Shown: one piece after another, positions 1-51,444 of the stretch
How the letters are laid out: each line of letters opens with the position of its first letter
Position numbering within the stretch: position 1 is the stretch's first letter
NCBI GenBank assembly: GCA_030038255.1
Contig: JASHPH010000119.1
Coordinates: 1-51,444 of the forward strand
Direction of reading: 5' to 3'
Length of the DNA: 51,444 bases
From: Candidatus Sulfotelmatobacter sp.
GTDB taxonomy: Bacteria; Acidobacteriota; Terriglobia; Terriglobales; Acidobacteriaceae
Made by a program: the position numbers and the translations under genes
Notes under the pieces: model-generated
The model's database searches: none
What the model was told of the DNA's origin: nothing
What the model saw: the letters and a program-made list of their open reading frames with translations, nothing else

Positions 1-32
1 GCGGGAACTCCGTGTATTCCGTCACTGGGAAT

Positions 33-48
33 AGTGATTTGACTCACA
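33..48. promoter_or_regulatory. CRP/FNR-type palindrome (box 1)
   Basis: AGTGATTTGACTCACA matches TGTGA-N6-TCACA with one arm mismatch. It is the leftmost of four such sites before the radical SAM gene end. Confidence 0.45.
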
Positions 49-118
49 TAATGGCCTTGGCCTGGCAGGGCGTCAGGGGCGAATTGCCCTCAGTTTGGAG
101 GAATTTCGGAGGCGGTTG

Positions 119-134
119 CGTGATTATAATCACA
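119..134. promoter_or_regulatory. CRP/FNR-type palindrome (box 2)
   Basis: CGTGATTATAATCACA is an almost perfect dyad (GTGATTATAATCAC). It is separated by only six bases from the next box. Confidence 0.55.
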
Positions 135-140
135 AATATT

Positions 141-156
141 TGTGATTCTGATCAAA
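141..156. promoter_or_regulatory. CRP/FNR-type palindrome (box 3)
   Basis: TGTGATTCTGATCAAA: the left arm is CRP-like and the right arm (ATCAA) is FNR-like. Its centre lies 22 bp, about two helical turns, from that of box 2, a spacing that would put two dimers on the same face. Confidence 0.55.
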
Positions 157-252
157 CATAGCCTGGATCAGCTACCCTGAGCTTTGGTCCGAAACCGGCA
201 CGATAGCGACGGCAGTTCACCACAATCCGGAGAAACCTGAATCACACCCGCC

Positions 253-268
253 TGTGATTCCAGTCATA
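253..268. promoter_or_regulatory. CRP/FNR-type palindrome (box 4)
   Basis: TGTGATTCCAGTCATA has a full left arm and a partial right arm. It sits just past the stop codon of the minus-strand radical SAM gene. Confidence 0.4.
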
Positions 269-295
269 AGACCGGGAATCAGTAGAGGGAACCCT

Positions 296-1438
296 TCAAC
301 TCTTCTGAGGAGGGACGTAGACGCAGCAGGGGTCCTCCGCGAAGAGATCACCGGTCATCGCATAGGCGCGGGCCCGCGACCCGCCACAAACGTTGCGCAT
401 TTCGCAACGACCGCACTTGCCCTTAAGTTGGGAACTATCCCGCAGGGACACGAACAAGGGTGAATCACCGAAGAGTTTCGCCAGTGGCTCTCTGGTCACG
501 TTGCCTGCCGAGAGCGGCAGGAAACGGCTGGGGTACACCTCGCCCTCATGGTTGATAAAAACAAAGCCCTTTCCGTCGTTCACGCCCTTGGGAGCGCACG
601 TGATGGCCTCCGACTCGGTCAAGTCGCCCCGCGACTCCCGCGACCGCTGCTGCAAAAGATAGCGCTGATAATGCTGGCCTTCTGTGGTTTTGATCTGAAA
701 GTGTACCCGCCTCGAGGCCGCGTACAGCTTGGCAAAAACCACCTCATGCTCCTCGGCGGTGAGCAGATCCGTTGCCTGATCCCGGTTTGCCGGCACCAGG
801 AAGAAGACATTCCACAAGGCCACGTCGAGACGAGCGAGCAACTCGATCATGGGATCGATATCGTGAAAATTGCGTCGCGCCACCAGTGTGTTGATCTGCA
901 CCGGCAGCTCCACATCTTGGCAAAACCCGATGGCATCGAGCGTCCGCTTATGCGCGCCGGCGGCCTTCCAGTAGGCATCATCCAGTGCGGCGGTCGAGCC
1001 GTTCATCCACAAAGCCAGGCGCATCAGGCCGTGCGCTTTCAGCTCCGCAACGGTCTCGGCATGCAGCCTCGCAGTCGGAGGCAGCGTCAGAGAAGTTCTC
1101 ACCGAGCGGCGGGCCGCAAACTCGACAATGGGAAACAGATCCGGGCGCTGTAGCGGATCGCCGCCCGTGAGCACGAGCAGTGGCACGTGCATGGCCGCCA
1201 CTTCTTCGATCAGATGAAAAGCTTCGGCGGTCGAGAATTCCTTCTTGTCCCGGACAGACCGCGCGCCGCGTGCGAGCGCGGATTTCCCGTTGCAGGCTGG
1301 CGTCATCTCCCACGTCACTTGCAGTGGCCGCAGCTGAAAATTCGGACCGTTCGACGCCAAACTAGACCGGCCGGCCGCAGAAGACGAGACCTTTCCGGCA
1401 GTGGCCGCCCGCACGGGTTTTGCCAAGGCATTCGACAT
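296..1438 (-). CDS. Radical SAM/SPASM domain protein with a degenerate 4Fe-4S motif
   Basis: This 380-aa protein resembles the NirJ/AhbD-like radical SAM/SPASM family (TIGR04053-like) in its WEMTPACN start, TGGDPL (residues 91-96), the ITCAPKGVNDGKGF stretch and the C-terminal cysteine-rich SPASM end (CGRCEMRNVCGGSRARAYA, then a CC pair). Relatives bind SAM through a CX3CX2C cluster and modify haem precursors or peptides. Here the cluster motif reads C49-NGK-S53-AL-A56, so two of three cluster cysteines are replaced with the spacing kept. Unless this is a sequence error, radical SAM chemistry should be lost or altered. The SPASM cysteines look intact. The gene is divergent from a cytochrome c, sharing a 191-bp promoter region with two CRP/FNR-type boxes, so a link to haem or cytochrome maturation is plausible but inferred. 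Confidence 0.88.
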   Translation of the reverse strand: MSNALAKPVRAATAGKVSSSAAGRSSLASNGPNFQLRPLQVTWEMTPACNGKSALARGARSVRDKKEFSTAEAFHLIEEVAAMHVPLLVLTGGDPLQRPDLFPIVEFAARRSVRTSLTLPPTARLHAETVAELKAHGLMRLALWMNGSTAALDDAYWKAAGAHKRTLDAIGFCQDVELPVQINTLVARRNFHDIDPMIELLARLDVALWNVFFLVPANRDQATDLLTAEEHEVVFAKLYAASRRVHFQIKTTEGQHYQRYLLQQRSRESRGDLTESEAITCAPKGVNDGKGFVFINHEGEVYPSRFLPLSAGNVTREPLAKLFGDSPLFVSLRDSSQLKGKCGRCEMRNVCGGSRARAYAMTGDLFAEDPCCVYVPPQKS

Positions 1439-1495
1439 GGCACAAATGTTAGTTCTAATCTAGGGCTAGCAACAGTGCGGGGTCGCACCAAAGGT

Positions 1496-1511
1496 CGTGA
1501 TAAGAGTCACA
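1496..1511. promoter_or_regulatory. CRP/FNR-type palindrome (box 5)
   Basis: CGTGATAAGAGTCACA lies in the divergent promoter between the radical SAM gene and the cytochrome c gene, about 58 bp before the radical SAM start. Confidence 0.55.
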
Positions 1512-1530
1512 AAAGCTGCGTGCTTAATCC

Positions 1531-1546
1531 TGTGATCTCTGTCACG
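1531..1546. promoter_or_regulatory. CRP/FNR-type palindrome (box 6)
   Basis: TGTGATCTCTGTCACG is the second site in the divergent promoter. Its centre is about 91 bp before the cytochrome c start codon, compatible with an activator site for that gene if the leader is about 50 nt long. Confidence 0.55.
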
Positions 1547-1629
1547 TGGCGAAGTGACTTCGACCATAGGTCGGTTCGGACCCTCGTGCGAACCTACCCT
1601 GTTGCAAAAACTCTCAGGAGGAAACCAAA

Positions 1630-1947
1630 GTGAAACAACTTTTCATTCGGGCAACCCTGGTAACGCTGTTGGCAGTTGGTATCGTCGCTCTCTATAGTCC
1701 ATCCGCCGCGGCGCAGGATGCAGCGGGAACCTTCAAAGCCAAGTGCGCCATGTGCCATGGAGCTGACGGTAAGGGCGGTAAGATGGGAACCCGCGACTTT
1801 GCTTCGCCTGAAGTAAAGGCCGAAACCGATGCCCAACTGACTGTGATCATCACCAAGGGCAAGGGCAAGATGCCGGCGTACGAAGGCAAGCTGAAAGATA
1901 CGGAGATCAAGGACCTGGTTGCCTATGTTCGCAGTCTAGCGAAGTAG
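1630..1947 (+). CDS. Monohaem class I cytochrome c, periplasmic
   Basis: This 105-aa protein has a signal peptide (hydrophobic residues about 5-24, cleavage near AAAQ) and one haem motif, CAMCH, at about residue 38, followed by GADGKGG as in small class I cytochromes c. A late methionine in KMPAYEG is the likely sixth haem ligand. It would shuttle single electrons in the periplasm. A strong ribosome site (AGGAGG, 1618-1623) supports the start. It precedes the multihaem operon by 85 bp and is the likely soluble partner of those membrane cytochromes. Confidence 0.93.
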   Translation: MKQLFIRATLVTLLAVGIVALYSPSAAAQDAAGTFKAKCAMCHGADGKGGKMGTRDFASPEVKAETDAQLTVIITKGKGKMPAYEGKLKDTEIKDLVAYVRSLAK

Positions 1948-1973
1948 GACAGCGGGTTGAAGCAATAGGAAAG

Positions 1974-1992
1974 GCGGCTTCATTGCAGCCGC
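1974..1992. other. Intercistronic hairpin
   Basis: GCGGCT (1974-1979) and AGCCGC (1987-1992) form a 6-bp stem between the monohaem cytochrome and the 19-haem gene. No T-run follows, so it may set relative mRNA levels rather than terminate. Confidence 0.35.
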
Positions 1993-2032
1993 ACAAAAAT
2001 CGTTCGACTGTGAAGGACCGGCGGGTGAGAGT

Positions 2033-4099
2033 ATGCCAACGCAGGCAAAACGGAATGTTTTTGCGCTTGGCAGCGCTCTCACCCTCTTCTTAACCGTTGG
2101 CGCTGCGCGGTCTGCCGCGCCACAATCTCCCAGCACCGACGATTGTCTCGCCTGCCACAGCGATAAAACCCTAACTACCAAACGCGGCGCGCGCACCGTC
2201 TCTCTTTTTGTAGACGGCAAGAAGTTCGCTTCTTCCGTGCATGGCTCGCTCTCATGCACCAACTGCCACGCCGACCTTGATGGCAAAGACCTGCCGCACT
2301 CAACGCCTTTGGCGCGCGTTCAGTGCGGGACCTGCCATAGCACTGAACAGAAGCAGCATTCGCAGTCCTTGCACGGCAAAGCCATCGCCCGCGGTGACCC
2401 GCTCGCTCCGCACTGCGTCGATTGCCACGGCAATCACGACATTGTGGCTGTCCGGGATCGAAACTCGGCCGTGGCTCCGCTGAATGTTCCTTTCGTGTGC
2501 GGAAGGTGCCACCAGGAGGGCACGCCGGTTCAGCTCAATCGCAACATTGACCAGCACAACATCCTGGAGAACTATTCCGAGAGCATTCACGGCGAGGCCC
2601 TGCTCAAGAAAGGCCTGGTGGTTGCAGCCAATTGTGTCTCCTGCCACACTCCGCACAACATCCTCCCCCACACCGATCCCAATTCTTCCATCAACCGGCG
2701 CAACATCGCGGCGACCTGCACCAAGTGCCACGCTGAGATTGAGACGGTGCACCGCAAGACCATCCGCGGCGAGCTCTGGGAAAAGGAAGCTCACGTTCTC
2801 CCGGCATGCGTGGACTGCCACCAGCCGCACAAGATCCGGAATGTCTTCTACAGCCAGGGCATGGCCGACGCCGATTGCATGCGCTGCCACGCCAACGAAA
2901 AGCTGAAAGCGGCGGACGGCCGCAGCATGTTCGTGAGCGCCGCCGAGATCGCTGCCTCGCGGCATGCCAATCCGCGCACGCAGGCGACGCCTGTGTCCTG
3001 CAGCCAGTGCCACTCCGAAGTCAACGCTTCCCGTGTGCGGCCTTGCGAGACCATCACTCATCCGGTCGACTGCAGCCGCTGCCACGTCGAGGTCGGACAG
3101 CAGTTCCAGCGCAGCAAGCACGGTCAACTCCTCGCAGCCAACGATCCCAACGCACCGAGTTGCAGGGACTGCCACGGCACGCATCGCATTCTCGACAAGC
3201 GTGATCCGCAGTCGAGGACTTTCTCCACCAACGTGCCCAACCTGTGCGCCACCTGCCACCGCGAAGGCCAGAAGGCGGCAGTCCGCTACACCGGCACACA
3301 GCACGAAATCATTCAGCACTACAAAGAAAGCATTCACGGCAAGGGCCTGCTGCGCAGCGGATTGACGGTCACTGCAACCTGCACGAATTGCCACACGGCG
3401 CACATGGTCCTGCCCGCGTCAGACCCCCAGTCCTCGGTCAACCCGAAAAATGTTCCTTCGACCTGCGGCGCTTGTCACCACGGCATTGAGGAACAGTTTG
3501 AGCAGAGCGTTCACTCGCGCCTGGTGACCAAAACCGACAAGGAACTTCCTGTTTGCAACGACTGCCACAGCGCCCACACCATCCGCCGCACCGACGACAC
3601 CGGCTTCATGCTTGACATCATGGATAAGTGCGGCAAATGCCACAGCGAGATCGCCAAGACTTATTTCGACACCTATCACGGCAAAGTGTCGCGCCTAGGC
3701 TACACCAAAACGGCAAAGTGCTACGACTGCCACGGCGCGCATGACATTCTGCCGCCCACCAATCCCCGCTCGCATCTGAGCCGCGCCAATGTGGTCGCAA
3801 CCTGCCAGAAGTGCCACGCCACCGCAACTCGCCGTTTTGCCGGCTATTTGACTCATGCCACACACCACGATCCCAAGAAATATCCGTTCCTGTTCTGGAC
3901 GTTCTGGGGTATGACCACGCTTCTGATCTCGACTTTCGTGATGGGTGGCATGCACACCCTGCTCTGGCTGCCGCGTGCATTGCAGATGCGCCGCGACCTG
4001 AAGGCCGAAGAAGCACGGGAAGAACAGGAAGAGGCGGGACAGTTGAACGGTCCCGGCAGCGAAAGAAATTCGGGCGAGGAGGGCTCCCATGCCGACTGA
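2033..4099 (+). CDS. 19-haem cytochrome c with C-terminal membrane anchor
   Basis: This 688-aa protein has a signal peptide (about residues 1-28), 19 CXXCH motifs and one C-terminal membrane segment (about residues 620-645), followed by a charged Glu-rich tail. Many motifs come as CXXCHGxH or CXXCHTxH, where the second His can ligate a neighbouring haem, as in the cytochrome c3-like/octahaem families. Two successive seven-haem blocks align with each other, showing internal duplication. No substrate-binding or catalytic domain is recognisable, so the likely role is electron storage or wiring at the outer face of the inner membrane. The next gene, a cytochrome b, overlaps it by 11 bp, suggesting translational coupling and a bc-type complex. 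Confidence 0.9.
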   Translation: MPTQAKRNVFALGSALTLFLTVGAARSAAPQSPSTDDCLACHSDKTLTTKRGARTVSLFVDGKKFASSVHGSLSCTNCHADLDGKDLPHSTPLARVQCGTCHSTEQKQHSQSLHGKAIARGDPLAPHCVDCHGNHDIVAVRDRNSAVAPLNVPFVCGRCHQEGTPVQLNRNIDQHNILENYSESIHGEALLKKGLVVAANCVSCHTPHNILPHTDPNSSINRRNIAATCTKCHAEIETVHRKTIRGELWEKEAHVLPACVDCHQPHKIRNVFYSQGMADADCMRCHANEKLKAADGRSMFVSAAEIAASRHANPRTQATPVSCSQCHSEVNASRVRPCETITHPVDCSRCHVEVGQQFQRSKHGQLLAANDPNAPSCRDCHGTHRILDKRDPQSRTFSTNVPNLCATCHREGQKAAVRYTGTQHEIIQHYKESIHGKGLLRSGLTVTATCTNCHTAHMVLPASDPQSSVNPKNVPSTCGACHHGIEEQFEQSVHSRLVTKTDKELPVCNDCHSAHTIRRTDDTGFMLDIMDKCGKCHSEIAKTYFDTYHGKVSRLGYTKTAKCYDCHGAHDILPPTNPRSHLSRANVVATCQKCHATATRRFAGYLTHATHHDPKKYPFLFWTFWGMTTLLISTFVMGGMHTLLWLPRALQMRRDLKAEEAREEQEEAGQLNGPGSERNSGEEGSHAD

Positions 4100-4982
4100 A
4101 CTGGAGCTGCGTTCCCCGGAGGTGCGCCCCTTGCGGGCAGCCGAACGAAAACGGCCCGAGCGCGAGTTCGTGCGCTTCACCCGCCTGCAGCGCACGCTTC
4201 ACGCTTGCATGATCCTGAGCTTCCTCAGCCTCGCCACCACCGGCTTGACTCTGAAATTTTCCTACACGACGTGGGCCGCGATGGTCTCACGCTTCCTCGG
4301 CGGATTCCAGGTCGCCGGCTTCATTCATCGCAGCGCCGCCGTTCTGATGTTCGGGGTCTTTATCACTCACTTGTACAGCCTGGTGAAACTGAAGAGGCAA
4401 GAGTACAAGTCCTGGCGCGCCATGATCCTCGGTCCTGACACCATGCTGCCCACGCCTCAGGACCTGAAACAGTTCATCGCCACCATGCGGTGGTTCATCG
4501 GCATGGGCCCGCGTCCGCAATACGGCCGCTGGACCTACTGGGAGAAATTTGATTATTTCGCGGTGTTTTGGGGAATCGCGGTCATCGGTTCGACCGGTCT
4601 GACCCTGTGGTTTCCGATTTTCTTTACGCGCTTCATACCCGGCTCATTTATTAACGTCGCTACCGTGATTCACAGTGACGAAGCCTTACTGGCCACGGGC
4701 TTTATTTTTACCGTGCACTTCTTCAACACTCATTTGCGGCCGGAAAAGTTCCCCATGGATACGACCATTTTTACCGGCCACATGCCCCTGGCCGAACTGA
4801 AGCGCGACAAGCCTTTGGAATACGAATCTCTGCTGAGCTCTGGTCGTCTAGAAGAGCATATGGAGGAGCCGCAGCCGGAGATCGTGGTGCGTACGATCCG
4901 CTTTTTGGCCTGGATCGCGCTCAGTATCGGTTTCAGCATCGTGATCTGGATCATTTACGCGATGCTGTTTGCCTACAAGTAG
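4089..4982 (+). CDS. Membrane cytochrome b subunit (FdnI/HydC/b561-like)
   Basis: This 297-aa integral membrane protein has about five hydrophobic segments and histidines placed as in dihaem cytochromes b of formate dehydrogenase and Ni-Fe hydrogenase (H in RTLHACMILS, IHRSAAVL, ITHLYSL, IHSDEALL, VHFFNTHLRPEKFPMD). Such subunits exchange electrons with the quinone pool. Its sequence is recognisably homologous to the C-terminal half of the next protein (RWTYWEKFDYFAVFWG versus RFTYAEKAEYWALVWG). It starts inside the end of the 19-haem gene and is probably its quinone-reactive partner. Quinol oxidation rather than reduction is inferred, not shown. Confidence 0.88.
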   Translation: MPTELELRSPEVRPLRAAERKRPEREFVRFTRLQRTLHACMILSFLSLATTGLTLKFSYTTWAAMVSRFLGGFQVAGFIHRSAAVLMFGVFITHLYSLVKLKRQEYKSWRAMILGPDTMLPTPQDLKQFIATMRWFIGMGPRPQYGRWTYWEKFDYFAVFWGIAVIGSTGLTLWFPIFFTRFIPGSFINVATVIHSDEALLATGFIFTVHFFNTHLRPEKFPMDTTIFTGHMPLAELKRDKPLEYESLLSSGRLEEHMEEPQPEIVVRTIRFLAWIALSIGFSIVIWIIYAMLFAYK

Positions 4983-5032
4983 CGCTGCCGGTCGCGCCCG
5001 ACGCGATCCGCAGACGCTACAAGGAGCATGTC

Positions 5033-7165
5033 ATGAGAGCCGTAAAACATCTCCGTCGGCTGGTTTGCGCGGGCTCATTTTTCCTCTTTTTCTTCATAGT
5101 CCCTGGCCGCTCCTGGGCGTCACCCCCATCGGATCAGGACTGTCTGGTCTGCCACGGCGAAGCCGGCATGAAGTCTGATTCCGGCCGCAGTCTCCACGTG
5201 GATGCCGCCAAGTTTAATGCCAGCATGCACGCCGCCTTGGGATGCACTGGCTGTCACACCGGCGTGAAGGAATATCCGCATCCGAAGAAGATGCAGCTCC
5301 CCAAGTGCTCCACTTGTCACGAAGATCCGACCACGCAGATGCCGAAGAGTGTCCACGCGGTCTTGGGCGACGGTGCTGCCGCCTGTGCGAGTTGCCACGG
5401 CAAAGCTCACGAAGTGCAGGAAGCAGCAAAGATCGTGCCGCAGCAATGCGCCACCTGCCACGAAGATGCTGCCCACGGCTACGAGGTTGGCGTCCATGCC
5501 GCGGCCCGCAAGGACGGCGACGGACAAGCTCCCACCTGCACCACCTGCCACGGCGGCCCTCACCAGATTCTGGCGGCTGACGACCCCAATTCCCCGGTCA
5601 ACCACGTTCGCATCCCCGCGACCTGCGCCCAGTGCCACGGACAAAAAGTTGTCATGGAGCGTGCTGGATTCAGCACCCAACCTTTCTATTCGTATGAAGA
5701 GAGTGTGCACGGCAAGGCGGTCGCGGCGGGATCCACCAAGGCCGCTGTTTGCACCGACTGTCACGGTGTGCACGAGATTCGCCCGGCCAGCGACGATAAG
5801 TCATCCATCTTCAAGTTCAACGTGCCCGCCACCTGCGCCAAATGTCACAATGCCGTGGAGCAGCAGTTCATGCAGAGCATTCACGGTCAGGCCATCCGGC
5901 ATGGCAACTCGCAGGCGCCGGTCTGCACCGATTGTCACGGCATTCACTCCATCAAGTCGCACGTCGATCCCAATTCCTCAGTCGCCGCGCAGAACCTGGC
6001 GCGCACCACCTGCGGCAAATGCCATGAAGGCGTGCGGCTTTCGCAGGAATTGGGCCTCGAGGGCCGCCGCGCCACGACGTATCTCGCCAGCTATCACGGC
6101 CTCGCTGCCCGGGGTGGATCGCAAGTCGTCGCCAACTGTGCCAGTTGTCACGGTGTGCACAACATTCTGCCGTCGAGCGATCCCCGTTCCACCATCAACC
6201 AGGCCAATCTCGCCCGGACGTGCGGCCAATGCCATCCCGGCGTCACCGAAAAATTTGCCAGCTCCAAGGTTCACGTGGACGCGCCGCTTTCCGCCGACAT
6301 CGGCAGCAAGGCTGTGCGCTGGATTCGCAAGTTCTACCTGGGCATGATCTTCGCCGTCATCGGCGGCATGCTGCTGCACAACTTCATCATCTGGCGCGCC
6401 AAAACCATCGCCAAGCGAAAGACCGAACATGAATTCGTCGAGCGCATGCCGCTGCGCTTCCGGTGGCAACACGCCGCCCTGCTCAGCAGCTTCATCGTGC
6501 TGGTGCTCACCGGCTTCGCCCTGAAATTCCCCGATTCCTGGTTCGCCGCCTTGCTCTCGATGGGTGAGGCCAAACGGCATCTGCTGCACCGCATCGCGGC
6601 CGTTGTGCTGATTGCTGTCAGTATCTACCACCTGTTCGACGCCATTCTTACCCGCGAAGGGCGCAGACTGGTCCGCGATCTGTTCCCTGCGCTGGACGAC
6701 GCGCGCACCGCGTGGCAAAATCTTGCCTACTATCTCGGCCTGACTTCGCGGAAGCCCGAGTTTCCGCGCTTCACTTACGCCGAGAAAGCCGAGTATTGGG
6801 CGCTGGTCTGGGGCGTGATCGTCATGGCCGTGACCGGCATCATGCTGTGGGCGAAGGTGTTCGTGGGGAACCATCTGCCGTGCTGGTGGCTTGATATCGC
6901 AACCGCAATTCACTTCTACGAGGCTGTGCTGGCGACTCTCGCCATCATCGTCTGGCACTTCTATCAGGTCTTCCTCGACCCAGACGTCTATCCGATGAAC
7001 TGGGCCTGGTGGGACGGAAAAATGTCCGCGCACCACTATCGCGAGGAGCACGGCCTGGATCGCGGCACCTTGCAGGATGCGGCTCTGACCGAGATTTCCG
7101 ACGCCAGCCTCGACACCATCGTTGATGAACAATCCGACTCCGCCGAGGTCAAACATGGACAATGA
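5033..7165 (+). CDS. 13-haem cytochrome c fused to a cytochrome b domain (CbcL-like architecture)
   Basis: This 710-aa protein has a signal peptide (about residues 1-29), 13 CXXCH motifs up to about residue 405, then a membrane cytochrome b domain with five hydrophobic segments and conserved histidines (LLHRIAAV, SIYHLFDAIL, AIHFYEAVLA, VWHFYQVF). The order multihaem c then HydC/FdnI-type b is that of Geobacter CbcL, an inner-membrane quinol oxidase feeding periplasmic cytochromes. That parallel is by architecture only. The start at 5033 is chosen because ATG 5027 runs into a stop at once; AGGAG lies just before. The 3' end overlaps the next gene by 11 bp. It is effectively a fused version of the two preceding genes. 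Confidence 0.9.
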   Translation: MRAVKHLRRLVCAGSFFLFFFIVPGRSWASPPSDQDCLVCHGEAGMKSDSGRSLHVDAAKFNASMHAALGCTGCHTGVKEYPHPKKMQLPKCSTCHEDPTTQMPKSVHAVLGDGAAACASCHGKAHEVQEAAKIVPQQCATCHEDAAHGYEVGVHAAARKDGDGQAPTCTTCHGGPHQILAADDPNSPVNHVRIPATCAQCHGQKVVMERAGFSTQPFYSYEESVHGKAVAAGSTKAAVCTDCHGVHEIRPASDDKSSIFKFNVPATCAKCHNAVEQQFMQSIHGQAIRHGNSQAPVCTDCHGIHSIKSHVDPNSSVAAQNLARTTCGKCHEGVRLSQELGLEGRRATTYLASYHGLAARGGSQVVANCASCHGVHNILPSSDPRSTINQANLARTCGQCHPGVTEKFASSKVHVDAPLSADIGSKAVRWIRKFYLGMIFAVIGGMLLHNFIIWRAKTIAKRKTEHEFVERMPLRFRWQHAALLSSFIVLVLTGFALKFPDSWFAALLSMGEAKRHLLHRIAAVVLIAVSIYHLFDAILTREGRRLVRDLFPALDDARTAWQNLAYYLGLTSRKPEFPRFTYAEKAEYWALVWGVIVMAVTGIMLWAKVFVGNHLPCWWLDIATAIHFYEAVLATLAIIVWHFYQVFLDPDVYPMNWAWWDGKMSAHHYREEHGLDRGTLQDAALTEISDASLDTIVDEQSDSAEVKHGQ

Positions 7166-8690
7166 AAAGACTCCACCGCTCATGGTGGAGCCCTGGCACC
7201 GCTCCCGCATGCTGCTGCGCAATCCTGTCAGCCTTGCGGGAGTCGCGCTGACGATTGTCAGCGCTGCGAACATTTTCATTTTTGTTTTGATCGACGCTAT
7301 CGCCGTCAAGCCCAGCCCTTACGTCGGAATTCTGGCTTACATGGTGTCGCCAGGCTTCATGATCCTGGGGATGCTCCTCATGCTGGCCGGCGCGTTGCTC
7401 GAACGGCGCAAGCATTTGCCACCCTCCGCCTTCTACCCCCGTGTTGACCTGAACGACTCGACCCAACGCAGCGCTGTGATTTCGTTCATCACGTTTCTCA
7501 TCGTCTTCGTCGCGGTCAGCGCAGCAGGCAGTTACAAAGCCTACGAGTTCACCGAATCCACGTCGTTTTGCGGACAGCTCTGCCACACCGTGATGATCCC
7601 GGAATACACCGCGTATCAGCTCTCTCCCCACGCCCGTGTGGCCTGTGCGGAATGCCACGTGGGAGCCGGTGCAACGTGGTTTGTGAAGTCCAAGCTCTCC
7701 GGGACGCGGCAGGTATTCGCCACGGTGTTCAACACTTTTCCCCGACCCATCCCTTCGCCGGTGCACAACCTGCGCCCCGCCCAGGAAACCTGCGAACAGT
7801 GCCACTGGCCCAAGAAGTTTTACGGCGCTCAGCTTAAAGTTTTTTCGCACTACGCCGACGACGAGAAGAACACGCTGCATCAGATCCGGATGCTGATCAA
7901 GACCGGCGGTGGAGATCCCGCCACGGGCGCACCGGAAGGCATTCACTGGCACATGAACATCGGCAACCGGATTGACTACCTCGCGGCCGATGAGAAACGG
8001 CAAATTATTCCCTACATCCACGTCGAAGACATGCAGGGGCGCGTCACCGAGTATTACGCCAAAGATTCAACTCTGACCAAAGACCAGATCAAAGCCCAGA
8101 TCGCCAGAGGGGCAACGCATCACATGGACTGCGTGGACTGTCACAACCGGCCCACGCACATCTATGTTCCGCCCGATCTTGCTGTCGATCAGTCGCTGCT
8201 CGCACGCCACCTCGACGTTTCCCTCCCCTTCATCAAGCAGCAAGCGGTCACGGTATTGACCGCGAACTACAAAACCGGCGACGAAGCCATGCGCGGGATC
8301 GCCAGCGGCGTGCAGGATTTCTACGAGAAGAAATATCCCGACGTGGCGAAGACGAAGCAGCTCGAGATTCGCAATGCCGTGACCGAAATTCAGCAGATCT
8401 TCGGCCGCACCACCTTTCCCGACATGAAGCTGAATTGGCAGACCCACCCCAACAACCTGGGCCACTACTACTATCCCGGCTGCTTCCGCTGCCACGACGG
8501 CCAGCACGTCAGCGCCGACGGCAAGGTGATCAGCAAGGACTGCAACCAGTGCCACACCATGATGGCCGAAACGGAAGGCACGGCCACGGCAGCGATTCCC
8601 CCTGCGCCACCCTTTCAGCATCCTGTGGATATCGGCGATCTGACCCAGGTCAACTGTGCCGACTGCCACACCGGCGGCACAGGCCCCTAA
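7155..8690 (+). CDS. NapC/NirT-like multihaem cytochrome c, membrane anchored
   Basis: Starting at ATG 7155 (GAGGT ribosome site just before), this is a 511-aa protein. The same frame is open to 7122. Three hydrophobic segments come first (about residues 20-45, 55-80, 105-130), then a NapC/NirT/NrfH-like haem domain. The first haem motif is CGQLCH, a CX3CH variant, and six CXXCH motifs follow (CAECH, CEQCH, CVDCH, CFRCH, CNQCH, CADCH), giving seven potential haems. NapC-type proteins oxidise quinol and pass electrons to periplasmic reductases. Here no nitrate or nitrite reductase gene follows, so the acceptor is unknown. It is the last gene of the cytochrome operon. Confidence 0.88.
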   Translation: MDNEKTPPLMVEPWHRSRMLLRNPVSLAGVALTIVSAANIFIFVLIDAIAVKPSPYVGILAYMVSPGFMILGMLLMLAGALLERRKHLPPSAFYPRVDLNDSTQRSAVISFITFLIVFVAVSAAGSYKAYEFTESTSFCGQLCHTVMIPEYTAYQLSPHARVACAECHVGAGATWFVKSKLSGTRQVFATVFNTFPRPIPSPVHNLRPAQETCEQCHWPKKFYGAQLKVFSHYADDEKNTLHQIRMLIKTGGGDPATGAPEGIHWHMNIGNRIDYLAADEKRQIIPYIHVEDMQGRVTEYYAKDSTLTKDQIKAQIARGATHHMDCVDCHNRPTHIYVPPDLAVDQSLLARHLDVSLPFIKQQAVTVLTANYKTGDEAMRGIASGVQDFYEKKYPDVAKTKQLEIRNAVTEIQQIFGRTTFPDMKLNWQTHPNNLGHYYYPGCFRCHDGQHVSADGKVISKDCNQCHTMMAETEGTATAAIPPAPPFQHPVDIGDLTQVNCADCHTGGTGP

Positions 8691-8739
8691 GTCCATCGAT
8701 TCTGAGTGCGTGCCCGCCTCGCTGGGGATAAGACACGCC

Positions 8740-8762
8740 TTGAGTTTTGAGTTTTGAGTTTT
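8740..8762. repeat. Tandem 7-mer repeat
   Basis: The unit TTGAGTT is repeated a little over three times between the cytochrome operon and the pyruvate:ferredoxin oxidoreductase gene. It is a simple-sequence tract and possibly length-variable. Confidence 0.7.
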
Positions 8763-8807
8763 CTTCACCCGCCAAGCGGGAACTCGATTCCCCTCCGCGC
8801 GGAAAAG

Positions 8808-8823
8808 TGTGATTCTAATCACA
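8808..8823. promoter_or_regulatory. CRP/FNR-type palindrome (box 7), perfect
   Basis: TGTGATTCTAATCACA has both five-base arms intact. It lies about 116 bp before the oxidoreductase start and likely controls it. A second, imperfect dyad with a 7-base spacer follows at 8830-8846. Confidence 0.65.
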
Positions 8824-8931
8824 ACCCGCTGTGAACCTGGGTCACGACAGACCCACTCCTTGTCCTGCATCCTGATGTCATCGTAGCGGTTACGCCCGTA
8901 GCCGCCGATAAGTTTGTTTTGGGGGATGTCA

Positions 8932-11900
8932 ATGAAGCGCAAAGTCAAGACCATCGACGGCAATGAGGCCGTCGCGCATGTCGCATACCGGGTAAGCGAA
9001 ATCATCGCGATTTACCCCATCACCCCTTCCTCGCCGATGGGCGAGTGGGCCGACCAGTGGGCCTCCGAGCTGCTGCCGAACGCCTGGGGAAGCGTGCCCC
9101 ATGTCATCGAAATGCAGAGCGAAGGCGGCGCCGCTGGCGCTGTCCACGGCGCCCTGCAGACCGGTTCGCTTTCCACAACGTTCACGGCCTCGCAAGGCCT
9201 GCTGCTGATGATTCCGAACATGAACAAGATCGCCGGCGAGCTGACTCCGACCGCGTTCCACGTTTCCGCGCGCACCGTCGCCACGCACGCACTCTCGATC
9301 TTCGGCGACCACTCCGACGTTATGTTCTGCCGCACCACCGGCTTCGCCATGCTCTGCTCGAACTCGGTGCAGGAAGCGATGGACCTCGCCCTGATCGCTC
9401 ATGCCTCGTCACTGGAAACCCGCATTCCATTCCTTCATTTCTTCGACGGATTCCGCACCTCGCACGAGGTCAACAAGATCGAAATGCTCGAGGACGACGA
9501 CATCCGCGCCATGATCAACATGGAGCGCGTTATCGAGCACCGCCAGCGTGCACTCTCGCCCGATCACCCCGTGCTGCGCGGCACAGCGCAGAACCCCGAT
9601 GTCTTCTTCCAGATTCGCGAAACTGCCAATTCGTATTACGACGCGGCTCCGGCCAAAGTGCAGGCCGTGATGAACAAGTTCGCCGAGCTAGTCGGGCGCC
9701 AGTATCACCTGTTCGACTACGTCGGAGCGCCCGATGCTGAGCGCGTCATTGTCATGATGGGATCGGGCGCAGAAGTCGCGCACGAAACCGTCGATTACCT
9801 GAACGCCGGCGGCGAAAAAGTCGGCCTGCTAAAGGTCCGCCTGTATCGGCCCTTCTGCGTGAAGTCGTTTATCGGGGCTCTCCCCGCAACCGTCCGCCAG
9901 ATCGCCGTCCTCGATCGCACCAAGGAGTCTGGCGCCATCGGCGAACCGCTATATCTTGACGTTGTGAACGCACTGCACGAAGGCCTGAAACTCGGCTACG
10001 GAACGTTGAAGGCGGCTCCGGGTGTGGTCGGCGGGCGTTACGGCTTGTCGTCGAAAGAGTTCACCCCTGCCATGGTGAAGTCAGTCTACGACAACCTGAA
10101 GCCGCCCACGCCGGGTCGCCCAATAAAAGATCATTTCACCGTCGGCATCAACGACGACGTCACGCACACCAGCCTCGACTACGATGCCACCTTCTCGACC
10201 GAGCCCGACAGCGTCATCCGCGCCATGTTCTACGGCCTGGGCGCAGACGGCACTGTCGGTGCCAACAAGAACTCAATCAAGATTATCGGCGAGAACACCG
10301 ACAACTATGCCCAGGGATACTTCGTCTACGACTCGAAGAAATCCGGCGCCATGACCGTCTCGCACCTGCGCTTCGGCCCGCAGCCGATCAAGTCGAGCTA
10401 CCTCGTCTCGAAAGCAAACTTCGTCGCCTGCCATCAGTGGATCTTCCTCGAGCGCTACGACATGCTCAGCTCGCTGGTCGAAGGCGGCGTTTTCCTGCTC
10501 AACAGCCCGTTCGGCAAAGACGAAGTCTGGGACCACCTGCCGCGCGAAGTGCAGGAGCAACTGATCGCCAAGAAAGCCAAGTTCTACATCATCGACGCCT
10601 ACAAGGTGGCCCGCGACACTGGCATGGGCTCGCGCATGAACGTCATCATGCAGGTCTGCTTCTTCGCGATTTCAAAGGTTCTTCCCGGCGACGAAGCCAT
10701 TGAAGCCATCCGCCAGTCCATTCGCGACACCTACGGCAGAAAAGGCGAAGAAGTCGTCGCCAAGAACATGCGTGCCGTCGATGAAACCCTGGCGCACCTG
10801 TTCGAAGTAAAAGTTCCCGCTAGCGTGACCAGCAAAATCGAAATTCCCGGCGTCTTCCCCGGCGCGCCCAAGTTCGACCGGGAAGTGCTCGGCGCCATTT
10901 ACGCCGGCAAGGGCGACGAACTCCCCGTCAGCGCATTCTCCTGCGACGGCACCTTCCCCACCGGCACCGCCCGGTGGGAGAAGCGCAACCTGGCCCTTGA
11001 GATTCCCGCATGGGACACAAAAATCTGCATTCAGTGCGGCAAGTGCGCCATGGTCTGCCCGCACGCCGTGATCCGCATCAAGGTATACGACAGCAAGGAA
11101 CTCGCCAACGCACCAGCCACGTTTAAATCCTGCGACGTCCGCGACAAGGAATGGGCCGGCATGAAGTACACCATCCAGGTCGCACCCGAAGATTGCACCG
11201 GATGTGGCGTCTGCGTCGACATCTGCCCGGTCAAGAATAAGAGCGAAGTGCGGCTCAAGGCGATCAACATGGTTCCGCAGCCGCCGTTGCGCGAGCCTGA
11301 AAAAGACAATTGGGAATTCTTCCTCAAGATTCCCGAACTCGATCGCCGCAAGATCAAGGTTGGCACCATCCGCCAGCAGCAAATCCAGGAGCCGCTGTTC
11401 GAGTTCTCTGGCGCCTGCGCCGGTTGCGGCGAGACCCCTTATCTGAAGCTGATCACGCAATTGTTTGGCGACCGCACCATCATCGCCAACGCCACGGGCT
11501 GCTCTTCGATTTACGGCGGCAACCTGCCCACCACCCCGTGGGCCAAGAACGCCGACGGCCGCGGCCCGGCGTGGTCAAATTCTCTGTTCGAAGACAACGC
11601 CGAATTCGGCCTTGGCTTCCGCATCTCGATTGACAAGCAGACCGAATACGCCCGCGAACTGCTTCTCTCCCTTGCTGACAAAGTCGGTGAGGATCTGGCT
11701 GCCGCCATCCTGAACGCTACGCAAAAAGACGAAGCCGACATTTACGACCAGCGCCAGCGGGTCGACATCCTCAAAGAGCGTCTGAACCAGCTGACTTCCC
11801 CGCAAGCTCGTCAGCTCCTCGCCCTCGCCGACATGCTGGTGAAAAAATCCGTCTGGATCGTCGGCGGCGACGGCTGGGCGTACGACATTGGCTACGGCGG

Positions 11901-12552
11901 CCTCGATCACGTCCTAGCCAGCGGCCGTAACGTGAACATGCTCGTCCTCGACACCGAGGTCTACTCCAACACCGGCGGCCAGGCCTCCAAGTCAACGCCT
12001 CGCGCCGCCGTCGCAAAATTCGCCGCCGGCGGCAAACCCACTCCCAAGAAAGATCTTGGACTCATGGCCATGACCTATGGCAACGTTTATGTCGCCAGCG
12101 TTGCCATGGGCGCGAAAGATGAACACACGCTCAAGGCGTTCCTCGAAGCCGAAGCCTACGACGGCCCCAGCATCATCATTGCGTACTCGTCGTGCATCGC
12201 CCACGGTGTGGACATGACCACCTCCATGACCGATCAGAAAGTTCTAGTGGATTCCGGCGAGTGGCTGCTCTATCGCTTTAACCCCGAACGCGCGGCCGTG
12301 GGTGAAAACCCGCTGATGCTCGACTCCCGCGCTCCCGCGCGCAAGGTGCAGGATTATCTGCTACAGCAGACGCGCTTCAAGATGCTGACTAAGAGTCACC
12401 CGGAAGACGCTGAGCGTTTATGGAAACTGGCGCAGGAAGATGTGGAACGGCGCTATCGCATGTACGAATACATGGCCAGCCGCAAACCGGAAGCGGCTGC
12501 CGCGAAGGAATCGGTTGAGAAACCCCTGCCTGCAGCAGGCGCACCAAAATAA
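8932..12552 (+). CDS. nifJ: Pyruvate:ferredoxin (flavodoxin) oxidoreductase
   Basis: This protein of about 1206 aa is a single-chain fusion of all oxidoreductase domains, the usual length for NifJ. It converts pyruvate and CoA to acetyl-CoA and CO2 while reducing ferredoxin or flavodoxin. Visible parts are the N-terminal pyrimidine-binding domain (NEAVAHVAYRVSEIIAIYPITPSSPM), the two-cluster ferredoxin domain (CIQCGKCAMVCP from about residue 699 and CTGCGVCVDICP from about 755), the proximal-cluster cysteines (CAGCGETPY) and the thiamine diphosphate domain (GDGWAYDIGYGG, then DTEVYSNTGGQ). ATG 8932 is chosen for the GGGGG tract 6 nt before it; ATG 8926 and TTG-type upstream starts are possible. 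A CRP/FNR-type box upstream fits induction under low oxygen. Confidence 0.96.
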   Translation: MKRKVKTIDGNEAVAHVAYRVSEIIAIYPITPSSPMGEWADQWASELLPNAWGSVPHVIEMQSEGGAAGAVHGALQTGSLSTTFTASQGLLLMIPNMNKIAGELTPTAFHVSARTVATHALSIFGDHSDVMFCRTTGFAMLCSNSVQEAMDLALIAHASSLETRIPFLHFFDGFRTSHEVNKIEMLEDDDIRAMINMERVIEHRQRALSPDHPVLRGTAQNPDVFFQIRETANSYYDAAPAKVQAVMNKFAELVGRQYHLFDYVGAPDAERVIVMMGSGAEVAHETVDYLNAGGEKVGLLKVRLYRPFCVKSFIGALPATVRQIAVLDRTKESGAIGEPLYLDVVNALHEGLKLGYGTLKAAPGVVGGRYGLSSKEFTPAMVKSVYDNLKPPTPGRPIKDHFTVGINDDVTHTSLDYDATFSTEPDSVIRAMFYGLGADGTVGANKNSIKIIGENTDNYAQGYFVYDSKKSGAMTVSHLRFGPQPIKSSYLVSKANFVACHQWIFLERYDMLSSLVEGGVFLLNSPFGKDEVWDHLPREVQEQLIAKKAKFYIIDAYKVARDTGMGSRMNVIMQVCFFAISKVLPGDEAIEAIRQSIRDTYGRKGEEVVAKNMRAVDETLAHLFEVKVPASVTSKIEIPGVFPGAPKFDREVLGAIYAGKGDELPVSAFSCDGTFPTGTARWEKRNLALEIPAWDTKICIQCGKCAMVCPHAVIRIKVYDSKELANAPATFKSCDVRDKEWAGMKYTIQVAPEDCTGCGVCVDICPVKNKSEVRLKAINMVPQPPLREPEKDNWEFFLKIPELDRRKIKVGTIRQQQIQEPLFEFSGACAGCGETPYLKLITQLFGDRTIIANATGCSSIYGGNLPTTPWAKNADGRGPAWSNSLFEDNAEFGLGFRISIDKQTEYARELLLSLADKVGEDLAAAILNATQKDEADIYDQRQRVDILKERLNQLTSPQARQLLALADMLVKKSVWIVGGDGWAYDIGYGGLDHVLASGRNVNMLVLDTEVYSNTGGQASKSTPRAAVAKFAAGGKPTPKKDLGLMAMTYGNVYVASVAMGAKDEHTLKAFLEAEAYDGPSIIIAYSSCIAHGVDMTTSMTDQKVLVDSGEWLLYRFNPERAAVGENPLMLDSRAPARKVQDYLLQQTRFKMLTKSHPEDAERLWKLAQEDVERRYRMYEYMASRKPEAAAAKESVEKPLPAAGAPK

Positions 12553-12628
12553 ACGCCCTCTTTGCGCTTAGGGTGGGGACTTCGCTGCGAATCGCACGAA
12601 GCAGGAGAACGGAAGCAGGAGAAACAAG

Positions 12629-13645
12629 ATGGCTGATCTCGGCACGACCTATCTGGGCCTGAAGCTTCGCTCACCGCTTGTGGTTTCGGCCTCGCCCCTG
12701 TCGCGCGATGTGGAGGGAATTTGCCGGCTGGAGGAAGCGGGCGCCTCCGCCGTCGTTCTCTACTCTCTGTTTGAAGAGCAGTTACGCCAGGAGGAAGTGG
12801 ACCTCGAATATCATCTCAGCAACGGTACGGAGAGCTTCGCCGAGTCCCTTACCTACTTCCCGCAGCCCAGTGAGTTTCACACCGGGCCTGAGGGATATCT
12901 GAATCACATCCGCAAAGCCAGGTCGTCGACCAGCATTCCAATCATCGCCAGCCTCAACGGCTCGACCATGGGCGGCTGGACGAAGTTCGCCGCCGACATC
13001 CAGCGCGCCGGAGCGCACGCCATCGAGTGCAACATCTATTCCATTCCCACCGATCCTCTGCAATCGTCCGAGCAGGTGGAACGGACCTATGTCGACATCG
13101 TACGTGCGGTCAAGAGTGCAGTCACGATTCCCGTGGCCGTGAAGCTCAGTCCGTTCTTCAGCAACATGGCAAACATGGCCCACCGTCTGGATGCCGCCGG
13201 CGCCGATGCACTGGTGCTGTTCAACCGTTTTTATCAGCCCGACATCGATCTCGAGGAACTGGAGATTCGCCCCAACGTGCTGCTGAGCACGCCACAGGCC
13301 CTGCGCCTGCCCCTCACCTGGATCGGCATTCTCTTCGGCCGCATCAAGGCCGGCCTCGCCGCCACCGGCGGCGTGCACGGCGCACAGGACGTTATCAAGC
13401 TGCTCATGGTCGGCGCCAACGTCACCATGCTGTGCTCCGCCCTCATGCGTCACGGGACCAATCATCTGCGTCACATCGAGCGCGAACTGCGTGAGTGGAT
13501 GGAGGAGCACGAATACGAGTCGGTGGCGCAGATGCAAGGCAGCATGAGCCAGATCCGTTGCTCTGATCCCGGCGCCTTCGAGCGCGCGCAATATATGCGC
13601 GCCGTGAAGGGCATGCAGCACATCCATATGGCAGGGTGGCGCTAG
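12629..13645 (+). CDS. Dihydroorotate dehydrogenase-like flavoprotein
   Basis: This 338-aa TIM-barrel protein belongs to the FMN-dependent dihydroorotate dehydrogenase superfamily, seen in the N-terminal LGLKLRSPLVVSASPLSR, the IIASLNGSTMGGW strand, VAVKLSPFFSNM and the phosphate-binding ATGGVHGAQDVIKLLMVGA end. The canonical NLSCPN-like active-site segment is replaced by CNIYSIPTD, so orotate synthesis is doubtful. This subfamily is often annotated as dihydroorotate dehydrogenase-like and encoded beside pyruvate:ferredoxin oxidoreductase, as here (76-bp gap, probably co-transcribed). It may be a redox partner, but its substrate is unknown. Confidence 0.85.
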   Translation: MADLGTTYLGLKLRSPLVVSASPLSRDVEGICRLEEAGASAVVLYSLFEEQLRQEEVDLEYHLSNGTESFAESLTYFPQPSEFHTGPEGYLNHIRKARSSTSIPIIASLNGSTMGGWTKFAADIQRAGAHAIECNIYSIPTDPLQSSEQVERTYVDIVRAVKSAVTIPVAVKLSPFFSNMANMAHRLDAAGADALVLFNRFYQPDIDLEELEIRPNVLLSTPQALRLPLTWIGILFGRIKAGLAATGGVHGAQDVIKLLMVGANVTMLCSALMRHGTNHLRHIERELREWMEEHEYESVAQMQGSMSQIRCSDPGAFERAQYMRAVKGMQHIHMAGWR

Positions 13646-13652
13646 ACATGTA

Positions 13653-13720
13653 GGGACAGCCGCCGCACCTAGCCTGCCTTGAGCAACCCGAGGAACGAGG
13701 AGAGTCGAATGGGGCTGTCC
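13653..13720. repeat. Inverted-repeat element, outer arms
   Basis: GGACAGCC (13654-13661) pairs with GGCTGTCC (13713-13720) just after the dihydroorotate dehydrogenase-like gene. Three small hairpins follow, so the whole 13653-13796 segment looks like a composite intergenic repeat. Confidence 0.4.
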
Positions 13721-13721
13721 G

Positions 13722-13738
13722 GTCGAGCGAAGCTCGAC
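13722..13738. repeat. Short palindrome
   Basis: GTCGAGC-gaa-GCTCGAC is a perfect 7-bp stem within the composite intergenic element. A smaller AGCCT-tc-AGGCT stem follows at 13746-13757. Confidence 0.5.
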
Positions 13739-13776
13739 TGCTGCCAGCCTTCAGGCTCGCCGAGCGGAACGGGAAG

Positions 13777-13796
13777 GGCACGGCTTCAGCCGTGCC
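13777..13796. repeat. REP-like palindrome
   Basis: GGCACGGCT-tc-AGCCGTGCC is a perfect 9-bp stem with a 2-base turn. It shares the CGGCT/AGCCG core with the palindrome at 16852-16865, suggesting one repeat family. Confidence 0.55.
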
Positions 13797-13859
13797 GCTA
13801 ACGTGGGTTTGAGAAAGAGGGCTTTATTCGCTGGGGTTCACAACTTGTGGGGTAACAAG

Positions 13860-14759
13860 ATGAGCACAAGAGTCTGCAGTATCGCGCCTCTGGAGGGTCC
13901 TCTGTCGCAACACGGCGAGGAGCCAGCCACACGCAAAGCTCGCCGCGAACGCCAGCGGGCACTGATTCTCCCTCGCGAGCACGGGGCCTGGGGCTTATTG
14001 CTCGTGCCCCTGGTCACTGGCGCCGGCGTTGCGTTTCGCGAGAGCTACCACGTTTTCCCCCTCTTGCTGCTGCTCGCGGCGGCACTTGCTCTGTTCTGGA
14101 TGCGCACTCCCGTCGAGAGCCTGCTGGGAACATCGCTGATTCACGTCCAATCCAAAGACGAGCAACGCAGCGTGCTCGTCGTAACTCTGGGATTGGCTGC
14201 CGTAGCGGCACTCTCATTGGGCGCGCTGCTCTGGGTAGGTCGCAATCCGTATCTATGGCTCATCGGGTGTGCGGCAGCGACTGCTTTTGTTGCGCAGGCG
14301 ATCCTCAAGAAACTCGGGCGCAGCACGCGTATGCTCGCCGAAGTCGTCGGCACTATTGGGCTCACGTCGTCGGCGCCCGCCGCGTATTACGTCATCACCG
14401 GCAGGTTCAACTCCACGGCCTGGATGCTTTGGCTGGCCAACCTCATCTTCGCCGGCAACCAGATTCACTACGTGCAACTGCGCATTCACACCGCCCGCAT
14501 GGAAGGTCTGCGGGCGAAGTTCGCTCGCGGCTGGACTTTTGCTCTCGGCCAGGCCGTCATGGCAGGCGTACTCGTGCTTGCCTCCGTGCGCGGCTTTCTG
14601 CCTGCGCTCGCGTTGATCGCGTTTGTACCGGTTTTGTTCCGCGGATGGTTCTACTTCGTCCAAAAGCCCGGACCACTTGCCGTAAAGCGGTTGGGTTGGA
14701 GCGAATTGAGCCACGCCATCGTTTTCTGCGGGCTTTTCATCGGCGCGTTCTCGCTCTAA
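13860..14759 (+). CDS. YwiC-like integral membrane protein
   Basis: This 299-aa protein starts with a charged 40-residue segment, then LPREHGAWGLLLVPLV, a signature of the YwiC-like family, and about seven to eight hydrophobic segments to the end. Its biochemical role is unknown. In Bacillus subtilis ywiC lies by the fnr/nar anaerobic genes, which fits the respiratory neighbours here. The open frame extends to GTG 13803, but ATG 13860 has GGGGT about 10 nt upstream and gives the more natural N-terminus. Confidence 0.82.
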   Translation: MSTRVCSIAPLEGPLSQHGEEPATRKARRERQRALILPREHGAWGLLLVPLVTGAGVAFRESYHVFPLLLLLAAALALFWMRTPVESLLGTSLIHVQSKDEQRSVLVVTLGLAAVAALSLGALLWVGRNPYLWLIGCAAATAFVAQAILKKLGRSTRMLAEVVGTIGLTSSAPAAYYVITGRFNSTAWMLWLANLIFAGNQIHYVQLRIHTARMEGLRAKFARGWTFALGQAVMAGVLVLASVRGFLPALALIAFVPVLFRGWFYFVQKPGPLAVKRLGWSELSHAIVFCGLFIGAFSL

Positions 14760-15158
14760 AACCTGAACTAATGAGTTCTGCTGCGATTACACGTTCAACC
14801 TTCCGGCATTAGCCTTCAAAAGCTGGGGACGAAAACGTCGTCAAAAGGCATGCCTGAAAAACCTGTGGCGTTGGCCGCGGGGAGAACAATCGTCCGATAC
14901 ACGCGGCCGCTATCGAGTTCAATCACGCAGACCGGTGATTACGGTCACTGACGAATTGTCGAGAGTAGGAGTACAAAGACCCACAAAGCAAAAATCAGCG
15001 GCGCGGGTATGTTCGCACCCATCGTTCACAAACTTTAACCTGACTGGGCACGAAAGCAAACGCTAAGGTTCGTAGAGAGCGGGGACGACAGTCTGAACGC
15101 GTGTCCACCTTTCCAGGAGCGGCCTCATAAAGGCAAATGCATACGAGGAGGAAACCCA
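14760..15158. other. 399-bp gene-free region with a CRP/FNR-type dyad
   Basis: No coding frame is convincing here. The region contains AATCAC-N8-GTGATT (14921-14940), overlapped by the GTGAT-N5-TCA box at 14934-14949. It probably serves as promoter and leader for the small gene at 15159. Confidence 0.5.
14934..14949. promoter_or_regulatory. CRP/FNR-type palindrome (box 8)
   Basis: GGTGATTACGGTCACT keeps GTGA-N6-TCAC but not the outer bases. It overlaps a second dyad (AATCAC-N8-GTGATT, 14921-14940). It is about 210 bp before the small gene at 15159. Confidence 0.4.
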
Positions 15159-15479
15159 ATGCCACATAAGTATGAAATCGGCGACATCGTTTCCGGTTCC
15201 AACCTAGCCGAGAACTTCAAGGGTCAAACCTTGACGGCGGTCGGCTTTGCACGCGGAAGCGACGTTCCTCTGTGCGTCCTCCGTTCACACGAGTCAACCT
15301 CTCCAACTCTCATCTCTGACATGGAAGGCGAACAGATGGACTTTCTGGTAGTTTCGCATTCCGACACCATTGCTCTGCCCGAGGCGAGAGCAAAGTTCGG
15401 CAATCTCTGGGGCAAGCGGCATCTCCGCCGCGAGGCACAGGGTGTAACCGGCTATCAAGGGATCAGCAAAGTTGCCTAA
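15159..15479 (+). CDS. Small hypothetical protein
   Basis: This 106-aa cytosolic-looking protein has no signal peptide or membrane segment and I do not recognise its family. It begins MPHKYEIGDIVSG, has a beta-rich centre (VPLCVLRSHE, EGEQMDFLVVSH) and a basic C-terminal part (KRHLRREAQG). An excellent ribosome site (GAGGAGGAAA, about 8 nt before ATG) argues strongly that it is translated and perhaps abundant. It stands alone, with a CRP/FNR-type dyad upstream and a hairpin downstream. Confidence 0.75.
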   Translation: MPHKYEIGDIVSGSNLAENFKGQTLTAVGFARGSDVPLCVLRSHESTSPTLISDMEGEQMDFLVVSHSDTIALPEARAKFGNLWGKRHLRREAQGVTGYQGISKVA

Positions 15480-15493
15480 CCCATAATCGCAGG

Positions 15494-15550
15494 GCGGACG
15501 CTCTCCAAGAAAGGCAGCCATGCCAAAGCGTCCGCTCTTTGGCGGCCACG
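15494..15550 (+). terminator. Probable terminator hairpin
   Basis: GCGGACGCT (15494-15502) pairs with AGCGTCCGC (15537-15545), a 9-bp stem followed by TCTTT. The loop is long (34 nt), so strength is uncertain. It would end the transcript of the small gene at 15159. Confidence 0.5.
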
Positions 15551-15732
15551 GTCGTTGCGACCTGACCCGGCCGTGTTGGATAGGCCGCAATCATCCCTCT
15601 TGTCAGGCTTTAACATTTACAAGTACTTCGCAACGACCGATCAGGGAATCAGAACGCCTCCGCAAACCATTGGCCCGACCGGCACTTAGTTAAGGATGTA
15701 CCACTTTGTACGTACATCAAAGTACATGAGAA

Positions 15733-15748
15733 TGTTCCTTCAGGAACA
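15733..15748. repeat. Short palindrome after alcohol dehydrogenase gene
   Basis: TGTTCCT-tc-AGGAACA is a perfect 7-bp stem with a 2-base turn, about 50 bp past the end of the minus-strand dehydrogenase gene. There is no T-run, so it could be an operator or mRNA-end hairpin. Confidence 0.4.
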
Positions 15749-15797
15749 CTGTGGAAATCTTCCCGTGCATAACTCTAACCGCAATCATCTGACCAAC

Positions 15798-16790
15798 TTA
15801 CGGGACGATCACGGCCGCACCATTGACCGCATCGTTCTTCACCGCGATCAGAGCTTCATTCGCCTGATCGAGAGGAAACACCGTGACTCTTGGCCTCAAA
15901 CCAATCGCAGCGGCCAGCGCTAGGAAGTCGCGCGCGTCAGCGCGGGTCATGTTGGCCACGCTGCGCAGCTGCCGCTCGCCCCACAGCAGGCGGTCGTAGT
16001 CGAACTGAGGCATTCGGTCGAGATGAATCGCATTGATCGCAACCACGCCGCCTTTGCGCAGGCTGGCGAGCGCAGCCACCACCACGTCTCCACTCGGAGC
16101 GAACGTGACGGCGCGATCCAGTTGCACTGGCGGCTGCTCGGTCTCGCTTCCGACCCACGTCGCGCCCAGTGAAGCTGCCAGTTCGCGATGCGACTTGCCG
16201 CGCGTGGACACGTACACCTCGCACTTCCACGCCAGCAGCACCGCGATGGCCAGATGCGCCGACGCGCCAAAGCCAAACAGTCCCACGCGCTCGCCCGGTT
16301 CGACGCCCGCCACGCGCAGGCTGCGAAAACCAATGATGCCCGCACACAGCAGCGGAGCCACATGCCGATCGTCGAGCTCGGCCGGAAGCGGGAAGACAAA
16401 ATCTGCGCGCGCAACGGCGTATTCGGCGTATCCGCCCGGCACTGAGTAGCCAGTAAATGTAGGCGAGTCGCAAAGATTCTCTTGGCCTCGTTTGCAGTAC
16501 GAGCACGTGCCGTCCGTACCGCCAAGCCACGAAACACCCACGCGCGTGCCCACAGGAAGTCCCCGCGTCGCGCCTTTGACCACCTCGCCCACGATCTGGT
16601 GGCCGGGCGTCATGCGTGGCTGCTGTGGTGGCAGTTCGCCTTCGACAATGTGCAGATCGGTGCGGCAGACGCCGCAGGCGCGCACCCGCAGCAGAACCTG
16701 TCCCCGTGCAGGCTGTGGGTCGGCGACTTGAGCGATCTGCAACGGACGTTGCGTGACCGGCTGCGGCGTGATCAGGACAGCAGCTTTCAT
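15798..16790 (-). CDS. Zinc-dependent alcohol dehydrogenase
   Basis: This 330-aa medium-chain dehydrogenase starts at MKAAVLITPQ. The open frame runs 80 codons further upstream but without family similarity. Catalytic zinc ligands are Cys42 (CGVCRTDLH) and His64 (TPGHQIVGEV). The structural zinc lobe has Cys96, Cys99 and Cys107, but the first cysteine of the usual four is Asp93 (GTDGTCSYCKRGQENLC). The nucleotide-binding turn is GLFGFGASAHLA. It would interconvert an alcohol and aldehyde with NAD(P)H; the substrate is unknown. It is transcribed in the same direction as the glycosidase upstream, 134 bp apart with hairpins between, so probably a separate unit. Confidence 0.9.
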   Translation of the reverse strand: MKAAVLITPQPVTQRPLQIAQVADPQPARGQVLLRVRACGVCRTDLHIVEGELPPQQPRMTPGHQIVGEVVKGATRGLPVGTRVGVSWLGGTDGTCSYCKRGQENLCDSPTFTGYSVPGGYAEYAVARADFVFPLPAELDDRHVAPLLCAGIIGFRSLRVAGVEPGERVGLFGFGASAHLAIAVLLAWKCEVYVSTRGKSHRELAASLGATWVGSETEQPPVQLDRAVTFAPSGDVVVAALASLRKGGVVAINAIHLDRMPQFDYDRLLWGERQLRSVANMTRADARDFLALAAAIGLRPRVTVFPLDQANEALIAVKNDAVNGAAVIVP

Positions 16791-16851
16791 GGCGGTGATA
16801 AGGTTATGATGCCGCAGACGACCGCTGCGTGTCGTTGATCTTGTGCCCTCG

Positions 16852-16865
16852 GCGGCTGAAGCCGC
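16852..16865. repeat. REP-like palindrome
   Basis: GCGGCT-ga-AGCCGC shares the core of the palindrome at 13777-13796. Confidence 0.45.
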
Positions 16866-16887
16866 GCCTGGTTTAAATGCATGCGAC

Positions 16888-16908
16888 GGCGCGGCTGGAT
16901 GCCGCGCC
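16888..16908. repeat. Strong GC-rich hairpin at glycosidase gene end
   Basis: GGCGCGGC-tggat-GCCGCGCC is a perfect 8-bp stem just beyond the stop of the minus-strand glycosidase gene. There is no clear T-run, so it is a REP-like hairpin that may also protect or end the mRNA. Confidence 0.5.
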
Positions 16909-16924
16909 CTTTCAAACCACGTCT

Positions 16925-18931
16925 TTATTTTTCCGGCGTCAACTCCAGCGTCAACACCTCGAATGGCTGCAGGTGAAACGTGTGCTGGTCGTCTGCTGAG
17001 ATTTTCAGCACAGGCTCGTTGCTCTTCCATCGGTTGGTTGCGGTGAAGTGAGACGCGGCACCATTCGGCAATTCCAGCAGCCAGGCAATGCTCGCGGTGA
17101 AATCCTGCGGACGATCACTCGGATTGCGCAGCGTCACGGTCGCCTTCTCCGGCGACCACGCTGCCCAGCCATAGACTTCGAGCCGCACGGGGTCGCCGCC
17201 GACCCAGTGCGAGTCCTTGAGCACCTGCGCATTCGCGCGCGACCACTTCGCGGCTTCGGCGAGCACGTCCCAGTCCTGCGGCGAGAGCAGCGACGGCGTG
17301 ATGTACATCTCCTGCAGTTGCGTGCCGGTCGCAAAGTACGAGTGGACCTCATCGGCGAAATCGTGCGTGGGATCGCTGCCCAGACGCTCGGCATAGCGGG
17401 CATAAATCATGCCGTGGAGCATCAGTGAGTTGAGAGGAAACAGCGGACCGTCTTCGACCACCCAGCGGTAGGTTTGTGAGTCGCGATAGGTGATCCAGCG
17501 CTGGCGGTTCGAGCCGACGCCGGCGAAGCTGTGGTCGTCTCCGCCGCGCCAGATCGAATCGGCGTAGAGCAGCCAGAAGGGCGAGGGATAGGTTCCAGTT
17601 GTGAGGTTGATGTAGATGTCCGGCTTCTTCGCGCGCAGCGTGCCGATCAGATGAATGGCGGCATCGAAGTCGCTGTCGAATTCGCTGCCCTTGATGACCT
17701 CATTCGCGTTGCCCGTGCCATCAAACTTGAACTGGTTGATGCCGTACTTATCGATCAGGTCGAGGCATGTGTCGCGAAAGTAGCGATAGTATTTTGGTCC
17801 TGACAAGGCGAATCCGCCTTCGTTGGTTTCGAAACCTAGCGGGCGCGCTGCCGCGAGACGCTGCTCTTTGGGCTTGTCGTAACCGCCCCAGGGCGAGAGC
17901 CAGATACCGGGCGCGGCACCGTATCTAGCGGCCAGTTCCGAAACTTTGGTGAGCCCATTCGGAAAACCGGGATTGAACTTCCACAGGGTTGTGGGATCGT
18001 CCCAGCCATCGTCGAAGAGAAAGCTGTCGAGCTTGACTCCGCGCTGCTTTGCGAGTTGCTCGCCGAAGGCCTGCACCACGGCCAGCGCGCCCTGCTCGTT
18101 GTAACGGTCGAAGTATCCGAGGTCGTACCACGAGTTGTAATGCAGAAACGTGCGGTAGGGATGGGCGCGTTCGAGTTCCACATAGTTCAGGAAGTCGCGG
18201 CGCGTCTGGCCGCGATGAGTCACGCCGAACACGGACGAATACGTGACGCTCTGACCGGGCTGCAGAGGGAGCTCGCGCGAGAGCCAGCAGGAGGCGTGCT
18301 CGCCGTGCTGGACGCGGCAGTGGGACAAAGGATGCTCGAAGCCGAAGAACCACTCCCACGCGGTGACGGGCGACCCTTTCACCTGGCCGGAGACTTGAGC
18401 TCCGGACACGACCACGTCGACGAGGACAATTTGCGTGAGTGCGAAAGGATCTTGCGAAGCGTGAACGGTTAGTTCCTGACGAATGTAGTTGGCGTCGTCG
18501 TGAAGGATGGCTTTCCATGTGAGGTGCAACTTGGCGGAGGCATCCTCGAGCTCGATGCGAATCTGGCGGCCAGGCACGTGATCGGCCGCTTTGGATGAGT
18601 TGACTGCGGCGGGGATCTCCTCGATGACGGGCGCGCCAACGATCTTGAAGTCGGTGGAGTCGAGGACTGGGCCCTCGCGCGGCACAAGTTCGAACAGGCT
18701 CGCGACAGGCAGGCCGGTTCCGGTCCATTCATTCTTGAGACCGCGCGGGCGAAGCTTTCCTTCGCGAACAGACCAACTGGCAGAGACTTGATCATTGCTA
18801 AGGAAAAGATTGTCGCCTTGGCGTAACGCCTGGACGGAAGAAACCGGCGCCGTGCCGGCCGGAGAGAGCAGGCAGCGAAAACCAAGAATCAGGACAACCG
18901 CATTGCGAACAAAACGTGGCATTCCGATCAT
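16925..18931 (-). CDS. Secreted alpha-galactosidase-like glycoside hydrolase (clan GH-D type)
   Basis: This protein of about 668 aa has a signal peptide (VRNAVVLILGFRCLLSP), an N-terminal beta-sandwich domain (about residues 30-260), then a TIM barrel with FLHYNSWYDLG, DSFLFDDGWDD, PGIWLSPWGGY and INQFKFDGTGN. The last resembles the KxD nucleophile motif of GH27/GH36 alpha-galactosidases, and WRGGDDHSF could carry the acid/base aspartate. A C-terminal beta domain follows. The exact family and sugar are uncertain. The start at 18931 is chosen for the signal peptide; the frame is open to 19051 and ATG 18976 or 18922 are alternatives. It is divergent from the Oar-like TonB receptor and likely works with it on a galactose-containing glycan. 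Confidence 0.8.
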   Translation of the reverse strand: MIGMPRFVRNAVVLILGFRCLLSPAGTAPVSSVQALRQGDNLFLSNDQVSASWSVREGKLRPRGLKNEWTGTGLPVASLFELVPREGPVLDSTDFKIVGAPVIEEIPAAVNSSKAADHVPGRQIRIELEDASAKLHLTWKAILHDDANYIRQELTVHASQDPFALTQIVLVDVVVSGAQVSGQVKGSPVTAWEWFFGFEHPLSHCRVQHGEHASCWLSRELPLQPGQSVTYSSVFGVTHRGQTRRDFLNYVELERAHPYRTFLHYNSWYDLGYFDRYNEQGALAVVQAFGEQLAKQRGVKLDSFLFDDGWDDPTTLWKFNPGFPNGLTKVSELAARYGAAPGIWLSPWGGYDKPKEQRLAAARPLGFETNEGGFALSGPKYYRYFRDTCLDLIDKYGINQFKFDGTGNANEVIKGSEFDSDFDAAIHLIGTLRAKKPDIYINLTTGTYPSPFWLLYADSIWRGGDDHSFAGVGSNRQRWITYRDSQTYRWVVEDGPLFPLNSLMLHGMIYARYAERLGSDPTHDFADEVHSYFATGTQLQEMYITPSLLSPQDWDVLAEAAKWSRANAQVLKDSHWVGGDPVRLEVYGWAAWSPEKATVTLRNPSDRPQDFTASIAWLLELPNGAASHFTATNRWKSNEPVLKISADDQHTFHLQPFEVLTLELTPEK

Positions 18932-19287
18932 TATTTCTGAGTGAGCTCGTGAAGCTCCTTTATTGAAACTCGTCATAGTACGGGACGAGAAGACAAGGAA
19001 CAAGAAGAAAGAGTCGCAATGGAGGTCGCAGTCTGTAGGAAGGCGATCCAAACGCGCGACTTGGCGGTGCCAGAGGCGCGCCGATCGCCCACCCCATCAG
19101 GCCAAGAGCGCGCGCTGCGGAACCCCTGCACGCGCGGCTCGCCAGATCCTTCGCTCCGCCAGGACCGCCCGCTCCGGATGACATGGAACTGGCTCCCAGC
19201 CACCCTATGAATTGTCTTGACTTTGCCATAAACGAAAGTAATAGTATTGACTCGTAATAATATGAAAGCCCGCCAAGGGAGGCTGGT
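18932..19287. other. Divergent promoter region of glycosidase and TonB receptor
   Basis: This 356-bp stretch has no gene. Toward the receptor it turns AT-rich, with TTGACT (19217-19222) and TAATAG (19239-19244) 16 bp apart, a plausible sigma-70 promoter, and a second TTGACT at 19248. No CRP/FNR-type box was seen here. Confidence 0.45.
19217..19244 (+). promoter_or_regulatory. Candidate sigma-70 promoter of the TonB receptor gene
   Basis: A TTGACT -35 element and TAATAG -10 element lie 16 bp apart, about 44 bp before the start codon at 19288. The match is by eye only. Confidence 0.35.
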
Positions 19288-22200
19288 ATGCGTGTCTCTG
19301 GCCGTGACTCGAGAATCGCGCAAGGTCTCATCTTTCTCTTCCTGATATTTCTTCTGAGTGGAATCCTAGCTGCGCCGGCAGCCTGGGGACAGGCGGCGTA
19401 CGAGGCGCAAATTCGCGGCATTGTGAGCGATCAGACCGGGGCCCTGGTGGCGAACGCCAAGGTCACGATCACCAACAACGCCACCAATATTTCGCAGGTC
19501 GCTCACACGGACGATCACGGGCAGTACTTCTTCGTCGGGTTGCGTCCCGCCGTGTACACCATCAAGGCGGAGAGCAAGGGATTCAAGATTTCGGAGAAGA
19601 CCAACGTCGTGCTGCAGGTGGACCAGGAGACAACGGTGGATTTCGTGCTGCATCCGCTGGCAGTCAGCGAAACGATGGAGGTGACCGAGACCGCTCCGTT
19701 GCTCGACACCGAGAACGCGACGCTGGGCACGGACATCACCAACGAATATGTGCAGGAAATCCCGCTGTTGAACCGCGACTTCTTCGGGCTGACGTTTCTG
19801 GCCGGAGGCGTGACCGAGGTGGCGGGAGCGGGGACACAGGACAACTATCCCTCGGGGACGAACTTCGTTTCCAACGGACAGCGCAACGCCACGGCAGAGG
19901 TGCGGATTGACGGCGCACTGATCAGCGCGCCGGAGCAGGGCGAGGGAGGAAATTCGAACGTTTACTACGAGCCGCTGGTGGAGGGGGTGCAGGAATTCAA
20001 GGTTCAGAACAACAGCTTTTCGGCGGAGTTCGGCAATAACGGGGGCACCGTGGTAAACATGGTTCTGAAGAGTGGAACCAACGCCTTTCACGGCAGCGCG
20101 TGGTATTTTTTGCAGCGTCCGCAGATGGACGCGCGCGATTTCTTTAACCCTGAGCCCGGCCCCAAGCCAGCCGCAAAGCGCGATCAGGGCGGTTTTTCGC
20201 TGGGCGGGCCGATCAAGAAGGATAAGACATTTTTCTTCGTCGATTTCGAAAAAGTTCGCTGGGACATCGGATTCAATGGCGTCAGCACGGTGCCTACTTT
20301 GGCGGAACGGGGAATGACAGGAACGGGGTACGATTTTTCGGGGACGGCGACCAACATCTACGATCCCACAAAGGTGAGCTGTAGCGGGACTGCGCCGAAT
20401 ATCTCCTGCACGCGGCCGCAAGTTCCGAACAACGTGATTCCCGCAAGCGAGGTCGATCCCGCCGGGCTTGGGATTCTCAATCTTTACCCGCTGCCGAACG
20501 TGCCCGGGTCTCCGGAGTTCAACAACTTCCTGTTCACTGGCGTGGCACGCTCGCCGGATTATCAGTTCGACATCAAGCTGGATCACCAGATCAATGACAA
20601 GCAGCACATTAACGGACGCTACAGCCGTGCCTCGTCGAACTATGACACTCCTTATATTCTGGGCGACGGATTCGATAACGGCGGGGCCGGGGATGGAATC
20701 GGGTCCACTCCAACGTTGGCGCAGAACGCCTCGTTGGAATACTCGTGGACATTGAATCCGCGACTGGTGTGGACGAGCCGTGCGGGAGTCGACCGGGTGC
20801 ACGAATTGGAGACGTCGAATATGCCGACGATCGCGAGCTTCAACGCGTCGCAACCAGCCAACGGTCAGTTGTCGCCGCTGTACGAGCAGGCCAACGGAGT
20901 GGACCGGATGCCGGCGATCTATATGACGGGAGCGGCGCTGTCGTCGAATGCGTCGACGACGGCGGATCTGTTCGATCAGTGCTGCGTGAACACGACGTTT
21001 GCGCACACATTGTTCAGTTACTCGTCGCAGCTGGTGATTTCGAAGGGCCCGCACCTGATCAAGATTGGCGGCGAACAGAGACTTTTTTATAACAATTTCT
21101 TCCAGCCGCCGGATCCGACCGGAGCGTTGAACTTCTCTGACTATGTGACTTCTCCAACTCCGAACAGCGAGACGGATTCGAGCGGCAATCTGACAGGAAA
21201 TCCTTTCGCCAGCCTGCTTTTCGGCTATGCCGATAATGTGAACCCGTATCCTTCGGAACCAACATCGCTCATTATTTATCCCTCGGTGGCCAACAAGTCG
21301 AAAGAGACCGGCTTTTATATTCAGGACGACTGGAAGGTGAATTCGAAACTTACGGTGAATCTTGGTCTGCGGTATGAGTGGAGCACGCCGTACGACGAGC
21401 GCTACAACCGGCTGCAGTTCAGCAATTTCACCGCCGACACGGGCGCGAACATCAACCTGGCGACGGTTTTCCCTACGGCGCCGACCGGCACGATCAGCGC
21501 GCAGAACGCCATGCAAGCCGTGGGGCTGAATCTGCCGACCACGCAGGAGATTTACGGCACCACCGAGTTCGCGACATCGAGCATGAGAACCGTTCCGGTT
21601 TACCGCAAAGACGTGGGACCACGGCTGGGCTTCGCTTACTCGTTCGACGGGAAGACGGTGATACGAGGCGGCGCGGGAATTTATTTTGGCATGAGCCCGG
21701 TCACGAACTTTCAGTATCCGGGGACAGCGTTCCGCAAGACGGCGACGATCTTTTTCACGCAGACGAACTTTGCGAACGGGACGCCGCTGGCAACTCTCGA
21801 AAATCCCTTTCCGACGGGCTTCACCGGGCCACAGGGCAGGCAGTATGGCGCGCTGGCGGAGTGGGGCTACTCCAACAACAATGACCTGGGCACAACGACG
21901 GCCCGGGACGCGGATATCTATCAGTGGAATCTCGGCATTCAGCGCGGGCTGCCGAGCCAGATTGTGCTTGGCATCGACTATGTAGCCAACCGAAGCACGC
22001 ATCTGCCCTGGTCGGGTACGAACAACCGGGACTTCATCTCGTCCCCATTGCTGGCGCAGGTTTCCCAAGCTGTTCATTATTACAATGACATCACTCTGGG
22101 CAACGGTATCGGCAACTGTGACACCAATAGTTGTGTGAGCGCTTTTCTGTCACAGGTGGTGAACAATCCGTTTTACAACATGTTCAATCAGCCTTGCACC

Positions 22201-23130
22201 CCGACAGCGACTTCGCCGTGCTTTAATGAGCCGGACTCGCTCTATACCGCTTCGCAGATTGGGCTGGGATATCTGCTGAATCCGTACCCGCAATTCACCG
22301 GGGATTTCGAAGCATTGATGTTGGAGGAAGCCAGCTCGTGGTACAACGCGATGCAGATTCGCTTCCAGAAGCGGACCACGCACCACCTCAGCTTTGAGGG
22401 CAACTACACCGTGTCGAAGTCGACGGACAATTCCTCGGCCGGACGAAATAACTGGGTGGGATCTTTGGGCGCAGGCCTGCCGCAACAGCTCGATCGCCTG
22501 AACCTGGAGCACAGCATCAGCGCCAGCGATGCGCCACAGCGGCTGGCGGGAGCGGTGGTGGTGGACCTGCCGGTGGGCCGTAATGAATGGATCGGCGGAA
22601 ACATGAACCGGGCGCTCGACGCGGCCATTGGAGGATGGTCGGTTGCGACCATGGTTACGGAACAGTCAGGGCAGCCGATGGCGATCACGGATAACTTCGC
22701 ACGGCTGGATGGCGGGACCCAGCGTCCTAACGTGGTCTGCTCACAACTGAAGAGCGGCGTCAGCTATAAACAGGCTGCGATCGCGCAGAACGCAGTCAAC
22801 GAGGGAGTCTCAGGGGCTACGCCACTCCCGTTCTTTAACCAGAATTGCTTTGGCGAGCCGGGTGATCAAAATCCGGGCAATGCTCCGCGCTACTTCTCCA
22901 ACTTGCGGGTGAACGGCATTCACAACTTCGACCTGAATCTCTATAAATCGTTTGTGCCGAAAGAAGGGACGAAGATCGATTTGCGCGCAGAAATTTTCAA
23001 TCTGATGAATCATCCGCGCTTCGCCGCACCGAACACGGAGTTTCAAAATTCAGGATTTGGACTGATTACGTCCACCGCCGCCGGGTATTTGCCGCGGTAC
23101 TTCCAGTTCGGGCTGCGGTTCGAGTTCTGA
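19288..23130 (+). CDS. Oar-like TonB-dependent outer-membrane receptor
   Basis: This 1280-aa protein has a signal peptide (about residues 1-34, ending AWGQ), a carboxypeptidase-regulatory-like beta domain (about 38-125; IRGIVSDQTGALVANAKVTITN ... FVGLRPAVYTIKAESKGF), a plug domain (about 130-250) and a long C-terminal barrel ending in FQFGLRFEF, with a terminal Phe. Such receptors import large substrates across the outer membrane using TonB energy, and are greatly expanded in acidobacteria. AAGGGAGG lies before the ATG. It leads a same-strand run with two sugar-hydrolase-like proteins and a phosphoesterase, hinting at glycan or glycoconjugate uptake. The ligand cannot be read from the sequence. 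Confidence 0.92.
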   Translation: MRVSGRDSRIAQGLIFLFLIFLLSGILAAPAAWGQAAYEAQIRGIVSDQTGALVANAKVTITNNATNISQVAHTDDHGQYFFVGLRPAVYTIKAESKGFKISEKTNVVLQVDQETTVDFVLHPLAVSETMEVTETAPLLDTENATLGTDITNEYVQEIPLLNRDFFGLTFLAGGVTEVAGAGTQDNYPSGTNFVSNGQRNATAEVRIDGALISAPEQGEGGNSNVYYEPLVEGVQEFKVQNNSFSAEFGNNGGTVVNMVLKSGTNAFHGSAWYFLQRPQMDARDFFNPEPGPKPAAKRDQGGFSLGGPIKKDKTFFFVDFEKVRWDIGFNGVSTVPTLAERGMTGTGYDFSGTATNIYDPTKVSCSGTAPNISCTRPQVPNNVIPASEVDPAGLGILNLYPLPNVPGSPEFNNFLFTGVARSPDYQFDIKLDHQINDKQHINGRYSRASSNYDTPYILGDGFDNGGAGDGIGSTPTLAQNASLEYSWTLNPRLVWTSRAGVDRVHELETSNMPTIASFNASQPANGQLSPLYEQANGVDRMPAIYMTGAALSSNASTTADLFDQCCVNTTFAHTLFSYSSQLVISKGPHLIKIGGEQRLFYNNFFQPPDPTGALNFSDYVTSPTPNSETDSSGNLTGNPFASLLFGYADNVNPYPSEPTSLIIYPSVANKSKETGFYIQDDWKVNSKLTVNLGLRYEWSTPYDERYNRLQFSNFTADTGANINLATVFPTAPTGTISAQNAMQAVGLNLPTTQEIYGTTEFATSSMRTVPVYRKDVGPRLGFAYSFDGKTVIRGGAGIYFGMSPVTNFQYPGTAFRKTATIFFTQTNFANGTPLATLENPFPTGFTGPQGRQYGALAEWGYSNNNDLGTTTARDADIYQWNLGIQRGLPSQIVLGIDYVANRSTHLPWSGTNNRDFISSPLLAQVSQAVHYYNDITLGNGIGNCDTNSCVSAFLSQVVNNPFYNMFNQPCTPTATSPCFNEPDSLYTASQIGLGYLLNPYPQFTGDFEALMLEEASSWYNAMQIRFQKRTTHHLSFEGNYTVSKSTDNSSAGRNNWVGSLGAGLPQQLDRLNLEHSISASDAPQRLAGAVVVDLPVGRNEWIGGNMNRALDAAIGGWSVATMVTEQSGQPMAITDNFARLDGGTQRPNVVCSQLKSGVSYKQAAIAQNAVNEGVSGATPLPFFNQNCFGEPGDQNPGNAPRYFSNLRVNGIHNFDLNLYKSFVPKEGTKIDLRAEIFNLMNHPRFAAPNTEFQNSGFGLITSTAAGYLPRYFQFGLRFEF

Positions 23131-23181
23131 CGTCTAGTAGTGGTGCCGCTGGTTGAGCAAGCGAGCCTGACGCGGCTTAAG

Positions 23182-24744
23182 ATGCAGAGAAGATCCTTCC
23201 TGAAGGCTGGCAGCGCCATCACGCTGGCGGCGGGGCTTGGGCCCAAGCCGCTGCTCGCGCACGTTCCCCCACACAATTTCGACAAGTACGATTTCGGCTG
23301 CGGCCCTGCGGGGAGTGAGCGTCTGTATCAGGGACCGTTCTCGGCTGACGATTATCCGAGCTGGACGGTGGTGATGGCGCTGACTGCGTCGCATGAAGTG
23401 GTGCCCAATTACGGGATGGGGCTAGTCACTTATATCTGCGACGAAGTGGGGCCTCCGCGGAAAAATGGCGAGACGCTGGCGCAATCGATCGAGAACCTGG
23501 TGAAGCTATCGCTGGGTACGAAACTGTATCTGCGAGTGAACTGGAAAGACGTGCACCAGCGGCCGGGCCGGCTCGATCTGTGCGAACACTGGAAGCTGAC
23601 GTTTGATCTGGCGCGGAGCTATCAGAAGCGGATCGGCTTCCGTGTGATGATGAGCAACCCGGATACTCCAGACACGACTGCCCTTCCCGATTTTCTTGCG
23701 CCGAAGGTTCCCATGGTGAAGATGGGTGACTGGCTGGGCCGCACGCGGTATGAACCACGCTACGATCATCCGGAGTTTCAGGCGGCGTTTCGCGAGCTGG
23801 TGGATCTGCTGGCGGATTCGTATGACGGCCATGCTGACGTCGAGTATGTAGATACGTTTATGTACGGATTCTGGGGCGAGGGTCACACGTGGCCGTTCGA
23901 AAAGAATCCCTTTCCTGACAACGTTACGGCCGAGAATACCTTCGTCAGCATGTTTCAGCATCAGATGGAACGGTGGAAGAAGACTCCGCTCACGACCAAC
24001 ACGCAGCCCGATTTCAGCAAAGTGGGCAACTCGGAATTGCTCGACCGCACGGTGCGGAGTTCGAACTGGCTGCGCACCGACACGATTTTCATCGAGAACG
24101 AGCAGATCGAAGAGTTAAGCAACCGGCCGCCCTGGATCGGAGTGACAGTTGAAGTTGGAATGTCGGACGGGTCGCCAAAAAGTCTGAAACTGGATGAAGG
24201 CGTGACTTACACCGACAACGTGATCCAGCACGTGCGAGATGTGGGGGCCTGTTATTTTTCGCTTTGGAACTGGCACCGCATCCAGGCTGATCGCATTCTG
24301 AATTACTACCACCAGTATCCGGATGCGATCGACGGACTGGCGCGGCAGATCGGCTATCGCGTGCGGCCGTCGTGGGTGTGGACGTATGAAGACGGCGCGT
24401 ACCCGGGATTGATTATCGGTTTCGTGAATGACGGGATTGCGGCCGTTCCCGGCGTGCTGCGCGCGACGGTTGCGAGCGAGGACGGGAAAGTGAATGTGGG
24501 CGGAAGCCTGGACGCGGGATATCCGCTGCCGGGGAAAGTCCGGCAGGCGAAGTTTCCGCTGCCGAAAAGAACGAACTGGAAAGGGCTTCGGCTCAGGGCC
24601 GAGATTGAAGTGAAGGGGCAGCGATATCCGGTGCGATGGGCGTGCCGGCAAAAACTGAACGAAGATGGCAGCCTTACGCTGCGCACGACGGTCGGGCTCG
24701 GACAAGAGGATGAGACGGGCGGTGTGCCGGCAACGGGCGAATAG
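23182..24744 (+). CDS. Tat-exported protein of unknown function
   Basis: From ATG 23182 this is a 520-aa protein with a twin-arginine signal (MQRRSFLKAGSAITLAAGLG). The body has features of a TIM-barrel carbohydrate-active protein: repeated aromatic/acidic strand ends such as YLRVNWKDV, DVEYVDTFMYGFWGEGH, IFIENEQIEEL and CYFSLWNWHRI, then a C-terminal beta-sandwich (about residue 400 on). Glu in WGEGH and IENEQ could be catalytic, but I do not recognise the family. The open frame extends to 23140, close to the receptor stop, and the ribosome site is weak, so it is probably translated as part of the receptor transcript. Tat export suggests it folds with a cofactor or metal in the cytoplasm. 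Confidence 0.75.
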   Translation: MQRRSFLKAGSAITLAAGLGPKPLLAHVPPHNFDKYDFGCGPAGSERLYQGPFSADDYPSWTVVMALTASHEVVPNYGMGLVTYICDEVGPPRKNGETLAQSIENLVKLSLGTKLYLRVNWKDVHQRPGRLDLCEHWKLTFDLARSYQKRIGFRVMMSNPDTPDTTALPDFLAPKVPMVKMGDWLGRTRYEPRYDHPEFQAAFRELVDLLADSYDGHADVEYVDTFMYGFWGEGHTWPFEKNPFPDNVTAENTFVSMFQHQMERWKKTPLTTNTQPDFSKVGNSELLDRTVRSSNWLRTDTIFIENEQIEELSNRPPWIGVTVEVGMSDGSPKSLKLDEGVTYTDNVIQHVRDVGACYFSLWNWHRIQADRILNYYHQYPDAIDGLARQIGYRVRPSWVWTYEDGAYPGLIIGFVNDGIAAVPGVLRATVASEDGKVNVGGSLDAGYPLPGKVRQAKFPLPKRTNWKGLRLRAEIEVKGQRYPVRWACRQKLNEDGSLTLRTTVGLGQEDETGGVPATGE

Positions 24745-24779
24745 CAGGCCTAAAACTTAATCCACACATAAGGGATCTC

Positions 24780-26702
24780 ATGAAACTAAGGGGTCGGCTC
24801 TTAATTTTCTTTCTGCTGTTGTGCGCGTTGGCGTTAGTGGCTGCGCCGAATTCTGAAAAACAATACTGGGATGGCCAGACTTGGACCAATTATGTTCGCA
24901 TCGGGGCATACGGACTCAGGGGCGGCGATGCAGCGCGGATTGTGCGCAATGCACAAGAGAGCGATGTCTTCGGCATTGAAGTCGACAACGATATAGAAGG
25001 GCGCTACGAGAGCTTTCTGCATCCGGAAGAAAAGTTGAAGGCGATTCATGACGTGGCCGAAGAAGCGCATCGCGCGGGGAACTACGCGTTTGTCTACATC
25101 GCCGGCACGGAATGCATTACGGCGCACGCCGACCAGACGCCGCATACCCTGTTCAAGGATCGTCCTGATTGGCTGCAACGGGACATCAACGGGAAACCCG
25201 CGATTTTCGGTGGCGGAACGGCGTTCTGGATCGCACCGGGGGACGAGGATGTCTGGGTGAGTCCTTACGCCACCGAATGGCGGAAGATTTACATGGAGCA
25301 CGTGCGGCAGATTGCGGCGACAGGAATTGACGGCATTTACGTGGACATCCCGTACTGGATGACGCATTTCGAAGGATGGGAAAACACTTGGGCGAGCTTT
25401 GACGACTACACGGTCGCGGCGTTTAAAGAGAGGACGGGACTGGACGCGAAACACGACTTGAAGCTGGGAGATTTCTCCGACCCGGCGTTTCGCAAGTGGG
25501 TGGAGTTTCGCATTCAGACGTTCACCGACTTCATGAGTGAGATCGACCGCAATGCCAAGTCGGTGAATCTGAAGATCAGGACGATTCCGGAAATTTATCC
25601 GGGTATCGAGGAAGAGGTGGTGCGCGTTGGCGCCGACGTATACAGCCTGTACGCGGTGGTGGATGCAATTGCACACGAATATGAATTCGGTGGCGGCGAT
25701 CACATGGCTTCGTCGCGCACGCCGCTCGATTGGTTCCGCTATCAGGTGGGCATGTACTCGTTCCGCGCCTTCGCGCAGGGCAAGGCGACGTGGATCCTCA
25801 ACTATTCCTGGGACGGGGACAAGAATGTGGACAAACGCGAGTCCATGATGAACCTGGCGATGTCGCACATCATGGCGGGGGCAAATTTCTGGGACGCGCC
25901 CGGACATTCCATGGCGGGCTCGAACGACCTGCCGACGCGGAAGAAGATTTTTTCGTGGATCGAAGCGCATGAAAAGACGTTTTATCTACCGCGCTCACCG
26001 ATCGATCCGATTGGCGTCTATTTTTCTCCTCAGACGAGGAATTTTGGAGCGAACGAGTTGATCGCGTCGTATCGCGGAATCCTGATTTTGCTGATGCAAA
26101 AGCATCTCGAATTTCAGATCGTGACGCCGCGCACGCTGGCGGATTTTCGCGGCCAGACTCTGGTTCTGCCCGACGTGCGCGTACTGGGAGAGACGGAGAA
26201 GAATTGGCTGCACGATTTCGCGGCACGGGGGCAGAGGCTGGTGATCACTGGCGCGGATACGACCGGAATCGGAAATCTGCAGAATGTGGTTCGCTTTCCC
26301 GAGTGTCCGGGCAAGGCTTACAACCAGGCGCTGGAAAAGGATTTCGAACATGCGTCGCCGGACTCGCAGCAGAAATTCTTCGACAGCCTGCAAGGTGGAA
26401 ACAGGGTGCAGATTAAAGCGGGTACGCACGTGGCAACCTCAGTCGCGCGCACACCGGACGGTCACACCAACGTCTTCTTCGCCAACTTTGCCGGGTTGCG
26501 CGGAGGATCGAACCCTGTACAGACGCCGCAAACGGATGTGGAAGTGACAGTCCCCTCAAAGACTGATGGTAAGGGCTTCTTCCTTCCGTATCTGGGCGAA
26601 ACACAGGCGATTCAAGGCAGCCGCCGCGGAGATGTGGTCACCTTTGCGCTTCCGCCCATCACGAAGGGTGCCGTTTTCTGGTATGAGTCGGATTCGAAAT
26701 AA
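24780..26702 (+). CDS. Secreted TIM-barrel glycosidase-like protein
   Basis: This 640-aa protein has a signal peptide (about residues 1-22) and a TIM barrel in which SDVFGIEVDNDIEGRY, AFVYIAGTE, IDGIYVDIPYWM and KIRTIPEIYPG mark strand ends. It resembles hypothetical glycosyl hydrolases of the GHL6 kind and ends with a segment like the GH42 trimerisation domain (about residues 430-500; LLMQKHLEFQIVTPRTLADF). Asp and Glu of the barrel are candidate catalytic residues. Substrate and activity are unproven. It follows the Tat protein by 35 bp, so the two are probably co-transcribed and act on the same extracellular glycan. Confidence 0.75.
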   Translation: MKLRGRLLIFFLLLCALALVAAPNSEKQYWDGQTWTNYVRIGAYGLRGGDAARIVRNAQESDVFGIEVDNDIEGRYESFLHPEEKLKAIHDVAEEAHRAGNYAFVYIAGTECITAHADQTPHTLFKDRPDWLQRDINGKPAIFGGGTAFWIAPGDEDVWVSPYATEWRKIYMEHVRQIAATGIDGIYVDIPYWMTHFEGWENTWASFDDYTVAAFKERTGLDAKHDLKLGDFSDPAFRKWVEFRIQTFTDFMSEIDRNAKSVNLKIRTIPEIYPGIEEEVVRVGADVYSLYAVVDAIAHEYEFGGGDHMASSRTPLDWFRYQVGMYSFRAFAQGKATWILNYSWDGDKNVDKRESMMNLAMSHIMAGANFWDAPGHSMAGSNDLPTRKKIFSWIEAHEKTFYLPRSPIDPIGVYFSPQTRNFGANELIASYRGILILLMQKHLEFQIVTPRTLADFRGQTLVLPDVRVLGETEKNWLHDFAARGQRLVITGADTTGIGNLQNVVRFPECPGKAYNQALEKDFEHASPDSQQKFFDSLQGGNRVQIKAGTHVATSVARTPDGHTNVFFANFAGLRGGSNPVQTPQTDVEVTVPSKTDGKGFFLPYLGETQAIQGSRRGDVVTFALPPITKGAVFWYESDSK

Positions 26703-26826
26703 GCCGCCTGCGGCCCGTTGCTCCCTCTTTTTCCCACCTTCAGTCTTTTTTCAGGTGCTGGGTGGACAATGCAAGGAGGCCGGGCGTGGGAAAATAGCAA
26801 TCAACCTCCAAACGGGATTTAACTCG

Positions 26827-27840
26827 ATGAATTCACAGAGCAAAACGTTCAGAATGGCGGCGCTGCTTCTCGCGCTGCTGACGCTGCCCTTTCTCTCCAG
26901 CTGCACGAAGAAGTCGAGCGCACAGACTTCTAACCCAACGGATTTGCAGCTCGACATAAAGACTCCGTTTCGCTTTGTGGCCTACGGAGACACGCGCTTT
27001 CACGATCCCAAGGACACCGAAGCAGCGAACCCTCCGGTGCGGGTTGCATTGGTAAAGGCGATCGCCGACGCCAACCCGGCGTTCATTTGCTTCACCGGCG
27101 ACATTGTTTACAACGGCTATGATGCCGACGACTGGAAGGTATGGGACAGCGAAACCAGCATCTGGCGCGAGAAAAAGATTCCGATTTATCCTGCGCTGGG
27201 CAACCACGATCTGCATGGCAAGGAAAAAACCGCGCTGGGAAATTATTTTCAGCGCTTCCCTGATCTGAAGAACAGCCGTTACTACTCGGTGCGCGCGGCC
27301 AATACGCTCATTCTCGTGCTGGACAGCTCCATGGAGGAAACCGCCGGCCCGCAGGGCCAATGGCTGGCTGACAAACTGGATCATGTGCCCGCCGACTTGG
27401 ATTTTGTTTTTGTCATGCTGCATCACCCGCCTTACACAAGTTCATCCGATGCAAAGCTGTTTGGGGGCGGGCATTCGGCGCGGCCTCACGAACAGGCGAT
27501 GGGCAAGATGCTGGAAGAGCGGCAGGCTCACGCGCGCTACCGGATCGTGGTCTTTTCCGGACACGTGCATAACTACGAGCGCCACGAGCATGGGGGAGTG
27601 ACTTATTTCGTCACCGGAGGGGGAGCGGCGCACGCGTATCCGATCGAGCGCGCGGCTGACGATCCGTTCAAGAGCAAGGAAATCAACTATCACTACCTGA
27701 TGGTCGAGGTCGATCACCAGCAGCTCAAAATCACCATGAATCGCGTTGACCTGACCAGCGGCAAGGCAGTCTGGACGCAGCCCGACACCGTCAGCATTTC
27801 GTCGCCGGTGGCGGCAGCAGCGGCAGCAGCAGGGCGCTGA
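26827..27840 (+). CDS. Calcineurin-like metallophosphoesterase, lipoprotein
   Basis: The 338-aa protein begins at ATG 26827; the frame is open from 26566 but the upstream part overlaps the previous gene. A lipoprotein signal ends in LSSC (Cys about residue 24). The two-metal phosphoesterase motifs are all visible: YGDTRFHD, FTGDIVYNGYD, ALGNHDLHG, MLHHPPYT and FSGHVHNYERHEH. It would hydrolyse a phosphate mono- or diester at the periplasmic or outer-membrane face. The C-terminus is an Ala-rich run. It is 124 bp from the glycosidase-like gene and may have its own promoter. Confidence 0.9.
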   Translation: MNSQSKTFRMAALLLALLTLPFLSSCTKKSSAQTSNPTDLQLDIKTPFRFVAYGDTRFHDPKDTEAANPPVRVALVKAIADANPAFICFTGDIVYNGYDADDWKVWDSETSIWREKKIPIYPALGNHDLHGKEKTALGNYFQRFPDLKNSRYYSVRAANTLILVLDSSMEETAGPQGQWLADKLDHVPADLDFVFVMLHHPPYTSSSDAKLFGGGHSARPHEQAMGKMLEERQAHARYRIVVFSGHVHNYERHEHGGVTYFVTGGGAAHAYPIERAADDPFKSKEINYHYLMVEVDHQQLKITMNRVDLTSGKAVWTQPDTVSISSPVAAAAAAAGR

Positions 27841-27852
27841 GAAGAGTCCGCG

Positions 27853-28098
27853 CTAGAGAGTCTGGCAGGCGCCCTCACACCGATTCTTTCCCCACACGAC
27901 TCCAAGGGCGTGCAGGATGAGAGTATCGGTCAGGGTGAGTTTATCGGGATCCAGGACGGCGGCGTAAGCGTACTGCACGAGCGCGTCGCAGGTAATGCAC
28001 CATCGCTCGTGGCGAATGACCCCGCCACAGTGCTCGCAGGCGGCTTTCGCGGCGTATTGGTTGCTGTGATACCAGCTGGCCGCGGGATTGGCGAACAT
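27853..28098 (-). CDS. Small zinc-ribbon-like protein
   Basis: This 81-aa protein has CEHCGG and CITC (about residues 21-36), spaced as a zinc ribbon, then a helical region (LTLTDTLILHALGVVWG) and two more cysteines at the end (CEGAC). GGAGGT stands 5 nt before the ATG, so translation is well supported although the gene is small. I believe similar proteins occur in other acidobacteria but cannot verify that. Its start faces the TonB receptor gene at 28355; the shared 256-bp region contains two strong CRP/FNR-type boxes. Confidence 0.75.
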   Translation of the reverse strand: MFANPAASWYHSNQYAAKAACEHCGGVIRHERWCITCDALVQYAYAAVLDPDKLTLTDTLILHALGVVWGKNRCEGACQTL

Positions 28099-28226
28099 GC
28101 TGCACCTCCAGAGCTTGACCTCAGCGAATTCCCCGTAGCCGAAGCGGACAGCCCGGTGGAACTTCCCTTATGGCTGTAGCCTAGATGGATGCTGTCTATC
28201 CCTCCATTTTGAGTGTCACGATTGTG

Positions 28227-28242
28227 TGTGATTAGAATCACA
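28227..28242. promoter_or_regulatory. CRP/FNR-type palindrome (box 9), perfect
   Basis: TGTGATTAGAATCACA has both arms intact. It lies in the divergent region between the zinc-ribbon gene and the TonB receptor gene, nearly mid-way, so it could act on either. Confidence 0.65.
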
Positions 28243-28285
28243 GACACCTTGGGCTGGCCTTCACGGCGAAATGTTATTTTTTTCT

Positions 28286-28301
28286 TGTGATCCTGATCAC
28301 G
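28286..28301. promoter_or_regulatory. CRP/FNR-type palindrome (box 10)
   Basis: TGTGATCCTGATCACG has one outer mismatch. It is about 60 bp before the TonB receptor start, a place typical of an activator site just upstream of the promoter. Confidence 0.6.
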
Positions 28302-28354
28302 GGACAACTTTCGCGAGTCTGCTAGGTTAAGTCAACCCCCCATCCTCTACTGCG

Positions 28355-30679
28355 ATGTCCAATCGAATGCACAAAATAACTGTTGCTCTCTTTCTTTCTG
28401 CGATCGCATTGCCCTCTGTGTTCGCGCAGGTCACTCGCGTGGAAGGCATTTTGCGCGATCCCACCGGCGCGGTCCTAGCCGGCGGATCGGTGGTCGTGCA
28501 GGCAGGGTCATATCGGGCCTCGACTAAGACTGACTCTCGCGGGCACTTCATTTTTGCAGCGGTGCCTTCGACCTCAGGGACTGTCGAAGTTAGAGCTGCG
28601 GGATTCAGCGACAGGCGTCAGTCCTGGAATGGGGGAAATTCCGGCGTTGTGAGTCTGGACATCGTGCTGCAGCCGGCTTCCGCCAGCGAGCAGGTGACCG
28701 TTTCAGCGTCACGCACCGAGATGCGGCTGTCTGAAACTCCGGGCAGCACGGTGCTACTTTCCACGACCGACATGGCTGCTACGCCTGCCGTGCGGATTGA
28801 CGACACGTTGCGCCAGGTCCCTGGATTTTCCCTTTTCCGCCGCTCCGACAGCCAGACCGCGAATGCTTCGAATCAAGGGGTGTCGTTGCGTGGACTGGGC
28901 GGAACAGCCTCCAGCCGTGCCGTCGTGCTTGAAGACGGCCTGCCCCTGGTGGACGCTTTCGGAGGGTGGGTTTATTGGGATCGCGTCGTGCGAGAGGAGC
29001 TTTCGAGCGTCGAAGTTTTCCGTGGCGGCGCTTCCAATCTCTACGGCAGCGATGCGCTCGGCGGAGTCGTGCAATTCATCAGTCGCCAGCCGGAGGAGCC
29101 GGCGCTCGCCCTGGAGACGACGTATGGCAATGAGCGGACTCCTGATCTTTCCTTTTGGACCGGAACGCGAGCGGGCCCCTGGGATTTTTCCCTGGCCTCG
29201 GAGATGTTCCGCACGGATGGGTTCATCATCGTTCCCACCTGGCAGCGCGGATCGGTCGACACGCCCGCGAATTCGGAAGATGCGACGGTAGATCTAAACA
29301 TCGGTCGCCAACTCGGCGACAAAGGCCGCGTGTTTACGCGCGGCAACTTCTTCACCGAGTTCCGCCACAACGGCACGCCCATCCAAACCAATGACACGCG
29401 TATGGCGGAAGGTGCGTTGGGTCTCGACAAGCAATTCAACGCAAACGACTCTTTGACTCTTCGAGCCTATGGCCTGGTGCTGGGCTACAACCAGAATTTC
29501 TCATCGGTGGCCGCTGATCGTGACAGTGAGTCGCTCACTGATTTCCAGCATGTCCCTGAACAGGTGGGTAGCGGCGCGGTGCAGTGGACGCATCTTCTCG
29601 GCTCGCACCAAACGCTGATTGCCGGCGCAGATCTGATGGAAGTCATGGGAGCCAGCGACGAGCAATTTTTCACCGCCGGGGTGAACACGCGCGACAATGC
29701 CTCCGGCGGCAGGCAGCGAATCCTGGGACTCTTCGGCGAAGACTTGGCACGCTGGCAGGACTGGACCATCATTCTCGCGGCGCGGGCTGACGACTGGAAC
29801 GACTTCAATGCAAGTTCCATCTGCACTCCGGTTGCAGGCGCCTGTCCCTCGCCGAATGTGCTGTATCCAGAGCGCAGCGATCTCGCGTTCAGCCCGCGCC
29901 TTTCGGTGCTGCGGACCTTGAACCGCAACGTTTCGCTGACTGGCTCGATGTATCGCGCTTTTCGCGCGCCTACGCTGAATGAGTTATACCGCACATTTCG
30001 CGTAGCCAATGTGCTGACCCTGAACAATCCCTACCTCAACGCTGAGCGGCTTACCGGTGCGGAGGCCGGGATGAACATCATGGCGCTCGACCGCAAGCTC
30101 GATTTGCGAGGGACATTCTTTTGGAGCGACATTGTTGATCCGGTTCAGAACGTCACCATCAATCCAAGTTCCAGCCCGGTTCTGCGGGAAAAAGAAAACG
30201 TGGGCCGGATTCGCTCGCGGGGTGTTGAAATCGACGGCATCGTGCACATCAGCCACGATATCCAAATCACGGCCGGCTATGAATTCACCGCCGCCAGGGT
30301 TGTGAACTACATCGTGCCGCAGGGTGAGGTTTCGTTGTTAGGAAATGAAGTCGCACAGGTGCCGCGCAACGTCTTTACATGGGAGGCGCGATATTGGAAC
30401 CCGTCACGCTTTCTGTTGAGCGTCGAAGGGCGACTTGTGGGCAAGCAGTTCGATGACGACCAGAATCAGTATCCGCTGGGCCGCTTCTACACGATGGATT
30501 TCGAGATTGGGCGTAACCTCACACGCAATCTAGAAATTTTTGCCGCAGCAGAGAACATATTCGACGAACGCTACGAGGTCGCGAACACTCCGACTGCGAA
30601 CGGATCGCTCTTCAATATCGGCCCGCCGATTCTCTATCGCATCGGCTTGCGGTTGAATTTTCCATCGGAGCGACCGTAG
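28355..30679 (+). CDS. TonB-dependent receptor (BtuB/siderophore-receptor type)
   Basis: This 774-aa protein has a signal peptide (ending VFAQ), a short carboxypeptidase-regulatory-like domain (about residues 28-108), a TonB box-like VTVSASRTE, a plug domain (about 115-240; VRIDDTLRQVPGFSLFRR, GGASNLYGSDALGGVVQF) and a 22-strand-type barrel ending YRIGLRLNF with terminal-region Phe. It is of the size of vitamin B12 or siderophore receptors, unlike the large Oar-like receptor at 19.3 kb. Two CRP/FNR-type boxes upstream suggest expression with the cytochrome genes, so a metal, haem or cobalamin ligand is a reasonable guess. ATG 28367 is an alternative start. Confidence 0.9.
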   Translation: MSNRMHKITVALFLSAIALPSVFAQVTRVEGILRDPTGAVLAGGSVVVQAGSYRASTKTDSRGHFIFAAVPSTSGTVEVRAAGFSDRRQSWNGGNSGVVSLDIVLQPASASEQVTVSASRTEMRLSETPGSTVLLSTTDMAATPAVRIDDTLRQVPGFSLFRRSDSQTANASNQGVSLRGLGGTASSRAVVLEDGLPLVDAFGGWVYWDRVVREELSSVEVFRGGASNLYGSDALGGVVQFISRQPEEPALALETTYGNERTPDLSFWTGTRAGPWDFSLASEMFRTDGFIIVPTWQRGSVDTPANSEDATVDLNIGRQLGDKGRVFTRGNFFTEFRHNGTPIQTNDTRMAEGALGLDKQFNANDSLTLRAYGLVLGYNQNFSSVAADRDSESLTDFQHVPEQVGSGAVQWTHLLGSHQTLIAGADLMEVMGASDEQFFTAGVNTRDNASGGRQRILGLFGEDLARWQDWTIILAARADDWNDFNASSICTPVAGACPSPNVLYPERSDLAFSPRLSVLRTLNRNVSLTGSMYRAFRAPTLNELYRTFRVANVLTLNNPYLNAERLTGAEAGMNIMALDRKLDLRGTFFWSDIVDPVQNVTINPSSSPVLREKENVGRIRSRGVEIDGIVHISHDIQITAGYEFTAARVVNYIVPQGEVSLLGNEVAQVPRNVFTWEARYWNPSRFLLSVEGRLVGKQFDDDQNQYPLGRFYTMDFEIGRNLTRNLEIFAAAENIFDERYEVANTPTANGSLFNIGPPILYRIGLRLNFPSERP

Positions 30680-30789
30680 GCGTTTGGGCATTTCGTACTC
30701 AATCGTTTATCCTCAAGGGTTGCATAACGCCACGCTGGGCGCACCGTGAGTCTCGTCTCGCCTCGGCGAAGCATCAGCTAATCACTCTT

Positions 30790-31875
30790 ATGAAGACCGG
30801 TATTATCGGCCTGCCGCAGGTGGGCAAAACATCGCTGTTTCAGATTCTGACCAAGGCGCATCCCTCCGGACACGCCTTCGCGAACCCGCGCGAGGCGCAT
30901 ATTGGCATCGCCAAAGTTCCTGACGATCGCCTCGACAAGCTGGCTGCTCTCTATCATCCCAAGAAACTGACGCACGCGTCCGTTGAATATGTGGACGTGG
31001 GCGCGATCGGCCAGGACGCGCTGAAGGAAACGGCCTATATCGGGCATTTGCGGCAGGTCGACGCGCTGGCCCACGTGGTGCGGGTTTTCGAGGATCCCGC
31101 CATTCCGCATGTAGGCGAGATCAACCCGTTGCGTGACATCAAGAACGTGGAATTCGATCTGATGGTGAGCGATCTGGGGCAGATCGAAAAGCGCCTCGAG
31201 CGACTGGAAAAAGACTTGAAGAAGATGAAGACGCCGGATCTCGAGAAGGAGTTTGAACTGCTCAAGCGAGCGAAGGCGCACCTGGAGACAGAAAAGCCTC
31301 TGCGCGAGATGGAAATGGTGCCGGAGGACAAGAAACGCATCCGCGGCTTCATGTTTCTGAGCGAGAAGCCGATCTTTTATGTGCTGAACATCGGCGAGTC
31401 GAGCGACTTGGGGAAACAGCTCGAAGGAGCGGTCGCCAGATATCAGCTCACCGAAATCGCAGCGCGGCCCAACGCTGCAGCCACGGCGATCTGCGGCAAA
31501 GTGGAAGCCGAACTGGCCGAGATGAGCGACGCCGATGCGGCCGATTTTCTCTCCAGTTATGGGTTGACGGAGAGCGGATTGACGCGGCTGATCCGCACCA
31601 CGTACAAGCTGCTCGGGCTGATTTCTTTTTTCACGGCTGGAGAGGACGAATGCCGCGCCTGGACCATCCCTGCCCACACTCGCGCGCAGGAGGCGGCCGG
31701 CGCCATCCATTCTGATCTGGAGAGACATTTCATCCGCGCCGAGACGATCCGCTGGGATCAACTGCTCGAAGCTGGATCGGAGGCAAACGCTCGCGCCAAA
31801 GGCACGCTGCGACTGGAAGGCAAGGACTACATTGTGCAGGATGGCGACGTGATGCACATCCGGCATTCGGGCTGA
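30790..31875 (+). CDS. ychF: Obg-family P-loop ATPase/GTPase YchF
   Basis: This 361-aa protein has the length and layout of YchF/OLA1: a P-loop GLPQVGKTS (residues 7-15), the G-domain interrupted by a helical coiled-coil insert (about residues 125-185; EKRLERLEKDLKKMK), VLNIGES in place of the NKxD motif, and the C-terminal TGS-like domain (DGDVMHIRHSG). YchF hydrolyses ATP, binds ribosomes and is linked to oxidative-stress responses in other bacteria. The P-loop reads QVGKTS where most YchF have NVGKST, a mild deviation. It appears monocistronic. Confidence 0.92.
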   Translation: MKTGIIGLPQVGKTSLFQILTKAHPSGHAFANPREAHIGIAKVPDDRLDKLAALYHPKKLTHASVEYVDVGAIGQDALKETAYIGHLRQVDALAHVVRVFEDPAIPHVGEINPLRDIKNVEFDLMVSDLGQIEKRLERLEKDLKKMKTPDLEKEFELLKRAKAHLETEKPLREMEMVPEDKKRIRGFMFLSEKPIFYVLNIGESSDLGKQLEGAVARYQLTEIAARPNAAATAICGKVEAELAEMSDADAADFLSSYGLTESGLTRLIRTTYKLLGLISFFTAGEDECRAWTIPAHTRAQEAAGAIHSDLERHFIRAETIRWDQLLEAGSEANARAKGTLRLEGKDYIVQDGDVMHIRHSG

Positions 31876-31882
31876 GCCTTTT

Positions 31883-31942
31883 TCACCACAGAGAAACAGA
31901 GTCAGGGAAAAGCCTGTGCAGCGCTCTCTGCCTCTGTGGTGA
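31883..31942. repeat. Inverted repeat of the TCACCACAGAG type
   Basis: TCACCACAGAG (31883-31893) pairs with CTCTGTGGTGA (31932-31942), an 11-bp perfect inverted repeat whose arms continue with partial matches. Similar ttcaccacagag sequences recur in many bacterial genomes by general experience. Here the repeat lies between ychF and the ZIP gene and may end the ychF mRNA. Confidence 0.6.
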
Positions 31943-31977
31943 GCATTTCTGTGGGCTGCTATGATGCTCCATCGCAA

Positions 31978-32709
31978 ATGCACCCAATTGCCACCAGTAT
32001 CCTTCTAGGATTGACGGCTGCGGCGGCCAACGTATTCGGCGGGGCAATCATCGTACAGCGCCACTGGGAGCGGCGTTATCTGCGCTACTTCGTTGCGCTG
32101 GGCGCGGGATTCATGCTGGCCACAGCGATGGTCGAGATGGTTCCGGAGAGCATCGAACTGCGCGGGAAATCGGCGGCGCTGCTGGTTTTGCTCGGCTACC
32201 TGATCATTCACTTCTTCGAACACACGGTCACGCCGCACTTTCACTTTGGCGAAGAAACGCACCGCGACGAGTTCATCCACTCGCATAAAGGATATTCGGT
32301 GCTGCTGGGACTCATCATTCACACGTTCTTCGACGGCATCGCCATCGCTTCAGGATTTCTGGTTTCGAACTGGCTGGGATGGCTGATTTTTCTCGCCATC
32401 TTCCTGCACAAAATTCCAGAAGGCTTTACCGTAAGCTCGGTGATGCTGGCGAGTGGCCGCAGCCGAGGCACGGCTTGGGGCGCGTCTATGGTTTTGGGCG
32501 GATCGACGCTGGCGGGAGTTCTAACCATGGCTCTGTTCCGGCATCACGTGGGTGCCGGTCTGCCGCTTGCGGCGGGCGTGACGATTTACGTCGCTGCTTC
32601 CGATCTGGTGCCAGAAGTCAACAAAGAGCCTGCTATGAAAATGGCGTTGCTGGTGTTTGTGGGGGCGGGAATTTTTTTCGTGTTGGATGCGTTGTTTCAC
32701 GCGCACTGA
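31978..32709 (+). CDS. ZIP-family metal transporter
   Basis: From ATG 31978 the protein has 244 aa and about eight membrane segments. Transport-site motifs HTFFDGIAIASGF and LHKIPEGF in the central helices are typical of ZIP proteins that take up zinc or other divalent metals into the cytoplasm. A His-rich stretch (HFFEHTVTPHFHFGEETHRDEFIHSH, about residues 78-103) between helices could bind metal. The frame is open to 31936 but the extra residues show no signal or homology. Confidence 0.88.
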   Translation: MHPIATSILLGLTAAAANVFGGAIIVQRHWERRYLRYFVALGAGFMLATAMVEMVPESIELRGKSAALLVLLGYLIIHFFEHTVTPHFHFGEETHRDEFIHSHKGYSVLLGLIIHTFFDGIAIASGFLVSNWLGWLIFLAIFLHKIPEGFTVSSVMLASGRSRGTAWGASMVLGGSTLAGVLTMALFRHHVGAGLPLAAGVTIYVAASDLVPEVNKEPAMKMALLVFVGAGIFFVLDALFHAH

Positions 32710-32827
32710 AGAGTGTGACTTTGCGCCCCCGAGTCGTACTTTCTAGCGGAAGACAACTTCATGGGCGAGAGTCGTGCTGGGATTATTTTGTTGGATTACA
32801 CGGAATTAAGTTTTGCCGGGGTTAAAG

Positions 32828-32850
32828 AGGCCGCCACAGACTGGCGGCCT
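32828..32850 (-). terminator. Hairpin, possible terminator of the VWA gene
   Basis: AGGCCGCCA (32828-32836) pairs with TGGCGGCCT (32842-32850), a 9-bp stem with a 5-base loop, 26 bp past the minus-strand VWA gene. The trailing T-run is weak, so it may work in both directions or with Rho. Confidence 0.45.
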
Positions 32851-32875
32851 GAGAAAGCGGCTTGGGAAACCGAAA

Positions 32876-34243
32876 TCAATCTACGGTGTGCTTGGCCGTG
32901 TAGCCGTCGCGAGCTACAACGTCGATTTTGACGTCCTTACCTTTCTGGTCCTTCACCTTCAGTGGGCCTCCGTCGGCGGCGACCACCTGAACTTTCAGCT
33001 TGCGATACGTCCCGTCGAGCTTCGTGTTGGTGGGGCTGTACGCGAGGCTGTATTGGTGACGAATGTCCTCGCCCACGTCGTGAAAGATCTCGGCGAACTC
33101 TGCCTGAAAGCGTGGAAAGTACGCCCGGCCCCCGGTCATAGCGGCGAAAGTTTTCATTTCGTTGTCCGCCTGCAGGTAGTCGATGTTGTGCATGCCATAG
33201 CTGGCCATACCGTGGGAAACTCCCGTGCAGCGGTAGATGGGGTTGTCGCACATTTCGCGAATATAGAACCCGATGCTGATGGGGAAGATCGTCACATCCT
33301 TGGTATCTTTGACCTTCTTCAGGATTTTGTCGTAGGTCAGCTTGCTGAAGGTGTCGATCCCGCTCGACACCAGGATGACGTACTTTTTGCCTTCCACGCG
33401 GTCGAGCCGGTCGAGCGTGTCATACAAGGCGTCGAATTCATTGGTTTCGGCAAAACCGGGAATGCGTAACTGATTCAGCGCGCCAAAGACGGCTTTCTTG
33501 TCCTGCGTGAAGTCGGTCAGGATGTGGGGCTGCATGTCGTAATACGCGACCGCGACCCAATCGTCTTTCTTCAACGAGTTGGCGAAAGCGTAGGACGCAT
33601 TCAGGGCGTCGGCCAGGAACTGCCAGCTGGTGGAAGCAAACTCGACCAGCAGCACGGCCGTGATGGGCGCTTCCGCAACCGCGAATTTGCTGATGTTTTG
33701 CGGAACTCCGTCTTCGGCGATGCGGAAGTTTTCCTTCTTCAGCCCGGGCACGAACTGTCCGTTTTTGGTGGTGACCAGCACATCCACATTCACCAGCGGC
33801 ACGTTCACCTTCAGCGAATAGTCGGGATTTTCCACGTTCGCTTTCAGAGTGGGCGGAGGAGGAGGAGCTTCCTCAGTCGTTTTCTTCGGAATTGCATAGG
33901 GTCCCATGTTGCCGCTTGGCCCACCCGCTTCGGCAGGAACTTCCTGCTTCGGCTTGCCGCTATCAGGAGTCGCGGCAGATTGCCCAGAGGAAGATTGCCC
34001 AGAAGAGGACTGGCCTGTAGACGGAGTAGCAGGCGCTTGGCTTTGCTGGTCCTGACTCTGCTCGGCCAGATTCGGCAGGCCCTGATTTTGATCTGGTGTC
34101 GGTTGAATCTGCGCCCATCCCGGAAGACCAAGAGCCAAGACCAAGCCTAAAATCGGCAGCATGGCCACCCAGGTTAGCCTGAAAGTCTCACCTGGCAGAG
34201 TCTTATTTCTCGTATTTCTTTTCTTTCTGGCAGAGTTCCACAT
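32876..34243 (-). CDS. Secreted VWFA-related protein of acidobacterial type
   Basis: Starting at ATG 34243 this is a 455-aa protein with a basic N-terminus and hydrophobic signal (LPILGLVLALGLPGWAQ), a low-complexity Gln/Ser/Pro linker (about residues 50-120) and a von Willebrand A-like domain (about 165-400; VPLVNVDVLVTTKNGQFVPGLKKENFRI is the typical entry). The metal site expected as DxSxS reads EFAST (VLLVEFASTS), so metal-dependent adhesion may be altered. Such proteins are numerous in acidobacteria and mostly uncharacterised. It is divergent from an S55-type protein, with 158 bp between. The frame stays open to a TTG at 34294. Confidence 0.85.
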   Translation of the reverse strand: MWNSARKKRNTRNKTLPGETFRLTWVAMLPILGLVLALGLPGWAQIQPTPDQNQGLPNLAEQSQDQQSQAPATPSTGQSSSGQSSSGQSAATPDSGKPKQEVPAEAGGPSGNMGPYAIPKKTTEEAPPPPPTLKANVENPDYSLKVNVPLVNVDVLVTTKNGQFVPGLKKENFRIAEDGVPQNISKFAVAEAPITAVLLVEFASTSWQFLADALNASYAFANSLKKDDWVAVAYYDMQPHILTDFTQDKKAVFGALNQLRIPGFAETNEFDALYDTLDRLDRVEGKKYVILVSSGIDTFSKLTYDKILKKVKDTKDVTIFPISIGFYIREMCDNPIYRCTGVSHGMASYGMHNIDYLQADNEMKTFAAMTGGRAYFPRFQAEFAEIFHDVGEDIRHQYSLAYSPTNTKLDGTYRKLKVQVVAADGGPLKVKDQKGKDVKIDVVARDGYTAKHTVD

Positions 34244-34401
34244 GGCAGACCCCGAAAACTTTCCCTGTGCTAGTATAGACGCACGGATTCGCAAATGGGA
34301 TGTTTTGCCAGTCCCCGAAATACCCCTCCTGGCAACGAGTTCAAGATCGAGCGAGTCTAATCGGATTATCGGGACCTGTTGGCGGGTCCCTGGGGCTGTA
34401 C

Positions 34402-36204
34402 ATGAAAAAGCTTGCCCTCGCGCTCCTCGTCCTTAGCTTTTGTCTACCCACAATACTGACCGCTCAAAGCTCGCAACCGACCACTCAGCCGACCATCGCG
34501 GTGAACCAGATCCACGCGGGTATGCGCGGCGTCGCCTACACGGTGTTTGAAGGCGTGAAGCCCGAACCCATGGACGTGGAAGTGCTCGGCGTGCTGCGAA
34601 ACGTGAACGGGCCTAAAGGCGACGTGATCCTGGTGCGGCTGCATGGTGAAAAGGTCGAATACACGGGCGTGGTGGCGGGCATGAGCGGCAGTCCGGTTTA
34701 TCTTGATGGCAAGCTGGCGGGAGCGCTTGCCTTCCGCATTGGGGCGTTTTCCAAGGAAGCGATCGCGGGCGTGACGCCGATCGCCGACATGCTGGAGATC
34801 AACGCGCTCGACAAATCTCCGGCGGAAGACGCAGCGGCTACAAAGCCTGCCGTCACCAGCGTTGCGGGAAAGACCGCGGCACCCGGGGACGCAGCTGCGT
34901 TGCCGGGATCGGTTGAAGGCTACGCAAATTATCTGCAGCCGATCGACACTCCGCTGGTGTTCAACGGATTCTCCGAAGAAGCGGTGCGGCGCTTCGCGCC
35001 TGAGTTCGCTTCCGCGGGAATTGTTCCGGTGATGGGAGCGGGATCGGTCAGCGACGAAAAGCAGCCCGAGCCGCTGGAGCCCGGTTCAGCCGTGAGCGCG
35101 ACCCTGGTGCGCGGCGATATGGACATTGCGGCGACCTGCTCGGTGACCTACATCGATCCGCAGCGCCTGCTTGCGTGTGGACATCCGCTGCTGCAGTTTG
35201 GTGCGGTCGATCTGCCGATGAACAAGGCGCAGGTGCTGGCCACGCTGGCCTCGCCTCTGAATTCGTTCAAGATCGTCAACACCACCGAAGAAGCCGGCGT
35301 CTTCGTGCAAGACCGGCACACAGGGATACTCGGTGTCTTCGACAAGCAGCCGGAGATGATTCCGGTCACGCTCGCCATTCACAGTGCGGCGGGTGCGAAA
35401 GAATTTCATTATGAGGTGTTGAACAATCCGCGGCTCAGTCCGGTCGCGATCATGGCGACCGTGTTCAACGCGCTGCACGGCACGAATGAATACGGCGAAG
35501 AAATTACTTACCGGCTCAACGGCAGCATCAACGTAAAAGGATTTCCCGAAGTCGCGCTGAAGAACATGTTCGTTCCCACTGAGAACGGCCAGCCTGCGGC
35601 CATGGCGGCAGCACTCTCGCTGGGCGAGCGCTTTGGGCGCATCTACGACAATCCCTACAACGCTCCGGCGGTGAAGAGCGTGAATCTCGATTTCGATCTG
35701 GTGCGCGAGCGCCGCTTCGCGCGACTGGAAAGCGCCCGCACAGATGTGACGGAAGCGCGTCCCGGCGATGAGATCACGGTCGAGACCGTGCTTGCTCCTT
35801 ATCGCGGCGAGCGCATCGTGCGGCAGATTCCGGTCAAGATTCCGACCTCGGCCAGCAAAGGCACGCTGCGCATTCTGGTGAGCGATGGCGACACGCTCGA
35901 CCGCTACAGCCGCATGAATCCGCTGTTCGCGCGCAAGTTCGACCTGGCGTCGACGATCGCCATGCTCAACAAGGAGCATTCGAACAACCACGTCTATGTT
36001 TCGCTGCTCGAAGCCGACCCGGAGGCGCGCGTGGCCGACAAAGTCATGCCCACGCTGCCGATTTCCGTCATGAATGTGATGGACGGGATGCGCGGCAACC
36101 AGGACATGATCGTCAGCGGAGAATCGAACGTGGATGAGACCGCGACTGCACCGCTGGATTATGTGGTGAGCGGCGCGCAGCTGCTGACGGTGACGGTGAA
36201 ATAG
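34402..36204 (+). CDS. Secreted SpoIVB peptidase (S55)-domain protein
   Basis: From ATG 34402 this is a 600-aa protein with a signal peptide (KKLALALLVLSFCLPTILTAQ). The N-terminal third resembles the SpoIVB/S55 serine peptidase domain: HAGMRGVAYTVFEG, then VVAGMSGSPVYLDGKLAGALAF, where Ser in GMSGSP is the expected nucleophile. The rest has no recognised fold but is rich in beta segments. In spore-formers S55 peptidases signal across membranes; here the bacterium is probably not a spore-former, so the role must differ. The frame is open to 34300. Divergent pairing with the VWA gene suggests shared control. Confidence 0.82.
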   Translation: MKKLALALLVLSFCLPTILTAQSSQPTTQPTIAVNQIHAGMRGVAYTVFEGVKPEPMDVEVLGVLRNVNGPKGDVILVRLHGEKVEYTGVVAGMSGSPVYLDGKLAGALAFRIGAFSKEAIAGVTPIADMLEINALDKSPAEDAAATKPAVTSVAGKTAAPGDAAALPGSVEGYANYLQPIDTPLVFNGFSEEAVRRFAPEFASAGIVPVMGAGSVSDEKQPEPLEPGSAVSATLVRGDMDIAATCSVTYIDPQRLLACGHPLLQFGAVDLPMNKAQVLATLASPLNSFKIVNTTEEAGVFVQDRHTGILGVFDKQPEMIPVTLAIHSAAGAKEFHYEVLNNPRLSPVAIMATVFNALHGTNEYGEEITYRLNGSINVKGFPEVALKNMFVPTENGQPAAMAAALSLGERFGRIYDNPYNAPAVKSVNLDFDLVRERRFARLESARTDVTEARPGDEITVETVLAPYRGERIVRQIPVKIPTSASKGTLRILVSDGDTLDRYSRMNPLFARKFDLASTIAMLNKEHSNNHVYVSLLEADPEARVADKVMPTLPISVMNVMDGMRGNQDMIVSGESNVDETATAPLDYVVSGAQLLTVTVK

Positions 36205-36211
36205 ACTGCGA

Positions 36212-36466
36212 ATGTCCGATAACGAACGTGTGTACCTACTCTCCGGCCGGGTCGAATTTCACGCAAGCGGAGGTATAACCAAGGTCGGCGTCTGGACCGG
36301 AGGTCGTCGTATCTTAGAGATCGAAACAGAGAGCATTCCGCCCGACCTTCGTGCTATTGGTACATGGGTCTCACTCAGACTGAGCAGTGCCAGTGGCTGG
36401 ACGATTGAAGGCCGTGGCCAGCCTGTTGAGGCTTACGAGCGCTGGCTAGAGGATACCCCACACTAG
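36212..36466 (+). CDS. Small hypothetical protein
   Basis: This 84-aa protein begins 8 nt after the S55 gene stop. It has alternating hydrophobic residues typical of a small beta-barrel or sandwich (YLLSGRVEFHASGG, KVGVWTGGRRILEIETE, GTWVSLRLSSASGWTIEGRG) and no signal peptide. No clear ribosome site is seen, so translation may be coupled to the preceding gene. The family is not recognised. Confidence 0.55.
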   Translation: MSDNERVYLLSGRVEFHASGGITKVGVWTGGRRILEIETESIPPDLRAIGTWVSLRLSSASGWTIEGRGQPVEAYERWLEDTPH

Positions 36467-36482
36467 GCGGGACTTCCAGGCT

Positions 36483-36962
36483 CTATTCTTCCTCGCCTTC
36501 TCCCATCTGCATGGTGAGGTAGCGCTCGTAGCCGAGTTCCTTGATCTGGTGGAGCTGGGCTTCGAGAAAGTCGACGTGCTCTTCTTCGTCCTTGAGCAGC
36601 TGCACGAGAAGATCGCGCGAGCCGTTATCGCCTTCTTTGGTGGCGATGGCGACGGCGTCATTGTAAGCCTTGACCGCGCCGACTTCGAGTGCAAGGTCGC
36701 TCTCGATCATTCCCTTGACCGTCCCGCCGACGTTCAGCTCGAGCGGCATCATCGACGGGGTGCCGTCGAGGAACAGAATGCGCTCGATCAGCACCTCGGC
36801 GTGCTTCATCTCGCCGATGGATTGTTTCTTGATGAAGTCGGAGAGCCGGTGGTAGCCCCAGTTCTCGCACATCTCGGCATGCAGAAAATACTGGTTGATT
36901 GCAGTCAATTCTTCCCGCAGGGCCTTGTTCAGCTCAGCTAAGACTTTGGGATTTCCCTTCAT
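36483..36962 (-). CDS. bfr: Bacterioferritin
   Basis: This 159-aa protein matches the length and motifs of bacterioferritin: ferroxidase ligands Glu18, Glu51, His54, a glutamate near 93, Glu126 and His129, and Met52, which in Bfr bridges two subunits by coordinating haem b. It stores iron as a 24-subunit shell and consumes oxidants. AGGAGCGTGCC stands before the ATG. Bfr fits the iron demand of the haem-rich cytochrome genes, but no CRP/FNR-type box lies upstream. Confidence 0.95.
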   Translation of the reverse strand: MKGNPKVLAELNKALREELTAINQYFLHAEMCENWGYHRLSDFIKKQSIGEMKHAEVLIERILFLDGTPSMMPLELNVGGTVKGMIESDLALEVGAVKAYNDAVAIATKEGDNGSRDLLVQLLKDEEEHVDFLEAQLHQIKELGYERYLTMQMGEGEEE

Positions 36963-37126
36963 GGCACGCTCCTATCTGTAGCGACCTGAGAGTATCGCAA
37001 AACGCGGTCCAGGAGGGCAACGGGAAAGGCAGGGGGACTCTGCGGTCCATCCCATTTTGCTCATCCAGCAGCCGCAGAGACAACAGCGTGGGGTTTTATG
37101 AGCGCGGATACGATCGGGAATAGCAC

Positions 37127-39118
37127 TCAACGCAGGGCGGCATCGAGCGTCTTGAGCAGCGATCCCCGCGTGAACGGCTTTTCCAGCAATCGGATCGCGC
37201 CATCGACTCCCTGATTCGCTACCAGTTCGCCGGTGTAGCCGGACATGTACACAACCCTCATCTGCGGATGCTTGTCAATGACCCTCAGCACGAGTTCCGG
37301 CCCGTTCATCCCCTTCATCACCACGTCGGTCAGCATCAGGTCGACGGTGGCATGGTCCGCACCCAGGAGGTCGAGCGCGGCCTTGCCGTCGGCGGCCTCC
37401 AACACGTTGTAGCCGTGCTGTTCGAGCATTTTGCGCGTCAGGCGGCGCATGATGGAATCATCCTCGGCCAGAAGGACGGTCGTGCCTTCGCGCCGTGCCG
37501 GCAACTCCTCGGCCGTGACCTCGGGCGCCGCGCCGAGTTTGTGCTCGGCCGAGGGCAGGTAGATCTTGAAAGTCGTGCCACGGTCGGGCTCGCTGTAAAC
37601 CCAGATGTGGCCGCCGCTCTGCTTGACGATGCCATACACCGTCGCCAAGCCGAGGCCGGTTCCCTTGCCCGTCTCCTTTGTCGTGAAGAACGGCTCGAAA
37701 ATGCGGGCGCGCGTACCCTCGTCCATGCCGACGCCGTTATCGCTGATGGCGAGCATCACGTAGCGCCCCGCGGTCATGGTGGGATGTTCGCGGGCAAAGC
37801 CTTCATCGAATTCCGACATTGCGGTATCGATGATGAGTTTGCCGCCGCGCGGCATGGCGTCGCGGGCGTTGACCGCCAGGTTCATCACGATCTGATCAAG
37901 CTGTCCCGCATCGGCCTCGACGATCGCTGTTGGAGTTCTCGACGAAAGCACAACCTCAACATCATCGCCCATCAGTGGACGCAGCAGCTTGACGGCTTCT
38001 TTCAGGCGCTCATTCAAGTCGAGGATCTGTGGGGGCTGCGCCTGCTGTCGGCGGCTGAAGGCCAGCAGTTGGCGCGTCAGGGATGCTCCGCGTTTGGCGG
38101 CTTCCCGAATGTTGTCGATGTACTCGGCGCTCTCGTCATCGGCGCGCGTGCGCAAGAGTTCGGTGCAGGCAGTCACAATGCCGAGCAGGTTGTTGAAGTC
38201 GTGGGCCACGCCTCCGGCCAGACGGCCTACGGCCTCCATTTTTTGCGACTGCCGCAGCTGGTCCTCGATCTTCTTCTGCGCCGTGATGTTGCGGGCAATT
38301 GCCGACGCCCCCATCACATTTCCTTCCGCATCGCGAATCGGCGAGACCGAAATCGAAACATTCAGCCGGCGCCCGTCTTTGGTGACGCGCACGGATTCGA
38401 AGTACTCGACCACTTCGCCGCGACGAATTTTCTCCAGGATGCCAGGAATTTCATCGACGCGATCCTGGGGGCAAAGGGCCGTGATCGAGCGGCCGATCAT
38501 CTCCTGGACGGTATAGCCATACATGTGCTCGGCGCCCTTGTTCCAGTGGGTGATGATGCCGTCGAGATTCTTGCCGATGATGGCATCCTGCGACGAGTCC
38601 ACGATCAGCGCCATGCGGTTCTGCGAATCGCGCAGCTCGCGGCTCTTGCGGCGTTCGAGTTCTTCGTTGGCGCGGCGCAGGTCCTCTTCGATGCGCTTGC
38701 GGTCGCTGATGTCGCGGATCACGCTCAGCACCATCATGGCGTCACCGCTTCCGATGGGGCTGAGACTGATTTCGACGGGAAATTCCGATCCATCGCGCCG
38801 GCGGCCGTAGAGATCGAGGCCCGACCCCATGCGCCGAATCTTCGGCCGCTGGTGGAAGCCAGCACGATGCTGATGGTGCTGTGGGCGCTGCCGCTCCGGC
38901 ACCAGGACTTCTATCTTTTGACCAATCAGTTCGTCGCGCGTGTAGGCAAAAAGGGCTTCGGTTTGCGAGTTGACCTGGATGATGACGCCTTGCTGGTTCA
39001 CCGCCACGACCGCGTCGGGGACGGCTTCGAGAATGGTGGGAGAAAGCAGAGCCTCAGCCACCGACTTCGGCGGTGAGACGGCGTTCTTCTCGGTGACAAC
39101 GGGCTGGTCCATACCCAT
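37127..39118 (-). CDS. Hybrid sensor histidine kinase (PAS-PAS-HisKA-ATPase-REC)
   Basis: This 663-aa cytosolic protein has no membrane segment. Order: PAS 1 (about 27-140), a short coiled linker, PAS 2 (about 165-285), HisKA with phospho-acceptor His306 in GGVAHDFNN, HATPase (about 405-525; NLAVNARDAM, ISDNGVGM, KGTGLGLATVYG) and a C-terminal receiver with Asp598 (MLTDVV). PAS domains may sense redox or small ligands; no haem-binding signature is evident. The terminal receiver suggests a phosphorelay to a separate phosphotransfer protein. No partner regulator is adjacent; a lone receiver protein lies 12 kb away at 50.8 kb. Confidence 0.93.
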   Translation of the reverse strand: MGMDQPVVTEKNAVSPPKSVAEALLSPTILEAVPDAVVAVNQQGVIIQVNSQTEALFAYTRDELIGQKIEVLVPERQRPQHHQHRAGFHQRPKIRRMGSGLDLYGRRRDGSEFPVEISLSPIGSGDAMMVLSVIRDISDRKRIEEDLRRANEELERRKSRELRDSQNRMALIVDSSQDAIIGKNLDGIITHWNKGAEHMYGYTVQEMIGRSITALCPQDRVDEIPGILEKIRRGEVVEYFESVRVTKDGRRLNVSISVSPIRDAEGNVMGASAIARNITAQKKIEDQLRQSQKMEAVGRLAGGVAHDFNNLLGIVTACTELLRTRADDESAEYIDNIREAAKRGASLTRQLLAFSRRQQAQPPQILDLNERLKEAVKLLRPLMGDDVEVVLSSRTPTAIVEADAGQLDQIVMNLAVNARDAMPRGGKLIIDTAMSEFDEGFAREHPTMTAGRYVMLAISDNGVGMDEGTRARIFEPFFTTKETGKGTGLGLATVYGIVKQSGGHIWVYSEPDRGTTFKIYLPSAEHKLGAAPEVTAEELPARREGTTVLLAEDDSIMRRLTRKMLEQHGYNVLEAADGKAALDLLGADHATVDLMLTDVVMKGMNGPELVLRVIDKHPQMRVVYMSGYTGELVANQGVDGAIRLLEKPFTRGSLLKTLDAALR

Positions 39119-40169
39119 GCCGGTTTTAGGGCCGGCTCCGGATAATATACTGCAAATTTTAGGGAGAGAAAGCTATCCAAGCGGCTTACGTCCTGAATTG
39201 GGACATACTGAGTCGGAAAATTGGCAGCCGGCTGGGTGAGGATGTGATCCTTACCGCCAAAATCAGTGGAGGATCGTGGTGTTCTCCATGTGCCGGAAGC
39301 CATGGGTGGCTACGATGGCGAAGATCATTTGCGTCCCGTTGTAGCCGACGTGCACCAGGAAACTGGCGCCCACGGACTTGGTCGCCGCGCGCACCGCACC
39401 GCAAACCACGCCCACCAGAAAAACGACCAGTCCCGCACTCCAGGCCCATCCGTATTGCGGCAAGTGAATCAGGCCGAACGGTAGCGCCGTAAGCACGACG
39501 CCCCACACAACGCCCATCCTCCGTGCCAGCACGGGATACATAAACCCACGAAAAAACAACTCTTCCATCAACGGCCCCAGTGTCACGGCGATCAGGGAGA
39601 GCAGGTAGGCGTCGCGCGGCCGGTCAAAGAGATGCTCGAAGGGCGTCTCCTTGGGCATTGGCAGCAAGCTTTGCAGCGCGCTGAGCGAGAGCAGCAATAC
39701 GAATCCCAGCGCCAGCAGCTTCCACGCTGAGCGCGGCCAGTTCCAGCGCACGGCCTGCCAGAACGGCACGCGATACTTGCCTTCGACCAGCACGATCATG
39801 AACGCCGCCACAACGATGTAGAGAAGAAACTGCGAGACCAGCAGCACGATGGGCTTCTGCGCCACGTCGGCGAGGCTCGTGTGCGGATACACAAACCATT
39901 TCGCCGCCAACAGAACCGCGAACTGCGACACCAGCATCGAGATCAAGGCCAGGGCTGTGATCGCGAGCACGTCCCAGCCATTCCAGACGGGATTCTCGAC
40001 GGGAGGCTGAATCGGAGGCACGCTGGGCGCGGCGCCAAACTGCGCGGACGCGAGGAAATCCTCCGCCCCGGGCGTGGTGGGCTCGGGAGTCGACGCAGCC
40101 TGTGGCGGCTGAGGGCCCAGCTGCGCGTTGAACTGCGAATTCTCAGAGAATGCCAAGGAGGAATTGCCT

Positions 40170-42977
<2,808 letters not shown>

Positions 42978-43244
42978 TTCGTTACTGGTCTAAAGAATGG
43001 GCCGGACTTCCCTTCCGTAATGTCGACAGGTAATCAGATATGTCTGACAGTGGGAGTGCACAGCTTTACTCCGTATCTTAGTCGTCAACAGCGCGGAGCG
43101 TCAATGCGGTTAGATTGGAGATTCGCGCCGGGAAAGCAAAAGACACGACTGTAGAGTAAGGACGCGAAAGCTGCCCCCGCAGATTCTGAATTTAATCAAG
43201 GCTGAGTTTGCCGAAAGGCTGATTCTACTTAAGGCTGGTTGATC
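42978..43244. other. Intergenic region between uvrA and small membrane gene
   Basis: A 267-bp stretch holding the uvrA promoter on the minus strand. I could not identify a clear LexA box or other site by eye, and no gene is supported. Confidence 0.4.
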
Positions 43245-43436
43245 GTGATTTCGCTGGTTATGCCCCTGATTCTCTGCTTCACAGTTCTGGCGTCGGTCGG
43301 CTTCGGCGTGCTCGCCGCCTACGCGATGGTGTTTGCGATCCTGTCGACGTTCGGCCGCCCTGCCCGGCCGGAACCGGTTCCTGCGCGGCCACGCCTGGTG
43401 CTGGTTCCGACGCAGAATCACGCCAGCGGCGACTAG
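43245..43436 (+). CDS. Small single-span membrane protein
   Basis: Read from GTG 43245 (TTG 43239 is possible), this gives about 63 aa: one or two hydrophobic segments (MPLILCFTVLASVGFGVLAAYAMVFAILSTF) followed by an Arg/Pro-rich tail ending PTQNHASGD. AAGG about 10 nt upstream is a weak ribosome site. The tidy membrane-then-basic layout suggests a real small protein, but function is unknown. Confidence 0.5.
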   Translation: MISLVMPLILCFTVLASVGFGVLAAYAMVFAILSTFGRPARPEPVPARPRLVLVPTQNHASGD

Positions 43437-43572
43437 CATGCAGAGGATGTAAACCCCGCTGCGCATCTCACATACTACTTGGAAAGCCCGCTGTAAACGC
43501 CCGAACGACGAGCCCTACCTCGCCACCTCACCGTGGTAGCATTGGCTTGGAACCCTCCGTTCGCGGCTTGAC

Positions 43573-45639
43573 ATGCCCCGCATTCGCTCCATCCCGTTGG
43601 GCCTGATTGCGCTGACGCTCGCGTGCGGTTCCGGCGCTTTCGCTGCCACCGAGCCGTCTCCCTGGCTCGAACTCCATTCCACGCATTTCACCGTCATCAC
43701 GGACGCGGGCGAAAAGAAAGGCCGGGAGGTCGCGCTGCGTTTTGAGCAGATGCGCGCCGTTTTTGGGAATCTGTTGGGAAAAGAGCGGCTGAATCAGCCC
43801 GTGCCGCTGACGATCTTCGCGTTCAAAAGCGACAAGACGTACTACCAACTCGCGCCGCTGCGCAATGGCGAACCGATCGATGTCCCTGGATTTTTTCTGC
43901 CGGGCGACGACCAGGATTTCATCGCGCTGAATCTGTTCGAGCCGGAACCCTGGCGCGCGGTCGCTCACGATTTCGCGCACATGCTTCTGAACTACAACTA
44001 TCCTCCGGCGCAGGGATGGTTCGACGAGGGCCTCGTCGAATATTTCAGCTCCATCCGTGTCGACGACAAGTGGGTGGACATCGGCGGCGATCCCGAGCTG
44101 CATGCTTCGGTAACCGAAGACTTGCTTGGCAATCAGCGCGATATGCATCCGCAGAAATCGCTTACCGAGCTCCTGGGAGCGCAGGTCTGGCTCTCGATTC
44201 CGGATCTGTTCACCATGAGGCACGATACATCCACGTACAACGAGGGCACGCATCACACGCTTTTCTACGCTGAGTCGTGGATGGTCATGCATTACCTCCT
44301 GCACGAGAAAAAGCTGCCCGAGATCGGCAATTATTTTGATCTCGTGCTGAACCAGCACATGCCTGTCGAAGACGCGATTCAGAAGGCGTACGGCATGAGC
44401 TCTCCGCAACTGGAGCAGGCCGTGAAGGACTACTTTCATGCGCAGAGCACGTTGCTCAGCGCACTTGATGCGGCTCGAACGCACTCGGTGAGTTCCACTC
44501 CGGCAAATCCGGCCGACGCCGAGCAGGCTTATCACTTTCCCGCGCCCGTGGGTCCCGAAGATTCGGCGATCACTTCGAAAACTCTGCTCGAGGCTGACGC
44601 TCGCGCTTTGTATGCCGGAGTTCAAATCCGCATCCCCGATCGGCGCGAGTATGGCTTAAAAGAGCTGCAGGCGCTGGCGACCGCGCCCACCCCGGCCGAA
44701 CTGAGAGCCGAGGCCAAGAGGCAGGAAGAACAAAAGAAAGAATTGGAAGACGTCGGCCTGCTTCCGACCATCACGGTCGGCAATGAGATTGCCCATCGCT
44801 ATCTGGCCTGGGACCACATCCAGCGGGGCGAATTCGATGATGCCCTTGCCGAACTCGGCGACGCCGCCGCCCTGAATCACAACGACATCTGGGTGCGCTA
44901 TTACCTCTCGGTTCTGAAGTACCGCTTGGCGGATTCCAAGCACACAACCATGCAGGGCTTGCCCAACATGATGCTGGATTTGAAGGCAGTGCTCGAGTGG
45001 AACACGGAATTCGCCGAGGCCTACGACCTATTGGCGCTGGCGCGCAACGAAGGTGGAGGCGCAACTGCCGCGATGCAAGCCGAGCGTGCCGCCATGAATC
45101 TGAGCCCCCGTGACGAGCGCTACGTTTACCACATGGCGGTCATTTACATCGCGGGCAAGAAATGGGAAGCGGCTGAGGCGCTGCTTGACCGGCTCAGAAC
45201 CAGCTCCAATTCCCAGATCGCCGGGCTCGCCCGCGATCGCCTGAACGAAATCGCCACTGAACGCAAGTACGGCCTGATGGGGGCGACGCTGCCACAGCCC
45301 AAATACACACCACAGAAGTCACCTTTCGACGTGCTGGAAGAAGATGCGGCCAAGCGCGCCGCGGCCGAGAAAGCCGCTCAATCTGGCCCGGCGGACACGC
45401 GTCCTACCAAATATCTGCAAGGGCGTCTCCTCGCTGTGGACTGCTCGCAGGCACCGGCGGCCATTCTCACGGTTGCGACCGAAGGAGCGCCGCTCAAACT
45501 CCGCGCCGGCGATTACAAGTCTCTGCTGCTGATCGGCGCCGACGACTTCTCCTGCAGCTGGCGGGACCGCAAGGTCAGCGTGAACTACAAGCCCGGCGGA
45601 TCGGCGGATGGGGACCTGGTTTCGCTGGAACTGAGGTAA
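43573..45639 (+). CDS. Secreted peptidase-MA-like protein with TPR-like region
   Basis: This 688-aa protein has a signal peptide (ending GAFAA) and a zinc-peptidase-like domain (about 30-260). The motif expected as HExxH reads H132-D-F-A-H136, followed by Glu152 in GWFDEGLVEYFS, the usual third metal ligand of this gluzincin group. Replacement of the catalytic Glu by Asp may weaken or abolish hydrolysis. A helical TPR-like region (about 385-575) follows, with repeat units such as YLAWDHIQRGEFDDALAELGDAAALN, and a small beta domain at the end. It may be an enzyme, or a scaffold derived from one. Confidence 0.78.
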   Translation: MPRIRSIPLGLIALTLACGSGAFAATEPSPWLELHSTHFTVITDAGEKKGREVALRFEQMRAVFGNLLGKERLNQPVPLTIFAFKSDKTYYQLAPLRNGEPIDVPGFFLPGDDQDFIALNLFEPEPWRAVAHDFAHMLLNYNYPPAQGWFDEGLVEYFSSIRVDDKWVDIGGDPELHASVTEDLLGNQRDMHPQKSLTELLGAQVWLSIPDLFTMRHDTSTYNEGTHHTLFYAESWMVMHYLLHEKKLPEIGNYFDLVLNQHMPVEDAIQKAYGMSSPQLEQAVKDYFHAQSTLLSALDAARTHSVSSTPANPADAEQAYHFPAPVGPEDSAITSKTLLEADARALYAGVQIRIPDRREYGLKELQALATAPTPAELRAEAKRQEEQKKELEDVGLLPTITVGNEIAHRYLAWDHIQRGEFDDALAELGDAAALNHNDIWVRYYLSVLKYRLADSKHTTMQGLPNMMLDLKAVLEWNTEFAEAYDLLALARNEGGGATAAMQAERAAMNLSPRDERYVYHMAVIYIAGKKWEAAEALLDRLRTSSNSQIAGLARDRLNEIATERKYGLMGATLPQPKYTPQKSPFDVLEEDAAKRAAAEKAAQSGPADTRPTKYLQGRLLAVDCSQAPAAILTVATEGAPLKLRAGDYKSLLLIGADDFSCSWRDRKVSVNYKPGGSADGDLVSLELR

Positions 45640-45670
45640 AGAAGTGAGGTAAAGAGGCGGGGAAAAAAGA

Positions 45671-46453
45671 GTGATCCATTCCTGGCGGCCTGCGTTCACG
45701 CTGGTAGCGTTCCTGGTCTTGGGAAGAATCAGCTTTCTGGGGCAGGCGGCTGACTCCGAACCCGCCATCTCCACCGACCGGCCGTCGGTGGCCAACTCCA
45801 GCGTCGTTGTTCCCAGAGGCTATTTCCAGGTGGAGAACGGCCTGCTCATAACGAAAACACAAGGCCGAGACGTTCTCGATCTGCCGGAGACAGACTTGCG
45901 ATTCGGTTTGCTGAGGAGAACCGAACTCCGCTTCTCAGTCCCCGACTACTTCCACACCCTGTCGGGTAGCCCTTCGATCTCTGGTTTCGGGGACAGTGCG
46001 ATCGGCGTCAAGCAGCAACTCGGTCCGCTTCCTGAGAACTGGAATCTTGCGGTCATCTTCTTCCTGAGCCTGCCCAGCGGCGCGAACAGCCTTTCCAGTC
46101 ACGGCTACGACCCCGGATTGCAGTTCCCATGGGCGCACCAGCTCACGCCGAATTGGACCGCGAGTGGCCAGGTTGCGTTCTACTGGCCGACGCTGGCGGG
46201 CACGCACAATTTCACCGGCGAAACCACGTTCGTTTTCGATCGCCAGTTGACCAAACCGTGGGATGCGTTCATCGAATACGCTGGGGATTTCCCCGAGCGC
46301 GGAGGGTCGCGCCAGCTACTGCACTTTGGCAGCGCCTACAAGATCACGGCCCGCCAGCAGCTCGATTTCCAGTTCGCGGTTGGACTGTCCCGCGCGGCAC
46401 CGGATATGTTTGTTGGAGTCGGATATTCGTTTCTGTTTCGGGTTGCCAAATGA
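45671..46453 (+). CDS. Outer-membrane beta-barrel protein (MetA-type, phenol degradation family)
   Basis: This 260-aa protein starts at GTG 45671, with a signal peptide (LVAFLVLGRISFLGQAA). ISTDRPSVANSSVVVPRGYFQVENG is a typical entry of the Phenol_MetA_deg (PF13557-like) outer-membrane family. Alternating strands follow (TELRFSVPDYF, NLAVIFFLSLPSG, TASGQVAFYWP) and it ends YSFLFRVAK. Members are putative transporters of hydrophobic compounds; a link to phenol is not implied. It follows the peptidase-MA-like gene by 31 bp and may be co-transcribed. Confidence 0.75.
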   Translation: MIHSWRPAFTLVAFLVLGRISFLGQAADSEPAISTDRPSVANSSVVVPRGYFQVENGLLITKTQGRDVLDLPETDLRFGLLRRTELRFSVPDYFHTLSGSPSISGFGDSAIGVKQQLGPLPENWNLAVIFFLSLPSGANSLSSHGYDPGLQFPWAHQLTPNWTASGQVAFYWPTLAGTHNFTGETTFVFDRQLTKPWDAFIEYAGDFPERGGSRQLLHFGSAYKITARQQLDFQFAVGLSRAAPDMFVGVGYSFLFRVAK

Positions 46454-46503
46454 GTTTTCGTCGTGAGGGGCGGAGTTAGACTCGCGTCTTTGGACGTCGT
46501 CAC

Positions 46504-47256
46504 TCAGTCGGAAGAGCACATAATTTCCGGCAGCCCTTCGTTCACGGTCTCGTAGCCCTGCGGCGGCTCGAAAAGACTCGGATCAGGGTCGCCCTGGACG
46601 AAACTCGTCAATTCGTTTGTCGTCTTGCCGTGGCGTGGATCATCGATAATCTCGCGCACCAGCATGTGGTCAAGGTTGGGCCCGATGGCCCTCCACGATT
46701 CCCCAATGACAACCAGTGGAGCGTCATTGCCGTCTGCTCCGGCGGGAATCGTGCGTGTAATCCGCTTGCCCTCGGCCTCAATACCCTGAATGGTTGCCGT
46801 TCCCAAATCGTCAGTTACCGGTTCTGGGCGTGGAGCAGGCGCGCGCAAATGGCCCCCTGAATTGGCGCAAGCGCGTTCTCTGTCTTCGGGTTCAGGCACC
46901 GAGGTTACTGTCACCTGGTTTCTGCCTGGAGAGTTCCAATTCGTGTTGGTGCGCGCCACCGGATCAAAAACGTTAACGAAGGTCCTCGAATTCTGCTCTC
47001 CTGATGACAACCTCGTCGTCGTTGAGGTCATTTTTCTGCCCCGGGAGTCGACGGCGATCTTCGTTGTGGATTCCCGGGTGATGGTGGTTCCATTGGCCAG
47101 GGTCTGGACTGTAGTGATCGAGTACTCGGCCGTATAAGGAGCCGTTGCCTGGCGAGCCCTGCGCACGGTGCCTGTCGTCGTCTGACCAGAGGTACTGTGG
47201 GCCGCGAGCAACACCAAAAACGCAGGGGCTGCTAGGATAAACATCCGGAGCCGCAT
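46504..47256 (-). CDS. Secreted protein of unknown function
   Basis: From ATG 47256 the protein has 250 aa. GGAGGTC lies about 5 nt upstream; the frame is open to 48165 but the extra part is antisense to ompA-like coding and is not real. It has a signal peptide (MFILAAPAFLVLLAAHSTSGQ), then a beta-rich domain (YTAEYSITTVQTLANGTTITRESTTKIAVDSRGR ... NVFDPVARTNTNW) seen in acidobacterial secreted proteins, and a C-terminal half with GTATIQGIEAEGKRITRTIPAG. The function is unknown. It is divergent from the OmpA-family gene. Confidence 0.75.
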   Translation of the reverse strand: MRLRMFILAAPAFLVLLAAHSTSGQTTTGTVRRARQATAPYTAEYSITTVQTLANGTTITRESTTKIAVDSRGRKMTSTTTRLSSGEQNSRTFVNVFDPVARTNTNWNSPGRNQVTVTSVPEPEDRERACANSGGHLRAPAPRPEPVTDDLGTATIQGIEAEGKRITRTIPAGADGNDAPLVVIGESWRAIGPNLDHMLVREIIDDPRHGKTTNELTSFVQGDPDPSLFEPPQGYETVNEGLPEIMCSSD

Positions 47257-47454
47257 AGGGGACCTCCAAATTCGAGGCTTTCGATAGCCCCTAGTCTGAC
47301 GCCGGCTGGCAGACAAAGCAAGCGCCTTTCTGAAGCCATGGCAATCCCGCGCCCCTTGCGCCTTTTCCGCAGGGGGTGCACAATTGTGCGGTAACTCGAC
47401 ACCGCCATCAGGCTGAAATCTGGCCCCTGATGTCCGTCTGGTAAGGAGGTCGAA

Positions 47455-48309
47455 ATGAGAACACAGCTTTCCCCGACACTTCTGCTGGCCTTCGCCCTCG
47501 TGCTTCCAGGCTCGACCCAGCGAACCTGTGCTCAGAGCAATTCCAACACCGACAACCCGCAAGCGACACAATCCACCGGTCCGATGAGTGTGGACCTGGA
47601 GCCGCTGCAACCGCCCAAGCGCACGAACTTCTGGGACGGCGACGACCCGAACCTGGTCAATCTGGTCACGCATCCGTTCGCCAACAAGAAATACGTGCAG
47701 CGGCTGACTCGCCCCATCAAAGACCGGCTCAACGAACTCGATGAATTGACGTCGGCGAACGGCAGAGCGATTAAAGATGTCGACGCGCGTGCCCAGCACG
47801 GGCTGCAACTGGCCTCCGAGAAAACTACCCTGGCCGATGCGCACGCTACTGATGCCGGCACCAAGGCGCAGTCGGCCCAAATAGCAGCAAAGCAGGCGTC
47901 CGATCGCGTTTCTACCGCCGAACAGCGGGTGGGCAGTCTCGACCAATACCGTGCCAGCGCTCTGACGGAGATTCGCTTTGCCCCCGGCCAGAACCTTCTC
48001 AGTAAGAACGCCAAGGACGCACTCGATAACCTGGCTGCGCCGCTGAAGGATCAACACAGCTATGTGATCGAAGTCCGCGGCTATGCGTCGGGCCATGGCC
48101 AAGCCGCAATCGAGGCCTCGCAGAAAATGGCCGACTCCGTGGTGCGTTACCTTGTGCTCAACCACAACATCCCGGTCTATCGCATTTACGTGCTCGGCAT
48201 GGGCGACGCCCCACTTGCCACCGACGCCGGCACGGCCAAGCGCGTGAGCGGGGGAAGGGTAGAAATCAGCCTGTTGAAAAATGACTTGGTCAGCTCAGCG
48301 CAACGTTAA
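47455..48309 (+). CDS. OmpA-family outer-membrane/peptidoglycan-binding protein
   Basis: This 284-aa protein has a signal peptide (about 1-27), a long Lys/Ala-rich helical region with coiled-coil character (about 80-165; LNELDELTSANGRAIKDVDARA) and a C-terminal OmpA-like domain (about 168-280; IRFAPGQNLLSKNAKDALDNLA, VIEVRGYASGHG). The domain binds diaminopimelate in peptidoglycan and ties the envelope to the wall. TAAGGAGG before the ATG is a strong ribosome site. No N-terminal beta barrel is seen, so it may be a periplasmic tether rather than a porin. Confidence 0.87.
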   Translation: MRTQLSPTLLLAFALVLPGSTQRTCAQSNSNTDNPQATQSTGPMSVDLEPLQPPKRTNFWDGDDPNLVNLVTHPFANKKYVQRLTRPIKDRLNELDELTSANGRAIKDVDARAQHGLQLASEKTTLADAHATDAGTKAQSAQIAAKQASDRVSTAEQRVGSLDQYRASALTEIRFAPGQNLLSKNAKDALDNLAAPLKDQHSYVIEVRGYASGHGQAAIEASQKMADSVVRYLVLNHNIPVYRIYVLGMGDAPLATDAGTAKRVSGGRVEISLLKNDLVSSAQR

Positions 48310-48324
48310 GGCCATTTGCGGAAC

Positions 48325-48353
48325 GGGCGAGCCATTTCGGCTCGCCCTTTGTT
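48325..48353 (+). terminator. Rho-independent terminator after OmpA-family gene
   Basis: GGGCGAGCC (48325-48333), loop atttc, GGCTCGCCC (48339-48347), then TTTGTT. The next gene starts at the very end of it, at 48354. Confidence 0.75.
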
Positions 48354-48845
48354 ATGCCCTGCCGCTACGTCATCCACGGCCAGTCGCGCCTCGTGGTCAG
48401 TACGGGATGGGAGCGTGTGACGTTTGCCGAGTTGAAGGCCCATCAGGATCAATTGGGCGGTGATCCTGATTTCGATCCCACATTTAATCAACTGGTGGAT
48501 GGAACTGCAGTCACCGGTCTCGAGGTGTCGATGGAACAGGTCAGGTCGCTCGCCGCTCGCAAGCTCTTTTCTCCTACGTCGCGGCGTGCGTTCGTGGCAC
48601 CTGATCCCGCCATCTTCGGCGTCGGGAGGATGTGGACGGCCTACCATGAAATGGCAACCGGACTGGAAAACGTGAAGATGTTCTACGATCTGGCCGCAGC
48701 GCTGAAATGGCTCGGCCTGGAAGACCTTCCGCCTAGCGACAACAAATGTGGTTTCACCATCCTGGCGACGAAGAAACGTTGTACAATCGCTGCCATTTTG
48801 AGCGCAGCAACAACTCACGCTGAAAGCGAGGTCGAACCCGCATGA
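48354..48845 (+). CDS. STAS/SpoIIAA-like protein
   Basis: This 163-aa protein resembles SpoIIAA-like/STAS-domain small proteins of acidobacteria: the fold-like pattern SRLVVSTGWERVTFAELKAHQDQL, FDPTFNQLVDGTAVTGLEVSMEQVRSLA, RRAFVAPDPAIFGVGRMW. Such proteins often act in partner-binding regulation; the partner is unknown here. The start lies right after the terminator hairpin and lacks a normal ribosome site, so it is either read through, leaderless or begins further downstream. The stop overlaps the next start (ATGA). Confidence 0.68.
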   Translation: MPCRYVIHGQSRLVVSTGWERVTFAELKAHQDQLGGDPDFDPTFNQLVDGTAVTGLEVSMEQVRSLAARKLFSPTSRRAFVAPDPAIFGVGRMWTAYHEMATGLENVKMFYDLAAALKWLGLEDLPPSDNKCGFTILATKKRCTIAAILSAATTHAESEVEPA

Positions 48846-49012
48846 ACTGGAAAAGCAGACTTGTTCTTGGAATACTCACCGCGCTCGCCATGCTGGCGGC
48901 GACATATTTTCTGCCGCGCGGTGGCGCGATGCGAGACGCGTCTTTAGTACAGTTCCCGCAAACGGTCGGGGTATGGGCGATTTTCGTGCTGCTGTTCGTG
49001 AAGCTGAAATAG
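48842..49012 (+). CDS. 56-aa membrane peptide coupled to STAS-like gene
   Basis: ATG 48842 overlaps the stop of the preceding gene by 4 bases (ATGA), a sign of coupled translation. It encodes 56 aa with two hydrophobic segments (LVLGILTALAMLAATYFL and VWAIFVLLFVKLK) and a short loop between. No family is recognised. It could anchor or modulate the STAS-like protein. Confidence 0.6.
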   Translation: MNWKSRLVLGILTALAMLAATYFLPRGGAMRDASLVQFPQTVGVWAIFVLLFVKLK

Positions 49013-49063
49013 ACATCGCTTCAGCGGCTGATCGGCAGGCACGCCTTGTTCGTCTGCCCAATG

Positions 49064-49091
49064 AAAAACCCTCCCGCCGGCAGCAGGAGGG
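49064..49091 (-). terminator. Rho-independent terminator of cold shock gene
   Basis: On the minus strand CCCTCC (49091-49086) and GGAGGG (49074-49069) form a stem with a GC-rich loop, followed by a run of five Ts (49068-49064). Confidence 0.72.
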
Positions 49092-49107
49092 TCCAAATGG
49101 TTCGCGG

Positions 49108-49311
49108 TTATGCGCGGACGACGTTTGCGGCCTGAAAGCCTTTGGGGCCCTTCAGCAGATCAAACTCCACGGTCTCACCCTCGTTTAGAGTGCGGTAGCC
49201 GTTCTCTTGGATCGCCGAAAAGTGCACGAACACGTCCTCCCCCGTGGAGCGCTGGATGAAGCCGTATCCCTTCGCTCCGTTGAACCACTTCACTGTGCCT
49301 TTCTCTCTCAC
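49108..49311 (-). CDS. Cold shock domain protein (CspA family)
   Basis: Read from GTG 49311 it has 67 aa, the standard size. AAAGGAG sits 8 nt before, which decides this start over an upstream ATG at 49353. RNP1 (KGYGFIQ) and RNP2 (VFVHFSAI) motifs are intact. It binds single-stranded RNA and DNA as a chaperone. A long 5' region (49312-49780) could hold a cold-responsive leader. A terminator lies just past the stop. Confidence 0.95.
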
Positions 49312-49780
49312 GGATAAAACTCCTTTCACCAATCGCGAAGAATAATCCGGCATCCTCGGTCGTCGCCCCGATCGCCTGAAGCCCCCTCAAAGAAGCCGGT
49401 ACAGCTCGAGGCTGGCGCCTTCGCTGCGCAGAAAAGCAAGCAAAAACAGGGGCAAAAGCAAAAGCTCCCTCATTCCCCCACCACGTTGTGCAAGCGCGGG
49501 GTGAACCCTGGGAGCCCGATGATTTGCCGCTTCTTTTCCACTCAGCTCAACGTCAATCTGCGGTCTCACCACCGGACCAATTCCCGGTGTTGAGCAACAG
49601 ATCATAAGCACTATTAAAACGTTTCGCAACTATAATTTGAAGCATTTCGTAATGTGACCGCGGGTCATTTCAGATAACTTTAACGCAGATAAAGGAATAG
49701 CTCGGTAACCCACCTGAAAAACTTGGGTTCCGTCTCGGTTAAAGTCGCTCGCGGCCGTCTGTTACGATGAAGCATCCCTC
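49312..49780. other. 469-bp region between divergent csp and BrkB-type genes
   Basis: Mostly non-coding. It contains the dyad TGACC-gcg-GGTCA (49655-49667) and AACCCA ... TGGGTT (49707-49729). A minus-strand frame at 49387-49629 is not convincing. The part near csp could be its leader RNA. Confidence 0.45.
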
Positions 49781-50725
49781 GTGCCCGAGCCACCCATCCC
49801 GTCCCTTCCCCAAACCGGGTCTCAGCCCGGGGCGGCGATCTACGTGAAGTCCGAAGGCCAGCCCAAAGCTATGTCCGAGGCCACGTCAGGACAGTCCCGG
49901 CCCGCTGCCAGAGCCGGCTCGTCCAGCCTGGTCGTTTCGACGGTCAAGTACCTGATGCGAACCGAGGTTCACACTTTTGCGTTCTCGGTCGCCGCGAATG
50001 CGATTCTCTCCTTCTTCCCCTTCGTCGTGCTTCTGCTGACGCTGATCCGCCGTGTTTTTCACTCCCGCGTGATGGCTGATGTCGTCGTCAATCTGCTGCG
50101 CGACTACCTGCCGGCAGGACAGGACTTCGTCATCCGCAACCTGAACGCCATGGTCAATTCCCGGCAGCGCGTGCAGGTCGTGTCTTTGATCATTTTGCTG
50201 ATCACGTCGTCCGGCGTCTTCCTGCCGCTCGAAGTGGCGCTGAACCGAGTCTGGCGCTTCGAGAACAACCGCTCCTATCTCGGCAATCAGCTGATCTCGC
50301 TCAGCCTGGCCTTTTCCTGTGGATTGCTGGCATTGCTCTCGATCGCCCTGACCGCCGGTCCGGTCGCGTTCATGGAATTTCTGCTGCGCGGCTACGGCAC
50401 GCACTTCGTGCGGCTGGTGGGATTTCTGATGATGAAGCTGTTCGCCATCGCCGCCAGCATCGCCATCTTCTTTCTGATCTACTGGTTGCTGCCCAACGGT
50501 AAGGTTCCAGCGCGGGCCGTGCTGCCCGCAGCGATCATTATGGGATTGCTCTCCGAGGCCCTGAAATATGCCTACATCCTGGCGCTGCCCTGGCTGAATT
50601 TTCAGGAAGTCTACGGCCCCTTCGCGCTCTCGGTATCCATGATGTTCTGGGCGTTCCTGTCAGGCTTGCTGCTGTTGGCAGGCGCGAATCTGTCGGCCGA
50701 AGAGCACTTGCAGCATTCGTTGTGA
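49781..50725 (+). CDS. YihY/BrkB-family integral membrane protein
   Basis: This protein of up to 314 aa has a polar N-terminus, then about six membrane segments of the YihY/virulence factor BrkB family (FAFSVAANAILSFFPFVVLLLTL is the typical first helix; GVFLPLEVALNRVWRFENNR is a conserved loop; the C-terminal part reads VYGPFALSVSMMFWAFLSGLLLLAGANLSAE). The role is undefined; it is often mis-called ribonuclease BN. The start is uncertain between GTG 49781 and ATG 49871. Confidence 0.87.
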   Translation: MPEPPIPSLPQTGSQPGAAIYVKSEGQPKAMSEATSGQSRPAARAGSSSLVVSTVKYLMRTEVHTFAFSVAANAILSFFPFVVLLLTLIRRVFHSRVMADVVVNLLRDYLPAGQDFVIRNLNAMVNSRQRVQVVSLIILLITSSGVFLPLEVALNRVWRFENNRSYLGNQLISLSLAFSCGLLALLSIALTAGPVAFMEFLLRGYGTHFVRLVGFLMMKLFAIAASIAIFFLIYWLLPNGKVPARAVLPAAIIMGLLSEALKYAYILALPWLNFQEVYGPFALSVSMMFWAFLSGLLLLAGANLSAEEHLQHSL

Positions 50726-50805
50726 GATTCGTTTGTTGCGGTGAAGGAGCGGAGACCTGCGTGAGAAGTTCAAGGAACGATCAGTCATGTGCGACCGGGG
50801 CTGCT

Positions 50806-51228
50806 TCACTCGTGCAGCGGCACGCTGGTGAAGGCAACTCCGCGTTTGCGGTTGATGCGGCAAATGATGTTTTCCAGCGTTTTGGGCAGTAGATTGATGC
50901 CGCGCATCGGCATCAGAGAATTCTTCTCCAGGTAATCTTCCGCCCCAGCTTCCATGAGCTTCTCGCGATTTTTTTCTGTCAGGCCGCTCAAGACCACCAC
51001 GGGGATGCCGGCCGTCGCCGGATTCGCCTTCAGGCGATGCAGCACCTCCGGCCCGCTGATTTTCGGCAGAATTATGTCGAGCAGGATCAAGTCCGGATTC
51101 TGTTCGCGGGCGACTTGCAGCGCCGTTTCACCGTCTTCGGCGCAGATTACTTCGTAGCCGGCACGGTGCAGCGCTGCCTGATTTTCCAGCCGAAATGGCT
51201 TGCTGTCCTCTACTAAGAGAATTTTCAC
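50806..51228 (-). CDS. Single-domain response regulator
   Basis: This 140-aa protein is a receiver (CheY-like) domain with acidic pocket Glu7/Asp8, phospho-acceptor Asp51 (LILLDIILP), Ser81 and a lysine at 102, plus a short C-terminal tail (about 108-140) with no DNA-binding domain. It starts at GTG 51228 with GGGAGAG before it. It would act by protein contact, for example in a phosphorelay; the hybrid kinase at 37-39 kb is one possible but unproven partner. Confidence 0.9.
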   Translation of the reverse strand: MKILLVEDSKPFRLENQAALHRAGYEVICAEDGETALQVAREQNPDLILLDIILPKISGPEVLHRLKANPATAGIPVVVLSGLTEKNREKLMEAGAEDYLEKNSLMPMRGINLLPKTLENIICRINRKRGVAFTSVPLHE

Positions 51229-51297
51229 AATGCTCTCCCATCCCTGCCCTTAACATCGGCAGGGGAGGGGAAGCGCATTAACCGCCCGATCCCAGGC

Positions 51298-51330
51298 AAA
51301 AAAGGACCGCATACGAAATCGCATGCGGCC
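51298..51330 (-). terminator. Rho-independent terminator of FKBP gene
   Basis: On the minus strand CCGCAT (51328-51323), loop of 10, ATGCGG (51312-51307), then TCC and a run of six Ts (51303-51298). Confidence 0.75.
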
Positions 51331-51353
51331 AGCAACCGTAACTAGTGCGGCGA

Positions 51354-51444
51354 TTACTTTTTCTGCTCTGCGATCGAGAGCAACTCGACCTCGAAAATCA
51401 GTGTTTGTCCCGGCCCGATGTCGGCCCCGGCCCCGCGGTCGCCA
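51354..51444 (-). CDS. FKBP-type peptidyl-prolyl isomerase, C-terminal fragment
   Basis: Only the last 29 or so residues are inside the window, reading GDRGAGADIGPGQTLIFEVELL and ending AEQKK. This is the terminal strand of FKBP-type proline isomerases, which speed protein folding. The gene continues beyond the right edge. Confidence 0.75.
   Translation of the reverse strand, partial: GDRGAGADIGPGQTLIFEVELLSIAEQKK

Follow-up and report, generated by a model that had tools for sequence, protein, structure and literature searches.

Radical SAM pseudoenzymes are scarcely described; a full-text literature search turned up four papers, in each of which radical SAM is mentioned once. The haloarchaeal pseudo-SAM/SPASM family TIGR04347 belongs, by its NCBIfam name, to the same superfamily branch as the protein treated here and is without a functional radical SAM site. 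The closest characterised relative by score is the haem b synthase AhbD (TIGR04545), in which the AuxII cysteine set reads CX2CX5CX20-38C and AuxI is additionally present in a subset of AhbD (PMC10452713). In SkfB, Ser211 forms the ribose motif and Arg223 positions the SAM carboxylate and ribose (PMC6231123). A literature search on TIGR04053 and pseudo-SAM/SPASM proteins found nothing relevant.

The window, i.e. the whole stretch of DNA analysed here, comprises 51,444 nucleotides from Candidatus Sulfotelmatobacter sp. (contig JASHPH010000119.1). Its minus strand carries one uninterrupted 380-codon frame, the translation of which reads VTWEMTPACNGKSALARGARS, then LTGGDPL. The first features are as follows.

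296-1438, minus strand: predicted pseudo-radical-SAM/SPASM protein, 380 residues, TIGR04053-derived (open frame; TIGR04053 357 bits; clade of 13).
1271-1294, minus strand: degenerate cluster motif C49-NGK-S53-AL-A56, CX3CX2C spacing preserved (translation, orthologue comparison).

The codons concerned are 1294-1292 (C49), 1282-1280 (S53) and 1273-1271 (A56). The sequence-only reading had given this motif, with its spacing unchanged, as the product of substitution and not of a frameshift; the translation bears out the first point, and the open frame together with orthologues that likewise lack the motif bears out the second. TIGR04053 was the best NCBIfam match (E 1e-106), its 357 bits lying under the curated cut-off of 395. 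It was followed by AhbD (277 bits, cut-off 500), with NirJ2 (167 bits), NirJ (133 bits) and TIGR04347 further down, the last at 128 bits against a cut-off of 525 and below the AhbD and NirJ2 scores. Ten other members of the pseudo clade scored 321-368 bits against TIGR04053, all below 395, and the five intact relatives that were scanned scored 406-478 bits. The Pfam model Radical_SAM (PF04055) matched at 32.1 bits over residues 60-201 only, leaving the cysteine loop outside the match, and the Pfam SPASM score was marginally below its cut-off.

Orthologues were surveyed in 45 genomes of the genus Candidatus Sulfotelmatobacter and were found in 13, several of them from peat or soil; this count includes the window genome, to which the other 12 copies are 61-91 % identical. 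Twelve copies are full-length and one is truncated at a contig end. CX3CX2C was missing from all 12 copies that span the site (window plus 11 orthologues): the cysteines at positions 53 and 56 were gone in 12/12, while C49 was retained in 11/12. The loop reads CDRKSALAR in the 91 % identical sister (L005/L034), CDWKASHAR in L007, CDWKATHTR in L008 and CKWKVVSSR in L015; in L011 (GGGKAATAR) all three cysteines are lost. An intact motif in close relatives, which the sequence-only reading had named as evidence against itself, was sought and was absent from the orthologues at 61-91 % identity. It was present only at 60 % and below (L062, L063, L016, L065 and others read), the nearest relatives of the pseudo clade having 58-60 % identity and intact motifs. 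The loss in 11 full-length orthologues, taken with the intact motif at ≤60 %, excludes chance and read error.

In a quick maximum-likelihood tree with the loop columns removed, the 13 copies formed a single clade (SH-aLRT 100) nested among intact TIGR04053 members and joined its nearest intact relatives with an SH-aLRT of 97; the tree implies one change of motif state. No pseudo-clade member was found outside the genus in samples of 300 family genomes and 399 class genomes. Read from these sequences, the motif loss is single, old and fixed, and the clade is so far confined to Candidatus Sulfotelmatobacter. On the nearest intact branch, L065 (G174:C140) keeps CX3CX2C, has CVQC for CVHC and GLDG for SLDG, and sits on a long branch; it may be heading toward the same change. 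A TIGR04053 gene of another genus (L058, G049:C170, 7386-8451) is broken into two frames around residue 217, which may reflect a frameshift.

The 13 pseudo sequences were compared with 12 intact sequences for positions that are conserved in each set yet differ between them. These are, from intact to pseudo, I42T, F88L, Y107F, A121P, S144W, D146H (N in the window), R157W, S210N, R258Q and G305R. Four of these sites and two retained motifs lie in the window as follows.

998-1009, minus strand: SLDG changed to W144-M-N146-G (W-L-H-G in most of the clade); S144W in 13/13, D146H in 12/13.
968-970, minus strand: R157W; tryptophan in 12/13 pseudo sequences, arginine in all 12 intact ones; equivalent of SkfB Arg223.
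524-526, minus strand: G305R (PSGFL to PSRFL); R in 13/13 pseudo, G in 12/12 intact sequences.
1157-1165, minus strand: GGD at residues 92-94, the counterpart of the SAM amino-group motif GGE; kept without change in all intact and pseudo sequences.
323-415, minus strand: AuxII/Twitch cysteines C342, C345, C351 and C372 (CX2CX5CX20C); invariant in 50/50 aligned sequences.

SAM contacts were mapped by profile alignment to SkfB (6efn), in which residues 144 and 157 align with chain positions 213 and 225 and GGD with 162-164. Since the SkfB paper numbers GGE 160-162, an offset of two, residues 144 and 157 correspond to Ser211 and Arg223. By this alignment two SAM anchors are replaced by tryptophan across the clade. 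At the other end of the protein, C342/C345/C351/C372 match the AhbD CX2CX5CX20-38C set (PMC10452713). The AuxI position is Ser304, as it also is in intact TIGR04053 members, and by its aligned cysteines the TIGR04053 family has one auxiliary (AuxII/Twitch-type) set, not two. The earlier statement that the SPASM cysteines are kept thus stands for the invariant AuxII set, but its plural clusters reduce to one. His146 and His174, conserved elsewhere in the clade, were attractive candidates for conserved haem ligands but were rejected, as the window copy has N and Q at these positions.

An AlphaFold2 model of the 380-residue protein gave a confident barrel (pLDDT 86, pTM 0.83) with one segment of interest.

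1262-1288, minus strand: former cluster loop, residues 51-59, predicted to be disordered (AlphaFold2 pLDDT < 50).

The AlphaFold2 model of an intact relative had no low-confidence segment at this loop. The best fold match in the PDB was PqqE (6c8v), and SkfB (6efn), SuiB and MoaA also matched; together with PF04055, these matches identify a partial TIM barrel with a GGE-type motif. The protein is very probably a pseudoenzyme. It would be unable to hold the SAM-binding [4Fe-4S] cluster or to generate a 5'-deoxyadenosyl radical, Trp144 and Trp157 would occupy the SAM site, and one auxiliary [4Fe-4S] cluster would still be bound at C342/C345/C351/C372.

Upstream of the gene, on the opposite strand, lies a set of cytochrome genes.

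1630-1947, plus strand: monohaem cytochrome c (PF13442, 60 bits; divergent neighbour in the loci of nine relatives).
2033-4099, plus strand: multihaem cytochrome c, 19 CXXCH.
4089-4982, plus strand: cytochrome b561-like membrane subunit (weak PF01292, under the gathering score).
5033-7165, plus strand: multihaem cytochrome c (13 CXXCH) fused to a cytochrome b561-like domain.
7122-8690, plus strand: NapC/NrfH-like multihaem cytochrome, start possibly internal (PF03264 43.8 bits; TIGR03153 53 bits).
8914-12552, plus strand: gene that we take to be pyruvate:ferredoxin oxidoreductase (PFOR)-like (open frame; perfect palindrome upstream at 8808).

In all covered carriers except G016 the pseudo gene and a monohaem cytochrome c gene point away from each other, and the latter is followed by genes for multihaem cytochromes, cytochrome b561-like and NapC/NrfH-like proteins and a PFOR-like protein. 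The window (2033-4982), L034 and L044 have the 19-CXXCH cytochrome with a separate cytochrome b, in place of which the remaining carriers that were read show one 11-CXXCH form. On the other flank, part of the carriers have genes for a 128-residue cysteine-rich protein, an OsmC-like protein, a CRP/FNR-family regulator and what is presumably an acyl-CoA synthetase/acetyltransferase-like protein. The cysteine-rich protein of about 128 residues (L044:7594-7992, L034:7474-7860, L046:14060-14437; motif CPNxCDPxRPHPCxxCLLExFVP...PCRxI) had no match in Pfam or NCBIfam and occurs in 37/45 genomes of the genus, beside both TIGR04053 genes and the cytochrome operon. Intact TIGR04053 genes of other genera have parts of the same neighbourhood, and in G077 such a gene comes after a related cytochrome cluster. 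The operon and the 128-residue gene occur without the pseudo gene in G002, G006, G012, G039, G042 and G043 and also at the G016 cytochrome locus. The cytochrome operon was ruled out as an obligate partner by these six related genomes and by G016, which has the gene elsewhere; the link to a cytochrome gene set drawn by the sequence-only reading is real but not exclusive.

Compared with window positions 3-545, the end of contig C253, a second contig of the window genome (G000; L003, L046), encodes the last 81 residues of this protein at 96 % amino-acid identity. C253 was rejected as the direct continuation of the window contig because the 545-base overlap has only 81 % DNA identity; its end is, as far as these sequences tell, either this locus as it stands in a related population, the MAG being mixed, or an additional copy. 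It served as a synteny guide only, and the 91 % sister (L034) confirms the synteny.

The region around the gene is rich in predicted operators of the CRP/FNR type, recognised by consensus match.

1496-1546, no strand: two CRP/FNR-type palindromes (1496-1511 and 1531-1546) in the divergent promoter region (consensus match).
119-268, no strand: further CRP/FNR-type palindromes at 119, 141 and 253, past the 3' end of the gene (consensus match).

Nine palindromes with at most one mismatch were counted in the window against 1.0 expected from shuffles, and six of the nine lie in the first 1.6 kb. A TGTGA-N6-TCACA-type pair, 34-35 bp apart, was found upstream of the gene in 12/12 full-length clade members (up to two mismatches allowed, nearly all with 0-1). 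In L034 the gene for the 128-residue cysteine-rich protein begins just past the boxes equivalent to those at 119-268, and a CRP/FNR-family regulator gene is close by in several loci. Such boxes also stand upstream of several intact TIGR04053 genes and in the cytochrome promoter of genomes without the pseudo gene. In G016 (L040) the pseudo gene lies amid unrelated genes with its palindrome pair still present, which allows the pair to be taken for the gene's own predicted promoter element. Perfect or near-perfect palindromes were also seen at 8808, upstream of the PFOR-like gene, and at 28227 and 28286, upstream of the gene at 28355; they suggest a wider regulon.

Motif loss throughout the clade, a dN/dS of ∼0.1, the rebuilt SAM site, the retained AuxII cysteines and the conserved palindromes together point to a selected pseudo-radical-SAM protein, probably a non-catalytic accessory of a CRP/FNR-regulated respiratory cytochrome module. 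It would act as a binding or electron-relay accessory in anaerobic respiration, turned on by a CRP/FNR regulator; a possible ligand would be the tetrapyrrole or protein substrate of AhbD-like ancestors, the ancestral chemistry being left to an intact TIGR04053 paralogue that these genomes also encode. Several observations weigh against this explanation: GGD and most of the barrel are conserved, so that weak binding of SAM or another ligand is possible; C49 persists in 11/12 copies; the loss of His146 and His174 from the window copy speaks against essential histidine ligands; and the same cytochrome operon exists without the protein. A fuller version, in which a radical SAM fold became an Fe-S/tetrapyrrole-binding accessory of multihaem respiration with two tryptophans filling the SAM site and the auxiliary cluster as its working cofactor, is put forward tentatively and is rather doubtful as a whole. 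Partnership with the intact paralogue and haem carriage would be the main specific versions of the accessory reading.

An intact TIGR04053 paralogue, 83-90 % conserved, is present in 12/13 carriers (in two of them as contig-edge pieces) against 5/32 non-carriers, and in the window genome it adjoins a monohaem cytochrome gene. By analogy with catalytic/non-catalytic pairs elsewhere, the pseudo protein might form a heteromer with this paralogue and serve in it as a regulator or scaffold. The paralogue is, however, also found alone and is only 34 % identical to the pseudo protein; the carriers may simply be a single branch of the genus, in which case the association could stem from shared ancestry, and we consider a heteromer unlikely. 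G002, G004 and G025 hold another intact TIGR04053 member at 44-46 %.

Attachment of c-type haem is periplasmic. It is also improbable that the protein is a haem or tetrapyrrole carrier which arose from an AhbD/NirJ-like enzyme and supplies haem to the neighbouring cytochromes, since it has no signal peptide apparent by eye, no conserved new axial ligand is retained by the window copy and the cytochrome operon exists without the gene. Consistent with such a role are the second-best family match to AhbD, the adjacent genes, which encode some 39 c-type haem sites as well as b-type domains, and HemW, a radical SAM relative described in the literature as a haem chaperone.

A dispensable enzyme drifting towards loss of its frame would explain the fast-evolving former cluster loop, the two clade-conserved histidines lost in the window copy and the absence of the gene from some relatives of the carriers. 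Within the pseudo clade, loop identity is 0.44 against 0.73 for the remainder, the reverse of intact members (0.72 against 0.66). Decay is nevertheless very unlikely: every one of the 13 copies (one cut off where its contig ends) has an open frame, with dS reaching about 1.4; pairs within the clade have dN/dS values of 0.09-0.15 (intact pairs, 0.03-0.11), new residues are fixed clade-wide and the palindrome pair was preserved after relocation. Between window and sister, dN/dS is 0.11 for the gene and 0.06-0.14 for its cytochrome neighbours. Of the two fates first suggested for the protein, dead or repurposed, the latter fits better with purifying selection, new invariant residues in the SAM pocket and the palindrome pair.

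A mistake in sequencing or assembly, first named as the main alternative, or a frameshift later compensated would be in keeping with a draft genome of 423 contigs and a gene at a contig end. It has practically no chance of being correct, being refuted by the same loss, with differing loop residues, in 11 independently assembled genomes, by the dN/dS of about 0.1 and by the absence of CX3CX2C, read by eye, from the other two frames of the gene.

The selected pseudo-radical-SAM protein favoured here offers a clean natural case, with the SAM cluster motif gone, the auxiliary-cluster site under selection and intact sisters for comparison. With it one can test what role an auxiliary cluster and SPASM-type domain have where radical chemistry is absent, and it opens a way into TIGR04053, an uncharacterised family. 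With intact TIGR04053 members the clade shares the fold, TGGDPL and the AuxII cysteines, as well as the CRP/FNR-type boxes upstream of several of them and neighbours such as the 128-residue cysteine-rich protein; it differs in lacking CX3CX2C, the Ser and Asp of SLDG and Arg157, in having PSRFL and in its lower scores. AhbD shares the C-terminal CX2CX5C...C AuxII set but, unlike the pseudo protein, keeps CX3CX2C and is catalytic. PqqE and SkfB, at about 16-20 % identity, are active, with cluster and SAM contacts intact. Relative to TIGR04347, the loss is a separate one, in a different family and a different domain of life. This kind of protein is thus already known through TIGR04347, and the present clade is, from its sequences, a second case that arose separately and in which the SAM pocket has been rebuilt.
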